Assembly: GCF_009882935.1 (NCBI RefSeq)
Contig: NZ_WTVA01000014.1
Location: 186,001-250,000 of the forward strand
Source: Sneathiella chungangensis
GTDB lineage: Bacteria > Pseudomonadota > Alphaproteobacteria > Sneathiellales > Sneathiellaceae
DNA length: 64,000 bases
Reading direction: 5' to 3'
Below the pieces are notes generated by a model. The model was not told the DNA's origin. It did no database searches and worked only from the letters and a program-made list of their open reading frames with translations. Position 1 is the first letter of the stretch. Each line of letters starts with the position of its first letter. Positions 1 to 64,000 of this stretch are shown here, piece after piece. The position numbers and the translations under genes are program-made.

Positions 1-311
1 TTCATCAACGGCAGCGTTTTGCCCCATTGCGGATTGATTGAAAAAGCGCAATCGATGTCCCCTTTGGCAACAGCGGTTGCATTCTCTTTTGCACCGGTCA
101 GGCTATTGGCGCCAAACACCTGCACGTCGATCTCACCATCCGACAGGGTTTCGATTTCAGCGGCCCAACGATCAATGACTTTTGCAATATGATGGTTTGG
201 CGGAAGCTGGTGGCTGCAGCGCATTGCGGTTGCCGCAGCGGCGTCCCCCACCCAGTTAATCGCCCCAAGCGCCAGTGACAATCCCGCCGCCAAAGTTAAG
301 ATTTTTCTCAT
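1..311 (-). CDS. TRAP transporter substrate-binding protein, DctP family (N-terminal part, cut by window edge)
   Basis: Periplasmic solute-binding subunit of a TRAP transporter. Only the first 103 or so residues are present, reading off the left edge. The N-terminus is a signal peptide: a basic start (MRK), a hydrophobic core and an Ala-rich cleavage region near residue 27. The mature part begins with a CSHQLPPNHH segment and then a helix with WAAEIETLSDGEIDVQVFG, the usual first lobe of DctP proteins. A good Shine-Dalgarno sequence (GGGAGG) precedes the ATG. It lies 80 bp downstream of a CaiB/BaiF CoA-transferase on the same strand, so the solute is probably a carboxylate handled as a CoA ester. 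Membrane subunits are not in the window. Confidence 0.85.
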   Translation of the reverse strand, partial: MRKILTLAAGLSLALGAINWVGDAAAATAMRCSHQLPPNHHIAKVIDRWAAEIETLSDGEIDVQVFGANSLTGAKENATAVAKGDIDCAFSINPQWGKTLPLM

Positions 312-391
312 AATTCCCTCCCACAGGGTTATTGATTTTTTCTCAGGTTCATTACTATTACGCGATAGCGACGCAAAAAGCAGCCCGAATT

Positions 392-1534
392 TCACCCTCC
401 GCTGACGCCAAGTTCTTTTAATATGTCTTCCGTATCTTCACCGAGCGCCGGGACATGCAGCCCCTCCCCGAGGGCGGCCCCGTCAAGCTCTAGTGGCAAT
501 GCCGGCGCGCAATAGGTCTTCCCGTCGCTATCATCAAAATGCACGAGGCCGCCGGGGCGCTGGACATGCGGATCGTTGAACAAGTCTTCGGGAGCATTAA
601 TCGGCGCGAAAGGTATGCTGAGCATTTCCAGCTTATCCGTCAACTCCTTGACAGAGTGGCGCTTCATTTTTTCAGCGACCTGCGGAATTGTCCAGGAGCG
701 CGCCTCAATCCGGTCCGTCGCCGTTTTGAGGCGGTCGTCTGTGAGAAATTCTGCCAGGTCATAGGTTTTGCAAAAGGCCGTCCAATGGCCGTCCGTCACT
801 ACCGCGACGAAGATCCGCTGATGATCACTGGTTTCAAAGACGTCATAAACGGGCCAGGCATGCGTACGTTCCGGCATCGGGGTCGAGGGGATGCCCGTCA
901 TCTCGAACTGAACCATATGCTGGGCAACGGAAAACAGGCTGTTTTCGAATAGCCCGATCCGGATATTCTTTCCACGCGCCGTCTTGTCGCGCTCACGCAG
1001 GGCCGCCAGAATCCCGATAACGCCAAACATGCCGCCCATGATATCGTTCACCGACGATCCAACGCGAAGGGGCCGTTCCCGTGTACCTGTCATCATGGCA
1101 AGCCCAGACATCATCTGCACGACTTCGTCAAGCGCCGGCCGATGCTGATAGGGACCCGAGAGAAAACCTTTATGACCGGCGATAATCAAGGATGGGTATT
1201 TTTTCGCCAGTTCCGCCGCGGCCAATCCCTGCCGGGCAAGCATCCCGTCCTTGAAATTCTCAAGAAAAACATCGGCCGTCGCCAGCAACCGGTGAAGGGT
1301 TTCACGATCACTTTCCAGCGACAAATCCACGACCAGACTGCGCTTTCCCCTATTGAACAGAGGAAAGAAGGCCGTGCCCATACCCTTGAGATCCCGGGTC
1401 TTGTCACCTTTCGGGGGTTCAACCTTGATCACCTCGGCCCCCAGTTGGGCGAGAATAAGCCCGCAAGCCGGTCCCATGACCATATGGCTCATCTCTACCA
1501 CCCGGATACCGTCCAATGGTAAGGCGTCCGTCAT
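392..1534 (-). CDS. CaiB/BaiF family (type III) CoA-transferase
   Basis: Cytoplasmic enzyme that moves CoA between carboxylic acids; exact acids unknown. The sequence has the family opening LDGIRVVEMSHMVMGPACG, then the LAQLGAEVIKVEPPKGD and GKRSLVVDL blocks, and the presumed catalytic Asp near residue 164 in SSVNDIMGGMFG. About 380 aa, normal for the family. The reading frame is open 14 codons further upstream, but the ATG at 1534 is preceded by AGGACGAGAGA and starts MTDALPLDG, so this start was chosen. It is followed by a TRAP binding-protein gene on the same strand, which suggests the imported acid is its substrate. Confidence 0.9.
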   Translation of the reverse strand: MTDALPLDGIRVVEMSHMVMGPACGLILAQLGAEVIKVEPPKGDKTRDLKGMGTAFFPLFNRGKRSLVVDLSLESDRETLHRLLATADVFLENFKDGMLARQGLAAAELAKKYPSLIIAGHKGFLSGPYQHRPALDEVVQMMSGLAMMTGTRERPLRVGSSVNDIMGGMFGVIGILAALRERDKTARGKNIRIGLFENSLFSVAQHMVQFEMTGIPSTPMPERTHAWPVYDVFETSDHQRIFVAVVTDGHWTAFCKTYDLAEFLTDDRLKTATDRIEARSWTIPQVAEKMKRHSVKELTDKLEMLSIPFAPINAPEDLFNDPHVQRPGGLVHFDDSDGKTYCAPALPLELDGAALGEGLHVPALGEDTEDILKELGVSGG

Positions 1535-1817
1535 TTCTCTCGTCCTTATTTTGCTGCCGCGAGGGAATACCCTCAAGTTTCGCCAATCTATGCATGAATG
1601 ACCGGAAAGCTCAACGGGTTTCCCCCACGCTTTTATCCAAATGGTTCCGAGGCCTGCGATATTGGGATTGCCATCGACACCACCGCGCTGAGTCTCGGTG
1701 CAAGAAAACAGGCATATTTGATCCGGCCCTTATTGTCGACCGCGGCATAAAAAAATCTCACCCCGGACGGGTTTTGCGTATAATCGGCCCGCCGCAATGA
1801 CTTATATGAGCGCATTC

Positions 1818-2492
1818 ATGAAAATACTCCTCATCGAAGATGATGTCGAAACAGCCAATTACATCAAAAAGGGGCTGCTGCAGGAGGGGTATACGGTCGA
1901 TTGGGTAGCTGACGGACGCGATGGTGTTGTTCAGGGCGCATCTGAAAACTACAATCTGATAATTACCGACAGGATGCTGCCGGCACTGGACGGGCTTTCA
2001 ATCGTGAAATCCCTGAGAAGCGCCAAAATCGATATCCCGATCCTTATACTGACGGCGGTGGGCGGAATTGATGACCGTGTCCAAGGCCTCGATGCCGGGG
2101 CGGACGACTATCTTGTCAAACCTTTCTCCTTCGCCGAGCTTTCGGCCCGTTGCGCAGCGCTGCTCCGCCGTCCGCCGCTGCAATCGGAAGTCACTCAACT
2201 GGTCGTTCGCGATCTCAGAATGGATCTGATCCGCCGGGTGGTCACGAGGGGCAGCGACGCCATCATCCTGCAACCGCGAGAATTCCAGCTTCTTGAGTAT
2301 CTGATGCGGAACGCCAGTCGCGTCGTGACAAAAACCATGCTGCTGGAATCCGTCTGGGACTTTCATTTTGACCCCAAAACAAATGTGGTGGAAACCCATA
2401 TCAGCCGCCTTCGCAGCAAGATCGATGGTCCGTATGAGACGAAACTTCTCCATACAATCCGCGGAACCGGTTATGTATTGAGCGATGATTAA
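1818..2492 (+). CDS. OmpR/PhoB-family response regulator
   Basis: DNA-binding response regulator of about 224 aa. The receiver domain starts MKILLIEDDVETA and carries the acidic pair, the phospho-acceptor Asp near residue 51 (ITDRMLPALDG) and the conserved Lys in DDYLVKPFS. The second half is a winged-helix output domain ending in VVETHISRLRSKI...IRGTGYVL, typical of the OmpR class. The frame is open seven codons upstream (ATG at 1797), but family alignment favours the ATG at 1818; neither start has a strong ribosome-binding site. It overlaps the next gene by 8 bp, so it is translationally coupled to its kinase. Candidate regulator of the envelope-lipid genes that follow. Confidence 0.92.
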   Translation: MKILLIEDDVETANYIKKGLLQEGYTVDWVADGRDGVVQGASENYNLIITDRMLPALDGLSIVKSLRSAKIDIPILILTAVGGIDDRVQGLDAGADDYLVKPFSFAELSARCAALLRRPPLQSEVTQLVVRDLRMDLIRRVVTRGSDAIILQPREFQLLEYLMRNASRVVTKTMLLESVWDFHFDPKTNVVETHISRLRSKIDGPYETKLLHTIRGTGYVLSDD

Positions 2493-3855
2493 ATCCAGTC
2501 TCCTCAATTCATCTGCAATCCGGTTGACGCTGAGTCTTTGCGGCGTCTTCTTTCTGTCCGTAATTCTCATGTTCGGTATCGCCCTTTACGAAACGGAGGA
2601 AGATCTCGGCAAAGGGCTTCGGGGCAGCGTCCTCGAAATGCAAGCGACCCTGGTGGATGTTTACCGGCGCCAGGGATTTGCGGGTCTAAAAGAGCAGGTA
2701 AACATTTTGTCTGTCGGCGCAAAGGGAGGCAGAACCCTTCTATATCTGACGGATTCCACAAAAAATCCCGTCGCGGGAAATGTCTCCCGGATGGAAACTT
2801 TCGTTGGATGGCGTGATGTTGCCGCGCCAGATATAATGCTGATTGATCCTCCCCGGCATCCGCCGGACGCTTTTGTGTCTTATGGCACTGAATTCAGCGA
2901 AGGCGATTTGATAATCGGACGAAGCAAATCCGAAATCAAGGAGATGAGGTTTGGTATACTGGAATCACTCTTGGGCGGATTTGTCGTATCCCTGGCCCTG
3001 ACCTTCGCCACAGCAATCGTACTTGCCCGCAAAAATAACCGGCGTCTTTTCTTGATTGAAAAAACCCTTGCCCGGACGGCGGCTGGCAACTTTTCGGACA
3101 GGATCGCAAGTGCGCCGGGAAGACATGACGATCTCGCCCGGGTCGCGGCAAGTATCAACGCGATGCTCGACCGTCTCGAGACAACTGTCGAGAGCCTTCG
3201 TCAGGTTTCCGTTGATATTGCTCACGAGCTAAAGACCCCGGTTCAACGGCTTCGCCAGAAACTCGAAATCCTCTCTCAGAACAAGTCTTTGGACGGCAGC
3301 GCACAAGATTCCGTCGATCTGATTATCGATGAAACGAATGGCATCATCGACATTTTTCAGGCAATGCTCCGGATCAGCCAGATAGAGGGTGGCGGCCGGA
3401 AAAGCCAGTTCAAAAAAGTTGATTTATTGCTGATTTGCCAAAAGATCGTCGACATTTTTATGCCGGTGGCCGAAGACAAAAACCAGCGCCTTGAGCTACA
3501 ATTTGATAAAGACTGCGATTTCTCGCTCGTGGGTGATGCGGATCTGCTGACGCAGATGATCACCAATCTGGTTGAGAACGCGATCCACCATTGCGACGAG
3601 GGAATTGTCATCAACATCACTCTTTCCGGGCGCGATGACCACCGGGCGCTCGAAATATCGGATAACGGACCCGGTATCCCGGCGAACGAGCGTCCCCGTG
3701 TCATGGAGCGGCTCTATCGCCTTGAAAAAAGCCGGACGACCCCTGGCAGCGGTCTTGGCCTCAGTCTCGTCAAGGCGATTGCAGATCTGCATGAATTCAA
3801 GATTTCCCTTGAAAGCAATGAACCTGGGCTTCGCGTAATCGTGCAAATTCCCTGA
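2485..3855 (+). CDS. Sensor histidine kinase, HAMP/HisKA/HATPase type
   Basis: Inner-membrane partner of the preceding response regulator, 456 aa. One membrane helix lies near residues 12-32. A periplasmic sensor stretch follows, then a second helix near 155-180 (LLGGFVVSLALTFATAIVLA) and a HAMP linker. The H-box holds the phosphorylated His near residue 247 (VDIAHELKTPVQRL). The ATP-binding domain shows the N-box (NLVENAIHH) and glycine boxes (ISDNGPGIP, GSGLGLSLVKAI). It is a QseC/PmrB-like architecture. The stimulus cannot be read from the sequence; the location upstream of lipid-modifying genes suggests envelope stress or cationic peptides (inference). Confidence 0.92.
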   Translation: MIKSSLLNSSAIRLTLSLCGVFFLSVILMFGIALYETEEDLGKGLRGSVLEMQATLVDVYRRQGFAGLKEQVNILSVGAKGGRTLLYLTDSTKNPVAGNVSRMETFVGWRDVAAPDIMLIDPPRHPPDAFVSYGTEFSEGDLIIGRSKSEIKEMRFGILESLLGGFVVSLALTFATAIVLARKNNRRLFLIEKTLARTAAGNFSDRIASAPGRHDDLARVAASINAMLDRLETTVESLRQVSVDIAHELKTPVQRLRQKLEILSQNKSLDGSAQDSVDLIIDETNGIIDIFQAMLRISQIEGGGRKSQFKKVDLLLICQKIVDIFMPVAEDKNQRLELQFDKDCDFSLVGDADLLTQMITNLVENAIHHCDEGIVINITLSGRDDHRALEISDNGPGIPANERPRVMERLYRLEKSRTTPGSGLGLSLVKAIADLHEFKISLESNEPGLRVIVQIP

Positions 3856-3867
3856 ATAAAGACGAGA

Positions 3868-3883
3868 TATACGAAACCGTATA
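3868..3883. promoter_or_regulatory. Perfect inverted repeat upstream of the LtaS-like gene
   Basis: TATACG-AAAC-CGTATA, 6-bp arms around a 4-bp loop, in the 84-bp gap between the histidine kinase stop and the next gene. It could be a protein-binding site for a local promoter. OmpR-class regulators more often bind direct repeats, so assignment to the local regulator is weak. Confidence 0.3.
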
Positions 3884-3939
3884 AATCCGGAATGGCGGAG
3901 GAAAGGAGAGCGTCGCTATTTTCTGACTTTTCCTAGTCT

Positions 3940-5838
3940 ATGTCAGAGATTGAAATGGCTTTGCAGTATTTTGCGAGACGGCTCGCACCGAGTTTTGTCG
4001 TCTTCATCCTCGTTCAGTTTGTCATCAGGTTGATATTCACGGTCTGGACCTTCCAAAACCTCGGTTTTGCAAATATCGTCAAATCATATGCGACCGGCAT
4101 CGTTTTCGATCTTGCGACCTATTCGCTCTTCATCTTGCCCTATATTGCCTATCTGCTCGTGCTTCCGACACGGTGGCTCAACACGCGTTTAGACCGGATC
4201 GCGACGCATATCTGTTTTGTTATCTTCGCCGGCATGGTTATTTTTGACATCGCGTCGGAATATGCCTTCTGGCAGGAATTTGCCGTCCGCTTCAATTTTA
4301 TCGCAGTCGATTATCTCGTCTACGCGCGAGAGGTCCTTGGGAACATCTGGGAATCCTACCCTATCGTTCCTCTGACCCTCGGCATCCTGACCCTGGTTGG
4401 TATTGCATATTATTTCTTTAAGGACACATTACTGCCGACGCAGGTTCCGAACATAACGTTACAGTCCAAGGCGTCGGTGTTGGTCGGGTTTCTCTGTCTG
4501 GCTTTCGGCGGCTTCTATGCCGTCTCTCTCGATTTCAAAAATGTAACCGATAACAACTATGCCAATGAAATTGCCGCGAATGGCATTTACAGTCTTTTCT
4601 CCGCTTTTCGAAATAACGAACTCGCCTACAAGAAATTTTATATCACCTATGAGGACATAACCCATTCCGACCTTCCTGCTACCCCTCCGCGGCTGGTCAG
4701 GGCGGCGCGCCCCGAAATGCGGAAAAATGTGATTTTCATCGTCATGGAATCGATGAGCGCGGCATATATGAACCGGTATAGATCGAATGCGGATTTTACG
4801 CCCAATCTCGACGCACTCGCCGTGCAGTCCCTGAATTTCAGCAACATGTATGCGACCGGCACCCGCACCGTCCGCGGCCTCGAAGCCCTGACGCTTTCCA
4901 TTCCCTCCTCTCCGGGCCGGTCGATCGTCAAGCGTCCGGGGAATGAAAACCTGTTCTCTTTGGGAGAGGTTTTTCACGACCGCAATTACCACAACAAGTT
5001 CATTTATGGCGGCTACGGCTATTTCGACAACATGAACTATTTCTTCGAGAATAACGGCTTTGACGTGGTCGACCGGGTCGATATGTCAGATGACGAAATC
5101 ACCTTCTCCAACGTCTGGGGTGTCGCTGATGAGAATCTGTTTGCCAAAGTAATCACGGAAGCGAGAGCCGACAGTCAAACGGGTAATCCCTTTATGTATA
5201 TGGTCATGACGACGTCCAATCACCGCCCCTATACATTCCCTGAAAATAATGCCGGTATTCCGACGGAAGGCGGCGGCCGTATCGCGGGGGTGCGATACGC
5301 GGATTACGCCATCGGAAAGTTCTTCGAATCTGCGAAGAGGGAGCCGTGGTTCGAGAACACGGTTTTTGTCATCGTCGCCGATCACACCGCAGGGGCGGCG
5401 GGCAAAAGCTCGCTGCCTCCCGGACGCTATCATATCCCGGCGATGATCTATGCCCCCGGCATGATCGCCCCGCGAGAGGTCGAGAAAGTCGCCAGTCAGA
5501 TCGATCTGCCGGTAACCCTTCTCTCGCTGCTCGGTTTTTCCTACAAGAGTGAATTCTATGGTCAGGACATTCTGGACGAAGCCTTCGCTGAGCGGGCCTT
5601 TATCGCGACCCATCAGAAACTCGGTATCCTTGCCGACGATAAGGTTACTTTCGTCGAGCCGGTCAAGAAATACGGGATCGAGACGGCGAGCGGGGACGTT
5701 ATGGCCGCCTCCGAGGTCGAACCGAAGTCATTGACCGACGTTGTTTTAAGTTATGAAAGCGCCTCGCAATGGAAACGCAATCACAAGAAACTCGCGACGA
5801 CCTTGATTGGGGCCGTCACCTCGTCGTTACAACAATAG
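3940..5838 (+). CDS. LtaS/MdoB-family sulfatase-fold membrane transferase
   Basis: Inner-membrane protein of 632 aa with about five N-terminal membrane helices (residues 1-200) and a periplasmic alkaline-phosphatase/sulfatase-fold domain. Visible active-site elements: the metal-binding Glu in NVIFIVMESMS (near 269), the candidate nucleophile Thr in ATGTRTVRGLEALT (near 308), NHRPYTFP (near 427) and the Asp-His pair in VADHTAG (near 480). Relatives take phosphoglycerol or phosphoethanolamine head groups from phospholipids and pass them to glycans or lipids, leaving diacylglycerol. The downstream PAP2 and DgkA genes fit that by-product. A Gram-negative LtaS-like enzyme is the best call; EptA-type activity cannot be excluded. 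Alternative start at 3955. Confidence 0.85.
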   Translation: MSEIEMALQYFARRLAPSFVVFILVQFVIRLIFTVWTFQNLGFANIVKSYATGIVFDLATYSLFILPYIAYLLVLPTRWLNTRLDRIATHICFVIFAGMVIFDIASEYAFWQEFAVRFNFIAVDYLVYAREVLGNIWESYPIVPLTLGILTLVGIAYYFFKDTLLPTQVPNITLQSKASVLVGFLCLAFGGFYAVSLDFKNVTDNNYANEIAANGIYSLFSAFRNNELAYKKFYITYEDITHSDLPATPPRLVRAARPEMRKNVIFIVMESMSAAYMNRYRSNADFTPNLDALAVQSLNFSNMYATGTRTVRGLEALTLSIPSSPGRSIVKRPGNENLFSLGEVFHDRNYHNKFIYGGYGYFDNMNYFFENNGFDVVDRVDMSDDEITFSNVWGVADENLFAKVITEARADSQTGNPFMYMVMTTSNHRPYTFPENNAGIPTEGGGRIAGVRYADYAIGKFFESAKREPWFENTVFVIVADHTAGAAGKSSLPPGRYHIPAMIYAPGMIAPREVEKVASQIDLPVTLLSLLGFSYKSEFYGQDILDEAFAERAFIATHQKLGILADDKVTFVEPVKKYGIETASGDVMAASEVEPKSLTDVVLSYESASQWKRNHKKLATTLIGAVTSSLQQ

Positions 5839-6491
5839 CGATCCTCGTAATCCCTTACCTCGTCCGGGTGAGCGGGCTTGATTATTATCTTGCCCATTCC
5901 TTTTATGACGGAAACGGTTGGCTAGTGGATGCGCGGGAGCCTGCCCTTCGGTTCATATTCTACATTCTGCCGAAATGGCTGCTGGCCGGCTTTGCGGGAA
6001 GTATGGTCATGCTTTTCGCACTGTCATTTTTCATGAAAAGCCTGCGGCAATTCCGCTCGCGCCGACAGTTCTTTGTAATCCTTTGCGCAGCCTTCGTTCC
6101 GTTGATCGTCGGCGTGGGAAAGAAGCTCACCAATATCCACTGCCCCTATCAGCTTGCGGAATTTGGCGGATTTTTCACGGACGGTCCGATTTTCGACTTC
6201 AGCGGCGCGAAAAGCGGCGCCTGTTTTCCCGCGGGCCATGCCTCGGGCGGCTTTGCGCTCTTGTTGCTTGTCCCTCTCGCCGCGCCAGGAAAACAACGTG
6301 TCGCTGCCCTTATATTTGCACTCGCAACCAGCTGGATCATGGGCGGCTTCCAGATGTTGAACGGGCGGCATTTCCTCTCCCACACAATCGTCACCATGCT
6401 CCTTGCCTGGATCATCGTCGTGATCGCCCACTATCTCACAATCGGACAAACGAGCGAAAATTCATGGTTCCCGCAAGCAAAAAAGGTTTAG
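5769..6491 (+). CDS. PAP2-family membrane phosphatase
   Basis: Polytopic inner-membrane protein of 240 aa related to lipid phosphatases and LpxE/LpxT-type enzymes. The three PAP2 motifs are visible: KKLTNIHCPY (first part), FPAGHASGGFAL (SGH-like, with GHAS) and GRHFLSHTIVTML. Five to six hydrophobic segments. It overlaps the end of the LtaS-like gene by 70 bp in another frame, and its own end overlaps the start of dgkA, so the three are one transcription unit. Likely removes or exchanges phosphate on an undecaprenyl or lipid substrate; which one cannot be told from sequence. Confidence 0.87.
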   Translation: METQSQETRDDLDWGRHLVVTTIAILVIPYLVRVSGLDYYLAHSFYDGNGWLVDAREPALRFIFYILPKWLLAGFAGSMVMLFALSFFMKSLRQFRSRRQFFVILCAAFVPLIVGVGKKLTNIHCPYQLAEFGGFFTDGPIFDFSGAKSGACFPAGHASGGFALLLLVPLAAPGKQRVAALIFALATSWIMGGFQMLNGRHFLSHTIVTMLLAWIIVVIAHYLTIGQTSENSWFPQAKKV

Positions 6492-6826
6492 CGCGACTGA
6501 TTGCTGCCTTCGAAAATTCGATTTCGGGTTTTCGCACGGCTTTTAGAAGTGAAGAAGCCATCCGGCAGGAGGTGTTCGGTATTTTGATCTTGGTACCGCT
6601 CGCCATATTCTCAGGTAAATCCGCGGTGGAACTTGCCCTCCTCCTTTCTGGCTTGTTCGCCGTCTTGATAACCGAATTGCTCAACACTGCGATTGAATGC
6701 GCCATTGACCGGATTTCGGCGGATTATCACGATCTCTCCAAGGCCAGCAAAGACGTCGCCAGCGCCGCCGTTCTGCTCTCCCTTGTTTATTGCCTGACTG
6801 TCTGGGCGCTTATTTTCTTATTGTGA
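6464..6826 (+). CDS. dgkA: Diacylglycerol kinase (DgkA)
   Basis: Small trimeric inner-membrane kinase of 120 aa that phosphorylates diacylglycerol to phosphatidic acid for reuse. The diagnostic DgkA stretch ELLNTAIECAIDRIS followed by DLSKASKDVASAAVLL is intact, including the Glu and Asn of the active site and the KD pair; three membrane helices are seen. The ATG at 6464 lies inside the last codons of the PAP2 gene; the frame is open far upstream but that part is out-of-frame read-through of PAP2. Its position after an LtaS-like transferase fits recycling of the diacylglycerol that such transferases release. Confidence 0.93.
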   Translation: MVPASKKGLARLIAAFENSISGFRTAFRSEEAIRQEVFGILILVPLAIFSGKSAVELALLLSGLFAVLITELLNTAIECAIDRISADYHDLSKASKDVASAAVLLSLVYCLTVWALIFLL

Positions 6827-6929
6827 GTTCCTGCTGCTAAATCGGAAAATGTATGGGGCCATCCCGAACCGTGATCCATTGCGGATCTGTGAATTCCGTA
6901 AGCGGTCCGTCCTTTGCGAAATGGGCATC

Positions 6930-7394
6930 TTAGACAAGGGGAACCGTCAGGCCGACCTTGGTGCGGTTCATAACGACCGAAGTGCGGAAACGCTTCACAT
7001 TGGCGTCCGCAAAGAACAATCGGCGAGTGAGATTTTCGAAGTCCTGGATATCTTTGGCAAGGGCAATCAGAGCGAAGTCCGCCTCCCCCGTGATATAGTA
7101 GCACTGCTGGATATAGGGTTCCGCTTTGACTTTCCGCCTGAAGGCGTCAACCTGATCAATGCGCTCCCGTTCTAATTCAACAAGAATCAGGAAGGTCATC
7201 AAATAACCGACAGAGTCTGGTGAGATAAGAGCGGTCTCTTTCGTAATAACTCCGGTTTTTTTTAAATATTTAATGCGACGTTGTATGGTAGCAACTGAAA
7301 TGCCAGTTTCAAAAGCCATGGTTTCAAGTTTTTCTCTGGCATTTTCCTGCAATAACCGCAATATCGTTAAATCATTTGGCGTTAATTCAGTCAT
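6930..7394 (-). CDS. Lrp/AsnC-family transcriptional regulator
   Basis: DNA-binding regulator of 154 aa: an N-terminal helix-turn-helix (TPNDLTILRLLQENARE ... ISVATIQRRIKYLKKTGVI) and a C-terminal RAM/ligand domain (YYITGEADFALIALAKD). The frame is open 25 codons further upstream, but the ATG at 7394 follows GGAAAG and matches the usual family start. It is divergent from the ABC-transporter operon beginning at 7855. AsnC-type regulators are known partners of ectoine-use genes; here it most likely responds to an amino-acid-like ligand of the neighbouring pathway. Confidence 0.9.
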   Translation of the reverse strand: MTELTPNDLTILRLLQENAREKLETMAFETGISVATIQRRIKYLKKTGVITKETALISPDSVGYLMTFLILVELERERIDQVDAFRRKVKAEPYIQQCYYITGEADFALIALAKDIQDFENLTRRLFFADANVKRFRTSVVMNRTKVGLTVPLV

Positions 7395-7854
7395 TTTTCT
7401 TTCCACAATCGAAAAATATTGCTCGCGGCCCCGCTCAATCCGGGTGTTTATCGAGGAGCTTGAGCTCATTTCCTAGGAATTTGCGTCAACAATACACGTT
7501 ACGCACGAGAAAAGCATCTCTAAAATTCCAATTTTTCACCAATCATATGTTAAATCCCATGTAAAAATGATAAAATCACGTCAACTATGAATGAAATTTG
7601 ATAAATTATATCAATTTTCGGTCGTTTTTGATCGAACTATTAAATTCCAGCATATAAGCTATTGTAATTGGAGATATTATTCTCTGATTTTTACGGTGTG
7701 ACACTATGAAAACTTTTCAAAACCGAATTTCTTCTCGATTATCTATATTTCTACTTTCTAAAATTTGTTTTTAGATTTCTGTTCAACGAATATCAGAGAA
7801 TTAGAAAGTTTTTCAACGGGATGGAGCAATGCAGGCTAGTCGAGACATGAAGAA
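7395..7854. other. AT-rich divergent promoter region between the Lrp-type gene and the ABC operon
   Basis: About 460 bp with no supportable gene. It is visibly richer in A and T than the flanking genes, as expected for a region with Lrp-type DNA binding and two outward promoters. It includes the inverted repeat listed separately at 7598-7614. Confidence 0.6.
7598..7614. promoter_or_regulatory. Candidate Lrp-type operator
   Basis: TTGATA-AATTA-TATCAA, an exact inverted repeat with 6-bp arms and a 5-bp spacer, in the shared upstream region of the Lrp-type regulator and the ABC operon. Length and AT-rich centre fit Lrp/AsnC sites. No binding data; a chance repeat in AT-rich DNA is possible. Confidence 0.4.
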
Positions 7855-8631
7855 ATGAACCCGATCATTGAATTTAAAAATGTATCGAAATCATATGGAG
7901 AACTGCAGGTTCTCAGAAATCTCGACATGCATGTCGAGGCGGGCGAAAAGCTGGCCCTGATTGGTCCGAGCGGGTCGGGTAAAACGACCATCTTGCGGAT
8001 ATTGATGACCTTGGAAACGATCAACAGCGGCCATGTCATGGTTGAGGGGGACTACCTCTGGCATCAGAAGGTCAATAGTGAACTCGTCCCGGCGAGCGAG
8101 AAGCATCTTCGCAAGATGCGGGAAAATGTCGGAATGGTCTTCCAGCAATTCAATCTCTTTCCCCACCTCACTGCTATCGCCAATATCGAGCAACCGCAGA
8201 TACTGGTGAAGGGCGTCGACAAATCGGACGCCACCAACAAAGCCCAGGAACTTCTCAAGCTTGTCGGGCTGGAAGAAAAACAAAACCATTATCCGCACCA
8301 GCTTTCCGGCGGGCAGCAGCAACGGGTCGCGATTGCCCGTGCGCTCGCCATGGATCCCAAAATCATGCTGTTTGATGAGGTTACCTCTGCGCTCGATCCG
8401 GAATTGGTCGAGGAGGTTCTCAATGTCTTGAGAGTGCTCGCCGAAACCTCTGACACCACCATGCTGACGGTCACTCACGAGATGAATTTTGCCCGGGATT
8501 TTGCCGATCGGGTCTTGTTCTTTGAGAAAGGACAGATTGTGGAGTCTGGCCCGCCAGAAGAAATCTTTCGGAATCCGAAAGAGGAGCGTACCCGTAACTT
8601 CCTGAAGCAGATTATCGGAGAGATTTCCTGA
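7855..8631 (+). CDS. Polar amino acid/ectoine-type ABC transporter, ATP-binding subunit
   Basis: Cytoplasmic ATPase of 258 aa from the GlnQ/EhuA class. Walker A is GPSGSGKT (near residue 41), the signature is [15 protein letters not shown], Walker B is [14 protein letters not shown] and the switch His is in VTHEMNFA. It starts the operon: the binding protein and two permeases follow in the same direction. The class imports polar amino acids, compatible solutes and related small zwitterions; the gene order with downstream EutA-like and M24 enzymes points to an ectoine-like solute (inference). Confidence 0.92.
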
Positions 8632-8710
8632 ACAGGAGTGAAATCCCCAAAAAGAAACGGAAAATCAAATTTCACAGAGACTTTAGTCAAGAGAGAAAGG
8701 GATGTGTGTC

Positions 8711-9559
8711 ATGTTAAAGACTGTTCGAAAATTAGTAGAGGCGGCCGCGATCGGCGCTGTCGCCCTGACGGCGTTCGCCGCCGTCGGGTCCGCTGGAACG
8801 CTCGATGATTTGCGCAAGCAAGGTTATGCAACGGTCGCGGTGGCGAACGAACCGCCATACAGCGACATCAAGGGCGACGGCTATGTGACCGGAGCGGCAC
8901 CGGATGTCGCCCGGGCAGTCATGGCCAAGCTGGGTGTCCCGGAGCTCAAAGCCAGCGTCGTTGCTTATGGTTCGATGATCCCGGCCTTGCTTGCCCGGCG
9001 GGTCGATATGGCAACTTCGGGTCTCTATATCAAACCCAAGCGCTGCGAATCCATTATCTACTCCCAGCCTGACCTCTGTGGCGCAGAAGCCTTCGCGGTG
9101 GCGGCCGGTAATCCGCACAAGGTTCTGACCTATGAAGATATTGCCGCCAACCCGGAACTGACGATGACAACCTGCGCCGGTTGCGCGGAAGAGGCCTATG
9201 CGCTTGAGCGCGGCGTCAAGAAAGAACAGATCAAGGTATTCACCGACCCGCCGAGTGGTATCAAAATGCTGCAGCAGGGTCGCGTTGATGTTTTTGCCCT
9301 CTCCGGACTGGGCACCGCAGATTTGCTTAAGAAAACCAACGATCCAAATATTGAACTGGTCATGCCTGTGAAAGGCGTTCCGATGGGATGCGCAGGAGCC
9401 GCGTTCAATCCGGAGGATAAAGAATTCCGCGATGCCTATGACGCGGCGCTCGCCGAGCTCAAGGAAAGCGGCGAATTCGCCAAGATCATCGAGCCCTATG
9501 GCTTCTCTGCCGAGGCGACTCTTGCGGTAAAACGTGACGACTTCTGCCCAGGCAACTGA
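8711..9559 (+). CDS. Ectoine/amino-acid-type ABC transporter, periplasmic binding protein (EhuB-like)
   Basis: Family 3 (SBP_bac_3) binding protein of about 282 aa with a signal peptide ending near residue 27 (AVGSAG). Key stretches: ANEPPYSDIKGDGYVTGAAP, VVAYGSMIPALLARRVDMA, LYIKPKRCESIIYS and CGAEAFAV. The pattern of Y-I-x-P-x-R-C followed by a Cys-x-x-Glu-Ala block is what I recall from EhuB proteins, which bind ectoine and hydroxyectoine. An extra TTCAGCAEEAY segment contains two Cys. The frame opens three codons upstream at 8702, but AAGGG then sits directly against that ATG; 8711 gives normal spacing. The exact ligand is not established. Confidence 0.85.
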   Translation: MLKTVRKLVEAAAIGAVALTAFAAVGSAGTLDDLRKQGYATVAVANEPPYSDIKGDGYVTGAAPDVARAVMAKLGVPELKASVVAYGSMIPALLARRVDMATSGLYIKPKRCESIIYSQPDLCGAEAFAVAAGNPHKVLTYEDIAANPELTMTTCAGCAEEAYALERGVKKEQIKVFTDPPSGIKMLQQGRVDVFALSGLGTADLLKKTNDPNIELVMPVKGVPMGCAGAAFNPEDKEFRDAYDAALAELKESGEFAKIIEPYGFSAEATLAVKRDDFCPGN

Positions 9560-9589
9560 TCGCCGATCTGTCCTGTTATTGTACCAGAT

Positions 9590-9620
9590 GAATGCTGCTC
9601 TCGCCTCGGGGGCAGCATTC
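9590..9620 (+). terminator. Intercistronic stem-loop after the binding-protein gene
   Basis: GAATGCTGC pairs with GCAGCATTC (9-bp perfect stem, 13-nt loop) between the binding protein and first permease. There is no U-tract, so it is more likely an mRNA-stabilising or partial-termination hairpin that lets the binding protein be made in excess. Confidence 0.5.
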
Positions 9621-9633
9621 AGAAAGTGGCCAA

Positions 9634-10302
9634 ATGGATCAAGTCCTCGAATATAGCCCGATCCTCATTCAAGGTACGATCACGACCATAGAGCTGACCG
9701 TCGCCAGCGCGATTGTGGCCCTGATCATCTCCTTCGTTGTCGGATTGTCGCGCTTCTCCAGATTTGCGGCCGTCCGCATCGCCGCCATCATCTATCTTGA
9801 GTTCTTTCGGGGAACCTCTGCCATCGTGCAGATGTTTTTCATGTTTTATGTCTTGCCGCTTCTCGGGGTTCACTTATCTCCGCTCCTCGCCGGGATTATT
9901 GCCTGCGGCTTCAACCTTGGCAGCTACGGCTCGGAAGTTGTGCGCGGCGCGGTGCAGTCCGTTCCCCGTGCCCAGCATGAAGCGGCCGTCGCGCTCAACT
10001 ATACGACTTACCAGAAGTACCGCTATGTATTGTTGCCGCAGGCAATCCCGGTGATGATCCCGACTTTCGGCAATCTTCTAATTGAGCTACTAAAGCTGAC
10101 CGCCGTTGCCTCACTCATCACTATTTCGGATCTGACCTTCATGGCGCAGATTATCCGGGTGCAAACCGCCCTGACTCTGGAACCATTCCTCATCATCATG
10201 GTCATCTATTTCATTATCGCGTCCTGCCTCGTCGGGATTGTCGATTTCATTGCGAAGAAAATAAACAAGGGCCGCAACATAACCGTCAGGAAGGGGATCT
10301 AA
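9634..10302 (+). CDS. Polar amino acid/ectoine-type ABC transporter permease (EhuC-like)
   Basis: Inner-membrane permease of 222 aa with about five helices. It has the HisM/GlnP-type N-terminus (ILIQGTITTIELTV), the EFFRGTSAIVQMFF segment, and the EAA loop (EAAVALNYTTYQKYRYVLLPQAIPVMIPTFGN) that docks on the ATPase. The frame is open 14 codons further upstream; the ATG at 9634 fits the family N-terminus and lies beyond the hairpin at 9590-9620. Pairs with the next gene as a heterodimer. Confidence 0.9.
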   Translation: MDQVLEYSPILIQGTITTIELTVASAIVALIISFVVGLSRFSRFAAVRIAAIIYLEFFRGTSAIVQMFFMFYVLPLLGVHLSPLLAGIIACGFNLGSYGSEVVRGAVQSVPRAQHEAAVALNYTTYQKYRYVLLPQAIPVMIPTFGNLLIELLKLTAVASLITISDLTFMAQIIRVQTALTLEPFLIIMVIYFIIASCLVGIVDFIAKKINKGRNITVRKGI

Positions 10303-10305
10303 GCC

Positions 10306-10974
10306 ATGGAATGGAACTGGCAGGTTGTCCATGACGTATTACCGCAAATGCTGCAGGGCCTGGTTATCACGATTGAAGCCACCTTTATCGGCGCCCTTCT
10401 CGCCTACGTCCTTGGTCTCGCGCTTGCCATACTCAGGATGTCGAAATCACGGGTAATTTCCCTCAGCATCTACTGGACTTCGGAATTTATCCGGCGCACC
10501 CCGCTGCTGGTGCAGCTTTATTTTCTCTTCTATGTCCTGCCGGACCTTGGCGTTTTCCTCTCACCGCTGGCCGCGGGCATCCTCGGGCTCGGTTTACATT
10601 TCAGCACCTACACCTCCGAAGTATTCCGTGCCGGGATCGAGAATGTGCCGCAGGGCCAATGGGAAGCGTCAAAATCCCTGAATTACTCCCGCTATCAGAC
10701 CATGCGCTATGTTATTTTGCCGCAGGCCATTCCGCCAATGATCCCGCCGCTCGCCAACTATCTGATCACCATGTTCAAAGAAACACCGCTTCTCTCGGCG
10801 ATTACCGTGGTCGAGCTTTTCAACGCCGCAAATATCTATAGCAACAGCCATTATAAATATCTCGAGCCCATGACCCTGGTTGGTGTCTTCTTCCTGATCG
10901 TCTCGGTTCCGTCGGCTTATTTTGCCATGTGGCTGGAGAAAAAATATCAGCGACGGAGTTCCCGAATGCCGTGA
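10306..10974 (+). CDS. Polar amino acid/ectoine-type ABC transporter permease (EhuD-like)
   Basis: Second membrane subunit, 222 aa, starting 3 bp after the previous stop with AGGAAGGGG as ribosome-binding site. Family features: MLQGLVITIEATFIG, SEFIRRTPLLVQLYFLFYVLP and the EAA loop (EASKSLNYSRYQTMRYVILPQAIPPMIPP). The tight spacing and homology to the preceding gene indicate a heterodimeric channel. Known relatives move histidine, glutamine, arginine or ectoine. Confidence 0.9.
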   Translation: MEWNWQVVHDVLPQMLQGLVITIEATFIGALLAYVLGLALAILRMSKSRVISLSIYWTSEFIRRTPLLVQLYFLFYVLPDLGVFLSPLAAGILGLGLHFSTYTSEVFRAGIENVPQGQWEASKSLNYSRYQTMRYVILPQAIPPMIPPLANYLITMFKETPLLSAITVVELFNAANIYSNSHYKYLEPMTLVGVFFLIVSVPSAYFAMWLEKKYQRRSSRMP

Positions 10975-11133
10975 TGACGTCCCACACTTTTCATCACATC
11001 CTCGACTTCATCGGGAGCGTGAAAATCAAATGCTCAAGACCGGTCAAATGCAAGAGGAACCTGATAAATTTAATCATTCATCGACGGGATATGACCGGTC
11101 GGCAGTCAAAAAATTTTCTAGTTTATAAAGGCT

Positions 11134-12186
11134 ATGAGTTTAAAAAAATCCCCCAATACGACCGCCGGCTCCCGCCTTTTTCGGACCGCGCCGGATCGCC
11201 CCATGACGCTACTACAGCAATGTCCTGTATATGCGCCAACGCCCCTCCTCGGTCATGCCGACCTTGCCCGGCATTTCGGCCTTGAATCCCTTTTCATCAA
11301 GGACGAATCCCACCGCATGCGACTGGGAAGCTTTAAAGCGCTCGGCGGAGCATTTGCGGTCGCGCAGATGATCTCCGATGCCGCCGGAACGACCGATCTT
11401 GATAGTGATGCGGCACGAAAGCTGGTGAGCCGTATGACTTTTATTACCGCAAGTGCGGGCAATCACGGATTGTCAGTTGCGGCCGGTGCGCGGATTTTCG
11501 GCGCCAAGGCGGCCATCTATCTCGCCGCTGCCGTTCCGGAGGGCTTCGCTAACCGTATTCGGGCTCTTGATGCTCAAGTTGTCCGGATTTCCGGGTCATA
11601 TGAAGATAGCGTCTCCGCCGCAATCAAGGCGGCAGATGAAAATGACTGGTTACTCCTCGCCGATGGTTCCTGGGACGGCTATACGGAGCGCCCGGCACTG
11701 GTGATGGAAGGCTATACGGTGCTTGCCGAAGAATGCCGCATGGAATTTACCAAGAAAGATATCTGGCCCACCCATGTTCTTGTTCAGGCCGGTGTCGGCG
11801 GTCTCGCCGCGGCGGTTTCGGGGCATATTCGGGACTATTGGCCGAAGCAGCCTGAAATCCTGATCATCGAACCTGAGGCCGCGCCTTGCCTGATGATGAG
11901 CGTTAAGAACGGGCGGCTGACGCGGGTTGAGGGGCCAGAATCCAATATGGGTCGTCTTGATTGCAAAGATGCGTCCCTGATCGCCTTTCAATCGCTGCGA
12001 ACGGATGCCGACGGATTTCTCCAGGTTTCCGATGCGGCGGCCAACTCGGCGGTCAGCTTACTCGCAAATTATGACATTCGAACCACGCCGAGCGGCGCCG
12101 CGCCCATCGCCGCCTTGGAGCCTCTCTCGCTACCGCCGGGCAGCCGCTGCCTCATCTTCGTAACCGAGGGATTGGAGGCCGGGTAA
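11134..12186 (+). CDS. PLP-dependent diaminopropionate ammonia-lyase-like enzyme
   Basis: Fold-type II PLP enzyme of 350 aa. The Schiff-base Lys is near residue 68 in DESHRMRLGSFKALGGA. A phosphate/substrate loop ASAGNHGLSVA follows, and then the DAPAL-like stretch LLADGSWDGYTERPALVMEGY and the QAGVGGLAAAVSG block. These match 2,3-diaminopropionate ammonia-lyase, which gives pyruvate and two ammonia, better than threonine dehydratase; EutB of hydroxyectoine use is a more distant relative. The start is uncertain (AAAGG close to the first ATG; another ATG at 11203). It is followed 4 bp later by a molybdoenzyme. Substrate inferred, not shown. Confidence 0.82.
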   Translation: MSLKKSPNTTAGSRLFRTAPDRPMTLLQQCPVYAPTPLLGHADLARHFGLESLFIKDESHRMRLGSFKALGGAFAVAQMISDAAGTTDLDSDAARKLVSRMTFITASAGNHGLSVAAGARIFGAKAAIYLAAAVPEGFANRIRALDAQVVRISGSYEDSVSAAIKAADENDWLLLADGSWDGYTERPALVMEGYTVLAEECRMEFTKKDIWPTHVLVQAGVGGLAAAVSGHIRDYWPKQPEILIIEPEAAPCLMMSVKNGRLTRVEGPESNMGRLDCKDASLIAFQSLRTDADGFLQVSDAAANSAVSLLANYDIRTTPSGAAPIAALEPLSLPPGSRCLIFVTEGLEAG

Positions 12187-12190
12187 TCTC

Positions 12191-14503
12191 ATGGGACGGC
12201 CACTCACATCTTCTCATTGGGGAATTTATCGGGTCGAGCTGGAAAATGGACAGCCAGTTAAACTCACCCCGTTCGAAGATGATCCCGCCCCCTCTCCTAT
12301 TCGCAGCGCCATCCTCGATACCCGGACAGGGCCGTGCCGGATCGCTCAGCCGATGGTGCGGCGGAGCTATCTGGAAAAAAGCGTTAATGCAGATCGCGCC
12401 CTGCGCGGCCAGGAGGCCTTTGTTCCCGTCAGTTGGGAAACCGCGCTTGATCTCGTGGCCAGTGAATTGGGCAGGATACGGGACGATTTCGGTCACGAGG
12501 CGATCTATGCCGGGTCTTACGGCTGGGCGAGTGCAGGGCGATTTCATCACGCACAGAGTCAGCTCCGCCGGTTCATGAATCTGTTTGGCGGTTGCACGAC
12601 CGCGCGCGATTCATACAGCTACGCGGCGGCGGAAGTTATCCTGCCGCATATAGTCGGGCCGATGGCAAAATTGATCGAAACCCATACTTCCTGGCGGTCG
12701 ATTGCGGAGGCGGGCGGACTGGTCATCGCGTTTGGCGGCATGGCGTTACGTAATTCGCAAATGAATGCGGGCGGCGTCGGTCGACACAGCCAGAGTGAAG
12801 GGATGCGCGCCGCGAAAGCGGCAGGCATCAAATTTATAAACATTGGTCCGTGCAATTCCGATGTCGAGGACGAGCTGAACGCTGATTGGATCGCGATCCG
12901 TCCCAACACGGATGTCGCCCTGATGCTCGCCCTCGCCCATACAGTGGTGAGCGAGGACCGCCATGACCGGGAGTTCCTTGCTCAATATTGCCAGGGATTT
13001 GAAAAATTCCTGCCCTACCTGATGGGCGAGACAGACGGTCAACCGAAATCGGCCGAATGGGCGGCGCATATTTGCGGGATCAAGGCAACCGAGATAATTC
13101 AGCTTTCGCGAGCGATGGTGGAAAATCCAACCTTCCTCAATGGGAGCTGGTCCCTCACCCGGCAGGAAAACGGGGAGCAGCCGATCTGGATGCTGGTGGT
13201 GCTTGCCTGTCTTCTCGGCGGGATCGGCAAACCCGGCACCGGATTCGGACTGGGGCTTGGCGCGGTAAACGGTGTCGGGAGTGATCGGGGATACCTACCA
13301 TGGGCGGCGCTTCCTACGGGGAAAAATCCCGCCAACCGATTTATTCCAGTCTCGCGTATCTCCGATATGCTCATCAATCCCGGCGCCTCTTTCCGCTACG
13401 ATGGCAAGATATACACATACCCGGATATACGCCTTGTTTATTGGGTCGGCGGCAACCCTTTTCATCACCATCAGGATATAAACCGGTTGCGCCGGGCCTG
13501 GCAAAACGTCGAAACCGTAGTGGTGCATGAGCCTTTCTGGACGGCAACCGCACGCCATGCCGATATCGTGCTGCCGACCACTGTGGCATTGGAACGGAAT
13601 GACCTGGCCGCAAGTACCCGGGATGACTATCTTATTGCCATGCAGAAGGTAGCAGAGCCCTTTGGTGAGGCGCGGAACGACCATGATATTTTCGCGGAAA
13701 TCGCATTTCATTTAAGCAGGAAGGGCTTGGGCAGAAAAAGTTTACCGTCGGAGTTTACCGGTGAACTCGATGAAAAAGGCTGGCTCAAAAAGCTCTATGA
13801 AGAGAGTCGGGAGCGAGGGAAACACTACGGACATATATTGCCGGAATTCGAAGACTTTCTGGAGCTTGGCACCCTGCGTCTCGGTCCTCCCAGAAAGCCA
13901 CGCGTCATGCTTGAAAAGTTTCGCGCGGACCCCTTGGATGCGCCACTTTCGACCCCTTCGGGCCGAATCGAGATATTCAGCGCCAAAATCGAAAGTTTCA
14001 ATCTGCCGGGCCATCCTGTCTGGCGGGCACCAACTGAATGGCTCGGTGGATCGCTTGCCGGGAAATATCCGCTTCACCTGATAACCCATCAACCTGATCG
14101 CCGACTGCATAGCCAGCTCGATCAGAGCACCCATAGCCGCGCCGGAAAAATCCACGCGCGGGAACCATGTCGTCTCAATCCCAACGACGCAAAGAGCCGT
14201 AACATACAGAATAAAGACCTGGTGCGGCTTTACAACAAGCGCGGGGCCTGCATCAGCGCTGCCCTTATTGATGAGAATGTCCGCCCGGGTGTTGTCATGA
14301 TGGCGACGGGCGCCTGGTACGATCCAGACTGGGAAAACGATCCTGATCTGTGCAAGCATGGCAATCCGAATGTTTTGACGCGGGATCACCCCACATCTGA
14401 AATCGCGGCCGGCCCCTCCGCCCTGAGCTGCCTTGTAGAAATTGCGTTACTTGCCGACGAAGCGCCTCGGGTAACAGCGCATGAACCGCCGCCACTTGCG
14501 TAA
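12191..14503 (+). CDS. Molybdopterin-dependent oxidoreductase, BisC/DMSO-reductase branch, cytoplasmic
   Basis: Bis-MGD molybdoenzyme of 770 aa. It starts with the BisC-type TSSHWGIYRVELENGQ. It lacks the N-terminal Cys cluster for [4Fe-4S] and has no Tat or Sec signal, so it should be cytoplasmic like biotin-sulfoxide reductase. The likely Mo-ligand Ser is near residue 143 (RDSYSYAAAEVILPH, aligned with the YST segment of TorA/DorA). Cofactor-binding blocks NGSWSLTRQ, VYWVGGNPFHHHQDINRL and a C-terminal molydop-binding domain (THQPDRRLHSQLDQ) are seen. Relatives reduce S- or N-oxides. Finding one inside an ectoine-like catabolic operon is unusual. The electron donor is unknown. Confidence 0.88.
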   Translation: MGRPLTSSHWGIYRVELENGQPVKLTPFEDDPAPSPIRSAILDTRTGPCRIAQPMVRRSYLEKSVNADRALRGQEAFVPVSWETALDLVASELGRIRDDFGHEAIYAGSYGWASAGRFHHAQSQLRRFMNLFGGCTTARDSYSYAAAEVILPHIVGPMAKLIETHTSWRSIAEAGGLVIAFGGMALRNSQMNAGGVGRHSQSEGMRAAKAAGIKFINIGPCNSDVEDELNADWIAIRPNTDVALMLALAHTVVSEDRHDREFLAQYCQGFEKFLPYLMGETDGQPKSAEWAAHICGIKATEIIQLSRAMVENPTFLNGSWSLTRQENGEQPIWMLVVLACLLGGIGKPGTGFGLGLGAVNGVGSDRGYLPWAALPTGKNPANRFIPVSRISDMLINPGASFRYDGKIYTYPDIRLVYWVGGNPFHHHQDINRLRRAWQNVETVVVHEPFWTATARHADIVLPTTVALERNDLAASTRDDYLIAMQKVAEPFGEARNDHDIFAEIAFHLSRKGLGRKSLPSEFTGELDEKGWLKKLYEESRERGKHYGHILPEFEDFLELGTLRLGPPRKPRVMLEKFRADPLDAPLSTPSGRIEIFSAKIESFNLPGHPVWRAPTEWLGGSLAGKYPLHLITHQPDRRLHSQLDQSTHSRAGKIHAREPCRLNPNDAKSRNIQNKDLVRLYNKRGACISAALIDENVRPGVVMMATGAWYDPDWENDPDLCKHGNPNVLTRDHPTSEIAAGPSALSCLVEIALLADEAPRVTAHEPPPLA

Positions 14504-14547
14504 ATGCGAAAAGCGGTGTTGAGTGGAAGGAAGGAGGTTTTGACGTC

Positions 14548-15717
14548 ATGATCCCTCAGCCAAGCCGTGGCTTTGAACGGGCTGAATTCGAGAGGCGCTT
14601 GCAAAAAGCACAAGCAAGAATGCGTGTTGCGGAAATGGATGCGATCCTTCTCACCACGGAGCCGGATGTGCGCTACTTCACCGGTTTCTTTACGCAGTTC
14701 TGGGAAAGTCCGACGCGCCCCTGGTTCATTGTCCTTCCTGCGAACGGCAAGCCGATTGCCGTCATTCCGGAGATTGGTGCCGCGGGAATGGCGGGAACCT
14801 GGGTCGAGGATATCCATACCTGGCCCGCCCCGAGGCCAGAAGATGACGGCATTACGCTCTTACGCGATATCATTCTTCAACTCCCGCGGAAATTCGGTCG
14901 CCTTGGCGTTCCGCTTGGTCATGAGAGCCTATTGCGCATGCCTGCAGGAGACTATCAAAAGCTGCTGGCGGATCTCAGTGCGTTCGACATAGCAGATGCT
15001 TCTCTTCTCCTTCATCAGTTGCGCTATTTGAAATCCCCGGCGGAGATTGAGAAAATCCACTTTATCTGCGATCTGACCTCCGATGCATTCGAGCATCTGC
15101 CGAACAGCCTTAAGGCCGGAGAAAGTGAGCGGCAGAACTGCCATCGCATGCGGATCGACCTTCTGCAGCGCGGTGCGGATACGACGCCTTATCTCATTTC
15201 CGGATCCGGTCCCGGCGGGTACGACAGCATCATCATGGGACCAACGGACCGCATCATCGAAACAGGCGATGTCCTGATTATCGATACCGGCACGACATTT
15301 GATGGCTACTTCTGTGATTTTGACCGTAACTACGCCTTTGGATCGGCGGATGATGATGTGCGCCGCGCCTATGAGGTGGTTTTCAGGGCGACAGATGCGG
15401 GTTTCGCCGCGGCGCGCCCGGGCGCCACGACAAGCGATGTCTGGGCGGCCATGTGGGACATTATGGAAAAGGGAGGCGCGCTCGGGAACTCCGTTGGCCG
15501 GCTCGGCCATGGTCTTGGAATGGAACTGACGGAATGGCCCTCCAACACTCCGGAGGACAAAACACCGCTGGAGCCGGGCGTTGTCCTGACACTGGAGCCC
15601 GGTATGGAATTCGCCCCCGGCAAGCAGATGGTCCATGAAGAAAATATCGTCATTACCGAAGACGGCGCCCGGATGCTCAGCCGCCGCGCCGCGCCCGAAC
15701 TCCCTGTTATAGGATGA
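14548..15717 (+). CDS. M24-family hydrolase (Xaa-Pro dipeptidase/ectoine-hydrolase-like)
   Basis: Pita-bread-fold enzyme of 389 aa with a creatinase-type N-terminal domain (ILLTTEPDVRYFTGFFTQFWE) and a C-terminal M24 domain. All five usual metal ligands appear present: Asp near 246 (IIDTGT), Asp near 257 (CDFDR), His near 321 (GHGLGM), Glu near 350 (LEPGMEF) and Glu near 364 (VHEENIV). DoeA ectoine hydrolases belong to this family but, like creatinase, are thought to work without the metal pair. So this may be a metallo-hydrolase acting on a related amide. Strong Shine-Dalgarno AAGGAGG. Its stop overlaps the next gene's possible first ATG. Confidence 0.85.
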   Translation: MIPQPSRGFERAEFERRLQKAQARMRVAEMDAILLTTEPDVRYFTGFFTQFWESPTRPWFIVLPANGKPIAVIPEIGAAGMAGTWVEDIHTWPAPRPEDDGITLLRDIILQLPRKFGRLGVPLGHESLLRMPAGDYQKLLADLSAFDIADASLLLHQLRYLKSPAEIEKIHFICDLTSDAFEHLPNSLKAGESERQNCHRMRIDLLQRGADTTPYLISGSGPGGYDSIIMGPTDRIIETGDVLIIDTGTTFDGYFCDFDRNYAFGSADDDVRRAYEVVFRATDAGFAAARPGATTSDVWAAMWDIMEKGGALGNSVGRLGHGLGMELTEWPSNTPEDKTPLEPGVVLTLEPGMEFAPGKQMVHEENIVITEDGARMLSRRAAPELPVIG

Positions 15718-15722
15718 GAGAT

Positions 15723-16457
15723 ATGGATATAGATTACAGCTTCGATGATATTGCTCCGGGGGGCCGGATCGGCCTCGTTGCGCTGGCAACCGATTATAAC
15801 AGCGAGACGGATCTGCGCCGCATCCTGCCCGACGGTGTCGATCTCTTCACCAACCGCGTGATGAATGCCAACCCCGTAACCATCGAGAATTTGCGCGGAA
15901 TGAGCGGCGACATCACCCGGGCGGCCAGCGGTCTTCTTCCTGGTTACGGGGTAGATGTGGTGATCTATGGTTGCACCTCCGGCACCGCGGCAATCGGCGG
16001 GGACGAGCTTCAACGCCTGATCCAGATTGCCCAGCCCGGCGTTCCCTGCACCAATCCGATCCTGGCGGCGAGTGAAGCCTTGCGCGCATTCAACGCCCGG
16101 AAAATATCCATTCTCACGCCCTATACCGAGGATGTAAATGTCGCCATCAAGGATAGCTTTGGCGCGGAAGGTTTTAATATCCTCAATATTGACGGGTTTG
16201 GTCTTGAAGATGATATCGAGATGACGGGTATGCCGCTTTCGGCGATTGCTGAAGCGGCGGTGCAGATTTGCGATCCAGACGCGGACGCGCTTTTTATCTC
16301 CTGTACGGCAATTCGGTCCGCCCTGGTGGTGGCGGAATTGGAACAAAAACTTGGAAAGCCGGTTGTCACAAGCAACCAGGCGCTGGTCTGGCACTGCCTG
16401 AAGCTGATGAATAATTCAAGCAAAGTGAATGGATTTGGACAGCTGTTCGACCAATAA
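15723..16457 (+). CDS. eutA: EutA-like Asp/Glu racemase-superfamily protein
   Basis: Cytoplasmic protein of 244 aa in the maleate isomerase/arylmalonate decarboxylase group. The two catalytic Cys are visible near residue 84 (IYGCTSGTAAIGG) and near 194 (LFISCTAIRSA). The opening GRIGLVALATDYNSETDLRR, SPYTEDV-like and SNQALVWHCLKL stretches look like EutA, an accessory protein of ectoine/hydroxyectoine loci whose reaction is unsettled. ATG at 15714 overlaps the previous stop (ATGA), but AGGA at 15711 is correctly spaced for 15723. Last gene of the operon. The eutA assignment is by resemblance only. Confidence 0.8.
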   Translation: MDIDYSFDDIAPGGRIGLVALATDYNSETDLRRILPDGVDLFTNRVMNANPVTIENLRGMSGDITRAASGLLPGYGVDVVIYGCTSGTAAIGGDELQRLIQIAQPGVPCTNPILAASEALRAFNARKISILTPYTEDVNVAIKDSFGAEGFNILNIDGFGLEDDIEMTGMPLSAIAEAAVQICDPDADALFISCTAIRSALVVAELEQKLGKPVVTSNQALVWHCLKLMNNSSKVNGFGQLFDQ

Positions 16458-16929
16458 CGAACGATTTCGTGATTGATATTCATGCCCTGATTAAAAAATC
16501 AGGCATTGGGAAATGAAATTGGAAATCCGGCGCAGGTCATTACCGCAAATCTGATAATTCCAGAAGATATTTTGAAATAGTAATCGGGGATATCGCTCGT
16601 CATTCAGGAAGGCGGAAACAGAGAGTTGAATGACAAGCGAATTTCTTCCACCAGAACCGGGGGTTAGGCGTGTTAGGGGTGGTTCCGACGGGTGCAAACA
16701 ATGCTGTTCATTTTATTGCAAAAGCATTATGGTTTTGATATGCACCGGATACCGAGGCGCAAAAAAAGCTTGCCGAGGAAACTATCGGCGCGCAGGAAAT
16801 TTTGGAGCGAGCGAGACCTCCGGTCATAAGGGCGAATAAAATCGTCAACAAAGAAAAACTGAAGCGTTCCGATAACCGGCGTTTCAAAAAATAACAAATG
16901 GGCTCATTTGTAGTTTTTGGGAGTAGACT
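16458..16929. other. 472-bp intergenic region before the phosphonate-transporter operon
   Basis: No supportable coding sequence. A 69-codon open frame at 16630-16839 has no ribosome-binding site and an implausible composition. A bulged hairpin (TGCCCTGATT ... AATCAGGCA, 16483-16505) could end the upstream operon but lacks a U-tract. The promoter for the phn-type operon must lie here. Confidence 0.45.
16483..16505 (+). terminator. Weak candidate terminator hairpin after the EutA-like gene
   Basis: TGCC(C)TGATT pairs with AATCAGGCA with one bulged C around a short A-rich loop, 26 bp after the stop codon. No T-run follows, so termination is doubtful. Confidence 0.25.
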
Positions 16930-17976
16930 ATGAAACTCAAACTGACAAAAATGACCGTCGGGCTTGGCCTGATGGCAGCTGTTTACTTAGCGTGGACTTC
17001 ACCAAGCCTTGCGGACGAATGTAAGAACAGAGGTTCTTTGGATGTGATATTCTGCGACGAAGACGGAGACCTGGTTGCTGACGCACCTAAGGACCCGTCA
17101 AAGTTCCGTGATCCGTCGACACTTGTGTTCACCTATACCCCCGTTGAAGACCCGGCGGTGTACCGTGATGCGTTCAAGCCATTCCAGGATTACCTGGAGG
17201 AGAAAACCGGCAAGAAGGTGATCTATTACACTGTGCAGTCGAATTCGGCTGAAATCGAGGCTATGCGGTCTGGCCGACTGCATATTGCCGGTTTTTCGAC
17301 TGGGCCGACGGGCTTTGCGGTCAACCTTGCCGGCGCAGTTCCGCTTGCCGTGAAGGGTACCGAAAAAGAATTTCAAGGCTATAATCTCATTGTTATCGTC
17401 AAAAAAGACAGCCCGTACCAGTCGCTTCCGGATTTGAAGGGTAAGAAAGTCGCGCATACGTCGCAGTCTTCAAACTCTGGTAATCTGGCGCCGCGCGCGC
17501 TGTTCCCGGACCAGGGTCTGATACCGGGCGAGGATTACGAAGTGCTCTACTCTGGTAAGCACGACCAATCAGTGCTCGGCGTCAATAGCGGCGACTACGA
17601 TGCGGCGCCTGTTGCGTCAGACGTGTTTACGCGAATGGCAGAGCGGGGTGTGGTAAATGCAGATGATTTCCGTATTATCTATCGGAGCCCCAAGTTCCCG
17701 ACTTCGTCGTTTGCTTACGCCTATGACCTTAAGCCGGAACTTATTCAGCAGATCCGCGAAGCATTCCGTGATTTCCGGTTCCCGCCGGAAATGCAGAAAA
17801 CCTTCGGCGGGGCCGATCGGTTCTTCGAAATAACCTATAAAGAGGACTGGGGCGTCATACGCCAGATTGCCAAATCAATCGGCGAGGAATATGACCGCAA
17901 GGGCCTTGATCAGATGGCCCAGAAGGAAGCCGAGAAGGCAGCCAAGAAAGCAGCCGAAAAGAAAAAGGCTGACTGA
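16930..17976 (+). CDS. phnD: Phosphonate/phosphite/phosphate ABC transporter binding protein (PhnD family)
   Basis: Periplasmic binding protein of 348 aa with a Sec signal peptide ([22 protein letters not shown], cleavage near residue 28). The PhnD blocks are [70 protein letters not shown] and the conserved [15 protein letters not shown] near the C-terminal lobe. The last 30 residues are a Lys/Ala/Glu-rich tail of unknown role. Good ribosome-binding site GGGAG. Its stop overlaps the phnC start. No C-P lyase or phosphonatase is nearby, so the ligand could be phosphonate, phosphite or another phosphorus compound. Confidence 0.9.
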
Positions 17977-18809
17977 TGACTGTGGCCGGAGATGGTATGA
18001 CATTGCCGGAAAATTCGCGGGGCTCAGGCCCCGCGGATCATTTAGGGGACGCATCGAAAGCGCTAAAAATTCGTGGCTTGGTGAAGGAATACCGGGCTGG
18101 CGTCCCTGTCCTTAAAGGACTCGATCTCGATGTAGATAGCCGTGGGATAATGGCGATCATCGGGCCATCGGGGACTGGCAAGAGTACGCTTCTTAGATGC
18201 ATTAACCGTCTGGTCGAACCGACCCGCGGTGAAATCATTTTCGAGGGCGAGGATATTACGAAATTGAGCCGCGCGGGCCTAAGACGCGCGCGCCGGAAGA
18301 TCGGCATGGTCTTTCAGGAATACAACCTGGTTGAGCGGCTTAGCGTTATAGAGAATTTGCTTTGTGGCCGGCTCGGTTATATTTCACCGCTTAAAGCATG
18401 GCTTAGAAAATTTCCGTCCCAAGATATCGACCGTGCGTTCGAGTTGTTGGACACAGTTGGCCTCGGGGATTTGGCGTATCAAAGGGCCGACAATCTCTCC
18501 GGCGGACAGCGTCAACGTGTCGGGATCGCGCGGGCATTGATGCAGGCCCCGCATATCCTTCTGGCCGACGAACCAACGTCGTCGCTCGACCCGAAGACGT
18601 CCGTCGAAATCATGGAACTGATGGCAAGTCTTGCCGGGAAACTCGATATTCCTGTTATCGTCAATATTCATGATGTGGCACTCGGCACCCGCTTTGCACA
18701 ACGCATAATCGGCATGTCTGAGGGAAATATCGTCTATGACGGCGCGCCATCTGGCCTTACGGATACGCATCTCAAAGAAATTTATGGTGGTGAGGACTGG
18801 CTGCAATGA
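17976..18809 (+). CDS. phnC: Phosphonate-type ABC transporter ATP-binding protein PhnC
   Basis: Cytoplasmic ATPase of 277 aa. Walker [22 protein letters not shown], signature [15 protein letters not shown], Walker [16 protein letters not shown] and switch His in VNIHDVALG. The stretch [21 protein letters not shown] is characteristic of PhnC. The first 30 residues are longer than usual. The start codon overlaps the phnD stop by 1 bp (TGATG), and the end overlaps the first phnE by 4 bp. Confidence 0.93.
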
Positions 18810-19600
18810 CCATGCCGTCTACCTCCCACGCAAAGCGCAACCCGTTTCCGGTAAATTGGCCATCCCGGATTATCTGGGTGGCTCTACTGGCCTATCTTGT
18901 CTATGCGCTCAGCCTGATCGATATAAGTAGTGAGCGCATGATCGCCGGCTTCGGTCACGGTGCCGACATGTTGGGCCGCATGGTCCCGCCTGATTTCTCA
19001 CGTTGGAGTCTGCTGCTCGAAGGCCTTCTGGAAAGTCTTGAGATCGCAATCCTCGCATCAGCCGTGGGCATCACCTTATCCCTGCCAATCGGATTTTTTG
19101 CAGCCCGCAACATGATGCCGCCCTGGGTTTCCTGGCCTGCACGGACGCTTATTGCCGTCTGCCGATCGTTCCATCCCGTGATCGTCGCGATTATTTTTGT
19201 CAAGGCGGTGGGGTTCGGCGCGCTTGCCGGTATCTTGGCGTTGATTGTCGCGTCGGTGGGTTTCATTGCAAAATTGTTCGCCGAAGCAATTGAGGAAATT
19301 TCCCTGAAGCAGGTCGAGGCCGTTCGGGCGAGTGGCGCGTCTTTTGGGAACGTCATTATTTTCAGTGTCGTTCCGCAGGTGCTGTCCCGCTTTGTCGGCT
19401 TCTCGACATATCAGGTCGATTCCAATCTGCGCAATTCAACGATGGTTGGGATCGTCGGCGCGGGTGGTATTGGCGGCACATTATTTTCGGCCTTTCAGCG
19501 GTTCGACTACGATTTCGTTGCAGCGATCCTGATTTCGCTAATTGCCGTGATCATGGCCGGCGAATATTTCAGCACATGGGTGAAGGGCGTCTTCAAATGA
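18806..19600 (+). CDS. phnE: Phosphonate-type ABC transporter permease PhnE (first copy)
   Basis: Inner-membrane permease of 264 aa with about six helices. PhnE features: [48 protein letters not shown] and the EAA loop [32 protein letters not shown], then [16 protein letters not shown]. Overlaps phnC by 4 bp and the second permease start by 4 bp (ATGA). Two different PhnE proteins probably form a heterodimer. Confidence 0.92.
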
Positions 19601-20415
19601 TAGCTGGTAACGACCCCGTGCAGATGACACACCGGCGCCTCGAACGGTTTACACCGATGGAGCGGTTTTCGCGCTGGCTAGTTTTGCTGATTGTCGTGGC
19701 GGCAATCGTCGTCTCGACCCGCCACGTGCAGATCATCCCTGAGTTTCTTGCCGACGCGCCGTCTCAAATGCTTGATCTGTTGAACCGGCTCTGGCCGCCG
19801 GACCTTTCTTATTATCAGCAAGGCGTGCATGAAGCCCTCATGGAAACATTGCATATCGCCAGCCTGGGAACGATCCTCGCGCTGATCCTGGCATTGCCTG
19901 TGGCGTTGTGCTCGGCCCGGAATATCACGTCCAATCCGATCTTGCTGGTCTTCGCCAAACTGGTTCTTGTCTCCTCGCGTTCAGTCAACTCGCTGGTCTG
20001 GGCGCTGCTTTTCGTCGCCGTGTTCGGTCCGGGAACCTTGGCCGGCGTGTTGGCGATTGCCTTCCGGTCCGTTGGGTTCGTCGGAAAACTGTTGGGTGAA
20101 GCGTTGGAAGAAGTGCATATGGGATCCGTCGAGGCGCTGAAGGCAACCGGCGCGCCGGCGACCAGCGTATTGCTCAAGGGATATTGGCCGCAGGTCAAGC
20201 CGGCCTTGTGGTCAATTGCTCTGTTTCGCTGGGACATCAATGTCCGTGAATCGGCGGTTCTCGGACTGGTGGGGGCCGGTGGTATCGGTATCGCCCTGAA
20301 TAATGCCCTGAACACCTTTTATTGGGACAAGGTCTCAACGGTTCTGCTCAGCATTTTCGCCGTCGTGATTGCCGCTGAACTGGTCGTGACACAAATCCGC
20401 AAGCGCATCATCTAA
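19597..20415 (+). CDS. phnE: Phosphonate-type ABC transporter permease PhnE (second copy)
   Basis: Inner-membrane permease of 272 aa, homologous to but diverged from the preceding one. Features: ALMETLHIASLGTILALILALPVALCSARN, SSRSVNSLVWALLFVAVFGPGTLAG, EALEEVHMGSVEALKATGA (EAA loop) and RESAVLGLVGAGGIGIALNN. The frame opens seven codons upstream, but the ATG at 19597 overlaps the previous stop (ATGA), the standard coupled arrangement here. Last gene of the operon. Confidence 0.9.
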   Translation: MIAGNDPVQMTHRRLERFTPMERFSRWLVLLIVVAAIVVSTRHVQIIPEFLADAPSQMLDLLNRLWPPDLSYYQQGVHEALMETLHIASLGTILALILALPVALCSARNITSNPILLVFAKLVLVSSRSVNSLVWALLFVAVFGPGTLAGVLAIAFRSVGFVGKLLGEALEEVHMGSVEALKATGAPATSVLLKGYWPQVKPALWSIALFRWDINVRESAVLGLVGAGGIGIALNNALNTFYWDKVSTVLLSIFAVVIAAELVVTQIRKRII

Positions 20416-20659
20416 GGGCGCCTATACGACGTCCTTGGATGATTGCGATGTCATCTCCAATTCATCTTTCTAGAAGAGTGCTATCCAGAGACGCCGAAGC
20501 TTGAAATTCTTTCGCTTAGCAAAGCGATGCTTATACTAGGACAACGTCTATCGACCAGGAATTGATCTCGGTTCCTACAGTAAACAAACAGCGAAGATAC
20601 TCCCGACGCGGAACGCATCAATATATTCCCGCACCATGGGGTCGGCCGGTTGGGCTGAT

Positions 20660-21937
20660 TTACATGGTGTTTGGCAGCCAAAGAACCAGCGCAGGAAAGA
20701 AAACCAGCAACAGCACCACAAGGAAATGCGCCAGAATGTGAGGGATAACGCCGATAAACACATCCTCCAGCGGGACATTGGTATATCGCGAGACAACAAA
20801 GGCATTAATCCCGACCGGCGGCGTCACGAGGCCGATCTCGGCCAGGACGACAATCAACACACCGAACCAGACCGGATCGTATCCGAGATAAACGATCAGG
20901 GGCAGCATGATCGGGACAGTCAGTATCAGAATGGCAATCTGATCCAGAAACATTCCCAGTACCAGATAAATAAAGATGATCCCGATCAGGATAACCCAGG
21001 AGGGAAAGTCCAGGCCGCCAATCTGGCTGATAATCAGATTGGGTATCTGAGTGATTGTCAGGAAATAACCAAAGACCTGCGCCCCGATGATAATTGCGCC
21101 GATCATTGCGGTTGTGCGCAACGCGCGGTAAACAGCCTGCGTCAGCATCCCGAAATTCGTGTTACCCCGTCCCACGGCGATAAGCAGCGCCCCGAATGCT
21201 CCGATGGCGGAGGCTTCCGTGGGCGTGGCAATGCCAAGATAGATGGCGCCCGTGACGATCAGGAAAAGCAGCAGGAACAGGAGGGCGGCAACGGAATGGC
21301 TTTCCTTGGAAAATTTGTCTTCAACTTTGGGCGCCCAGGACGGACGCAACCATATCAATGTGAAGACGGTCAGAATAATCACCGTAAGGACCAACAACCC
21401 CGGTACAATACCGGCAATCAGCAGGACGGCAATACTCTCCCCACTGAGGAGGCCATACAGGATCAAGGCAATGCTGGGCGGAATGAGCATCGCAAGAGTA
21501 CCTGATATCGCGACAACGCCGGATGCGAACCGCGCGTCATAGCCATGCTTAATCATTGTCGGCACGGAGCTGGCGGAAAGTGTCGCGGCCGCAGCGGTAC
21601 TGGAGCCGGAGACCGCCCCAAACGCCGCGCCGGAAATAGCGGTTGCGATCGCAAGTCCGCCTGGCAAGCGGCGAACCCATCGGCCAATCAGCTCAAACAT
21701 CTCGTCCGCAACCCGGCTCACAATCATGAACTCCGCCATCAGAATAAACATCGGTATCGTGATGAGTTCATAACTTGAAACGGCCGTGCCGGGAGTGGTT
21801 TGCAGAATACCCAACACCAGGTTTGGCCCGCCGATCAGTAGCAGACCAATGGCCGCGGAGAGAAGTAAGGAGAATGCGACAGGCAATCCGATGACAAGGA
21901 GGACAATCAGTAATGCAATGGTGATTGCTGTCGTCAT
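20660..21937 (-). CDS. TRAP transporter large permease (DctM family)
   Basis: Inner-membrane channel subunit of 425 aa with about 12 helices. DctM features: GLPVAFSLLLSAAIGLLL, the conserved PMFILMAEFM segment, GGLAIATAISGAAFGAVSGSSTAAAATL, GTLAMLIPPSIALILYG, and EIGLVTPPVGINAFV near the C-terminus. Its ATG overlaps the DctQ stop by 4 bp. It is the last gene of an operon with CoA-transferases. No binding protein adjoins it; the DctP gene at 26574-27620 shares the operator of this operon and is the likely partner. Confidence 0.93.
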   Translation of the reverse strand: MTTAITIALLIVLLVIGLPVAFSLLLSAAIGLLLIGGPNLVLGILQTTPGTAVSSYELITIPMFILMAEFMIVSRVADEMFELIGRWVRRLPGGLAIATAISGAAFGAVSGSSTAAAATLSASSVPTMIKHGYDARFASGVVAISGTLAMLIPPSIALILYGLLSGESIAVLLIAGIVPGLLVLTVIILTVFTLIWLRPSWAPKVEDKFSKESHSVAALLFLLLFLIVTGAIYLGIATPTEASAIGAFGALLIAVGRGNTNFGMLTQAVYRALRTTAMIGAIIIGAQVFGYFLTITQIPNLIISQIGGLDFPSWVILIGIIFIYLVLGMFLDQIAILILTVPIMLPLIVYLGYDPVWFGVLIVVLAEIGLVTPPVGINAFVVSRYTNVPLEDVFIGVIPHILAHFLVVLLLVFFPALVLWLPNTM

Positions 21938-22470
21938 TGCGCATCTCCGAGTTGATCAGAGATCTTGTTCTTTGTATCCGCGCCGGACGCCACATACAGC
22001 CGCATTATGGAAACGAGAAGCATTCTGGCCGTGAGCAGGGTTAATCCGATTGAGATAATGATCGTCGATGTCCATAGCGGCCAGCTTATGCCCCCGGCGG
22101 TATATTCGCTGTTCCGCAGATTTTCCTGCACAACCAGATAGCTCATCCAGCTTGCCCCGGCCAAAACAACCGCTGTACAGGCGTAGGCCAGACCGAGTAG
22201 GAGCTGACCAAGACGGTCCGGCATCATTCGATGGAAAATTTCCACATAGAGATGTTCGTTTTTCTCCAGGGTATGTGAAACCGCGAAGAAAAAGGATCCA
22301 AGCATCAGATATCTGGTCAAGACCTCAAATGCCCAGGAAATCGGGGAACTGAACAGATACCGCATGACCACATCAGACACCATCACGATCATAATCGCGA
22401 CAAGGCAAATGGCGGCCCCGATCATCAACAATCGTTCTATATTAGAGAGGAAATTATTAAGCTGCCCCAT
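21934..22470 (-). CDS. TRAP transporter small permease (DctQ family)
   Basis: Membrane subunit of 178 aa with four helices (around residues 15-35, 50-70, 90-110 and 130-155). The DctQ pattern VMVSDVVMRYLFSSPISWAFEVL is clear. It starts after AAAGGATG and overlaps the DctM start. A basic/polar tail after residue 160 is cytoplasmic. Confidence 0.9.
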   Translation of the reverse strand: MGQLNNFLSNIERLLMIGAAICLVAIMIVMVSDVVMRYLFSSPISWAFEVLTRYLMLGSFFFAVSHTLEKNEHLYVEIFHRMMPDRLGQLLLGLAYACTAVVLAGASWMSYLVVQENLRNSEYTAGGISWPLWTSTIIISIGLTLLTARMLLVSIMRLYVASGADTKNKISDQLGDAQ

Positions 22471-22594
22471 TTCGCATCCTTTTCACGGATAGTCCGCCGA
22501 ACCGCTGTTCTTGATTTTTCTTGTCGTTGTCGTCAACGGGAGGAATCCACCCTAGTTCCAGTTTCTATAGCTAACTCTTTCCATTTCGCCTGTT

Positions 22595-23812
22595 TCAGAC
22601 TTGTTTGCCTGGAGCTGAAACAACTGCCTTTCTGCCTAGCTCCTCAATTTCTTGATCCGAAAAACCGAATTCTTCAAGTATCTCTTCACTGTGCTGACCC
22701 AACGCCGGAGGAGGGTATCTGTACGTGCAGGGTGTATCTGAAAGTTTCATCGGAAAACCGAATACTGAAAACGTACCCGCGTACGGATGCTCAATTTCCT
22801 GAATCATTTCCCGGTGACGCACCTGAGGATGTTTCATGACCTCCTCTACGGTGTTGACGGGAGCGAGGGGGACATCATTCTTTTCCATGATCGTCACCCA
22901 CTCCTGCACGGATTTGGTGAGGAAGCATTCCTGCATTATCGGAATCAAGGTGCCGCGATTTTTCACCCTATCCACGTTCGTGGCGTATAAAGGATTCGAA
23001 ATCAGGTTCTCCAGCCCCATTGCCTTCGCCGCCCGCTGCCAAATACGGTCGTTAAATGCCGCGAGGGAGACCCAACCGTCACTGGCCTCAAATGCCTGAT
23101 AGGGCACGACACTCGGATGTCCCGAGCCGGACTTTCCTGGAACGTCATTTGTCGCGCCAAATGCGGTCAGAAGATAGGAAAGGTAAGCCACCTGCCCGTC
23201 CAGCAGGGAGGTATCAACAAGTTGCCCCGTTCCGGTTATATTGCGGGCCTGCAATGCGGCCATGATCCCGAGCGAGGCAAACATACCCGCCGTCAAATCG
23301 CAGATACTAACGCCGGTACGAACGGGCCCGCCGTCAACCTCTCCGGTAACGCTCATCAATCCGCCAAATGCCTGCATATAGATGTCGGTTGCCGGTTTTG
23401 TCGCATATGGCCCCGACCGACCAAATCCGGTGATGGCGCAATAAATGAGCTTGGGATTAATTGCGCGGAGAGCTTCATATCCAATTCCCCAGCGGTCCAT
23501 CACGCCATGCCGGTAATTCTCGACCACAACATCCGCGGAAGTTACCATTTTACGGAAGACATCACGCCCCTCTTCTTTCCCGAGGTCCAGTACGATGCTT
23601 CTCTTGTTGCGGTTGGCGCTTACAAAATAGGTACTTTCTCCATTTTGAAAGGGCGGCCAGGCACGGCTGTCATCGCCCAGCCCTGGCGGCTCGATTTTTA
23701 TGATATCCGCCCCAAGATCTCCGAGCATCAAAGAGCAAAGTGGCCCGGCCAATGCCCGCCCTAAATCAAGGACCTTGACTCCCTGAAGCGGTTGTCGCGC
23801 CACATCAATCAT
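22595..23812 (-). CDS. CaiB/BaiF family (type III) CoA-transferase
   Basis: Cytoplasmic CoA-transferase of 405 aa. Family blocks: LQGVKVLDLGRALAGPLCS, LGADIIKIEPPG, NRNKRSIVLDLGKEEGR, YCAITGFGRSGPY and the presumed catalytic Asp near residue 174 in SICDLTAGMFAS. It overlaps the beta subunit of a two-subunit CoA-transferase by 8 bp, so both CoA-transferase types are made from one mRNA. Likely activates the acid brought in by the TRAP system encoded at the end of the operon. Confidence 0.92.
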   Translation of the reverse strand: MIDVARQPLQGVKVLDLGRALAGPLCSLMLGDLGADIIKIEPPGLGDDSRAWPPFQNGESTYFVSANRNKRSIVLDLGKEEGRDVFRKMVTSADVVVENYRHGVMDRWGIGYEALRAINPKLIYCAITGFGRSGPYATKPATDIYMQAFGGLMSVTGEVDGGPVRTGVSICDLTAGMFASLGIMAALQARNITGTGQLVDTSLLDGQVAYLSYLLTAFGATNDVPGKSGSGHPSVVPYQAFEASDGWVSLAAFNDRIWQRAAKAMGLENLISNPLYATNVDRVKNRGTLIPIMQECFLTKSVQEWVTIMEKNDVPLAPVNTVEEVMKHPQVRHREMIQEIEHPYAGTFSVFGFPMKLSDTPCTYRYPPPALGQHSEEILEEFGFSDQEIEELGRKAVVSAPGKQV

Positions 23813-24617
23813 TTCTTGCTCCCTTTAGATTCCGCAACACGCCTGACGGATCCACTCTTGAACGCAAGATCTCCAATGTCTCCGCATCCGGCAGAGCGGT
23901 CGTCGGCACCTCCTCCGGAACAATGATTTCGGCACCGGTATTATCCAGCACTTCTTCCACGGTGTGCCCGGGATGCACCGATCGCAACCGCATCCGTTTG
24001 GTGGTAGCACAAAAATCCATTGCGGCCATCGGGCTGAATACAAGCGCCGGCCCGCCGCCAACAAGACCAAGCGCTTCGCGATCGCCCGGCCCGCTGCCAT
24101 ATCCCATCGCCGTGACGTAATCGAGCTTGTTCACAAAGGATAGTTTGGAATGCTGCTGCATATAGATAAAATATCGCCGCGCGACCGAGCTTGCATAGGA
24201 GAGGCCCGCACCACCCGGCCCCTTCAGCTTCGGCGCCTTTATGTCCCCAATAGCGGTCATGTTCAGATTCCCGAAACTATCGACCTGCAGACCACCTGCG
24301 AAAAACCAATCTCGTGGCGTGTAGAAGACAGACATAAAATTCAAAACCGTCTCGGTTCCGGCATATATATTTCTATAATCCATCGTGGAATGAAATAGGG
24401 GCGCCGGCGCCTTCCCAACGCTATTTGCCACAAATCCGGCGGCGCTGGTAATGATCATCAGGTTCGGGGCATGCGTTAATTGAGCGAGACGCGCCGCCGC
24501 GAGGGGAATTTCACTACGCGCCCCTCCGGGTGACCCGATTTCTCCATCCCCCAGTTCCTTGCTCAATACGTACGCGGCAAGTTCCGGCCAGGCCACAGGT
24601 GAACTTTCAATCGACAT
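23805..24617 (-). CDS. Two-subunit (type I) CoA-transferase, beta subunit (GctB/IpdB-like)
   Basis: Cytoplasmic subunit of about 270 aa. Related to glutaconate CoA-transferase beta and to IpdB-like hydratase/ring-cleaving proteins. Visible blocks: GDGEIGSPGGARSEIPLAAARLAQ, SAAGFVANSVG, GGLQVDSFGNLNMTAIG (the glycine-rich GGLQxDxxGN motif) and a C-terminal VHPGHTVEEVLDNTGAEI. The frame opens seven codons earlier, but the ATG at 24617 follows GAAGG at proper spacing. It overlaps the alpha-subunit gene by 11 bp. Which of the two functions applies cannot be decided from sequence alone. Confidence 0.85.
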   Translation of the reverse strand: MSIESSPVAWPELAAYVLSKELGDGEIGSPGGARSEIPLAAARLAQLTHAPNLMIITSAAGFVANSVGKAPAPLFHSTMDYRNIYAGTETVLNFMSVFYTPRDWFFAGGLQVDSFGNLNMTAIGDIKAPKLKGPGGAGLSYASSVARRYFIYMQQHSKLSFVNKLDYVTAMGYGSGPGDREALGLVGGGPALVFSPMAAMDFCATTKRMRLRSVHPGHTVEEVLDNTGAEIIVPEEVPTTALPDAETLEILRSRVDPSGVLRNLKGARND

Positions 24618-25515
24618 AGGTTTTTGCCTTCGCTTCAATTAACGACTGTAGATTTACGTGCTTATCCAGGTAATGTTGGTGGCTTGGCACTGATAGGACG
24701 TGATCGTTTATATAGTCTGCTATCCCATTTTCGGATTTCGCTGCTTTCAGGTAATCGATGATTGCCGCTTCATTGAACTGATAGCTTCCATGAGAAGAAC
24801 AGGGATAGGCCCCGTAAGGCGCCTCGATCACATGATCGACCAACATGCAGGATATGTTGGTGCGGAAAGGGTCATTTGTGAAACTCGCATTTGGAACCAC
24901 CTCGTCGACGCTGGCGACTATTTTTCCGCCGCCTTGCCGCGTTGCTTCCGCGACCATCAAATCCGCAAATGAATAGCCCACATAGCGGAGGTTCCCATAT
25001 TTGTCGCCCGCAGCTGCGTGAAGAATCGCCAAATCCGGTTTCAATGCGGCAACTGCCGTCATCGGCTCGCCGGAGATATGATCCTTAACCAGTTTGATAT
25101 CCGGATTTAATCTATGCACGTCGGTACCGACACCTGCTTTTGCAATGCCAGACGGGAGTTTTCTGGCCGCCGCCTCAAGAGCTGCGAGAAGATGCGTCTC
25201 GTCACATTCCCATACGCTGATTTTGCCCTCACTCGTCGCCTTCCGAAAGCCCGGGGCCAACCCCAGATATTCAAACCCCATATACGGAACTCTCACTTCC
25301 GCGACACAGCCTGCGGAAATAAGCAAATCCACATCGATCGACGCCTGTGGAACGGAAACGACGACAAGATCCTTTACTTTCCGGCGGATAATCTCCCGCA
25401 CGAGGAACATGGGTTTATTATGAAATAATGACCCGCCTATAATCAAAGTCTGGCCGTCTTCCAGCCCCTCGAGCGCCAAATCGACTGAGCTTATTTTACT
25501 AGTGCGAGTGTCCAC
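24607..25515 (-). CDS. Two-subunit (type I) CoA-transferase, alpha subunit (GctA/IpdA-like), GTG start
   Basis: Partner subunit, 302 aa. CoA-transferase alpha features: LEDGQTLIIGGSLFHNKPMFLVREI, VVVSVPQASIDVDLLISAG, MGFEYLGLAPGFRKA, and HAAAGDKYGNLRYVG. Translation begins at GTG (25513-25515) with GGGAGA six bases upstream; no ATG fits. First gene of the operon, divergent from the IclR regulator, with the shared palindrome 37 bp upstream of the start. Confidence 0.86.
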   Translation of the reverse strand: MDTRTSKISSVDLALEGLEDGQTLIIGGSLFHNKPMFLVREIIRRKVKDLVVVSVPQASIDVDLLISAGCVAEVRVPYMGFEYLGLAPGFRKATSEGKISVWECDETHLLAALEAAARKLPSGIAKAGVGTDVHRLNPDIKLVKDHISGEPMTAVAALKPDLAILHAAAGDKYGNLRYVGYSFADLMVAEATRQGGGKIVASVDEVVPNASFTNDPFRTNISCMLVDHVIEAPYGAYPCSSHGSYQFNEAAIIDYLKAAKSENGIADYINDHVLSVPSHQHYLDKHVNLQSLIEAKAKTYVD

Positions 25516-25551
25516 AAATTTCTCCCAAGAGGTAATTTATCTGGCCTTTTT

Positions 25552-25567
25552 GTTCTATATATAGAAC
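25552..25567. promoter_or_regulatory. Palindromic operator, copy 1 (upstream of the CoA-transferase/TRAP operon)
   Basis: GTTCTATATATAGAAC, a perfect 16-bp palindrome between the IclR gene and the divergent CoA-transferase operon. An identical palindrome stands at 27637-27652 before the TRAP binding-protein gene, and similarity extends into both flanks. The central TATATA could overlap a -10 element. It is the obvious candidate site for the neighbouring IclR-type protein. Confidence 0.75.
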
Positions 25568-25689
25568 TATGATCTATATACAATACAAATATCACTGCCT
25601 GGGAAGGCCGTCAACTGATCCATCGATAATTTTGTTGCTCAAGCAGCGTGCGGAAGTTATGCGTATTCTTGGGCTTACTGGAGAAACGT

Positions 25690-26484
25690 ATGTCGTACAA
25701 AGAAGCTGATGAGACTAAACGTTATTCTGTACCGGCAGTTGAACGAACAATCCGGATTTTTCATTACCTGAAAGCAAACCGGCGAGCATCCGGCGCAGAA
25801 ATCGCGAAAGATCTCAATTTAACCAGAAGTAATTGTTACGCTATATTAAAAACTCTTCAGCTTCATGGTTTCGTTCTATTTGATACTGATTCAAAAAAGT
25901 ATTCCTTGGGACCAATTTTCCTTGAGTTTGTCCGAACTATTGTACAGGACCTAAGCCTGATACATGTATCGCGACCACATCTACAGAAATTTGTGGAAAA
26001 TACGGGCTTAAGCGTCGTGCTTGAACAGCGTGTAAATTTCAACCGGTTACTGGTGATTGACAGGCAGGATTGTGCGGATGATGTGCGCGTCATTATTTCG
26101 ATAGGCACAAGAATTCCGATAACCCATAGTGCCTCCGGAAGGGCGCTGCTCGCCTATCTGCCTTCCAAGGAAGCCGAGGAACTCGTCAAATCGGTATCTG
26201 TTATTCCGCTAACGGCAAAAACAATTACCAATCCAGCAGATATTATGGATGATCTCAAAAATATTCGTGCGCGTGGATACGCGGTTGGACATGGAGAAAA
26301 TTTGGAGGGCATTGACGCCATCGCCGCCCCGATTTTTGATGTAACGGGAGAGCCCATTGGTGTTGTCGCCTGCGCGGCTACATCCTCCACACTCAGCAAC
26401 GGCCCTCTTGACCATTTCGGGAATAAGCTGCGCAGTACGGCAGATGAAATCTCCGTCGTGCTCGGCGGCAAGCAACCGGGCTAG
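25690..26484 (+). CDS. IclR-family transcriptional regulator
   Basis: DNA-binding regulator of 264 aa. An N-terminal winged helix (PAVERTIRIFHYLKANRRASGAEIAKDLNLTRSN) is followed by the IclR ligand domain (HSASGRALLAYLP, GYAVGHGENLEGIDAIAAPIFD). The frame is open 14 codons further up, but GGAGA precedes the ATG at 25690. Divergent from the CoA-transferase/TRAP operon and convergent with the TRAP binding-protein gene, whose promoters share a palindrome; it most likely controls both. Confidence 0.92.
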   Translation: MSYKEADETKRYSVPAVERTIRIFHYLKANRRASGAEIAKDLNLTRSNCYAILKTLQLHGFVLFDTDSKKYSLGPIFLEFVRTIVQDLSLIHVSRPHLQKFVENTGLSVVLEQRVNFNRLLVIDRQDCADDVRVIISIGTRIPITHSASGRALLAYLPSKEAEELVKSVSVIPLTAKTITNPADIMDDLKNIRARGYAVGHGENLEGIDAIAAPIFDVTGEPIGVVACAATSSTLSNGPLDHFGNKLRSTADEISVVLGGKQPG

Positions 26485-26532
26485 CGCGAGCGTACTACAA
26501 TCAAGTGACCTGTTTGGCGCAGATTCTGATAA

Positions 26533-26575
26533 TGGGGAACGGGACAGTATACCGGCCCGTTCCCCAATTTTTATT
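26533..26575 (+). terminator. Strong intrinsic terminator after the IclR gene
   Basis: TGGGGAACGGG pairs with CCCGTTCCCCA (11-bp perfect stem, 12-nt loop), followed by AATTTTTATT. It lies between the convergent IclR and TRAP binding-protein genes and overlaps the stop of the latter at its right edge. The U-tract is on the plus strand. Confidence 0.85.
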
Positions 26576-27620
26576 ACTCGTATTTAGACACAGCGCTACG
26601 GAACTGCTCAATGACTTCCTTCGCCGGTTTCCCTCTTTCTTCCAGAACGGACGTCCAGTTAGTAATCACCGGTTCCAGCTCCTTGTTTAGGGCTGCGGCT
26701 TCCTCACCTTCAATCACATGGATTTTGGCACCGCCACCTTTCAGTGCCTCCAGTGCTTCAGAGTTCATTCTGTCGCTGTAGCTGCACAGAGCATTTCCGG
26801 CAAACGCAGCGGCCTCTGTCAACGCGTCCTGGATTTCCTTATCCAAACTGTTCCATTTTTTTGAGGTCATGCCATATGTGACTGTTGTGCTACCCAGGTT
26901 TACACCAGTCAGTCCATATTTCATAAGTTCATCAAGACTGTATGGAGGCAGCCCGATATAGGCAAGCATGGCGCCATCCAGTGTTCCGCGCTGAACCGCT
27001 TCAAAAATTTCAGGCCCGCTAAGCCGAATAGGCGTTGCCCCCAGCTTTGTCAGCGTTTCATGCTTCGCATCTCCAGACGCATAAAGCTTCAGCCCTGCGA
27101 GATCCTTATAGGAGTTCAGTTCTTTCTCAGACGTCATGACGGTATAAGGAGCCAACATATTGGTATAAAGCACATGAAAGCCCTGTGGCTTGAACTCCTG
27201 CTCATAAAGAATTCCGCCGGGTTTCGTCAAATCCGCCAGTGCCTGCGATCCGGAGCACGCGGTATTGAACATACCGGGCAGTTCACCTGCGGCGGAAAGC
27301 GGTAGTTTTTCCGGAACATATGCTGGAATGATAACTCCGATATCCGCGACACCGGCACTCGTGAGGCTCATGATATCTTTGGCTTTACCCAGTTGCTGCG
27401 CTGGAAAATACTGGAACTCAATGCGCCCGTTACTCAGCTCGACTGCCTTGTCCATCCATTTCTGGGTGCCTTCAAGCAGAATGTAATGAGTAGTCGGAAA
27501 TATGTCGGCAACCTTGAAAATAACCTTGTCTTCGGCAATTGCAGCCGAAGAAGCCAAACAACCAAGAAATCCTGTTCCCAAGACAAAAAGCCGCGACATT
27601 GTCTTTAATTTTTTTATCAT
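26574..27620 (-). CDS. TRAP transporter substrate-binding protein (DctP family)
   Basis: Periplasmic binding protein of 348 aa with a signal peptide (VLGTGFLGCLASSAAIAED, cleavage near residue 29). DctP features: FKVADIFPTTHYILLEGTQKWMD, GRIEFQYFPAQQLGKAKD, the conserved Arg/Ser region LGATPIRLSGPEIFEAVQRGTLDGA and a C-terminal helix pair. Start follows AGGAGAGGG. It stands alone as a unit with the palindromic operator 17 bp upstream of its ATG. Likely partner of DctQM at 20660-22470. Confidence 0.92.
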   Translation of the reverse strand: MIKKLKTMSRLFVLGTGFLGCLASSAAIAEDKVIFKVADIFPTTHYILLEGTQKWMDKAVELSNGRIEFQYFPAQQLGKAKDIMSLTSAGVADIGVIIPAYVPEKLPLSAAGELPGMFNTACSGSQALADLTKPGGILYEQEFKPQGFHVLYTNMLAPYTVMTSEKELNSYKDLAGLKLYASGDAKHETLTKLGATPIRLSGPEIFEAVQRGTLDGAMLAYIGLPPYSLDELMKYGLTGVNLGSTTVTYGMTSKKWNSLDKEIQDALTEAAAFAGNALCSYSDRMNSEALEALKGGGAKIHVIEGEEAAALNKELEPVITNWTSVLEERGKPAKEVIEQFRSAVSKYE

Positions 27621-27636
27621 TCATCCCTCTCCTATT

Positions 27637-27652
27637 GTTCTATATATAGAAC
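27637..27652. promoter_or_regulatory. Palindromic operator, copy 2 (upstream of the TRAP binding-protein gene)
   Basis: GTTCTATATATAGAAC, identical to the site at 25552-25567, 17 bp upstream of the binding-protein start codon. In the direction of transcription both copies are preceded by AGAnCATn and followed by AAnA. Binding here would block a promoter whose -10 falls in the TATATA core. Confidence 0.75.
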
Positions 27653-28028
27653 GATGTTCTCTCAGTACAACATATCATAATAATCTTGTCCACCACTCTT
27701 TAGGGATTTCTGGCTTACATCCATTTTTTGTGAGTACCCGCCCAGCAGCATAGGCTGGGTGGTCGCCATGCGATCTCACCAGATCAAATGACGTAAAAAA
27801 GTGCCATACCCCTGTCAGGTAAGGAGAGTCTAAGATGGGAGAGATTATTGGCAGATGCCTGACGGCTGCAAACGTCGCAGGCGCCCGCTCTTTTCTCTGG
27901 AACGGAAGCCATCCACATATCGCGATACTGTGGATCCAGGAATGTGCAGAGAAACTCCATGACCGCAAATAATGCGGCCATGGAAATAGACAGAATTTGT
28001 TCAGGATCTTCTAAAAGCGTTATCCCGG
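27653..28028. other. Intergenic stretch between two TRAP binding-protein genes
   Basis: No recognisable gene. Two overlapping minus-strand open frames (27675-27968 from a TTG, and 27784-27981 from an ATG) lack a convincing ribosome-binding site and match no family I know. They may be decayed sequence. The promoter of the 26574-27620 gene is at the left end. Confidence 0.4.
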
Positions 28029-28991
28029 CTACTTTATCTGGCCGACTTCCTTATAAAACTTCACCGCACCCGGATGATAGGGCACCGGGTTTTCCTGGAC
28101 CATCTTGTCGGGCTGAAAACGATTGAAGGCGCCAAATGCTTCAGCGAGTGACTTTTTATTTTCATACATCGTTTTGGTCAGCTGGTAGACAACATCGTCA
28201 GAAACATCAGCTCCCGTCAGGACATAAAAATCCACCTCGATCATATAGGTGGGGCTGTCCACAACACCTGTTTTGCTCTTATCAGGCTCCATGCTGGCAA
28301 TACGGGCAGACGGCAGATTTTTTGAGACAGCGGCGCGCGCTTCCGGCGAGTCGACCAATGAAATATAGCGCCAGCCGTCTTTCATGGTCGCCATGGCCTT
28401 TTTACCAACGCCGGCATTCATGGGTATGAGAGCCGCATCCACCTTACCATCTGCCATCGCATTAATCGCGGAGACGAAATTCGGCATGGGGACTTTTTTG
28501 GCATCCTCTATGGTCAATCCCCCTGTCGCAAGGGCGGCGTTGGAGTAGTAATGAAATGTGCGACCGGAGTTATACCCCGAAGGAAGACGTGCGCCCTTTA
28601 AATCCGATACTGTTTTGAAAGGGGAATTTGTCGGCACCGCAAAGGACGTTTGCGTTGCGATGGCAACCCCGACAAGCCGCAGATTGGTATTGGCATGGCC
28701 CTCAAAGCTCCCGATACCTTCATAGGCAAACGCTGCCTCGCCGCCGTTGGCAAAGCCGAAGGCGAGTTTCCCGGTATTGATAAGCGGGATATAGGTTGAA
28801 GAGCCGGCATAGGGCGCAACCCGGTACTGCTCCCCTGTTTTCTCAACCATCACTTTGGAGATTGCGGCGCCCATGGAATAGAACAGGGATCCCTGTTGAT
28901 TTGTCCCCATTGAATAGGTTTCCGCCTGTACAGCCCCGGCGGTTGCGCAGCTCAATGCGATGCCGATTGCGAACGCGATTAGTCTTTTCAT
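28029..28991 (-). CDS. TAXI-family TRAP transporter solute-binding protein
   Basis: Periplasmic binding protein of 320 aa with a signal peptide (AFAIGIALSCATAGAVQAE, cleavage near residue 24). The TAXI family is recognised from YSMGTNQQGSLFYSMGAAISKVM, the ATQTSFAVPTNSPFKTVSDLKGARLPSG block and the end YHPGAVKFYKEVGQ. Ribosome-binding site AAGGAGA. It follows a fused TRAP permease on the same strand, the usual TAXI arrangement. TAXI proteins bind carboxylates or amino acids such as glutamate; here the ligand is unknown. Confidence 0.92.
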   Translation of the reverse strand: MKRLIAFAIGIALSCATAGAVQAETYSMGTNQQGSLFYSMGAAISKVMVEKTGEQYRVAPYAGSSTYIPLINTGKLAFGFANGGEAAFAYEGIGSFEGHANTNLRLVGVAIATQTSFAVPTNSPFKTVSDLKGARLPSGYNSGRTFHYYSNAALATGGLTIEDAKKVPMPNFVSAINAMADGKVDAALIPMNAGVGKKAMATMKDGWRYISLVDSPEARAAVSKNLPSARIASMEPDKSKTGVVDSPTYMIEVDFYVLTGADVSDDVVYQLTKTMYENKKSLAEAFGAFNRFQPDKMVQENPVPYHPGAVKFYKEVGQIK

Positions 28992-29015
28992 ATTATTTCT
29001 CCTTGCTCCCTATTT

Positions 29016-30839
29016 TTATCGGATTAGTTGGCCTTTATTGGAAATGTGGGTCCATGTCAGATAGATACTGCCGAAGATGACAGCAGACATTACAACCGCG
29101 ACGCCGCCAAAAGCGATTTTTACCGGAATCAGGGCTATCACTCCCAGAAGCAGAAGCAATAGCCGTCCCAACAAACTTTGCCGCTTTGAAAAATAGCCGA
29201 CGACGGCGATTGAAATGAAATAAACGCCAACAAGGGCTGTTGCGCCACTCCACAGGATTTCCGTAACCTTGCCCTCCATTAGCAGGGTGGGACTGAAGAC
29301 AAACAGAACTGGAACGACATAGGCAAGCCACCCCATTTTCATGGCCTCGAAACCCGTTCGCATGGGGCTCGCGCCGCTTATCGTCGCCGCCGAGAAGGCT
29401 GCCAGCGCGATAGGGGGCGTGATCATCGACATCATTCCGAAATACAGAATGAACATATGCGCGGCCAAAGGCTCAATGCCCGTTTCAATGAGAGAAGGCG
29501 CCACGAGAGCCGCCAGAAGAACATAGACACCGGAGGTCGGCATGCCCATTCCGAGCAAAATACAAATTCCGGCAGATACCAGCAATAAGGCGGCGATGTG
29601 TGTGCCCCCCAGTTCGACAAGAGCGAGCGTAAGAACGAACCCGCCCCCGGACAAATTCAGCAAACCAATAACAAAGCCTGCGCCTGCAACGATAAGTGTA
29701 AGTTCCACCAGCGATTTGCCGGTCTCTGGAAAACAATCCAGTAGCCCTCTAATGGTAAGCCGGCTCCCCCGGTATTCTCGGATACTCCCTAATACGATAG
29801 CGGTGACACCGCCATATAGAGCCGCCAACTCGGCCGACGCACGAAATTCGAACATCGCCGTCAATAAGACGACAAACGGTATTATCAGATGCCAGCCTTC
29901 TTTCAGCACCGTCTTGACGGATCGCACTTCCTTTTCCGCCGCCGAAATGGAATCGCGTGCAGCAATAAGATCCACCTGAATAAAGACTGAAACATAATAG
30001 AGCAGTGCCGGCACGATGGCGGCGATGACCACATCGGAATAGGGAATCTCCAATGATTGCGCCATCAGAAAAGCAGCCGCGCCCATTATGGGCGGCATCA
30101 ACTGACCGCCCGTAGACGCTATGGTCTCAATCGCGCCGGACTGGCTCGAGGAATAGCCCGATCTTTTCATAAGCGGAATTGTCATAACGCCCGTTGTGAC
30201 GACGTTGGAAATAGCGCTTCCTGAGATAGATCCGAAGAGAGCCGACGCGATGATAGATATTTTCGCCGCCCCTCCGCGCTGCTTGCCCATCGCAGACATT
30301 GCAAGATCAATGAAGAACTCACCGCAACCTGTTTTTACCAGCAATTTTCCAAAAAAGATGAAAACCACGACAATCGTCGCCACAACGCTGAGCGGCGTTC
30401 CCAACATCGCATTGGGATCAAAGGCGAGATATACCAGAATTTCCGGGAGAGTGGACTGCGATGCAGTAAGTGGCGTTGGCAATAGATGACCGGTCAGACT
30501 ATAGACGCCAAGCAGGCCAATTATGAGCAAAAACACCCAGCCCCCTATTCGCCAGAGGGCATAGGCAGAGAAAGCCACGGCAACGGTCCCTAAAGCTTGC
30601 ATCTCCGGTGTCAGATAAGGAAAGTCAAATTGGAAACGCGTGTAATCAATGCCAATGAAGAAAAAGATGAAGAGGCTGACGAGCGACGCGAGCAGAGAAA
30701 ATAGAGAAAACGCGTCCTTATTCCGTTGACCTACGAATGCAAGCGCAATTGATAGGCCCAGAATACAGGCAAGGAACTGCTCCCGTGCCACCTCCAGGCC
30801 GAGCAGCACCGGCGCCTGCACCGCCCAAAGAATGCTCAA
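29016..30839 (-). CDS. Fused TRAP transporter permease (DctQ-DctM fusion, TAXI-associated); start uncertain
   Basis: Polytopic inner-membrane protein of at least 607 aa with about 16-18 hydrophobic segments. The N-terminal third is DctQ-like. The DctM part shows GSISGSAISNVVTTGVMTIPLMKRSGY, GAIETIASTGGQLMPPIMGAAAFLMAQ and GMGMPTSGVYVLLAALVAPSL. The first conventional in-frame start is a TTG at 30839 without a ribosome-binding site. The same frame stays open upstream with hydrophobic family-like residues to a strong GGGGAGG at 30927-30933, with only ATC or ATA codons at start distance, so the true start may be near 30915-30923. Pairs with the TAXI protein downstream. Confidence 0.9.
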   Translation of the reverse strand: MSILWAVQAPVLLGLEVAREQFLACILGLSIALAFVGQRNKDAFSLFSLLASLVSLFIFFFIGIDYTRFQFDFPYLTPEMQALGTVAVAFSAYALWRIGGWVFLLIIGLLGVYSLTGHLLPTPLTASQSTLPEILVYLAFDPNAMLGTPLSVVATIVVVFIFFGKLLVKTGCGEFFIDLAMSAMGKQRGGAAKISIIASALFGSISGSAISNVVTTGVMTIPLMKRSGYSSSQSGAIETIASTGGQLMPPIMGAAAFLMAQSLEIPYSDVVIAAIVPALLYYVSVFIQVDLIAARDSISAAEKEVRSVKTVLKEGWHLIIPFVVLLTAMFEFRASAELAALYGGVTAIVLGSIREYRGSRLTIRGLLDCFPETGKSLVELTLIVAGAGFVIGLLNLSGGGFVLTLALVELGGTHIAALLLVSAGICILLGMGMPTSGVYVLLAALVAPSLIETGIEPLAAHMFILYFGMMSMITPPIALAAFSAATISGASPMRTGFEAMKMGWLAYVVPVLFVFSPTLLMEGKVTEILWSGATALVGVYFISIAVVGYFSKRQSLLGRLLLLLLGVIALIPVKIAFGGVAVVMSAVIFGSIYLTWTHISNKGQLIR

Positions 30840-30945
30840 TGTCGGAATTGCCGCGGCAATCGCAATTTCTAAGACGCGTGGTAAATGACGTCCGAACGTC
30901 CCCTTCTCCCGGAATATTATGATCCACCTCCCCTAGCATTCGATT

Positions 30946-30955
30946 AAATCGATTT
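30946..30955. promoter_or_regulatory. Candidate GntR-type site (AAATCGATTT), copy 1
   Basis: Palindrome AAATCGATTT upstream of the fused TRAP permease. A longer version, AAAATCGATTTT, is found at 33398-33409 upstream of the FAH-family gene. Both flank the GntR gene at 31717. In AT-rich DNA a 10-bp palindrome may be chance, so this is tentative. Confidence 0.35.
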
Positions 30956-31057
30956 TTACGGATCATATAACTTTTTTTCGAAATTACTAGATTAAATTGT
31001 ATATTTGCGATTGGCAAGCTATCCCGATTACTCCGGGTGAATTACCGCTGTTCAATT

Positions 31058-31549
31058 TTACAGCCCCGCTTCATTCCAGTTTTCGACCGGTTTTTCCGGT
31101 GACGGCTTTAGCCCCGCCTTTTGGACGGCCATAATCGCACAATATTCATCCTTATCCGATGCGTCCCCACTAATCCCGACGGCGCCAATAACGTCGTCAT
31201 TTTCGCCGCAAATCAAGACACCGCCGGGAACCGGAATAAAGCGGCCTTGGGACGCCGCACTGAGCGCTCCCTGAAAAGCCGGACGATCAGACAAACGATC
31301 TCGGATGGTCCGGCTTGAAATACCCATACCAAGCGCGCCCCAGGCCTTCCCAATGGCGACATCCCCCCGCAGAATGCCGCAACCGTCTTCCCGCTTGAAA
31401 GCCACCAGATTTCCGCCAACATCCAACACGGCAACCGTTAAAGGCAGCAGTTGGGCAGCCTTCCCAAATTCAAGTGCAAAATCGACTATCTTTGTTGCCG
31501 TCGCCAATGGCAGCGGAACAACCAAATGCTTGACATAGTAATCTGACAT
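31058..31549 (-). CDS. HbpS/GlcG-family protein
   Basis: Small cytoplasmic or exported-without-signal protein of 163 aa in the GlcG/HbpS (DUF336) family. Family features: AVLDVGGNLVAFKREDGC, AIGKAWGALGMGISSR, PVPGGVLI and AVGISGDASDKDEYCA. Some members bind heme, others occur in glycolate or diol operons with unknown role. Ribosome-binding site GGGGG five bases before ATG. Upstream of the TAXI transporter on the same strand and divergent from the GntR regulator. Confidence 0.9.
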   Translation of the reverse strand: MSDYYVKHLVVPLPLATATKIVDFALEFGKAAQLLPLTVAVLDVGGNLVAFKREDGCGILRGDVAIGKAWGALGMGISSRTIRDRLSDRPAFQGALSAASQGRFIPVPGGVLICGENDDVIGAVGISGDASDKDEYCAIMAVQKAGLKPSPEKPVENWNEAGL

Positions 31550-31716
31550 GCTGACCCCCTTAATGATCTCTATGGAAATTGCCGACTTCCATCCCCTGTA
31601 TCGCCGTATTTTCGAAATAATGCAATGAGTATGCTTTTTATGGAAATTCTATTTTCCTCATGGATTTTATTTCGCGCTACCGCTAAAACATTAACTGCAA
31701 ATATGGAGTTTGGACG

Positions 31717-32433
31717 ATGGCGAAATTGCTCACCAACGAAAAGGAAAACGGGAAACATTCCTCAGGCCAGGTCTCGACACTCGCGACTTCTGTTTATGAT
31801 CGCATCCGGATGGATATTGTCAGTGGCGCGCTGAAGCCCGGTAAAAAGCTCAGGACAGATGAATTGCGTCTTCGCTATGAAGCCGGAAACAGCCCAATTC
31901 GAGAAGCGCTCAACCGCCTGTCCTCCGACGGGTTCGTCGTTCGGGAAGAACAGCGGGGGTTTTCTGTTGCCGCCATCAGTAAAGTTGAATTACAGGAGCT
32001 CGTAAAAACGCGATGCTGGCTTGAAGAAACCGCCCTTCGTCAGTCGATCGAAAATGGCGACAGTGAGTGGGAGGAGCGGCTTGTTCTGGCGCATCACAGA
32101 TTGTCGCGCGTTCCTCGTCTCATTGACCCGAAAAGCGCCGCGCGCAATGCCGAATGGGATAGATTGCATCGGGAGTTTCATATGGCGTTGATCGCCGCCT
32201 GCGGATCTCGTCTGCTGCTGGGGTTTTGCGAGCAGCTCCATGATCAATCCGATCGCTATCGCCAGCTTGCAGTCGCCGCAAGCTATCCGGCCCGAGACCC
32301 AATGGACGAACATGAAGCGATTTACCTGGCCGCGATTGATCGCGACGCCGATAAAGCCGTGGATTTACTGTTGAACCATTATCAGAAGACAGCAAAAATT
32401 ATCGAGGAATCAGATCTGTCCTTTGATATGTAA
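31717..32433 (+). CDS. GntR-family transcriptional regulator, FCD subfamily
   Basis: Regulator of 238 aa. The winged helix (TSVYDRIRMDIVSGALKPGKKLRTDELRLRYEAGNSPIREALNRLSSDGFV) is followed by an all-helical FCD ligand domain with its metal-binding pattern (EWDRLHREFHMALIAACGS, HEAIYLAAIDRDADKAVDLL). GGAG precedes the ATG. Sits between the HbpS/TAXI genes and the FAH-family gene and probably controls them in response to an organic acid. Confidence 0.92.
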   Translation: MAKLLTNEKENGKHSSGQVSTLATSVYDRIRMDIVSGALKPGKKLRTDELRLRYEAGNSPIREALNRLSSDGFVVREEQRGFSVAAISKVELQELVKTRCWLEETALRQSIENGDSEWEERLVLAHHRLSRVPRLIDPKSAARNAEWDRLHREFHMALIAACGSRLLLGFCEQLHDQSDRYRQLAVAASYPARDPMDEHEAIYLAAIDRDADKAVDLLLNHYQKTAKIIEESDLSFDM

Positions 32434-32480
32434 GCGTCCGGAAAACGCTCCGTTAGCCGCGGGTCCTGATGCTATTCGCC

Positions 32481-33338
32481 TCATTCATCCTCGATAGGAT
32501 TGGATAAAGTTCCAATGCCCTCAATACTCACCTGACATATATCACCCGGCTTCATCCAGACGGGCGGATTTCTGGCATATCCGACCCCCGACGGCGTGCC
32601 GGTTACGATGACGTCGCCCGGGACCAATGTCATGCATTCACTGAGTAGAGCGATGAGTTTTGCAATTGGAAATACAAGGTCACCTGTATTGCCATCTTGC
32701 ATTAAATTACAGTTGAGGAAGGTCTTTATGGAAAGCCCGGTTGCCCCCGGTGGCAGCTTTTCCGGTGTCACGAGACACGGACCGAACCCGCCCGTCTTGT
32801 CAAAGTTCTTACCGATTGTCCATTGCGTACTTTTTCTTTGATAATCCCGCAAGGTCGCTTCGTTAAAGATAGAGTAACCTGCAACGTAGTCGAGAGCGTC
32901 TTTCTCTGTTACGTGGCGGGCTGTTTTGCCAATTACGACGACCAACTCCCCTTCGTAGTCGAGTTTGTCCGAGCATTTCGGCCGTATGATCGGTTGGTCG
33001 TGCCCGAGAATTGACCGGTTGGTCCGTAAAAAAATTTCGGGGTAACTCGGCGTCTCAGCCCCGCCTTCCTTTGCATGAGCGGCATAGTTTCGGCCAATGC
33101 AAATTATTTTCTCGGCATCGGATATGGGCGGCAGAAATGTTACATCTTCAATTCGAATAGCCTCGGAGTCTTCTAAATCGCCAAGAGATTTTCTGATCTC
33201 TGAAAGTTTATCTTGCCGCAAGATTTCTTTTATAGACGCCGGAAGGCCGGGGATTTGCGATCTGATATCCACGATACCGTCGGCCTTCAATAAACCTAAT
33301 TTTATTTCGCCGTCGTGAAGAAATGAGGCAAGTCTCAT
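32481..33338 (-). CDS. Fumarylacetoacetate hydrolase (FAH) family protein
   Basis: Cytoplasmic metal-dependent enzyme of 285 aa related to hydratases, decarboxylases and acylpyruvases of aromatic and sugar-acid catabolism. The FAH core is visible: IICIGRNYAAHAKEGG, YPEIFLRTNRSILGHDQPI, the metal-binding LDYEGELVVVIGKTARHV, and PGDVIVTGTPSGVGYAR. The frame opens 19 codons upstream, but AGGA precedes the ATG at 33338 and MRLASF is the common start. Last gene in the direction of the Liv-type operon but separated by 377 bp with its own candidate operator. Confidence 0.9.
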   Translation of the reverse strand: MRLASFLHDGEIKLGLLKADGIVDIRSQIPGLPASIKEILRQDKLSEIRKSLGDLEDSEAIRIEDVTFLPPISDAEKIICIGRNYAAHAKEGGAETPSYPEIFLRTNRSILGHDQPIIRPKCSDKLDYEGELVVVIGKTARHVTEKDALDYVAGYSIFNEATLRDYQRKSTQWTIGKNFDKTGGFGPCLVTPEKLPPGATGLSIKTFLNCNLMQDGNTGDLVFPIAKLIALLSECMTLVPGDVIVTGTPSGVGYARNPPVWMKPGDICQVSIEGIGTLSNPIEDE

Positions 33339-33715
33339 TGGTGATTTTCCTTTTTTGAATTTGCCAAAGAAAATCACAAACAGGAAAAAAGTCAATTAAA
33401 ATCGATTTTTAATGCTTTTCCATATAAAAATCGAAAAATTATCTTGTTGGGTTTGGTATCTCTCTCGTTCCTGCTTCATCCCTATTTCGTTGCAGATAAC
33501 GATGAAAGTGCAGCCATACTTACAGGAGCTCGTCTCCGCCTGCCGTAAATTGGCACAAAAATTCCTCCACTATGTCGAGCCGTCATGTGACTGATATCGA
33601 TACCCCGATTCAATAACAAGATCTTCTGAATTTCATAAAGAAAGCTGAAAGGGTATTTTTTGTCATGCCCGGTGGGTAATAATGGCGGATCAAGCGACAA
33701 GTAATTTTCTTCTTT
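33339..33715. other. 377-bp gap between the FAH-family gene and the Liv-type permease
   Basis: Short open frames on both strands (33412-33594 plus, 33482-33700 minus) have no family resemblance. The right part may hold the end signals of the Liv-type operon; the left part holds the FAH gene promoter with the palindrome at 33398-33409. Confidence 0.4.
33398..33409. promoter_or_regulatory. Candidate GntR-type site (AAAATCGATTTT), copy 2
   Basis: Perfect 12-bp palindrome 60 bp upstream of the FAH-family start, within TTAAAATCGATTTTTAA. Shares its 10-bp core with the site at 30946-30955. A third related stretch, AAAAATCG, lies at about 33426. Confidence 0.35.
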
Positions 33716-34810
33716 TCACCACCTCATCCACTTTTTAGTGGCGGCTCGTTTTATTGCCCTATTACGAAGGCGGCCGACAATGCCTTCGGGGAAATAGTAA
33801 ACACTCACGACGAAAAGAATCCCCAGCCAGAATACCCATCGGTCAGGATGTATGATTACGGAAAGCATAGGGGTTTCTTGTATCATGGGGGCGATGTAGG
33901 CAATCGCGCTTTGTAAGTAGGTTTCGGCGAGAACGAAGACCCCGGCGCCAATTACAGCGCCATAGAGAGTTCCCATCCCGCCGATCACCACGATCAGCAA
34001 GACATCCAGCATTACCTGCAAATCAAGAGTGACTTCCGGCCCAACAAATCTCAGCCATAGCGCATTCAAGGCACCTGCGACACAGGCGAGAACCGCCGCA
34101 ATGCAACTTACAACAACACGGTGACCGAGAACATTGAAGCCGAGCGCTTCCGCCCTGAGCTCATTTTCGCGAATAGCCTGCAACACCCGTCCAAATGGCG
34201 AATTGACTATTCGCAGCATTAGAAGGAAGAGAAGGCCGCTAATCAGAAGTATTCCGTAATAGCTCAGCGTCGTTCCGTTAATCGGGACACCAAAGACATC
34301 TCTAGGGATTATTACAAAGGCCGGTTTCAGAATACGTGGTATCTGAAAAATCAAGCCATCATGCCCCCCTGTAATGGTGTAGAACTGATTTACAAGAACG
34401 GCGAACGCATTTGCTACGGCCAGTGTAATCATCGCGAAAAAGATCGTTTTAGTTCGCATACTGAAGAGGCCGACGGCAACCGCAATCACAAATGAAAGCA
34501 ACGCCGCTGACAGAAAACCAATCGCAATGGCTTCCCAGGAGGCTCCCATAGACTTCAATGCAATGCCAGTACCATAAGCCCCAATACCGAAATACATCGT
34601 ATGGGCAAATGAGATCATTCCCGTATAGCCAAGCAGCAGATCAAAGGATCCGACAAGAACCACAAAAATTGCGACCTTTACAAAGACGCTCATTATTGTC
34701 AGTCCGCCAATAGCAATAGGCGCAACCAGCATTGCCATCAGCAGCAATAGAAGCGTGCAAGTAACAATACGGCTTCTTGGCAAGTCTTTTGAGAAAAGTG
34801 AATTGATCAT
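33716..34810 (-). CDS. Liv-type ABC transporter permease (LivM family)
   Basis: Inner-membrane permease of 364 aa with about ten helices. LivM features: GSFDLLLGYTGMISFAHTMYFGIGAYG, LAVANAFAVLVNQFYTITGGHDGL, SPFGRVLQAIRENELRAEALGFNV and VIGGMGTLYGAVIGAG. It ends a five-gene transporter operon read right to left from the binding protein at 38644. The system is of the branched-chain amino acid family, but family members also carry amides, urea and aromatic acids. Confidence 0.92.
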   Translation of the reverse strand: MINSLFSKDLPRSRIVTCTLLLLLMAMLVAPIAIGGLTIMSVFVKVAIFVVLVGSFDLLLGYTGMISFAHTMYFGIGAYGTGIALKSMGASWEAIAIGFLSAALLSFVIAVAVGLFSMRTKTIFFAMITLAVANAFAVLVNQFYTITGGHDGLIFQIPRILKPAFVIIPRDVFGVPINGTTLSYYGILLISGLLFLLMLRIVNSPFGRVLQAIRENELRAEALGFNVLGHRVVVSCIAAVLACVAGALNALWLRFVGPEVTLDLQVMLDVLLIVVIGGMGTLYGAVIGAGVFVLAETYLQSAIAYIAPMIQETPMLSVIIHPDRWVFWLGILFVVSVYYFPEGIVGRLRNRAIKRAATKKWMRW

Positions 34811-34821
34811 ACCAATACCGA

Positions 34822-35853
34822 TTACCGTTTCGTCAGGGGGAATAGTCCGCGTGGCCGCCAGCTGATTACGGCCACAAGTAATATAATTGTGGAGGTCATT
34901 GCCATCTCAGGAACCAGAAACGCCACATAGTTAGCGACAACGGACACAAGAATTGCGCTGATGAAGCATCCGGTAATCGATCCCAACCCCCCCATAATAA
35001 TAACGATAAAGGCCAAAATCATAAGTTCGCCGCCGATATCCGCTGTCAATGTCCCGCGGTAGAACACCCACATCACGCCGCCGAACCCGGCAAGCCCGGA
35101 CCCCACTACAAACAGACCCACAAAAAGCCTGCGAATGCGATAGCCGAGCGCCTGTATCATTTCGGCATCTTCAACGCCTGCCCTTATCAGCAGCCCTATC
35201 CGCGTATGGGAAAGGGAAAAATACATCGCCAGAAACAGTACCGATCCAAATACAACGACGAGCAATCTGTATTTCTCGACTACCGCATCGCCCATGACGA
35301 ATGCGCCGCGTAAGGAAGTTGGCAACTGAATGAGTTTTTCCTGCGATCCCCATATCATCATGACAACCTGTTCAATGACGATCATGCCGCCCATGGTGAT
35401 CAGAATTTGCTTCAGGTGATCCCCGTAAACGCGTCGAACAATTATCCGCTCGAATATCCAGCCAAGAAGGCCCGCCCCGACGGCAGCAACAACGACAACG
35501 GCTATTAGCGCGAGGACGTTCAAAAGCAGATTGTCGGCGACCGTCAACCCGGTCATCATTGTCAGCACGGCATAGGCGAGATATGCGCCAACGGTTACAA
35601 ATGCCCCATGACCGAAATTCAAAACGTCCATCAGGCCAAAGATGAGTGTCAATCCGGAGGCAACGATGAATACCATCATTCCCATGGCCAGGCCCGCTAA
35701 CGTCAACGTCAGCCAGATGCTCGGCGATCCAACGAAGGCCAGCGCTATTAATGCGGCGGCGATGACGATCATGATCGGGAGCCAGTCTCGCTTCAACAGG
35801 TTTGTCGTAGAACCAATGGAAATGGCGGTTTCTGAGATATCTTGTCTATTCAT
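34822..35853 (-). CDS. Liv-type ABC transporter permease (LivH family)
   Basis: Inner-membrane permease of 343 aa. LivH features: VASGLTLIFGLMDVLNFGHGAFVTVGAYLA, GHLKQ-like GDHLKQILITMGG, TRIGLLIRAGVEDAEMIQALG and GGLGSITGCFISAI. An N-terminal extension of about 30 residues precedes the first helix. The frame is open upstream, but the ATG at 35853 overlaps the LivF stop by 8 bp, the normal coupled arrangement. Forms the channel with the LivM-type protein. Confidence 0.9.
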   Translation of the reverse strand: MNRQDISETAISIGSTTNLLKRDWLPIMIVIAAALIALAFVGSPSIWLTLTLAGLAMGMMVFIVASGLTLIFGLMDVLNFGHGAFVTVGAYLAYAVLTMMTGLTVADNLLLNVLALIAVVVVAAVGAGLLGWIFERIIVRRVYGDHLKQILITMGGMIVIEQVVMMIWGSQEKLIQLPTSLRGAFVMGDAVVEKYRLLVVVFGSVLFLAMYFSLSHTRIGLLIRAGVEDAEMIQALGYRIRRLFVGLFVVGSGLAGFGGVMWVFYRGTLTADIGGELMILAFIVIIMGGLGSITGCFISAILVSVVANYVAFLVPEMAMTSTIILLVAVISWRPRGLFPLTKR

Positions 35854-36565
35854 TGAGTGCGAGTCCGAGATACTGTTGCTGAAGATCCGGGTTGCTTGAG
35901 AGAGTGTCCATAGCACCTCGATGAACCACTTGGCCGTCATCTATCACAACGACATCATCACCAAGCGCCGCGGCAAAGGAAAAATTCTGCTCAACCAAGA
36001 GAATAGTGGTTTGCATGCGCTTTAATTCGAGAAACGCATCGATCATGTCTTCAATGATTGCCGGGGCGATGCCCTTGGTCGGCTCGTCAATGAGAAGTAA
36101 ATCACTTGGCTCGATGATGGCGCGCGCGATTGCAAGCATTTGCTTTTGGCCCCCGGACAGATTTCCCGCCGCGAGGTTCCAGAATTTTTTTATCGGTGGG
36201 AACAAACCGAAAATCCATTCAAGGCGATCCGTATCGAACTTTCCACGCCGGGCCGCTAGGATCATATTTTCGCGAACCGAAAGGTCGCCGAAAATCCCCA
36301 TATTCTCGGGGACGTAGGCGACGCCTGCCCGCGCTATTTCAGAGGTTGCCTGGCCCTGAATTTCCTGCCCGCGCAGTTTCACGGTTCCAGATTTGGCCTG
36401 CCATAATCCAATGATTGTCCGCAGCGTCGTTGTTTTCCCGGCGCCATTGCGACCGACGATAACAGTGAACCCATTCTCTGCCACGTCAAATGTAATGCCC
36501 TGAAGAATGTGATACTGTTCAATATAGGTATGGACGTTTTCCAGCTGCAGAATTGGCTGCGTCAT
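35846..36565 (-). CDS. Liv-type ABC transporter ATP-binding protein (LivF family)
   Basis: ATPase of 239 aa. Walker A GRNGAGKTTTLRTIIGL, the LivF stretch GVAYVPENMGIFGDLSVRENM, signature LSGGQKQMLAIARA, Walker B LLLIDEPTKGIAPAI and switch region LLVEQNFSFA. ATG overlaps the LivG stop (ATGA) and is preceded by AGGAG. Confidence 0.93.
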   Translation of the reverse strand: MTQPILQLENVHTYIEQYHILQGITFDVAENGFTVIVGRNGAGKTTTLRTIIGLWQAKSGTVKLRGQEIQGQATSEIARAGVAYVPENMGIFGDLSVRENMILAARRGKFDTDRLEWIFGLFPPIKKFWNLAAGNLSGGQKQMLAIARAIIEPSDLLLIDEPTKGIAPAIIEDMIDAFLELKRMQTTILLVEQNFSFAAALGDDVVVIDDGQVVHRGAMDTLSSNPDLQQQYLGLALNE

Positions 36566-37365
36566 TTGGCGGCTCCTACTCTATCCTGCCTTGCCCGACC
36601 GAGATACGCTTCACGAACAATATCTGATGCCATAACCGTTGTCGGATCCCCATCTGCCACAACTTCACCATTGTTCAAAACGACAATGCGATCAGCGAGT
36701 GAACGGATGACATCAAGTTTATGCTCCACGAGCAGTATCGTCTTGTTTCCCTCAGACTTTACGCGCTTGATTAAATCAAGAACGATTGGCACTTCATCAA
36801 CACTCATCCCGGCTGTTGGTTCATCGAACATATAAACACGAGGCTCGAGAGCCATCAGTATGGCGACCTCAAGTTTACGCTGATTGCCATGGCTCAGAGT
36901 TGAGGCATTCGCCTTGGCATATTGTCCAAGACCGGCAAGCTCCAGGAAGTGATCCGCCTTTTCGATTAGTTCTGTGTGGCTACTCCAAAGGGTCAAAAAA
37001 CTGTCCCGGGTCTTCGCCATAGACTGAACCGCCAGGCGGATATTTTCCTGGACGGTTAGCTCCGGAAACAGATTGGTCAGCTGAAAGGCGCGTCCGATGC
37101 CGCATTGTGCCCGACGGGCCACCGGGTATTGGGTAATTTCCTCACCGTTAAGAAAGACATGTCCGGACGTCGATTTAAGTTGACCCGAAATAAGATTGAA
37201 ATAAGTCGTTTTACCCGCACCATTCGGCCCAACAATGGCCGTCAATGTCCCTTCTTCGAAACAACAGGAAACATCACTGACCGCTAAATGCCCGCCGAAA
37301 CTGACCGAAAGATTTTTGGTTTCGATAACTGGGCAATGGTCAGCAATGTTGGGTGCGGAAACCAT
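36562..37365 (-). CDS. Liv-type ABC transporter ATP-binding protein (LivG family)
   Basis: ATPase of 267 aa. Walker [20 protein letters not shown], the LivG-type RAFQLTNLFPELTVQEN, signature LSHGNQRKLEVAILMAL, Walker B VYMFDEPTAGMSVDE and switch LLVEHKLDVI. AAGGA precedes the ATG at 37365; the longer frame begins with a TTG and is less likely. Lies downstream of a terminator-like hairpin after the binding-protein gene. Confidence 0.92.
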   Translation of the reverse strand: MVSAPNIADHCPVIETKNLSVSFGGHLAVSDVSCCFEEGTLTAIVGPNGAGKTTYFNLISGQLKSTSGHVFLNGEEITQYPVARRAQCGIGRAFQLTNLFPELTVQENIRLAVQSMAKTRDSFLTLWSSHTELIEKADHFLELAGLGQYAKANASTLSHGNQRKLEVAILMALEPRVYMFDEPTAGMSVDEVPIVLDLIKRVKSEGNKTILLVEHKLDVIRSLADRIVVLNNGEVVADGDPTTVMASDIVREAYLGRARQDRVGAAK

Positions 37366-37404
37366 AAAAGCGATCCTTTGTAACGACAATTTCTAACTAC
37401 TAAT

Positions 37405-37450
37405 CACTAAAAAATTTGCGCGCCGGAACATAAAAAGCATCCCGGCGCGC
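37405..37450 (-). terminator. Intrinsic terminator/attenuator inside the Liv-type operon
   Basis: On the minus strand GCGCGCCGG pairs with CCGGCGCGC (9-bp GC-only stem, 15-nt loop; 37418-37450), followed by AAATTTTTTAG. It sits between the binding-protein stop and the LivG-type start, so most transcripts should stop after the binding protein, giving it in excess over the membrane complex. Confidence 0.75.
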
Positions 37451-37456
37451 CACTCA

Positions 37457-38644
37457 CTATCTTTTGTTGCGGATAGGAATATCGAACTCTTCGGGTTCAA
37501 TCTTGCGAACAAGTTTTGGTACCGCCCAGGCAACACCTTCTTCATTGGCAAGTTTCACATGATACATTGGCATCATCGCTTGATGATCCTCAGCACGGAA
37601 GGTTCTTGGCCCGCGAACAGATGGAAATTCCATTCCTTCCATCGCTGCAATCAGGTCCTCTGTTTCCGTCGAGTTTGCTTTCTTCAAGGCCGTCACGACA
37701 GCAGATGCGGCGGCAAAACCCTCCACAGTGAAGAAATCCGGCGGTGTGCCAAATTGTTTTTGATGCTCGGCGACGAACCAGTCGTTAATCTCATTATTTT
37801 CCAAATCGTAATAATAGAAGGCGGCACCTTCCATTCCCGGCACCGACTTGAACGATTCAAGCGTGGGCAAAGTCGTGACAATAGACGTTGGTTCAATGTC
37901 ATGTCGCTCCGGTCCCCAGTTCATGATTTTGCCCATATAGTTGGGCAAAAACCCAAAATATGCAAAAAGGATTTTTCTGCCTTTCACATTCTCCATCTTC
38001 TGCGCAATCCGTTCCAGTGCCGGTGTAAGATCGGTCGCATTTACTTCCACAAACTCTTCTGCCGCAACAGTTGCGCCATACTTTTTGACGGCTTCCTTCA
38101 AAGCGGCCGCACCATCCCGCACGAAGGCATAATCTTCACCGATAATGCCTATGGATGTATTTTCATCGAGGCGCATCGCAATTGCCTGGGCCTGCATATC
38201 GAAAGAGTTGTTTCGGGAAGATTTAAAAATAAAACGGTTCCAGTCCTCGCCGGTGATGGAATCGGCGACAGCGGGCGCAACAAGGAGGATTTTTTCATAA
38301 TCCTGAGCCACGGGCAACATTGATTTCGTGATACCGGATGACGTCGAGCCGACCACGATGACAGATCCGTCTTCATAAGCTTCCGCCAACAGCGCTCTCG
38401 CCCGATCCGGCTTGATCGTTGTATCTTTTCGTATAACCTCGATATCACGACCGAGAACTTTTCCCGTGCCTTCCGTTGCCCACTGAATACCCAAATCAAA
38501 TCCGCGATAGACCTGATTGGCATAGGATTCCAGCACGGCACTACCAGTGACATCCTGAATAACAGTAATTTTGATCGGATCCTCCGCATGTGCCTGCATC
38601 GTGACCCCAAACAGCATGGCTGCTGCTACTAAAATGCGCTTCAT
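37457..38644 (-). CDS. Liv-type ABC transporter periplasmic binding protein
   Basis: Type I periplasmic binding protein of 395 aa with a signal peptide (ILVAAAMLFGVTMQAHAED, cleavage near residue 21). Typical LivK-like features: IKITVIQDVTGSAVLESYANQVYRGFDLGIQWA, VVGSTSSGITKSMLPVAQ and the conserved EGFAAASAVVTALKKAN region. Strong ribosome-binding site CGGAGGAG. First gene of the operon; divergent from the amidase at 38937, which may act on the imported compound. Confidence 0.92.
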   Translation of the reverse strand: MKRILVAAAMLFGVTMQAHAEDPIKITVIQDVTGSAVLESYANQVYRGFDLGIQWATEGTGKVLGRDIEVIRKDTTIKPDRARALLAEAYEDGSVIVVGSTSSGITKSMLPVAQDYEKILLVAPAVADSITGEDWNRFIFKSSRNNSFDMQAQAIAMRLDENTSIGIIGEDYAFVRDGAAALKEAVKKYGATVAAEEFVEVNATDLTPALERIAQKMENVKGRKILFAYFGFLPNYMGKIMNWGPERHDIEPTSIVTTLPTLESFKSVPGMEGAAFYYYDLENNEINDWFVAEHQKQFGTPPDFFTVEGFAAASAVVTALKKANSTETEDLIAAMEGMEFPSVRGPRTFRAEDHQAMMPMYHVKLANEEGVAWAVPKLVRKIEPEEFDIPIRNKR

Positions 38645-38936
38645 CTACATCTCCTCCGATTTCTGCGACTGCCGCAATTGACTGTTGACTGCAATAATAA
38701 CATAATGATAAACATGACATCAGTTTTTGTTTTTTACAACCGTTAATTTTTCTAACAAAAATTATTTGTGGAAAAGTTATTCAAGAGGAGATTCTTCAAG
38801 CGACATTCATGTAATAACAACCACCTAACTCGCTTTTGAAAAATTTCGTGAATAAAGCCGTTGCGTCTATTTGGTAAGGATAAAAACTCAATGGATGCGC
38901 CACCATCAACGCTCTCTGGAAGTGGGATACAACAAA
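38645..38936. other. Divergent promoter region between Liv-type operon and amidase
   Basis: About 290 bp, AT-rich. Contains AAACATGACATCA (38710-38722), a 13-mer repeated at 42618-42630 in the TetR/ligase promoter region, and an imperfect repeat ACAAA-n5-TTTGT. A 23-codon leader frame overlaps the amidase start (listed separately). Confidence 0.45.
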
Positions 38937-38962
38937 ATGATCAGCGAATCAGATTACATTAA
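38891..38962 (+). CDS. Possible 23-codon leader peptide overlapping the amidase start
   Basis: ATG at 38891 preceded by AAGGA at good distance; the frame encodes MDAPPSTLSGSGIQQNDQRI and ends at TAA 38960-38962, 23 bp inside the amidase gene in another frame. The amidase ATG at 38937 has no strong ribosome-binding site of its own. It could couple translation, or be a chance frame or the mark of a frameshift near the amidase N-terminus. Confidence 0.25.
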   Translation: MDAPPSTLSGSGIQQNDQRIRLH

Positions 38963-40376
38963 TACGGATGCCGTTGGCCTCGGTGAACTTGTCAAAAACA
39001 AGGAAGTGACGCCTACCGAACTGCTGGATGTCGCCCTTCGCCGCCTCGAACGCATCAATCCAGAAATTAACGCTGTCATTAATTTGTTTGAAGACTTAGC
39101 CCGCGATCAGATTAGCAATGGTGTTGGCGATGGACCATTTGAGGGTGTTCCTTTCCTCCTGAAAGATCTTCGCGCGTCCTATAAGGGAACGGAGAATACG
39201 GCCGGCAACGCATTCATGGCCACCACGCCGGACTTCGACAGTGAAGTAACACTCCGATATAAAAAAGCGGGATTGGTCATGTTCGGGAAAACAAATGTAC
39301 CCGAAATGGGCCTCGCTGCGGATACCTATAATACGTTGTTTGGCCCGACTTCTAATCCCTGGTCTCCAGAACATACATCAGGCGGTTCCAGCGGCGGGTC
39401 GGCTGCTGCCGTCGCGGCTCGCATAGTTCCCGCCGCCCATGGAAGTGATGGCATGGGGTCAATCCGGATCCCCTCCTCCTGCTGCGGAGTGGTTGGACTA
39501 AAGCCGTCAAAAGGCCGTGTCACATATGGGCCGGATGTCGGCGATGAATTAATCGGGATGAGCACACAACATGTCTGCACTTGGTCGGTTCGCGACAGCG
39601 CGGCCATGCTCGATGCGACCGCAATGCCGGACTACGGTGACCCCTATTGGGCTCCCCCGGCGCCAGCCAGTTATCTCGAATTGACGAAACGCGACCCCAA
39701 GCAATTGAGAATAGCACTTTGCAACCGTCCTCCAATCGACACGGATGTACATCCGGAATGCATCACAGCGACAACCCAGGCGGCAAAATTATGTGAATCA
39801 ATGGGCCATATTGTTGAAGAAACGGACCTTGGCATTCATTGGGAAGAAGATGGATTGGCGCACGCAACTACTGTAATTCTTGGTGTTGGAATGTATGCGA
39901 ATGTCAAATCCAAAGCGAAGCTTAAAGGCCTCCCGGATGTTCGTGAATCTGATTTCCTGCCCGCAATCTGGTCATTTCTGGAAGCTGGCCTTAACGCGAC
40001 GGGTGCAGATTTCTATCTTGCGTCGCGAAAAACCCACGAGATTGGACGACGGCTTGCTTCGTTTCATGAAAAATACGATGTTATTTTATCGCCAACGCTG
40101 TCTCAGCCGCCCTTACCCCGCTCATCCTTCGATTACACAACGGGCGAAGGATATACAGACCATGTCTGGGATTTTTCAGCATATACCCCGCTTTATAATG
40201 TGACAGGGCAACCGGCAATAACATTGCCTCTTCACTGGACAAGCCAAGGTCTTCCTGTAGGGGTTCAGTTTGCCGCACGATTTGGCGGCGAAGACATTCT
40301 CTTACAACTCGCCGGACAGATTGAACGCGCTCAACCTTGGCGAGATCGCCTCCCAGCTCTTGCCAAAGCCTTGTAG
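38937..40376 (+). CDS. Amidase signature family hydrolase
   Basis: Cytoplasmic amidohydrolase of 479 aa. The Ser-cisSer-Lys triad is readable: Lys in PFLLKDLRASYKGTEN, cis-Ser and Gly/Ser-rich loop in HTSGGSSGGSAAAVAARIVPA, and the nucleophile Ser in GMGSIRIPSSCCGVVGLKPS. N-terminus DAVGLGELVKNKEVTPTELLDVALRRLERINPEINAV is standard. The frame is open further upstream through ATG 38895 and TTG 38871, but residues before MISESDY look non-native. The substrate is unknown; position beside a Liv-type importer suggests an amide taken up by it. Confidence 0.92.
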   Translation: MISESDYINTDAVGLGELVKNKEVTPTELLDVALRRLERINPEINAVINLFEDLARDQISNGVGDGPFEGVPFLLKDLRASYKGTENTAGNAFMATTPDFDSEVTLRYKKAGLVMFGKTNVPEMGLAADTYNTLFGPTSNPWSPEHTSGGSSGGSAAAVAARIVPAAHGSDGMGSIRIPSSCCGVVGLKPSKGRVTYGPDVGDELIGMSTQHVCTWSVRDSAAMLDATAMPDYGDPYWAPPAPASYLELTKRDPKQLRIALCNRPPIDTDVHPECITATTQAAKLCESMGHIVEETDLGIHWEEDGLAHATTVILGVGMYANVKSKAKLKGLPDVRESDFLPAIWSFLEAGLNATGADFYLASRKTHEIGRRLASFHEKYDVILSPTLSQPPLPRSSFDYTTGEGYTDHVWDFSAYTPLYNVTGQPAITLPLHWTSQGLPVGVQFAARFGGEDILLQLAGQIERAQPWRDRLPALAKAL

Positions 40377-40414
40377 CGCGAGGATTAAATCTGTCTTGTG
40401 ATTAAGAGAAGATC

Positions 40415-40456
40415 CCCCTATGCCTCTTTATTGAAAGATATTAGTAGGCATAGGGG
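40415..40456. terminator. Bidirectional terminator between amidase and enoyl-CoA hydratase
   Basis: CCCCTATGCCT pairs with AGGCATAGGGG (11-bp perfect stem); the 20-nt loop holds a small inner hairpin CTTT-ATTG-AAAG. Flanked by AAATTTATTAT on the right and AT-rich sequence on the left, between convergent genes. Confidence 0.7.
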
Positions 40457-40470
40457 AAATTTATTATCAC

Positions 40471-41229
40471 TTACTTATCCAGCTTTCCCTCGATACGCGT
40501 CATTGCTTCTGGATCGAGGAAGCATTTGACTGTTGCGTTGGTTTCGAGGGCCATCGCCTCACTTATGGGGAGCTGGAAGCTCCGGTTCAGAACCTTTTTA
40601 ACACTCTCCCGCGCAATTTTGGGAAGGGCCGCAATTTTGGCGGCAAGTTCACGAGCTGCCTTTTCCAGATCGGCATCCGGGACAACGCGGCAGACGAGCC
40701 CCATGTCGAGCGCCTGCTGCGCCGTAATATGCTCTCCCAGCAAAATGAGCTCCTTTGCCTTTTGAAGCCCGACCTGGTTTGGCAACAAGGAGCTCACGCC
40801 CCCAGTAACGAACAGCCCAAGGTTAATTTCCGGAAAGAAGCATTTGCAGCTTTCAGACATAATTGCCATGTCGCAGTTGATCACCCATTCCAGACCCCCA
40901 CCGACGGCCCAACCATGTATCGCGCCAATGACGATTTTCTCGCCGTTCATTATCAAGTCGGTAATCACCTGGATATCTTCGATAAATCGGCGTGTCTCGC
41001 GTTCCCCTGCCCGTTGCTGGCCAAACTCCTTGAGGTCATCACCAGCGCAGAAGGCCCGGCCCTCGCCTCGTATCAAGATAACGCCAACCTTCGGGTCGGA
41101 CTGCGCCGCCTTAAGCGCATCGGCAAAACCATGAAGAAGATCGGGATTTATCGCGTTGAGTCGTTCCGGCCGATTAAGTCGAATGTCGGCCACGCCGCCC
41201 TCGACATGAAGTTTCACGGCGTTATTCAT
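40471..41229 (-). CDS. Enoyl-CoA hydratase/isomerase family protein
   Basis: Crotonase-fold enzyme of 252 aa. The oxyanion loop EGRAFCAGDDLKEFG and second loop HGWAVGGGLEWVINCDMAI are present; the two Glu used for hydration are kept, in GGGLEW and in FFPEINLGLF. Ends with a typical C-terminal helix. Translation coupled to the upstream ligase gene (4-bp overlap). Likely works on the CoA ester formed by that ligase. Confidence 0.92.
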   Translation of the reverse strand: MNNAVKLHVEGGVADIRLNRPERLNAINPDLLHGFADALKAAQSDPKVGVILIRGEGRAFCAGDDLKEFGQQRAGERETRRFIEDIQVITDLIMNGEKIVIGAIHGWAVGGGLEWVINCDMAIMSESCKCFFPEINLGLFVTGGVSSLLPNQVGLQKAKELILLGEHITAQQALDMGLVCRVVPDADLEKAARELAAKIAALPKIARESVKKVLNRSFQLPISEAMALETNATVKCFLDPEAMTRIEGKLDK

Positions 41230-42533
41230 GCCAAATCCTCTCTTACTACTCGTTTTGTTTTCCCCGACGTCCGGGGAAGCCCGCCTGGATCAACCAGTGT
41301 CACCGATGCGGTCACACCAAGCTTTTCCTTAATCTGCCGTTCAACCTCGGCCGCCAGCTCTTCTCCGGATGCCGCCTTGGAGGCCAATTCCACTTCCAGG
41401 GGGAGCTGTGAATATGGACCCGAGCCATTAAGACGTATGCGGTATTCTCCCGATAGCCGGTCGTTTCCATTGATGACGGCGGCAACCATGGTCGGAAAGA
41501 CATTGATGCCGCGAACAACAACCATATCGTCACTCCGTCCGATCACCCGAAATCGGAAACCGGTGCGACCGCATTTGCAGGGATCGGTCGCGGTTATCTT
41601 CAGCACGTCCCCCGTCCTGAAACGAACCAGTGGCTGACAGTCTCTTTCAAGATGCGTAAGGACGAGTTCGCCGCTTATCCCGGGCTGAATCGGAAGCACT
41701 TCCGCCGTGTCCGGATCGATCAATTCGGGATACAGGACGTCAGCGCCGAGAAAATGGAGATCCGTGTCATGTTCACATTGGCTGGCAAAATTACAGAAGA
41801 CATCCGATACGCCGTAATTTGCATTGCGAGGCTCCATTCCCCAGATCCCTTTCAGCCGGCGACGCAAATCAGGGCTATCCAAACCGGCTTCACCGCCAAA
41901 CAATCCAAGCTTCAGCCCCAAATCACGCGGCGTTATGTCGGGAAAGTGTTCTGCAATCACCTGCTCCAAGACAGCCGGATAGGACGGCGTGCAGGAAATG
42001 GCTGTTATTTTGAGGTCAAGGATCGTCTGAATAAGGAGCTTCGTACTGCCAACGCCAAACGGCACGACGAGGGCGCCCGTCTGCTCGAGTGTCATATGAT
42101 CCGTGAGCCCCCCCATCCACATCTGATAATTCAGGCAGTGAACGACGCGATGCCCGGGGCCGAGCCCCGCCGCCCGTTGACTGCGCCCGCCGACAACCGC
42201 CGTGACATGGCTATCCCGCGCAGACAGAGCCAGGTTCATCGCCTGCCCCGTTGTGCCGGATGTTCTGTGCAGGCGATTGACGCTTTCATCCGGAGCCGCA
42301 AGGTAGTCTCCAAAGGGAGGATGATTTGCCTGAGAGATACGCAACATTCCCTTATCGCATAGCGGAAGCGCCGCAATGTCTTTTAAGGAACGAGGCGGTG
42401 TTCTCCCTTCCCATTGCTGCTGAAAGAAAGCAGAGCACTTCGACACATACTCAATCTGTCGCTCCCACGAACTTTGGCGAAGGGCCGAAAGCTCCTCCAA
42501 TTTGACAAAATCTGCGCCCTCAACTAACGCCAT
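41226..42533 (-). CDS. Phenylacetate-CoA ligase (PaaK) family AMP-forming acyl-CoA ligase
   Basis: Cytoplasmic ligase of 435 aa. The P-loop is LHRTSGTTGQAMNLALS; further motifs are NYGVSDVFCNFASQCE, GISGELVLTHLERDCQPLVRFRTGDVL, and a Cys-containing CKCGRTGFRFRVIGRSDDMVVVRGINVFP linker to the C-terminal lid. These are the PaaK-branch signatures (aromatic acid activation). AAGGA precedes the ATG. Divergent from a TetR regulator, with a candidate operator 29 bp upstream. Confidence 0.92.
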   Translation of the reverse strand: MALVEGADFVKLEELSALRQSSWERQIEYVSKCSAFFQQQWEGRTPPRSLKDIAALPLCDKGMLRISQANHPPFGDYLAAPDESVNRLHRTSGTTGQAMNLALSARDSHVTAVVGGRSQRAAGLGPGHRVVHCLNYQMWMGGLTDHMTLEQTGALVVPFGVGSTKLLIQTILDLKITAISCTPSYPAVLEQVIAEHFPDITPRDLGLKLGLFGGEAGLDSPDLRRRLKGIWGMEPRNANYGVSDVFCNFASQCEHDTDLHFLGADVLYPELIDPDTAEVLPIQPGISGELVLTHLERDCQPLVRFRTGDVLKITATDPCKCGRTGFRFRVIGRSDDMVVVRGINVFPTMVAAVINGNDRLSGEYRIRLNGSGPYSQLPLEVELASKAASGEELAAEVERQIKEKLGVTASVTLVDPGGLPRTSGKTKRVVREDLA

Positions 42534-42561
42534 AATTTATTCCTTTTTGATCAAATCATCT

Positions 42562-42581
42562 GTTTGAAAATCAATTCAAAC
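42562..42581. promoter_or_regulatory. Candidate TetR operator
   Basis: GTTTGAA-AATCAA-TTCAAAC: perfect 7-bp arms with a 6-bp spacer, 28 bp upstream of the PaaK-like ligase start and divergent from the TetR gene. Size and symmetry are typical for TetR-family sites. Confidence 0.55.
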
Positions 42582-42744
42582 CAATCACCGGGATTCTGAT
42601 TGATATTGACATTTACAAAACATGACATCATATTTATTTATATTGCAAGCATCGCCATTTTTGCAAGTGCTGTTTCTTTCCGCGGTTCAATTTCCACAAC
42701 AAAAGATATATACAGAAGGCGATGCATCAGGGAGCAACGAGAAT

Positions 42745-43443
42745 ATGCAACAATATATTCCCTTCAACAAGGTTTTGGAAAAACAAACCAAGGACGACGG
42801 CTTAAAAAAAGGGGAGCGCACAAAGCTCAGGCTGATGATTGCCACAGCGAAGCTGCTTCAAGATACGTTTTTTCACGATTTGCGTATAGTCGACATATGC
42901 AAGGAATCAGGCGTTTCTCAAGGGACATTTTACCTCTATTTCGAAGATAAAATGGATATCGCCACCACGACCCTTTCGAAGTTCGTCCACCATATATATC
43001 AGGCTCTTAAAGAAGCGGGCAAAAACCGCAATAGTTTGTCCGAATCAGCATATTTCACGACGTTGGCCTATGTGGAGCAATTCCATCTCAACAAAGGGCT
43101 CCTGCGTTGCCTGATGCAAATGACGGAAGAGTCGACGAAGTTTGAAGAAATTTATCAAACATTGAATAGCAACTGGAACAAGCGAACCGCCGAAGCAATT
43201 GCCCGTCGTACAAGAAAGCCGCTTTCAGAAAACCCCGAAGGCTTATTGGTTGTCTATGCGGCAGGCGGGATGGTCGATGAATATCTTGCCAGCCTTTATG
43301 TCCGAAGGGATCCAATTCTTGTAGAGCATTCCGGCTCTCCGGAAGACGTCGCCGAACTGCTATCTAAACTCTGGCTGAGAGCTGTTTTTGGATCGAGATT
43401 GGGCACAGAAATTCAACCCGCATCTGCCGGAATCCCTGTTTAA
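42745..43443 (+). CDS. TetR-family transcriptional regulator
   Basis: Regulator of about 232 aa. The helix-turn-helix is in RTKLRLMIATAKLLQDTFFHDLRIVDICKESGVSQGTFYLYFEDKMDI. The ligand domain is all-helical and unassigned. The frame is open 41 codons further upstream with a hydrophobic, non-TetR-like start; the ATG at 42745 (GAGA upstream) gives a normal family N-terminus. Divergent from the ligase/enoyl-CoA hydratase operon, which it probably represses. Confidence 0.88.
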   Translation: MQQYIPFNKVLEKQTKDDGLKKGERTKLRLMIATAKLLQDTFFHDLRIVDICKESGVSQGTFYLYFEDKMDIATTTLSKFVHHIYQALKEAGKNRNSLSESAYFTTLAYVEQFHLNKGLLRCLMQMTEESTKFEEIYQTLNSNWNKRTAEAIARRTRKPLSENPEGLLVVYAAGGMVDEYLASLYVRRDPILVEHSGSPEDVAELLSKLWLRAVFGSRLGTEIQPASAGIPV

Positions 43444-43609
43444 CAGTCAAGCGCTTCACGCGAGATCGCCTCAGTATCGCAAAATTCAGCAAAGTCCACG
43501 CGAAACAATTTTGCTACCGCTTAACCAACTCGGGCTTTAGTAAACGAGAGAATTTCTTTTGGGCGGTGAGATTGCGTTCAACTCCATCCCATTCCCTCAG
43601 AAACAGTCC

Positions 43610-43954
43610 TTAATCAGCGACTTTCTTTACAAATTCCGACTTCAGGCCCATTTGGCCAATGCCAGGGATTTTGCAATCAATATCATGGTCACCGTCAACG
43701 AGCCGGATATTCTTTACCTTGGTTCCGACCTTTACTACGGAAGAAGATCCCTTGACCTTCAGATCTTTGATAACCGTTATTGTATCGCCATCCCGTAATT
43801 CCGCGCCATTCGCATCACGGACAGATAGGGTATCGGATGCCCCTTCGGCTTCGGCTATGGCCCATTCATGGGCACATTCCGGACATATTCGCAGGCCGCC
43901 ATCCTCATAAACGTAAGGAGACTGACATTGTGGACAGGGGGGCAGCTCACTCAT
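43610..43954 (-). CDS. yjdM: YjdM/PhnA-family zinc-ribbon protein
   Basis: Small protein of 114 aa with an N-terminal zinc ribbon ([25 protein letters not shown], two Cys-x2-Cys knuckles) and the PhnA C-terminal domain ([41 protein letters not shown]). Historically named PhnA but not part of the C-P lyase pathway; its role is unresolved. AAAGG precedes the ATG. Stands alone. Confidence 0.95.
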
Positions 43955-44603
43955 TTTATAACCTTTCGATTCCTCGGGCGTATTTTCGTAAATTCAGGTG
44001 ACAACTCTGTTCTCGGCCGGAGTAAGAAAATTTCTTGATTGGATATGCGGCGCTCAAGAATGGCACCGTCTTTACGACCAGTCATTCCTCTATCTCATTC
44101 CGCGCAATAATGGCAGACATATTTTTCGGCGAGATAGCGATGTTGTTGCCACTAAGCAGGGCGCTCTTCTTGGCAAACTGACTTTCTATCGCACCAATAT
44201 TGCTGAAATCAGCGAAAAGGCGAAATGGGTTCTGTGTTGTCATATTTAGTTTCCGGAACTATTAAGACACGGCCAAAGATCGGGTTTCCTCTGCTCATGC
44301 CTGAGGCAAGATTAATAGTAAAATAGAGGGGAAAAATCGCTCTCAACTAGCCGGCTTATTAGTAAAAAATATCAGGCCCCGTAAGCAACGGAGAAATAGA
44401 AATATATAGTTACATGTAAGTGCCTCAAAAAACTGGATTTACATAAAAATCCTTATTTAGGCTCACGAAGTAATTCCTGATTAAATTCAAAAATCATCTG
44501 CACTTGCATTACGAAACGACTGCCGCATAATATCATTTGATGACCTAACCCGTTGAAAATGATAGCGTCATAAAGAAAGAAACAGATTGTCAGGAAAGGC
44601 AAT
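43955..44603. other. 649-bp region with no confident gene before otnK
   Basis: The right half is AT-rich, with the promoter for the otnK-otnC pair expected near its end. An 83-codon plus-strand frame starting at GTG 43998 does not look like a protein family. A 53-codon minus-strand frame (44082-44243) is listed separately as a possible remnant. Confidence 0.4.
44082..44243 (-). CDS. Possible small or broken ORF, faintly phasin-like
   Basis: 53 codons starting MTTQNPFRLFADFSNIGA and ending IIARNEIEE-stop; GGA lies eight bases before the ATG. The N-P-F...DFS start and the later N-rich helix with I-A-R resemble the beginning of phasins. The frame then runs on after the stop without obvious family match. 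It could be a degenerate phasin or chance. Confidence 0.2.
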   Translation of the reverse strand: MTTQNPFRLFADFSNIGAIESQFAKKSALLSGNNIAISPKNMSAIIARNEIEE

Positions 44604-45869
44604 ATGAAAACAATATTAGGTTGTATTGCGGATGATTTTACGGGCGCTACTGATCTTGCTGGCGTGCTGGCGCGCTCTGGTGTGAAAGTCAACTTGCGTA
44701 TAGGCGTGCCAAAGACACCCCCAACGAACACCGCCGCATTTGAAGTCATTGCACTGAAATGCAGAACCTCTCCTACTGAAGACGCAATAGCCGAATGCCT
44801 GAGCGCACTATCCTGGTTAAAACAAACCGGTGCTTCCCGTTTCTTTTGGAAATATTGCTCTACATTCGATAGCACCGATAAAGGTAATATCGGGCCAGTC
44901 GCAGAAGCCATAATGGCGGATCTCAAGATAGATCAGACAATTTATTGCCCGGCTTTTCCCGAAAACGGGCGGAGCATTTTTATGGGAAATTTGTTTGTGG
45001 GGGAGCAACCGCTCGCGGAAAGCCCGATGAAGGATCACCCGCTCACACCTATGCGCGACAGTAACTTAATCCGGCTCTTAACACCGCAAACAACGGCTCC
45101 CGTTGGGTTGGCCAATCGGCTGTGCGTCGCCTCCGGGCCTGACGCCTTGCGAGCGAGACTGGATGATTTACGTGACGACGGTGTCGTGCATGTTGTGGTC
45201 GATGCGGTAGCAAACGGCGATCTCCGTGTGATTGCTGACGCCTGCCGCAATATGCCATTGATAACCGGGGGCAGCGCCGTCGCCATGGCATTGCCGGATT
45301 TTTATATGTCGGACGGATTGCTGGCGCAGGACGCTTCAGAATATACCGCCCCGCAACTGGATGAGGGAGCGATTGTCCTTTCTGGCAGCTGTTCTGCCAT
45401 GACCCGCGCCCAGGTGGCTGCATTCTCAAACCAGGCAGAGTGTTACAAGCTTGATCCGCTGGACCTTGCCAATAATGGCGATCAACCAGTGCGGGAATGG
45501 CTTCAAAACATACCTAAAGATGTTGTCCCCTTGATTTATGCAACGGCGGAGCCCGATGCCGTCCGCAAGGTACAGGAAAAACTGGGCACTGAGAAAGCAG
45601 GTGAAATTGTCGAAAATGCCTTAGCCAGATTGGCTGTCGATGCACGAAATCAGGGCCGACATCGATTTGTTGTTGCTGGCGGCGAAACGTCCGGTGCCGT
45701 GACCAAAGCGCTTGAAATAGAGCAGCTAACGGTCGGTGCGGAAATCGTTCCAGGCGTCCCCTGGACTTTCTCCAAATCAAATGGAATTAATATTGCGCTT
45801 GCCCTGAAATCCGGAAATTTCGGAACAGAGAGTTTCTTCTCAGACGCCCTGGAATTATTAAACTCATGA
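44604..45869 (+). CDS. otnK: 3-oxo-tetronate kinase (four-carbon acid sugar kinase, DUF1537 family)
   Basis: Cytoplasmic kinase of 421 aa. The N-terminal domain opens LGCIADDFTGATDLAGVLARSGV; the C-terminal nucleotide-binding domain has LSGSCSAMTRAQVAAF and the conserved VVAGGETSGAVTKALE and VPGVPWTFS blocks. Known family members phosphorylate 3-oxo-tetronates from threonate or erythronate. Strong AGGAAAGG ribosome-binding site. Overlaps the decarboxylase by 4 bp, the standard OtnK-OtnC pairing. Confidence 0.92.
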   Translation: MKTILGCIADDFTGATDLAGVLARSGVKVNLRIGVPKTPPTNTAAFEVIALKCRTSPTEDAIAECLSALSWLKQTGASRFFWKYCSTFDSTDKGNIGPVAEAIMADLKIDQTIYCPAFPENGRSIFMGNLFVGEQPLAESPMKDHPLTPMRDSNLIRLLTPQTTAPVGLANRLCVASGPDALRARLDDLRDDGVVHVVVDAVANGDLRVIADACRNMPLITGGSAVAMALPDFYMSDGLLAQDASEYTAPQLDEGAIVLSGSCSAMTRAQVAAFSNQAECYKLDPLDLANNGDQPVREWLQNIPKDVVPLIYATAEPDAVRKVQEKLGTEKAGEIVENALARLAVDARNQGRHRFVVAGGETSGAVTKALEIEQLTVGAEIVPGVPWTFSKSNGINIALALKSGNFGTESFFSDALELLNS

Positions 45870-46522
45870 CCTCAGAAGAAAACCGGTCGCGGGAACAGAT
45901 TTGCGAGATGGCAAAGTCAATATATGACCGTGGCCTGACGGGAAGCGCGTCGGGTAATATCTCGTTGCGACTTTCAAATGGGCAATTGCTGGTAACACCG
46001 ACGGGCAGCAGTTTTGGCCGACTGGATCCAGCGCGACTCACTCTTTTAAATCAGGATTTTTCCTATAGCTCCGGAGATCAGGCAACCAAGGAAATGGCGC
46101 TCCATTCCGCATTTTATGAAACAAGGCCGGGCATCACGGGCGCTGTCGTGCATTTGCATTCAAGTCACTCTGTCGCACTTTCCGTTTTGCCTGACATAGA
46201 TCCGGAAAATGTACTGCCGCCGATTACGGCTTACGGCATTATGAAACTGGGCAAGGTAAAACTGCTTCCCTATTTCATGCCGGGCGACCCGGCTATGGGA
46301 GACGCTATCCGAGGGTTGGCGGGAAAGCGCAGTGCCGTTTTGCTGGCGCATCACGGTCCTGTTGTCGCGGGCAAGGATCTCGAAGCGGCCGTCTATGCCA
46401 TGGAAGAATTGGAAGAAACGGCAAAATTGACGCTTCTAACCCACAGGCTACAGCCAAACTTACTGAATGACTCTCAGGTCAGAGACATTGTAACCAAATT
46501 TGACGTTCAATGGGATGATTAG
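45866..46522 (+). CDS. otnC: Class II aldolase-family 3-oxo-tetronate 4-phosphate decarboxylase
   Basis: Zinc enzyme of 218 aa. Metal ligands are visible in VVHLHSSHSVALS (two His) and LLAHHGPVVAG (third His); GLTGSASGNISLRL and LVTPTGSSFGRL form the phosphate-binding part. Together with OtnK it converts phosphorylated 3-oxo-acid sugar to dihydroxyacetone phosphate plus carbon dioxide. The isomerase OtnI is not seen nearby; the dehydrogenase at 47038 may supply the first step. Confidence 0.9.
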   Translation: MTSEENRSREQICEMAKSIYDRGLTGSASGNISLRLSNGQLLVTPTGSSFGRLDPARLTLLNQDFSYSSGDQATKEMALHSAFYETRPGITGAVVHLHSSHSVALSVLPDIDPENVLPPITAYGIMKLGKVKLLPYFMPGDPAMGDAIRGLAGKRSAVLLAHHGPVVAGKDLEAAVYAMEELEETAKLTLLTHRLQPNLLNDSQVRDIVTKFDVQWDD

Positions 46523-46563
46523 CGCATCGTTCGCTAGTGCACCGCCAATCCAGCGGGTAGTAA

Positions 46564-46605
46564 GAGAGCGTCCCGTTTTACTTGACAATAAAACCGAACG
46601 CTCTC
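46564..46605. terminator. Two-tier stem-loop between convergent otnC and RidA-family genes
   Basis: Outer stem GAGAGCGT with ACGCTCTC (8 bp) and inner stem GTTTTA with TAAAAC (6 bp), separated by small internal loops. It lies between two convergent stops. No U-tract, so termination strength is uncertain. Confidence 0.55.
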
Positions 46606-46618
46606 CTGGGGCTATGGA

Positions 46619-46999
46619 TTAACCTTTTACAGCGATTGCGGAAATCTCCACAAGTAGTCCCTTCCCTGCAAGATCCGCCCGGATAGTTGCACGCGCAGGA
46701 TACTCCGGTTTAAACATAGACGAATAAACTTCATTCATTTCATCATAGTCGGCCAAAGACTGAAGATAGACGGTTGTCGAAACAACGTCGTCAAGTGTCA
46801 TTCCACCTTCTGCGAGAATTGTTTTGATCTTGCCAATGACAACTCGTGTTTGCTCTTTGACATCACCGGGCGCAAAGGGATTTCCATCGTTATCTTGCGG
46901 GATCTGGCCAGCGATAAAGATCATGTTGCCAGCCTTCACGCCTAGACTAAACGGTCCTCTTGGCGTCCATTCTTTTGGTTTGAGAGCAGTTTTTGCCAT
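46619..46999 (-). CDS. RidA/YjgF-family protein
   Basis: Small trimeric protein of 126 aa. Family features: GPFSLGVKAGNMIFIAGQIPQD, GMTLDDVVSTTVYLQSLADYDEMNEVY and the Arg-containing end YPARATIRADLAGKGLLVEISAIA. Members hydrolyse reactive enamines/imines or act as deaminases in N-heterocycle breakdown. AAAGGA precedes the ATG. Final gene of the nine-gene minus-strand run. Confidence 0.93.
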   Translation of the reverse strand: MAKTALKPKEWTPRGPFSLGVKAGNMIFIAGQIPQDNDGNPFAPGDVKEQTRVVIGKIKTILAEGGMTLDDVVSTTVYLQSLADYDEMNEVYSSMFKPEYPARATIRADLAGKGLLVEISAIAVKG

Positions 47000-47037
47000 G
47001 TCAATGTTCCTTTCTGTGTACTAAATAATTTTAACGG

Positions 47038-47940
47038 TTAGCTGCGTTTGACAGATGTGGCGGCCATAGCTTCCAACACTGTCACAATTGAACTCGAGTC
47101 ATTCTGGCCATTGCCTTGCGATTTCACGGCCCGCAACACTTCACGTGATGCACTCACCGTTGGCAGGGAGACACCATGCTTTTCCGCAAGCCGCATCGCA
47201 CCCGTCAGATCTTTGTCCATATTGTTGGCCGAGAAATGAGGTGGGAAGAAATTATGTGCGATCATACGGGGGCCTCGCGTTGCCATTGCACCCGTTTGCG
47301 GACCGGTTCCCGGAAGAGAGGTAATGTCGATGACGACTTGAGGATCAATACCGATTTTTGCCGCAAGCACGAGAGCCTCGGCAGAGGCCTGGATAGCAAC
47401 ACCCATAACCAGATTGGCAATCAATTTAAGCGTCGTGCCGTTACCGCTCTTACCGGTATACAACACCATGCTTCCAAGTACTTTTAGGAGCGGCTCGCAG
47501 GTTTTAAACGCTTCTTCCGGGCCGCCAACCATAATGCCGAGCGTACCGCTTTCCGCAACCTTTGGACCTCCCGATACAGGGGCATCCAATATTGCGACAT
47601 TCTTTTCCTGGGCGCGTTCCGCATGGGCAATGGAATATTCCGGTGCAATACTCGCGGAATCAATAATAATCAGGTTTGGATGGGCGCCTTCAATCAAGCC
47701 GTCTTTACCGAATATCACAGCCTCTGTCGCCGGTGCGTCAGATACCATGGAAAAAACGATGTCATTCTGCGCGGCAACTTCTTTCGGACTGTTCGCCCAG
47801 ATTGCCCCTGCCTTTACCAGGTCGTTCCCGGCCTCTTTCGTTCTATTCCAAACAGTTACTGTGTAACCAGAATCCATCAACCGTTTAACGATTACTTTCC
47901 CCATGGTTCCAAGACCGATGAATCCAATATTCTTGGTCAT
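47038..47940 (-). CDS. Beta-hydroxyacid dehydrogenase (3-hydroxyisobutyrate dehydrogenase family)
   Basis: NAD(P)-dependent dehydrogenase of 300 aa. Rossmann start IGFIGLGTMGKVIVKRLMDSGYTVTVWNRT, substrate loop DAPVSGGPKVAESGTLGIMVGG, catalytic Lys region GNGTTLKLIANLVMG, and NNMDKDLTGAMRLAEKHG. Near otnK/otnC it could act as L-threonate dehydrogenase (LtnD role), but it is on the opposite strand with the Liv-type genes, so another hydroxy acid is equally possible. AAGGA ribosome-binding site. Confidence 0.9.
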   Translation of the reverse strand: MTKNIGFIGLGTMGKVIVKRLMDSGYTVTVWNRTKEAGNDLVKAGAIWANSPKEVAAQNDIVFSMVSDAPATEAVIFGKDGLIEGAHPNLIIIDSASIAPEYSIAHAERAQEKNVAILDAPVSGGPKVAESGTLGIMVGGPEEAFKTCEPLLKVLGSMVLYTGKSGNGTTLKLIANLVMGVAIQASAEALVLAAKIGIDPQVVIDITSLPGTGPQTGAMATRGPRMIAHNFFPPHFSANNMDKDLTGAMRLAEKHGVSLPTVSASREVLRAVKSQGNGQNDSSSIVTVLEAMAATSVKRS

Positions 47941-48022
47941 TTTTTTATCCTTCCTCCAATTTTCAGATTTGAATTATTTGTTACGAAGTCGACGGCGCTC
48001 TAACTGCCGCTCTCGTGGGTTG

Positions 48023-48790
48023 TCATTCTGGTTCTGCTTCATCACTAAAACCAAAAAGCCGTTTCTGCATTTCGGTATCTCCCCATAGCTGCCGAGCAGG
48101 AATGGTCTCGCCAAGCCGGCCATTGATCATCACCGAAACATTGTCGGCGACCTCCAAAACAACATTCAGGTTCTGTTCAATCAGCAAAATTGTAAGCTCT
48201 TCTGTTGCCGCCAGATTATTGAAAAGATCAATCATTTGGCTGACAATCACCGGCGCCAAACCTTCCGTCGGCTCATCCATTACAATCAATGCCGGGTTCA
48301 GCAGTAATGCTCTTGCAATGGCGACCATCTGTTGCTCGCCGCCAGAGAGCTCCTTACCAAGGTGGGTTTTCCGCTCCGCCAGTCTCGGAAAATGTTCATA
48401 AATACGATCAATAGACCAATTTCCGGTTTTTCCTTTACCGGCTAACTTCAAATGTTCATGGACATTGAGCGAATTCCATAGCCTCCGCCCTTGCGGTACA
48501 TAGGCCATCCCCTTTCGCGTTATGGCGTGGGGCGACAATCCGCAAATGTTATCTCCCTTCAGAAAGACGTCCCCGATGCCTGGTGTAAGTCCGGTAATAC
48601 CATTACAAAGGCTTGTTTTCCCCATGCCATTCCGACCAACGATACCGAGGATGCCCTGTGTCAGTTCCAACGATACTTCCTGGACAATATGAGCTCTTCC
48701 ATAATGCACATTGAAATTACGCACCTCCAGAATAGGAGGACGTCGACTTTCGCATACGGGCAAATCAGCGGCTGAATTCTGGCTATGCAT
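48023..48790 (-). CDS. Liv-type ABC transporter ATP-binding protein (LivF family), second system
   Basis: ATPase of 255 aa. Walker [18 protein letters not shown], LivF stretch [21 protein letters not shown], signature [17 protein letters not shown], Walker [16 protein letters not shown] and switch [15 protein letters not shown]. Two starts possible: ATG 48811 or ATG 48790; AAGG is better spaced for 48790, which overlaps the LivG stop. Confidence 0.92.
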
Positions 48791-49547
48791 GCATGTTACC
48801 TTTATGGTCATGGGTGCCCATGTAAATCGCCTGCACCTGGGGGTTTTTGACTATTTCCTGGGGTGACTCTGAGGCAATAATTTTGCCATTACTCATGACT
48901 GTTACTTGCTCAACGACTTTGAGCGCGATATCGAGATCGTGTTCAATGATCACAAAACCAATCTCCGAGGGCAGGCCTTCAAGCAACCTGACCAGGTCGT
49001 CACGCTCCTTTGGCGATAGCCCGGCTGCGGGTTCATCCAATAGAATAAATTTTGGCTCACCGGCCATCGCCATGCCTATTTCCAGCTGACGTTGCTGGCC
49101 ATGAGACAAATCGACGACCTTCTTATCCGCGACATCTTTCAAATGGACACGGCCAATCAGTTTTTCCGTATCAATCACATCGCTATGATCTTTTGACAAA
49201 GGAAGCACCTTCATTCGGCCTGCTTTTATTCCGCGCACGGCCGCAAAAATATTGTCACGGACGGTGAGATCTTTGAACAGCAGCGAAGATTGATAAGTAC
49301 GCCTCATTCCCAGGCGAATTCTTTTATGTGTCGACGTGTTGGTTACGTCATTCCCATAAAATTCAATGGTCCCGGACGTCGGTTTCAAGTCACCGGTTAT
49401 CAGGTTAAACAAGGTTGTTTTGCCCGCCCCATTTGGCCCCAATATCGCATGACGCTCCCCTGGAGAGAAGTTCACTGTGACTTTATCAAGCACAGTGAAC
49501 TCTCCAAACGAAATCGTTAAATCAACAATGGACAATGCATAAGTCAT
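48783..49547 (-). CDS. Liv-type ABC transporter ATP-binding protein (LivG family), second system
   Basis: ATPase of 254 aa. Walker [43 protein letters not shown] (LivG-type), signature [17 protein letters not shown], Walker [16 protein letters not shown] and switch [12 protein letters not shown]. Lies directly downstream of its binding-protein gene. Confidence 0.92.
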
Positions 49548-49607
49548 TATTGATCAATTTCCTTTTTTTGACTTTTTACTAGCATTTAGCCAATACAGGT
49601 TTCAAAG

Positions 49608-50858
49608 CTATGGACAGGACGGTGATTCACGTGAACCAATGCCCATTGCATCGAACTCCGCTGCAGAAAGATTCAGCTTCTGATCAATTTTTGGCACTGT
49701 CTGCACGACTTCAGAGACAAGATCACCTTCGTCATTCTTGATGATTTCAGTAATGAATGCCGGTCCGACCGCGTGGCGGTTTTCATCCAACGTAATCAAA
49801 CCAACCGGCGTCTGAAGCTGAAGGTTCTGAAGCGCGTTTCTGAATTTCGCCTGACCGTCTGACAAATCACCATTTACCTGGTCCAGAGCTTCCAGCATTG
49901 CCTTTACGTTGCTGTAATAGGCAAATGCAAAGAAGGAAGGTGCAGGAAATGCGTCATCAAAAGACTTGCGGTATTCCGCGACAAACTTGTTCCATTCCGG
50001 GGTATCGAGTTTGTCTGCAGTCCAGCCAGATGACAAAGTGCCGATCAAGGCATCACGACGCTTGCCTTTATAGCTGAGAACAGTTTGGTCAACCATGACG
50101 GAGCCGGCAATAAACGGCTTGTCTCCACCTGCCTGTTCATACTGGCGCATGAAATTAACGGCATCTGCACCGGCCAGGACAACGAGGATAGAATCGACAT
50201 CTTCCGGAATAGAGGCAATCACAGAGGAGAAATCCTTGTTGCCGACCGGAACCCATGCTTTTTTCGGAACTTTACCGCCTGCTTTACAAAAGCCGGACAT
50301 GAACCCTTGAACCTGCGAGTACGGAAACGAATAATCTTCCGCAATAATCATAGTCCGCTTAAAACCCTTGTCATACGCGTATGAACCCAAGGGTGCCATC
50401 ACTTGGGCGCCATCGAGATTAAATCGAAAGAAGTTTGGAGACGGATCAACGAGAGTTGTTTCCTGTCCGCCTGAGCTTCCGTTAATGAACGTAATCTGTG
50501 GCTGAGTACGAGAGTAGTTCTTTACGGCAACACCCTCTGATCCGGAGAGGGGACCAATCATCAAATCGACTTTGTCCTGCTCAACCAGTTTACGCGTCGC
50601 ATTGACGGCGGAATCAGGCTGGGCATTAGAGGACCCTTTTACAAAAACAATCTTTTTGCCCCCGGCCATTCCTTTCCATTCCATCAAGGCAAGCTCCGCG
50701 CCTCGAATTGCGTCCTGTCCCAGGACAGTAAACGGTCCTTCCAATGTCGCCAGAAGACCCACTTTAATTTCGTCTTCTGCTTGCGCGGAAAAACTAAAGC
50801 CAGCGATTGTTAGAGTACTTACTACAGTTAGTACTCGTCTGAATTTTGTTATCTTCAT
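49608..50858 (-). CDS. Liv-type ABC transporter periplasmic binding protein, second system
   Basis: Type I binding protein of 416 aa with a signal peptide (VLTVVSTLTIAGFSFSAQAED, cleavage near residue 27). Features: IKVGLLATLEGPFTVLGQDAIRGAELALME, LMIGPLSGSEGVAVKNYSRT, INGSSGGQETTL. It resembles binders of aromatic or amide-like ligands in this family as much as leucine binders. Strong CGGAGGAGG ribosome-binding site. Inserted between permease and ATPase genes. Confidence 0.9.
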   Translation of the reverse strand: MKITKFRRVLTVVSTLTIAGFSFSAQAEDEIKVGLLATLEGPFTVLGQDAIRGAELALMEWKGMAGGKKIVFVKGSSNAQPDSAVNATRKLVEQDKVDLMIGPLSGSEGVAVKNYSRTQPQITFINGSSGGQETTLVDPSPNFFRFNLDGAQVMAPLGSYAYDKGFKRTMIIAEDYSFPYSQVQGFMSGFCKAGGKVPKKAWVPVGNKDFSSVIASIPEDVDSILVVLAGADAVNFMRQYEQAGGDKPFIAGSVMVDQTVLSYKGKRRDALIGTLSSGWTADKLDTPEWNKFVAEYRKSFDDAFPAPSFFAFAYYSNVKAMLEALDQVNGDLSDGQAKFRNALQNLQLQTPVGLITLDENRHAVGPAFITEIIKNDEGDLVSEVVQTVPKIDQKLNLSAAEFDAMGIGSRESPSCP

Positions 50859-50905
50859 ACTTACCTCCTCCGAGAAAATGATTGGATTTTCTTACTTACT
50901 AATAC

Positions 50906-51943
50906 TTAAACATCGTCAACCTTTATTACCTCCATACCCATTTTATCCTCACTTGCTTTTGGCCTTTTCTTCGCCCAATTCAGAATTTTCGATCCAACAC
51001 CGATCAGCCCATTTGGTGAAAAAATGACGATTAGGAAAAACACACAACCGACCAATAATCGGAACCGATCACTGCCGACCAAATCGATGGCGAAATTTTG
51101 TAGTAGAATGAAAATCACCGCCCCGACAAAGCCGCCAATTGGGTGGTTCAATCCACCAATAACGGCAATGATCAGGATATTGATCATGGCATCCACGCCG
51201 ACAATTCCGGGAGAAACAAACCCATTGAACCAGGCCAGCAAGACGCCGCCCGTCGCGGCAAGAGCGCCGGCAATGGAATGCGTAACGATCCGATGCAAAA
51301 AGATGTTATATCCGAGGGCCTTCATGCGCCGTGGGTTATCCCTAATCCCTTGAAGGGCAACGCCGAAAGGCGACCGAATAAGCGAGACTACGAAGACATA
51401 TGCCAATACGGCACACATCAACGAGACATAGTAAAATGGTACGGGATCTTTAAAGTTTGTGCCGAAAACCGTCGGCGGCAGAATACCCGACAATCCTTGA
51501 AAGCCGTTGAAAATCACATAGTTCTGCTGCACGAAGTAGAATGTCGCGACACCAACCGCCAAGGTAATCATGATGGTGTAAACGCCTTCAGTGCGGACAG
51601 AAAGCAGCCCGAAAAAGCTTGCCACCAATGTCGCCAGAATGATCGCTGCCGGAACCGCAATAATAGGAGCCAATTGCAGGCTCTGAACGGCATTACTTTC
51701 ACCAAACAGCGCCAGGAAGTAACCAGCGAGCCCTGCGATCGACATTTGAGAGAGTGATACCATGCCGCCATATCCCGCCAGAAGCGTCAATGACAAGGCA
51801 ATCATTCCCAAAATCAACGACAGGGCGCCAATCTGAAAGACAAAAAAGTTATTGGCAAAGGATGGGTAAGCCAACAAGGCGATTAATCCGAACAGATAAA
51901 ACACCCACTGGGATGAATTTCGGATTTGAGAAAAAATGTCCAT
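50906..51943 (-). CDS. Liv-type ABC transporter permease (LivM family), second system
   Basis: Inner-membrane permease of 345 aa. LivM features: LAGYGGMVSLSQMSIAGLAGYFLALF, LAVGVATFYFVQQNYVIFNGFQGL, SPFGVALQGIRDNPRRMKALGYNI and VIGGLNHPIGGFVGAV. ATG at 51943 follows GGGAG and starts 1 bp after the LivH stop; the longer frame upstream is not needed. Confidence 0.92.
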   Translation of the reverse strand: MDIFSQIRNSSQWVFYLFGLIALLAYPSFANNFFVFQIGALSLILGMIALSLTLLAGYGGMVSLSQMSIAGLAGYFLALFGESNAVQSLQLAPIIAVPAAIILATLVASFFGLLSVRTEGVYTIMITLAVGVATFYFVQQNYVIFNGFQGLSGILPPTVFGTNFKDPVPFYYVSLMCAVLAYVFVVSLIRSPFGVALQGIRDNPRRMKALGYNIFLHRIVTHSIAGALAATGGVLLAWFNGFVSPGIVGVDAMINILIIAVIGGLNHPIGGFVGAVIFILLQNFAIDLVGSDRFRLLVGCVFFLIVIFSPNGLIGVGSKILNWAKKRPKASEDKMGMEVIKVDDV

Positions 51944-51944
51944 A

Positions 51945-52895
51945 TTACTCCCGCCCCAGCAAGCCCTGTGGCCGGGCAATTAATACGGCAGCCATGATTA
52001 TAAAGGTGAAAATCACGCCATATGTCGGAGCATAGGCAAGGCCGTACTGCTCCGATAAACCAATCAATATGGCCCCCAGCGCGGTCCCTATAATACTTCC
52101 CATGCCGCCAACGATGACGACGACTAAAGACGCCAATAAGTAACGTGTATCCTCACCCGGCGTGATCGACATCAAGGACCCCCCGATGACACCGCTAAGG
52201 CCCGCAATCGCCGCCCCAATAGCGAACGTCAACGCGAAGACAACATGTACATTCACCCCCATCGCAGAAAGCATCTGCTGGTCATCAACGCCAGCCCGTA
52301 TCATCACGCCCAGATAGGTCTTGTTCAGAAGCAGCCAGAGACCCAAACCAACGGAGATAGAAAACCCAAGGATGAATAACTTATAGATCGAGTATTTTCC
52401 GATGACGGGGATCGCAACGGCGCCATACATCCAATCCGGCGGGTCGAGCTGATAGATATCAGAGCCCCACCCCCAAAGCATCAGGTCCGCCAATATCACC
52501 GATATGGCGATCGTCACGAGGGCCTGTTGCAGCTCCTGGTTCTGCATATGGCGAAAGACCAGTACCTGCAGCAGGAAACCGACGATCCCAACACCAAAGG
52601 TCCCGACGGCCACACCGACCAACCAGGATCCGCTTAAATCCGCCACCGTATAACCGAGATAGGCCCCGAGAAGATAAAGAGATCCGTGGGTTAGATTGAC
52701 ATTTTTCAAAAGGCCGAAAATTAGTGTGAAGCCGATCGCAACCAAAAAATAAAGCGCGGCAATTGTCAGACCATTCATACTGACCGTGACGAACAGATTT
52801 TTATTGTCTGTAATTGCCCATGCGGCAAAAGTCGCGAACAGCGCCAAGACGATCAAGTACACAATTGCCGATACTTTTCTTTTATGGATTTTCAT
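51945..52895 (-). CDS. Liv-type ABC transporter permease (LivH family), second system
   Basis: Inner-membrane permease of 316 aa. LivH features: LVAIGFTLIFGLLKNVNLTHGSLYLLGAYLG, HMQNQELQQALVTIAISVI, TYLGVMIRAGVDDQQMLSAMGVNV and VVIVGGMGSIIGTALGAI. The ATG at 52895 overlaps the hydrolase stop by 14 bp; the frame is open nine codons further up. First transporter gene of this operon. Confidence 0.9.
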   Translation of the reverse strand: MKIHKRKVSAIVYLIVLALFATFAAWAITDNKNLFVTVSMNGLTIAALYFLVAIGFTLIFGLLKNVNLTHGSLYLLGAYLGYTVADLSGSWLVGVAVGTFGVGIVGFLLQVLVFRHMQNQELQQALVTIAISVILADLMLWGWGSDIYQLDPPDWMYGAVAIPVIGKYSIYKLFILGFSISVGLGLWLLLNKTYLGVMIRAGVDDQQMLSAMGVNVHVVFALTFAIGAAIAGLSGVIGGSLMSITPGEDTRYLLASLVVVIVGGMGSIIGTALGAILIGLSEQYGLAYAPTYGVIFTFIIMAAVLIARPQGLLGRE

Positions 52896-53685
52896 GGCAA
52901 CCAAGGTGTTTGTTAGAAACACTGAAATAGAAATTCAATAGGGCGTTGTTGACTTCCTGGGGCCGTTCGATCGCTGTCCAATGACCCGTATTGCTGAATA
53001 TTTTCAAGCTAGATCCGGCGATCTGGTGGGCCATTTTCAGGGTATCCGCGGGACTGCCAACCTTATCTTCATCCCCGGTCAACAGTAATGTCGGGCATGA
53101 GATTGCCTCCAGTTTTGCGGAATTCGCTGCCGCAAGTGCTTCACATGTCCGGGCATACCCTTCTGCGTCCTGGCCCATAAGTATTTCACGGACAAAAGCG
53201 CAAACAATGGGCTGGGACTTTCGGCTTTCCTGGGAAATCGACGCTTCGACCAAAGCATCCGCAATCGGCGCCATCCCTTGCTCACGGGCGAGCTTCGCGC
53301 GGTCTTTCAAGGCATTGCGCGCGCCGGCGGGCGGCTCTGTCAAAGGGCCCATCAACACCATACTTTTAACCCGCTCAGCATGATTGGCGGCCAAATGCTG
53401 ACAGACAATCGTCCCCATCGAGTGCCCGACCAGATGTACCGAGTCTATTTTTAGTTCGTCCATTAGGGACAGGGCGTCCTGCACAAATCCTTCAATGGAC
53501 AGCTCGCCCTGATAGGGCGATCGGCCTGATCCCTCGAGATCGTGGCAAACGACATGATAATGATTGGACAAGACTTCACGTTGGGGCATCCAGGCATTAC
53601 AACTTCCGCCCAAACCGTGAATCATCATGATGGTTTCACCTTCACCATTCTGTTCTACGGACAAAATTTTGTTATTAATTTTCAT
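52882..53685 (-). CDS. Alpha/beta hydrolase
   Basis: Cytoplasmic alpha/beta-fold hydrolase of 267 aa. Oxyanion HGLGGSCNAW, nucleophile Ser in VHLVGHSMGTIVCQHLA, acid Asp in LLLTGDEDKVGSP and catalytic His in FSNTGHWTAIERP. The arrangement is that of C-C hydrolases, 3-oxoadipate enol-lactonases and small esterases. Second gene of the operon after the amidohydrolase. Specific substrate unknown. Confidence 0.9.
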   Translation of the reverse strand: MKINNKILSVEQNGEGETIMMIHGLGGSCNAWMPQREVLSNHYHVVCHDLEGSGRSPYQGELSIEGFVQDALSLMDELKIDSVHLVGHSMGTIVCQHLAANHAERVKSMVLMGPLTEPPAGARNALKDRAKLAREQGMAPIADALVEASISQESRKSQPIVCAFVREILMGQDAEGYARTCEALAAANSAKLEAISCPTLLLTGDEDKVGSPADTLKMAHQIAGSSLKIFSNTGHWTAIERPQEVNNALLNFYFSVSNKHLGCHENP

Positions 53686-53795
53686 GTCAAACTAACTTCC
53701 TGAGCCCCAACATTTTTTCCAATTTGAACGCACGTCTCCAAAAGGCCCACAACCGGTGCTAGGCCCGTCTCATAAATAAATGCAACTAAGTCAGA

Positions 53796-55052
53796 TCACG
53801 CTGCGGTCTGCAGCTTCTTCGTATCTTTGCAGAATTGGCCATCTTTCATGACCATGAAAATCTTATCAACGTCCTGAAGAACCGCGATGTCACTTATCGG
53901 ATCGCCGTCTACGAGCAAGATATCGGCAAGATAGCCCTCTTTGATCAGCCCCAGGTTTGGAATATCCATTATTTTCCCGCCCAACATCGTTGCGGCACTC
54001 AACACTTCGGCAGGCTGATACCCAAACAGATTGACAAAATATTCAAAATCTCGCGCATTCGTCCCGATGGGATTCCAGATAAATCCATAATCTCCGCCCG
54101 GCATTACGCGAATACCGCGTTTGCGCATTTTCTGATACGTATCAATAGTCAGATCTATTGTCTTGAAGAGATGCATACTTTCCGCCACTTCCGGCGTAAT
54201 TCCCCACTCTTCCGCATGATGTGCGAGGCGATAGTTCGCTCCAATTGCCGGGGCGATAAAAACCTCGTCTTTAACAGCCTCGATCATATCGAGCGTTTCG
54301 TCAGTGGAATATTCGCAGTGATAAAGGACCCGGAACTTGTTTTCCAGAGCCATGCGCACCGAACGATCGGATCGTGTGTGACACGACAACCAGGCGCCCC
54401 GCTCATGAGCTTCGTCCGCGGCAGCCTTCACTTCCTCGGCCGTATAGGTACAAACGCCGTCGTGACCAACTTTCACGAAATTGTCGCCCGAAATATTTAT
54501 CTTGATCGTATCAACACCTTCGCGAATACATGTCCTGATCGTTTTAATTAGTTCATCCTTACCATCAGCAATAATCTCAATACCTTGATGGTACATGTGT
54601 AGTTGACGCTCATCTCCGAGGCCGCCCGTTGCCACAATTTCCGGAGACGCCGCCCGGAACCGAGGCCCCATAATTCTTCCGGAATTGATTTCATTGCGAA
54701 CGACAACTTCCGTCCGTAATTTGGAAGAGGCTGCGGAATAAAGGCTCGTAAAGCCGGCATTCAACATCGTTTGCGCGTTATGCATCGTAACGAAGATATG
54801 TTCTTCCGGAGGTGTATCGCCTAGTTCGTTTAACTTGAGCATATTCGGGTAAGTGATGTGCGCGTGGGGCTCGCAAAGTCCGGGCATTAATGTTGCGCCA
54901 TTACCGTTAACGACTTCCGCTCCGTCTCTTGGAATTTTCCCGCTACCTTTTGAAACTGCAGTAATGCAATTATCCTCGACAACTACTTCACCAGGAAATA
55001 ATGCCGAACCGGTGCCATCAAAGATATTCACATTCTCAAATAAGGTCTTCAC
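53796..55052 (-). CDS. Amidohydrolase family protein (imidazolonepropionase/prolidase-like), GTG start
   Basis: Metal-dependent hydrolase of 418 aa. Metal ligands: HxH in PGLCEPHAHITYPN, Lys in DTIKINISGDN (possible carbamylated bridge), His in LSCHTRSDRSVRMAL and LYHCEYSTDE, and Asp in PGGDYGF. C-terminus returns to the beta-sandwich (IKEGYLADILLVDGDPISDI). Translation starts at GTG with GGAGGAG upstream. First gene of the nine-gene minus-strand operon; probably cleaves a cyclic or linear amide imported by the Liv-type system. Confidence 0.92.
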   Translation of the reverse strand: MKTLFENVNIFDGTGSALFPGEVVVEDNCITAVSKGSGKIPRDGAEVVNGNGATLMPGLCEPHAHITYPNMLKLNELGDTPPEEHIFVTMHNAQTMLNAGFTSLYSAASSKLRTEVVVRNEINSGRIMGPRFRAASPEIVATGGLGDERQLHMYHQGIEIIADGKDELIKTIRTCIREGVDTIKINISGDNFVKVGHDGVCTYTAEEVKAAADEAHERGAWLSCHTRSDRSVRMALENKFRVLYHCEYSTDETLDMIEAVKDEVFIAPAIGANYRLAHHAEEWGITPEVAESMHLFKTIDLTIDTYQKMRKRGIRVMPGGDYGFIWNPIGTNARDFEYFVNLFGYQPAEVLSAATMLGGKIMDIPNLGLIKEGYLADILLVDGDPISDIAVLQDVDKIFMVMKDGQFCKDTKKLQTAA

Positions 55053-55172
55053 TGCTCACTCCTCCAATTTCAGACGATAGTCTTTGGTCTTTTAGTCTGT
55101 GTACGGGCGCTCCAATTTCTCAAAGTTCCCTGCCAACAGATTGTTAAATAAGAGGCTAGCACAAAATAATTC

Positions 55173-55210
55173 GTATGATAATATACAGTAAAATACATTA
55201 TTTATTTACT
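55173..55210. promoter_or_regulatory. Candidate LysR-binding region
   Basis: Two dyads in the divergent promoter: GTAT-n6-ATAC (55173-55186) and AGTAAA-n12-TTTACT (55187-55210). LysR-type proteins bind paired dyads about this far apart, 20-55 bp from their own start. Sequence is AT-rich, so chance symmetry is possible. Confidence 0.35.
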
Positions 55211-55228
55211 AAACGTATAGAATAAGTC

Positions 55229-56152
55229 ATGAATAAATTGAAACAAATAGAGGCTTTTCTAGCAACAATTGAGGCCGGTAGTTTCACAAAGGCGGCAATT
55301 GGGAAATCTGTAACGCCCGCGATGATTGGAAGACGTGTCGACGCGCTGGAGCAACGCCTTGGAACAAAATTAATCCATCGTTCAACCCGTCATTTGGCGA
55401 TAACGGAGGAAGGGTCGGTCTATGCAAAAACCTGCAAGGTTCTATTAGACGAACTCAATCAATTAGAAAGTTCCCTGTCTGAACGAAATTTTAAAGTATC
55501 AGGACATTTGTTGGTTTCCGCGCCTGCCTCTTTTGGACGGCTGCATGTCGCGGCTCATGCACATTCTTTTATGGAAAAATATCCGAATGTCGAAATGTCG
55601 TTCAACCTTTCGGATGAGCTTATTGATTTTGCCAACGAAAGATATGACATCAGCATTCGGTTTGGCGATGTCGTTGATCCAAAATGCACAGCCGTCAGGT
55701 TGGCTCGCAATCGCAGAGTAGTATGCGCCACAAAAAAATATCTGGATAAATATGGCACCCCTACGTCCATAGACGATTTGGCGGATCATAACTGCCTCAG
55801 TTTTAATTTAAGAGGCTCGCTGCAACGTCAATGGAAGTTCAAGCTGAAAGGAAATATTGTGAATGTTCGCGTCAAGGGTAGTTTTTCCTGTAATGATGGC
55901 GACATTCTACATCATTGGACGCTGCAAGATCTGGGGCTGCAATGGCGATCTTACTGGGAGGTAGAACAGTACATAAAAAGTGGAAAACTTATTCCTGTTT
56001 TAGAGAAATATGAACTGCCCGATTATGACATTATGGCCGTTTATCCGAAAAGCCGCTTTGTCCCGGCAAAAGTCCGTATGTTTATTGAGCACCTTAAGGA
56101 AATATACGCTAAACAAGGATTTTCTCCGAATTCAGAGCTCAAACTGAAATAG
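55229..56152 (+). CDS. LysR-family transcriptional regulator
   Basis: Regulator of 307 aa. N-terminal HTH (KLKQIEAFLATIEAGSFTKAAIGKSVTPAMIGRRVDALEQRLGTKLIHRSTRHLAITEEG) and a type 2 periplasmic-binding-like ligand domain (CrgA/DsdC-type end). Divergent from the amidohydrolase-Liv operon, so it most likely controls that operon. Weak ribosome-binding site. Confidence 0.92.
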   Translation: MNKLKQIEAFLATIEAGSFTKAAIGKSVTPAMIGRRVDALEQRLGTKLIHRSTRHLAITEEGSVYAKTCKVLLDELNQLESSLSERNFKVSGHLLVSAPASFGRLHVAAHAHSFMEKYPNVEMSFNLSDELIDFANERYDISIRFGDVVDPKCTAVRLARNRRVVCATKKYLDKYGTPTSIDDLADHNCLSFNLRGSLQRQWKFKLKGNIVNVRVKGSFSCNDGDILHHWTLQDLGLQWRSYWEVEQYIKSGKLIPVLEKYELPDYDIMAVYPKSRFVPAKVRMFIEHLKEIYAKQGFSPNSELKLK

Positions 56153-56298
56153 CGAATGGACTTTTCTTTCATTCCTGGAAATTAAGGAATTACCCAGATA
56201 CAGTCGAAGTCCAATTCTCCTCTGGCAGTACCTATCCTTCATATTTTCTCCCTCTAAACGGTAGGCGGGCCCCGGAATTCTGCCCTTTCTTATAAATT

Positions 56299-56315
56299 TA
56301 TGTAAACATATTTAC
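56299..56315. promoter_or_regulatory. Shared near-palindrome upstream of the acyl-CoA dehydrogenase
   Basis: TATGTAAACATATTTAC, containing the dyad GTAAA-CATA-TTTAC. Fifteen of 17 bases recur at 61233-61249 (minus strand) in the MarR/DctP promoter region. It lies 65 bp before the acyl-CoA dehydrogenase start. Confidence 0.35.
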
Positions 56316-56379
56316 TTTTATGCAGATTGCCCTTCTAATAGAAATCAAACAACAACAGAACTCTCAAGAAGGTCAGAAA

Positions 56380-57537
56380 ATGGAATTATTCACGGAAACC
56401 GCCACCTGGAAAACAGAAGAGCATGGCTTGATCGCGGAGACAGCGCGCAAAATCTTTGCCGATCATCTGACGCCAAAGATGCCAGCCTATATCAAGCAAG
56501 GTTATATAGATCGGGAATTCTGGAAACTAGCGGGGCAGCAGGGCCTTATGGGCGGTTCCATTCCAACCGAATATGGCGGATCTGGAGGCAACATAGGGTT
56601 TGACGCCATTGTGCTTTATGAATTGGCCGCCAGCGGCAATGCCAGCTGGACCTATATCGTCCAGAGCATTGTCATGCATTACATCATCGCCTATGGAACG
56701 GAGGCGCAGAAGCAACGCTGGATACCGGGGCTTGTCTCAGGAGAAAGTGTGGCGGCAATCGCCATGACGGAACCCGGATGTGGATCCGACCTTCAATCCA
56801 TTCGATCGCGCCTTGTCCGCAAAGGTGATAACTATCAGCTGAATGGCACCAAAACTTTTATCACACATGGCACAACGACCGATCTGGTGATCGTCGCGGC
56901 GAAGACGGACAGTAACGAAAGATCAAAAGACATTTCGCTTATCGTCCTGGAAACAAATGGCGCGACGGGCCTGCACCGCAGCCAGAAGTTTGAAAAGCTT
57001 GGCCTGATGGGCAGCGATACCTGTGAACTTTCCTTTGAAGATGTCATGATCCCCAGAGAGAACCTCCTCGGCCAACGCGAGGGTACGGGATTTTACCAGA
57101 TGATGACACAGCTCCCTTGGGAACGGCTTGCCCTTGGCGTCGTCGCTCTTGGCTCGATTGACTATACCCTTGCGCAAACGATTGAGTATGTCCGGTCGCG
57201 GCAGGCATTCGGACAGAGATTGATGGATTTCCAGAATACCCGCTTCAAACTTGCCGAACTCAAGACCAAAGCCGAAATGCTCCGGGCGTTTGTCAACGAC
57301 TGCATCGTCAAGGCGGATATGGGAATTCTAGATACAGCCGCGGCCTCAATGGCGAAATACTGGGGAACTGAAACCCAGAATTTGGTCGCTCATGAATGCC
57401 TGCAACTGCATGGCGGATATGGCTATATGATGGAAACTCCGGTTGCCCGGCAGTATGCCGACGCCCGGGTACAGATGATTTATGGCGGCGCCAACGAGGT
57501 GATGAAGGAACTGATCTGTAAATCGATTGATCTGTAG
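56380..57537 (+). CDS. Acyl-CoA dehydrogenase
   Basis: Flavoenzyme of 385 aa. N-terminal helical domain, FAD-binding AIAMTEPGCGSDLQSIRSRL and GTKTFITHGTTTDLVIV, middle beta domain (KFEKLGLMGSDTCELSFEDVMIP), and C-terminal RQAFGQRLMDFQNTRFKLAEL with the end LQLHGGYGYMMETPVARQYADARVQMIYGGANEVMKELI, where the usual catalytic Glu region lies near IYGGANEV. AAGG precedes the ATG at 56380; the frame is open 20 codons upstream. Likely dehydrogenates an acyl-CoA formed by the neighbouring ligase. Confidence 0.93.
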   Translation: MELFTETATWKTEEHGLIAETARKIFADHLTPKMPAYIKQGYIDREFWKLAGQQGLMGGSIPTEYGGSGGNIGFDAIVLYELAASGNASWTYIVQSIVMHYIIAYGTEAQKQRWIPGLVSGESVAAIAMTEPGCGSDLQSIRSRLVRKGDNYQLNGTKTFITHGTTTDLVIVAAKTDSNERSKDISLIVLETNGATGLHRSQKFEKLGLMGSDTCELSFEDVMIPRENLLGQREGTGFYQMMTQLPWERLALGVVALGSIDYTLAQTIEYVRSRQAFGQRLMDFQNTRFKLAELKTKAEMLRAFVNDCIVKADMGILDTAAASMAKYWGTETQNLVAHECLQLHGGYGYMMETPVARQYADARVQMIYGGANEVMKELICKSIDL

Positions 57538-57550
57538 GTAAGGGAAATTG

Positions 57551-57574
57551 GGGAGGTCCGTTTCCGGACCTCCC
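57551..57574. terminator. Hairpin between convergent acyl-CoA dehydrogenase and nitroreductase genes
   Basis: GGGAGGTCCG-TTTC-CGGACCTCCC, a perfect 10-bp stem with a 4-nt loop, 14 bp after the acyl-CoA dehydrogenase stop. AAATTG flanks it on the left, giving a short U-run on the minus strand; probably serves both directions. Confidence 0.75.
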
Positions 57575-57598
57575 TCTGGGAGGATCATCGAAATACTG

Positions 57599-58291
57599 CT
57601 AATCTAGGAAAACGCAGTAATCCGACAACTCCAGCTTTTCTGCGAAAAGCCGGTTCTCGGGCGCGGCGGGATCGATGTACCCAAGCGAAAGCCCGCACGC
57701 CAACAATTCATTCTCTTCCATAGGCAGAATTTCTCTAATTACCTTGTGATACCAGGTGAATACCGCCTGACCGCAGGTATCCAGTCCCTCGCCACGCGCG
57801 CCGATAAAAATACTCTGCAAAAACATACCGATATCCATAAAAGTACCGGTCGCGAGCCGTCTATCAAAGGTTACGAACATGCCGACGGGAGCCCCGAAGA
57901 AACTGAAGTTTTCAGCCATCTGCTTTTCCCGCGCGGCCTTGTCTGAGCGTTCGATACCCAACAGTTCGTATAGGTCATGGCCGACTTTGCGCCGCCGCGT
58001 GAGATAAGGGTCAAACCACTCTGTCGGATAATAGTCATACTCGGGCTGGTGATCCTCTTCCGGTTCTGTTGCAATCGCCTTCAGGATACCATCGGTTACA
58101 CGCTGTTTCGTCTCTCCCCGAATGATGTAAACTTTCCAGGGTTGGGAATTGTGACCGCTTGGCGCATATCCGGCGCCGATCAATATTTTTTCGAGGATTT
58201 CCTGGGGTACTTCGGTCGGTAGAAAGCGGCGGATAGATCGCCGGCTTTTGATCGCCGAATGCACATCGGCACGCAGATTTTCAACATTCAT
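57599..58291 (-). CDS. Nitroreductase family protein
   Basis: FMN-dependent oxidoreductase of 230 aa. FMN-binding start IKSRRSIRRFLPTEVP, GAGYAPSGHNSQPWKVYII, and the end GQAVFTWYHKVIREILPMEENELLACGLSLGYIDP. Members reduce nitroaromatics, quinones or enones, or act in flavin and ring-reduction chemistry. Eight bases downstream of nothing else on its strand except the TRAP genes, which precede it; probably co-transcribed with them. Confidence 0.92.
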   Translation of the reverse strand: MNVENLRADVHSAIKSRRSIRRFLPTEVPQEILEKILIGAGYAPSGHNSQPWKVYIIRGETKQRVTDGILKAIATEPEEDHQPEYDYYPTEWFDPYLTRRRKVGHDLYELLGIERSDKAAREKQMAENFSFFGAPVGMFVTFDRRLATGTFMDIGMFLQSIFIGARGEGLDTCGQAVFTWYHKVIREILPMEENELLACGLSLGYIDPAAPENRLFAEKLELSDYCVFLD

Positions 58292-58300
58292 TTTTTAAAC

Positions 58301-59623
58301 CTATTTAAAAGTAATCGGAAGCCACGTCGCTACCATCGGCCAGAAGACGATCAGGCCGAGAACGAATAGCTCAATACCGAGAAAGGGCAGGGCCGCCCGA
58401 TAAATCATCCCAAGTTTGATCCAGTTTGGCGCCACGCCCTGCATCACAAAAAGAAGCAAACCGAATGGTGGCGTGAGCAAGCTGATCTCCAGCGCGACAA
58501 GCATGACAATAAGCAAAACCAGAAGGTTGATATCACTGGAGGCCGCCAATGGCAGGAAGAACGGCAAAGTGAGGAGCATCATGCTGACCTGATCCATAAA
58601 GGCGCCCAAAATCAACAGCACGACAATGATCAACAGCAGAGCGGTCAGCGTGCTAAGGTCCCACATACTGATAAGCCGTAAAAAGCCACCGGTCGCGCCG
58701 GAAATTTGCAGCACCTGGCTGAAGGTGGCAGAGCCTGCGATGACAAACAGGATCATCGTATTTACTTTCGCGGTTTCTCTTAGCGCCTTCATCATCGTCT
58801 TCAGATCAAGCTGTCGGTAGCACAGGCAAGCAATGGTCGCGGCGATACATCCAAGTGCGGCAGATTCTTCCGGTGTGGCGATTTTGAAAATAATACTACC
58901 GACCACGACCCCAAAGATCATAAGAAGCGGCACCACATCGGTGAAAAACCCCTTCCACGCACTTGGCTGATCAGCGACCTCCGCGTCGGATCCTGCGGGA
59001 GAAAGAGAAGGATTGAGCCAACAGCGAATGACGATGTAGGCAACAAACAAAACCGCCATCAACAGACCGGGAATAACTCCCGCCAACAGCAAATCCTTAA
59101 TCGAACCTTCCGCCAAACTGGCCAAGAGCACAGCCAGGGCAGACGGAGGGATCAGCATGGCAATACCTCCGACCGCCATGATCGACCCCATAGCCAACGT
59201 CGGGCTATAGCCCCTGCTCAATTGTTCCGGCAGCATCACCTTCCCCATGATCGCCGTATTTGCAATCGTCGATCCCGTGAGGGCGGAAAAAACGGTGCCT
59301 GAGGCCACGGACACAATCGACAACCTACCGGGCAATTTTCTGATCAATGGATCGATCGCGCGGATCGCGCGATAGGCAACTCCGGTTTGCAACATGATTT
59401 CGCCCATCAGAATGAACAGGGCGACCGGTACAAAACTGAATTTGGTGATGGAGAGAACAAACTCCATTGGCATGCTTGAGAGGCCGATTTCACCGCGCAG
59501 AAAAACGAAAACACCCAGTATATTTACCGCGAAGAAAGCAAAAGCCACCCACGCGCCAGCGAACATAAGGAGGATAACCGCCCCGATCAAAAGAGCCAGC
59601 GCCATATACCATTCCATAATCAT
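58301..59623 (-). CDS. TRAP transporter large permease (DctM family)
   Basis: Inner-membrane protein of 440 aa with about 12 helices. DctM blocks: FVPVALFILMGEIMLQTG, GRLSIVSVASGTVFSALTGSTIANTAIMG, GSIMAVGGIAMLIPPSALAVLLA and EISLLTPPFGLLLFVMQG. The ATG at 59623 follows GAGGAG at 12-nt distance; the frame upstream overlaps DctQ and is unlikely to be used. Second of three TRAP genes in order DctP, DctQ, DctM. Confidence 0.92.
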   Translation of the reverse strand: MIMEWYMALALLIGAVILLMFAGAWVAFAFFAVNILGVFVFLRGEIGLSSMPMEFVLSITKFSFVPVALFILMGEIMLQTGVAYRAIRAIDPLIRKLPGRLSIVSVASGTVFSALTGSTIANTAIMGKVMLPEQLSRGYSPTLAMGSIMAVGGIAMLIPPSALAVLLASLAEGSIKDLLLAGVIPGLLMAVLFVAYIVIRCWLNPSLSPAGSDAEVADQPSAWKGFFTDVVPLLMIFGVVVGSIIFKIATPEESAALGCIAATIACLCYRQLDLKTMMKALRETAKVNTMILFVIAGSATFSQVLQISGATGGFLRLISMWDLSTLTALLLIIVVLLILGAFMDQVSMMLLTLPFFLPLAASSDINLLVLLIVMLVALEISLLTPPFGLLLFVMQGVAPNWIKLGMIYRAALPFLGIELFVLGLIVFWPMVATWLPITFK

Positions 59624-59625
59624 GG

Positions 59626-60123
59626 CTATGCTGTCTCCTCTGATACGGGATGACCGCGCCACATACGGAGCAAGAACTCCACCGCACATAGGGAAAACGA
59701 GAGCACGAAGATTATCAGCAGATGCCACTCCATTACGACGAACACCTGCCTTTGGGCGGAACCGAATTGATACGCCTCCATCAGATTGCGCATGCCATAA
59801 TAGACAAGCAACAGGCTAATAATGAGACCCAGAACATTCATCATGACATCCAGGGTCTTGACATTTCGCTCTCCGAGAAGCGAAGAGAGAAAATCGACCC
59901 GAATATGAGCACCCAATCGAAGCACCCAGGGCGCCCCGAGAAAAACAACAACATACAAGGAGTATTCGATAATTTCCTGTAACCCCTCGATTAGGGGCAG
60001 GCCGAATTTCCTGAGAACAAGATCGAGAACAATGAAAATTGCGAACAGTCCAATTGCAAGACCTGTCACATTTCCAACGCTTCCATAGATCTTGCCAAGG
60101 CCAGCGTCTAGCAGCTTGATCAT
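59626..60123 (-). CDS. TRAP transporter small permease (DctQ family)
   Basis: Membrane protein of 165 aa with four helices. Features: LFAIFIVLDLVLRKFGLPLIEGLQEIIEYSLYVVVFLGAPWVLRLGAHIRVDFL, the DctQ core. GTG at 60126 and ATG at 60123 both possible; ATG chosen. 65 bp downstream of the binding-protein stop, 2 bp upstream of the DctM start. Confidence 0.9.
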   Translation of the reverse strand: MIKLLDAGLGKIYGSVGNVTGLAIGLFAIFIVLDLVLRKFGLPLIEGLQEIIEYSLYVVVFLGAPWVLRLGAHIRVDFLSSLLGERNVKTLDVMMNVLGLIISLLLVYYGMRNLMEAYQFGSAQRQVFVVMEWHLLIIFVLSFSLCAVEFLLRMWRGHPVSEETA

Positions 60124-60188
60124 CACGTCAGCTTTCTGAAAATTCGGACGAGATACCCTCTCGCCCGATTCCGTGAAAAAGTTTTTGA

Positions 60189-61163
60189 TTATTCCTTTGC
60201 GAACGTCTTTCGAAGCTCTTTAGCCTGTTCTTCATTGATCTTTGCAATACCGGCCCAACCCGCTTCACGAGCGCCTTTGAGCCAGGCTTCGGCTTCTTCA
60301 CCTTCGAACTTGATAACTTCGAAACCGAATTCATCTATCTGCTTTTTCTGTGCACTCACGATATCGGCGGCATCCTGCTCACCGGCTTTCGCTTCATGTT
60401 CCAACGCGATTTTCTGAATTAGATCCCTCGCCTCTTGCGGCAACCCGTCCCACATTTTCGCATTTACAAGAAGCTGGAAATCCACCTCATAGAACCCAGG
60501 GTCAACCCGATATTTTGTGACGGTTTCCCAGCCTGGGCGCATCCCGGTGATCGGCCAGCCATAGCCGACAATCGTTCCATTTTCCATGAGCGGGAAGATA
60601 TCCGTGGAGCTTGTTTGCTGTGTTGTCGCTCCCATGGCTTGGAAGAAATTGGTATAAATCGGGGATACCCTGAGATGCAGGCCGGAGAGGTCCGGGCTGT
60701 CAATTTTGTTATCTGGTCCAAGGTAAAGATGGAATGGCACGCCGTAATGCAGGCGCGCTATCGGAACCAGGTTCACTTCGCGGTGCAATCTCGTAATATA
60801 GTCCCAGCCGCCATTTTCACGAAGCTCATCCGGGGTTCTTTCAAGTAATTTCCAGACATCGGCGATAGGGAGTGCGCTTTGATAATATGCACCCGTGCAA
60901 TTGCCAATGTCATAAGCACCCTTCGCAATTTTGAGACCAACGCTGAACGGATCACCGATTGCCGGCGCACCGCCAAGATAGTTGATCTGGATGACCCCTT
61001 TTCCCTGTTCGTTTACATCGGCGACAAAGTTTTCGAATCTTTTTGAAAAATAGGATCCTTCCGGAAGGCAGCTCGCCCCCGTAATCATCACTTCCGCCTG
61101 TGCGGGTGTCGACAGGAACCCGCCGACGAGCGCGATAGTCACATATTTCAATATGCTTTTCAT
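60189..61163 (-). CDS. TRAP transporter substrate-binding protein (DctP family)
   Basis: Periplasmic binding protein of 324 aa with signal peptide (YVTIALVGGFLSTPAQAEV, cleavage near residue 23). Features: FSKRFENFVADVNEQGKGVIQINYLGG, SALPIADVWKLLERTPDEL, the conserved LSGLHLRVSPIYTNFFQAMGATTQQTSSTDIFPLMENGTIVGYGWP. Ribosome-binding site GGAGG. First gene of the TRAP operon; divergent from a MarR gene with a candidate operator between -10 and start codon. Confidence 0.93.
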   Translation of the reverse strand: MKSILKYVTIALVGGFLSTPAQAEVMITGASCLPEGSYFSKRFENFVADVNEQGKGVIQINYLGGAPAIGDPFSVGLKIAKGAYDIGNCTGAYYQSALPIADVWKLLERTPDELRENGGWDYITRLHREVNLVPIARLHYGVPFHLYLGPDNKIDSPDLSGLHLRVSPIYTNFFQAMGATTQQTSSTDIFPLMENGTIVGYGWPITGMRPGWETVTKYRVDPGFYEVDFQLLVNAKMWDGLPQEARDLIQKIALEHEAKAGEQDAADIVSAQKKQIDEFGFEVIKFEGEEAEAWLKGAREAGWAGIAKINEEQAKELRKTFAKE

Positions 61164-61187
61164 TTGTTGGTACCTCCGCTGTTATTA

Positions 61188-61201
61188 GACAATTTATTGT
61201 C
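61188..61201. promoter_or_regulatory. Candidate MarR operator
   Basis: GACAAT-TT-ATTGTC, perfect 6-bp arms, 25 bp upstream of the TRAP binding-protein start and just downstream of a predicted promoter. The same GACAA/TTGTC half-sites recur, in the other order, at 63517-63530 before the acyl-CoA ligase. Confidence 0.55.
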
Positions 61202-61208
61202 TCGTCAG

Positions 61209-61237
61209 AAGTAACAGATGAAGGTATTTAATGTCAA
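61209..61237 (-). promoter_or_regulatory. Predicted sigma-70 promoter of the TRAP operon
   Basis: On the minus strand TTGACA (61232-61237), 17-bp spacer, then TTACTT (61209-61214) preceded by TG. The -35 is consensus, the -10 weak but with an extended TG. The MarR-type repeat begins 7 bp downstream, an ideal position for repression. Confidence 0.45.
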
Positions 61238-61249
61238 TATATTTACATA
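61233..61249. promoter_or_regulatory. Second copy of the 17-bp shared motif
   Basis: Read on the minus strand TATGTAAATATATTGAC, matching TATGTAAACATATTTAC at 56299-56315 in 15 of 17 bases. Overlaps the -35 of the predicted TRAP promoter, where a second regulator or activator might bind. Confidence 0.3.
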
Positions 61250-61341
61250 TTTTTAAAAATCATGATACCCTGCAATAAGACATTCTTCTGGACGAAAAGA
61301 ATGCCAAGGGATAATGTCGCCTCAAATTATATGGAGTAGTA

Positions 61342-61836
61342 ATGTCGAAGTCAGAAATAAGCCCAAACAAGCCTTATGACACGGTACCGAGTGACGAAAG
61401 GTTCCATTTAAGCAACCGTTTGTTGTTTCGTTTCTTTAAAACGGCAAACTGCATGCATACCGCCGGAACCAAATGGACATCGGAACTTAAGCTGACAAGT
61501 CAGCAATGGTCGGTGATCGGCGCTTTGGCACGACCCGGCCATGAAGAGGGCGTAAGTGTAAATGAGTTGTCAGAATTTTTGTTGGTCAGTCGGCAAAATG
61601 TAAACGGCCTCCTTCTCCGTCTTGAACATCATGGAATTAGCCAACGCGTGCCGGACCCGCGCGATGGCCGCGCAAAACTTGTCCAACTGACACCCCAGGG
61701 ATGGGTTATCTGGAAACAGCTAATTAATCGAATTTCCGAATTTTACGACGTCGCCCTCGTGAATTTCACGACAGAGGAGTTGGTGCAGTTCCAGCACTTC
61801 ATCGACAAGCTGCAACGGAACCTGGGAACGATCTAA
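61342..61836 (+). CDS. MarR-family transcriptional regulator
   Basis: Winged-helix regulator of 164 aa. DNA-binding part: LTSQQWSVIGALARPGHEEGVSVNELSEFLLVSRQNVNGLLLRLEHHGISQRVPDPRDGRAKLVQLTPQG, including the wing DPRDGRAK. GGAG precedes the ATG. Divergent from the TRAP operon and convergent with the acyl-CoA ligase; both of those have GACAA/TTGTC repeats upstream, and MarR proteins of aromatic-acid loci commonly sense the CoA ester. Confidence 0.92.
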   Translation: MSKSEISPNKPYDTVPSDERFHLSNRLLFRFFKTANCMHTAGTKWTSELKLTSQQWSVIGALARPGHEEGVSVNELSEFLLVSRQNVNGLLLRLEHHGISQRVPDPRDGRAKLVQLTPQGWVIWKQLINRISEFYDVALVNFTTEELVQFQHFIDKLQRNLGTI

Positions 61837-61852
61837 TAAAGAAATCGCAATT

Positions 61853-61873
61853 GCGTTGGCCTTATGCCAACGC
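61853..61873. terminator. Hairpin between convergent MarR and acyl-CoA ligase genes
   Basis: GCGTTGGC-CTTAT-GCCAACGC, perfect 8-bp stem with a 5-nt loop, overlapping the last codons of the ligase. Transcribed on the minus strand it is followed by AATTGCGATTTCTTT, so it may end the ligase transcript. Confidence 0.55.
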
Positions 61874-63487
61874 CTTTGCCCTTTCCCGCAATTCAAATTT
61901 TTGAATTTTACCCGTTACGGTCATCGGCATCTGATCGATGATTTCAAGCCTTTCCGGGTAGTAGACTTTTGCAACCCCATACTCTCCAAGAAAGCCCGTA
62001 ATATCGGAAAGTTTCAGTGCACAGCCAGGCGTGACACAAACATAAGCGCAGGCCCGCTCCCCTAACCGATCGTCCGGCATGGCAACTATTGCAACGGCAG
62101 TAATGGACGGATGCTTGAAAAGCAGCCCTTCAATCTCCGCGACTGAAATATTCTCACCGCCACGAATGATGATATCCTTCTTTCGGCCCGTGATGCGGAT
62201 ATATCCATCCTCATCCATGCGGGCCAAATCTCCGGTATCGAACCAACCATCCTTCAGCACAAATGCATCAGGCTGTTTGAGATAGCCAACACAGATCGTT
62301 GCACCCCGCGTTTCAAGAGTTCCTTCTTGCCCGGAATCCAGAAGTTCACCGCTTTCATTGACAATCCGGATTTCGGTATGGGGCGTGACACATCCATCGC
62401 TCCCCGATGCCTTTTCGGCCGGATCGTCGATCTTGACGGTTGTCACCGCCAACACTTCAGTCATTCCCCAAACTGAGACGATTGCGGCAGAAAGATTTTC
62501 AATCGCTTTGGTAACAAGAGCCGACGGGATCGGCGCGCCGCCTGAGACAAAGAGCCTGAAATTTTCGATATCTCGCTCTTTAATGTTCGGATAGTTGGTA
62601 ACATCGGTCAGGAAGGGCGTCGCCCCCATGCAGAATGTCGCTTTTTCCCGCTCCAGAATATCAACAGCCATTTCCGGCACCCAGGCATCCAGCAGAACCG
62701 CTGTGCATCCACAGTAAGCGGGAGAGAGTACGCCAAAAAGAAAGCCAAGCTGATGTGCCATGGGAGTGGGGCAGAATATGACGTCATTGTCAGTCAGGCG
62801 AAATCTTTCCGATGTCTGCATAATATTTGCAAACAATGTATTTGCGGTATGCATCACGCCTTTTGGCCGTCCCGTCGTACCGGAAGTAAACATGATCTCA
62901 AAAAGCTCGTTGGGATCCGGCCGCTCGGCATCGATCAGATCCGCCCCCCGTCCCTTGGCGGGGCGAGAGAACGCCGGATCATCATCCAGCACAATCACAT
63001 GATCGAGTGTCTTGATATTTGCCTGTAAATCTTTGGCCATCTCCTCATAGCTAAAACCACGAAATGCCCGCGCTACTATCAGTATATTGGATTCCGTTGT
63101 TTCCAGAATATGCGTGAGCTCACGGGTTCGTAATACAGGCATAAGCGGATTGACCGCAGCGCCAAGCCGGACAGCGGCGAGAGTAATCGCCGTTACTTCA
63201 ATTCGGTTGACCATCTGAAACGACACAATGTCGCCAAGACCAACACCTCGAGACTGAAGCATGGCGGCAATCTGAAATGACAGCGCCTGCAATTCACCAT
63301 AGGATATTTCCTGTCGTTCACTGGATTCCACTGAATAAGAGACAATCGCCGGTTTATCCGGATTTTTCGAGGCCCATTCATCGAAATAGTCAGTAATGAG
63401 CTTGTTACTCCATGCGCCGCACTCAACCATGGCCTCAATTCGCTCTTTCGTCAGGTTAACGGCGCGTCCTTGATGTGATTTATACAT
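61862..63487 (-). CDS. AMP-forming acyl-CoA ligase (cyclohexanecarboxylate/medium-chain type)
   Basis: Ligase of 541 aa of the ANL superfamily. P-loop IMFTSGTTGRPKGVMHT, A5-like SVWGMTEV, A7 GWFDTGDLARMDEDGYIRITGRKKDIIIRGGENISVAEIE, and the acylating Lys in MTVTGKIQKFELR. Overall resembles cyclohexanecarboxylate-CoA and fatty-acid CoA ligases. Strong GGGAGG ribosome-binding site. Probably activates the acid imported by the nearby TRAP system; FadH lies just upstream on the same strand. Confidence 0.92.
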   Translation of the reverse strand: MYKSHQGRAVNLTKERIEAMVECGAWSNKLITDYFDEWASKNPDKPAIVSYSVESSERQEISYGELQALSFQIAAMLQSRGVGLGDIVSFQMVNRIEVTAITLAAVRLGAAVNPLMPVLRTRELTHILETTESNILIVARAFRGFSYEEMAKDLQANIKTLDHVIVLDDDPAFSRPAKGRGADLIDAERPDPNELFEIMFTSGTTGRPKGVMHTANTLFANIMQTSERFRLTDNDVIFCPTPMAHQLGFLFGVLSPAYCGCTAVLLDAWVPEMAVDILEREKATFCMGATPFLTDVTNYPNIKERDIENFRLFVSGGAPIPSALVTKAIENLSAAIVSVWGMTEVLAVTTVKIDDPAEKASGSDGCVTPHTEIRIVNESGELLDSGQEGTLETRGATICVGYLKQPDAFVLKDGWFDTGDLARMDEDGYIRITGRKKDIIIRGGENISVAEIEGLLFKHPSITAVAIVAMPDDRLGERACAYVCVTPGCALKLSDITGFLGEYGVAKVYYPERLEIIDQMPMTVTGKIQKFELRERAKALA

Positions 63488-63516
63488 GTTACCTCCCCGC
63501 TTCTTATTGTTTCGTA

Positions 63517-63530
63517 TTGTCTGAAGACAA
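63517..63530. promoter_or_regulatory. Candidate second MarR site
   Basis: TTGTC-TGAA-GACAA, perfect 5-bp arms, in the 71-bp gap between fadH and the ligase, 30 bp upstream of the ligase start. Half-sites equal those of the 61188-61201 operator, reversed in order. Confidence 0.35.
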
Positions 63531-63558
63531 CTTTCTCCAGTCTTTCAAATCATCTTCA

Positions 63559-64000
63559 TCAAATCGATAAGGCGAGCCGTGTCGCTTCGTCGACGGCCCG
63601 CTGGGCATCCAGCTCCGTGGCAAACAATGCCCCCCCTATCATGTTGATTGTCTTACCGCTCGCCCGGAGCGGCTTTTCAAGCGATGTTTCCGCGATCTGG
63701 CCTGCACAGATCACGACTGTATCAACCACCAGTGTCTCGTCGATTCCATTTACTGTAATGTGAAGTCCTTTATCGTCGATCCGCCGGTAGTCCACACCGG
63801 ATCGCATCTGAACCCCGGATTTCGCAAATCTCGTTCGCTTGATCCAATCCGTCGTGATTGATAAAGTTTTGCCAAGACGCCCCTCGCTTCTTTGCAGCAA
63901 GAAAATTTCTCGCTGGATTTTTGGGGCCATGGCGGCGTCAGGTTGAAACCCGCCACTAACATCGGCGTTGTCGGCGAGACCATATTCTTTGGCGTAATCC
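63559..64000 (-). CDS. fadH: 2,4-dienoyl-CoA reductase (FadH-type), C-terminal part, cut by window edge
   Basis: The last 146 or so residues of an iron-sulfur flavoenzyme. The visible part is the C-terminal NAD(P)-binding half: EIFLLQRSEGRLGKTLSITTDWIKRTRFAKSGVQMRSGVDYRRIDDKGLHITVNG, then VVDTVVICAGQ and IGGALFATELDAQRAVDEATRLA. These match bacterial FadH, which reduces 2,4-dienoyl-CoA; related NADH:flavin oxidoreductases are possible. The frame remains open to base 64000; the FMN and Fe-S domains lie beyond. 71 bp upstream of the ligase gene. Confidence 0.85.
   Translation of the reverse strand, partial: DYAKEYGLADNADVSGGFQPDAAMAPKIQREIFLLQRSEGRLGKTLSITTDWIKRTRFAKSGVQMRSGVDYRRIDDKGLHITVNGIDETLVVDTVVICAGQIAETSLEKPLRASGKTINMIGGALFATELDAQRAVDEATRLALSI

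Follow-up and report, generated by a model that had tools for sequence, protein, structure and literature searches.

The locus examined here raises the question of whether two transcription units with a gene for an IclR-family regulator between them are governed as one regulon, and whether the TRAP components that they encode separately are parts of one transporter. The window, meaning the whole stretch of 64,000 nt that was analyzed, had been described in a first-pass annotation as containing a CoA-transferase and DctQM operon, a separate DctP gene, and the IclR gene between these units. The layout is as described, and the elements on which the argument depends are the following:

20659..27701, no strand assigned: conserved block that spans exactly the two operators and seven genes and forms one homologous segment of 7,051 bp with a second genome (G017), the flanks being unrelated
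20660..21937, minus strand: DctM, large TRAP membrane subunit (PF06808)
21934..22470, minus strand: DctQ, small TRAP membrane subunit (PF04290)
22595..23812, minus strand: class III (CaiB/Frc family) CoA-transferase (PF02515, E 7.7e-137)
23805..24638, minus strand: CoA_trans beta subunit, GctB/IpdB-like (PF01144; alignment to 1poi_B)
24607..25515, minus strand: CoA_trans alpha subunit, IpdA/GctA-like, first gene of the operon (PF01144; best solved relative 6co6_A)
25552..25574, minus strand: putative operator 1, a perfect 16-bp palindrome (25552-25567) with a third half-site
25690..26484, plus strand: IclR-family regulator, 264 aa from an ATG (Pfam HTH_IclR PF09339 and IclR_C PF01614 over their cut-offs)
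26574..27620, minus strand: DctP, TRAP substrate-binding protein (PF03480)
27637..27659, minus strand: putative operator 2, the palindrome (27637-27652) with a third half-site

A longer open reading frame for the IclR protein is possible from a GTG at 25648. The block holds one each of DctP, DctQ, and DctM, all with Pfam matches over the cut-offs, and four genes separate dctP from dctQM. Immediately beyond dctP, and unmentioned in the first-pass annotation, are genes for a TRAP binding protein of the TAXI type (28029-28991) and a long permease of the DctM type, with 607 aa (29016-30839), neither of which is among the open reading frames that the G017 locus lists. A second regulator near by in the window, a GntR/FCD protein (31717-32433), is ∼4 kb away and is absent from the open reading frames of at least 150 aa listed at the G017 locus. 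Base composition gives no signal of horizontal transfer, with a GC content of 51% in the block and 51% in the window.

A 16-bp palindrome before two neighboring units

The palindrome GTTCTATATATAGAAC had been reported before each of the two units, and both copies, at 25552-25567 and 27637-27652, are exact. Frequent occurrence throughout the genome had been named beforehand as the result that would count against a regulatory role. A scan of the assembly (15 contigs, 3,809,925 bases or 3.81 Mb, 99.98% complete) that allowed up to two mismatches finds GTTCTATATATAGAAC in only 2 places, both of them exact and each directly upstream of one unit. The reversed control pattern is also found in 2 places genome-wide, at mismatch numbers that the scan does not state. 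Within the window, 2 matches are present at up to three mismatches, as compared with 0.08 expected from shuffles. GTTCTATATATAGAAC is the only perfect palindrome of 12, 14, or 16 bp that is repeated in the window, and a repeated 16-bp palindrome occurs in 0 of 20 first-order Markov control sets. The half-site pattern GTTCTN6AGAAC, in turn, is found genome-wide in 3 places (both sites and C10:55012) as compared with 4 for its control, and the arms and their spacing are therefore at chance frequency. What is unusual is the combination of identity and position, in that the sole two exact copies precede two neighboring units.

Read on the minus strand, operator 1 is GATC-ATA-GTTC-TATATATA-GAAC, centered ∼44 nt upstream of the GTG of the first CoA_trans gene, and operator 2 is GAAC-ATC-GTTC-TATATATA-GAAC, centered ∼24 nt upstream of the dctP ATG. 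Similar flanks had been proposed on both sides of the palindrome. The one before it, AGAnCATn, is real and is kept in G017, whereas the one after it, AAnA, holds in the window but fails at the second G017 site. The AGAnCATn flank is an extra inverted half-site, which gives a 23-bp three-box pattern. The half-sites concerned are GATC-ATA-GTTC and GAAC-ATC-GTTC in the window and GATC-ATA-GTTC and GAAC-ATT-GTTC in G017. Without mismatches, the 23-bp form GANCATNGTTCTNTATANAGAAC occurs in exactly 2 places in the genome of the window (G000) and in 2 places in G017, and G012, G013, and G015 have no such place. When 3 mismatches are allowed, 5 further places are found over these five genomes, one of which is site 2 read the opposite way.

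G017, a genome of the same genus, holds the same seven genes, with identities to the window proteins of 87% for DctP, 87% for IclR, 89% for the alpha subunit, and 96% for the beta subunit. Its sites, which on its plus strand read GTTCTCTATATAGAAC and GTTCTATATACAGAAC, stand before the same two units. The counterpart of operator 1 is located at L011:7446-7461 and that of operator 2 at L011:9515-9530, each with one central change. When the two window sites and the two G017 sites are aligned, 21 of the 25 columns within the operator (columns 26-50) are invariant, as compared with 8 of 25 before it and 1 of 21 after it, a measure of conservation that is drawn from one other genome.

An origin of the palindromes by chance, or as leftovers of a promoter duplication with no regulatory role, is very nearly negligible in our estimation. 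The half-site pattern does not exceed its control in frequency and a few letters are common to the flanks of the two sites, as such an origin would allow, but an exact 16-bp repeat at two promoters, of a kind seen in none of the control sets, argues against it. So does the retention of both sites in G017 with central changes only, while the flanks of one site are unlike those of the other. Folding of the operon site gave a z of −1.78 and no strong structure besides the AT palindrome, and a role as a terminator or RNA element was set aside for this reason.

Fit of the sites and the regulator to the IclR family

The survey of IclR-family regulators by Suvorova and Gelfand (2021; PMC8222616), of which a part was available to us, gives the motif NGTYCRAW4TYGRACN for group 1 subgroup iv. 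The window sites agree with this motif in 14 of the 16 specified positions and the G017 sites in 13 of 16. GTYC and GRAC arms that are 8 bp apart around an A/T-rich center are present at both window sites (GTTC-TATATATA-GAAC), whereas the symmetric R/Y pair beside the arms is replaced by T and A at both. The same source ties even-length motifs to Pro1, Ala/Pro2, Ser/Glu30, and Ala/Asn33 of the HTH, and further ties Arg28 to G at motif position 8 and Tyr32 to G/C at motif position 10. With positions assigned by alignment to TM0065 (1mkm), the window IclR has Pro1, Ala2, Arg28, and Ala33, which fit the published preferences, and Asn30, which does not; its Tyr32 faces T, against the published preference for G/C. 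Only the window IclR combines Pro1, Ala2, and Ala33 among the nine IclR_C proteins of the genome. Its recognition helix is identical in G017 and the HTH reading head is unchanged.

Most IclR-family sites in PMC8222616 lie 20-80 nt before the start codon, with a peak at 22; among its 181 IclR regulogs, 20 combine AtoD with AtoA (COG1788/COG2057), and co-occurrence with DctPQM is named. The window resembles the group 1 catabolic regulons described there in having a local IclR gene and a small regulon of transporter and CoA-transferase genes, and likewise in its GTTC/GAAC arms, in centers that lie 20-80 nt before the start, and in the HTH residues of an even-length motif; it is unlike them in the T/A beside the arms. 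No member with the exact window site is seen in the available part of that survey, and a literature search returned no paper that joins at least four of the five elements IclR, CoA-transferase, TRAP transporter, DctP, and three-box.

The third half-site, GAnC-N3-GTTC, is present at 2 of 2 sites in each genome (G000 and G017). Three-box sites are reported in PMC8222616 for 32 orthologous groups, with PcaU, PobR, and HmgR named, and as in those operators the three half-sites alternate in direction at both places. In contrast to those operators as the available part describes them, the window has spacings of 3 and 8 bp that follow no single register, and the outer box at the operon site is GATC, with 3 of 4 letters in agreement. 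Because the 3-bp and 8-bp spacings match group 2 and group 1 in different registers, the three-box assignment is a near match.

The regulator that reads these sites could in principle be encoded elsewhere, since binding by the IclR protein is a prediction from sequence, and the GntR/FCD gene at 31717-32433 is 4 kb away. A LexA-like protein would be a second candidate, as the LexA half-site of alphaproteobacteria likewise reads GTTC. LexA boxes, however, are made of direct repeats, and GTTCTN6AGAAC has at most 3 genomic occurrences. G017 keeps both sites, yet no GntR/FCD protein is found among the open reading frames of at least 150 aa listed at its locus, and the IclR protein of the block has an HTH that suits a site of even length. 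We consider either assignment quite improbable. The conserved block contains no regulator besides IclR, the one regulator that both loci have in common. The sites unique to the two promoters, their conservation in G017, and an IclR-like motif and HTH with two misfits together support the earlier proposal that a single IclR protein would control both units.

The separated DctP and its membrane subunits

It had also been proposed that DctP and the distant DctQM form one transporter. An inventory of the genome gave 22 matches to DctQ and 23 to DctP. In 21 cases a DctQ has its nearest DctP no more than 1.6 kb away, and the exception is the window DctQ, whose nearest DctP is that of the window at 4,263 bp (∼4.3 kb). 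Conversely, three of the 23 DctP have no DctQ within 1.6 kb. The DctP genes at L048 (C11:173433) and L044 (C11:955422) are without a DctQ within 100 kb on the contig. For the window DctM and DctQ alike, the nearest paralogs are those of systems 29 and 23, and for the window DctP they are 50 and 43, the partners of 29 and 23; the two complete transporters reached are therefore identical for all three proteins. The two remaining lone DctP lie closest to other systems. In distance-profile (mirror-tree) comparisons, the window DctP ranks second of 23 with DctM and with DctQ, and the other two orphans rank 14 and 22, although this method is too weak to be used by itself: of 19 control systems, it places the true partner of DctM first in 6 and among the three best in 11. 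Among its references, the DctM of system 15 was not recovered, and a wrong overlapping open reading frame stood for the DctQ of systems 15 and 34, which makes 1 of the 20 references in the DctQ comparison faulty.

Side-by-side DctPQM sets are found at L012 and L013 on contig C15 of G000, and these belong to the same P, Q, and M families, are the closest paralogs, and are adjoined by an IclR gene and CoA enzymes. The window differs from them in that four genes stand between P and QM and that P has Tyr in place of the conserved Arg. Translations of the CoA-linked genes at L012 and L013 read as an acyl-CoA dehydrogenase, a lyase-like protein, and a hydratase-like protein, and the arrangement recurs in the genome. 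A scan of both loci for similar palindromes found other inverted repeats in L012 and none like GTTCTATATATAGAAC.

Window positions 20659-27701 align to G017 as one continuous 7,051-bp segment at 80% identity, which runs from dctM to the dctP promoter, and the genes flanking the block differ between the two genomes on both sides. Upstream of dctP, similarity to G017 is strong for ∼65 bp and then absent. A search of 25 genomes of the order found the alpha subunit in 2, both of them among the 24 that belong to the same genus, of which several are incomplete. A close relative of DctP is found in G017 only among 142 relatives searched (the window genome included), three other genomes giving matches of 34-36% only. 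At the chosen cut-off, a search of 385 genomes of the class found the IclR protein in that of the window alone. A contig search with the IclR protein found no relative, and its relatives on plasmids are all <60% identical, at ∼28-32% among the matches listed. On the basis of the G017 comparison and these searches, the block appears to behave as a single unit of inheritance.

A regulated orphan DctP that has a sensing role, or that works with another permease (the DctM-type one at 29016-30839 or a distant DctQM), seems to us improbable. Examples of orphan binding proteins exist, most of them from the TTT family according to the part of PMC5812351 available to us, three of the 23 DctP here lack a nearby DctQ, and the DctM-type permease is only 1.4 kb away. 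That permease, however, has its own TAXI protein, and neither is listed at the G017 locus, while DctP and DctQM are within one block in both genomes. Moreover, the nearest paralogs of the window DctP are partners of those of the window DctQ and DctM, and the other two orphans rank only 14 and 22 of 23. The inventory, the congruence of the paralogs, and co-inheritance as one block all point to the window DctP and DctQM as a predicted single transporter.

The DctP of the window lacks the conserved substrate-binding arginine, with Tyr where 20 of the 23 DctP of the genome have Arg (motif GLKLYASGD), and Tyr is found in G017 as well. The three exceptions are the window Tyr, Gln in P48, and Phe in P58, and two of these three proteins have no adjacent DctQ. 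PMC5812351, in the part available, reports the arginine in 96.8% of 6,142 sequences and describes it as the salt-bridge partner of the substrate carboxylate. Because Tyr replaces this near-universal carboxylate-binding residue, the substrate of the window DctP is uncertain.

CoA enzymes and the proposed regulon

The best solved relative of the alpha subunit is 6co6_A; we take 6co6 to be IpdA and 5mzw to be AibA, with the records naming CoA-transferase subunits. The alpha subunit keeps the glutamate of 6co6_A (ECDETH versus EMDEGM), a position at which 6coj_A has Ala, and GctA (1poi_A) and the AibA-like chain 5mzw_A are without glutamate at that column. The beta subunit is closest to GctB (1poi_B), and its TSAAG aligns with VESG, such that the GctB glutamate, which is presumably catalytic, is absent. 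The pair therefore has the alpha glutamate of an IpdAB-like hydrolase, the residue altered in 6coj, and lacks the beta catalytic glutamate of a class I glutaconate-type CoA-transferase. IpdAB is described in the available part of PMC5380842 as a COCHEA-CoA hydrolase. Given this activity, the retained IpdA glutamate, and the missing GctB one, the pair may hydrolyze a CoA thioester, and the class III enzyme may be the true CoA-transferase. As with IpdAB and GctAB, the latter a glutaconate CoA-transferase, the pair is a heterodimer of two PF01144 subunits, with alpha nearest IpdA and beta nearest GctB. It is unlike them in being adjoined by a class III CoA-transferase and in keeping the IpdA-type glutamate and not the GctB-type one.

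The combination of alpha, beta, and class III genes recurs outside the window, with plasmids of Rhodococcus, Variovorax, and Azospirillum among the examples. With the CoA_trans beta alignment as the query, the best 80 loci (the closest 48% identical) and four plasmid loci gave 84 loci, 12 of which contain a relative of the class III enzyme. None of the 84 has IclR, DctP, DctQ, and DctM together, in a content check by tblastn with the window's own proteins that would miss diverged DctP and DctQ.

Site 1 is common to the divergent CoA-enzyme/dctQM operon and iclR, and since it lies between the two, autoregulation of iclR is likely. The IclR protein, encoded between the two units, most likely binds both operators as a repressor, with operator 1 over the CoA-enzyme/dctQM promoter and also facing iclR, and operator 2 over the dctP promoter. 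Release of IclR would come from a ligand, for which the imported compound or its CoA product is the probable candidate; the binding protein, the membrane subunits, and the CoA enzymes would then rise together and DctP would feed DctQM. We infer from the sequence the binding of IclR, repression over activation, the ligand, the physical assembly of DctP with DctQM, and the role of TATATA in the center of the palindrome as a −10 element. A consensus scan for a sigma-70-like promoter found none at either site, and the placement of a repressor over the promoter is therefore argued from position.

The IclR family has both activators and repressors, and PcaU and PobR are activators. That co-regulation is right and that the window IclR is an activator like these two is an unlikely reading, but one that we take seriously. 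The three-box sites named in the available part of PMC8222616 include those of PcaU and PobR, and a poor match to the promoter consensus, as seen at both sites, is what an activated promoter might show. Judged by position, however, centers at about −44 and −24 from the start codons would leave scant room for an activator site upstream, and the AT-rich center could itself be the −10 element. The whole model with IclR as the repressor, in which a seven-gene catabolic module has one IclR-family regulator and two putative operators and DctP feeds DctQM, is in our judgment very probable.

A more specific and rather doubtful proposal is that the block is an uptake-and-ring-opening cassette, in which the arginine-less DctP would take up an unusual substrate, the class III enzyme would activate it, and the IpdAB-like pair would open it, all under a three-box IclR switch. 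If so, the substrate would perhaps be a cyclic acid that is held otherwise, or a non-carboxylate, and the three-box spacing would be one that the available part of PMC8222616 does not describe. The arginine ties most TRAP binding proteins to simple carboxylates, and its absence, together with the non-transferase signature, makes the substrate worth finding.

In kind, the locus is an ordinary small IclR catabolic regulon of a CoA-linked uptake module, with the TRAP binding protein in a separate unit. It provides a defined and testable regulon, and the assignment of a separated binding protein to its probable membrane partner would aid the annotation of the TRAP systems of this genome, with its 22 matches to DctQ and 23 to DctP.
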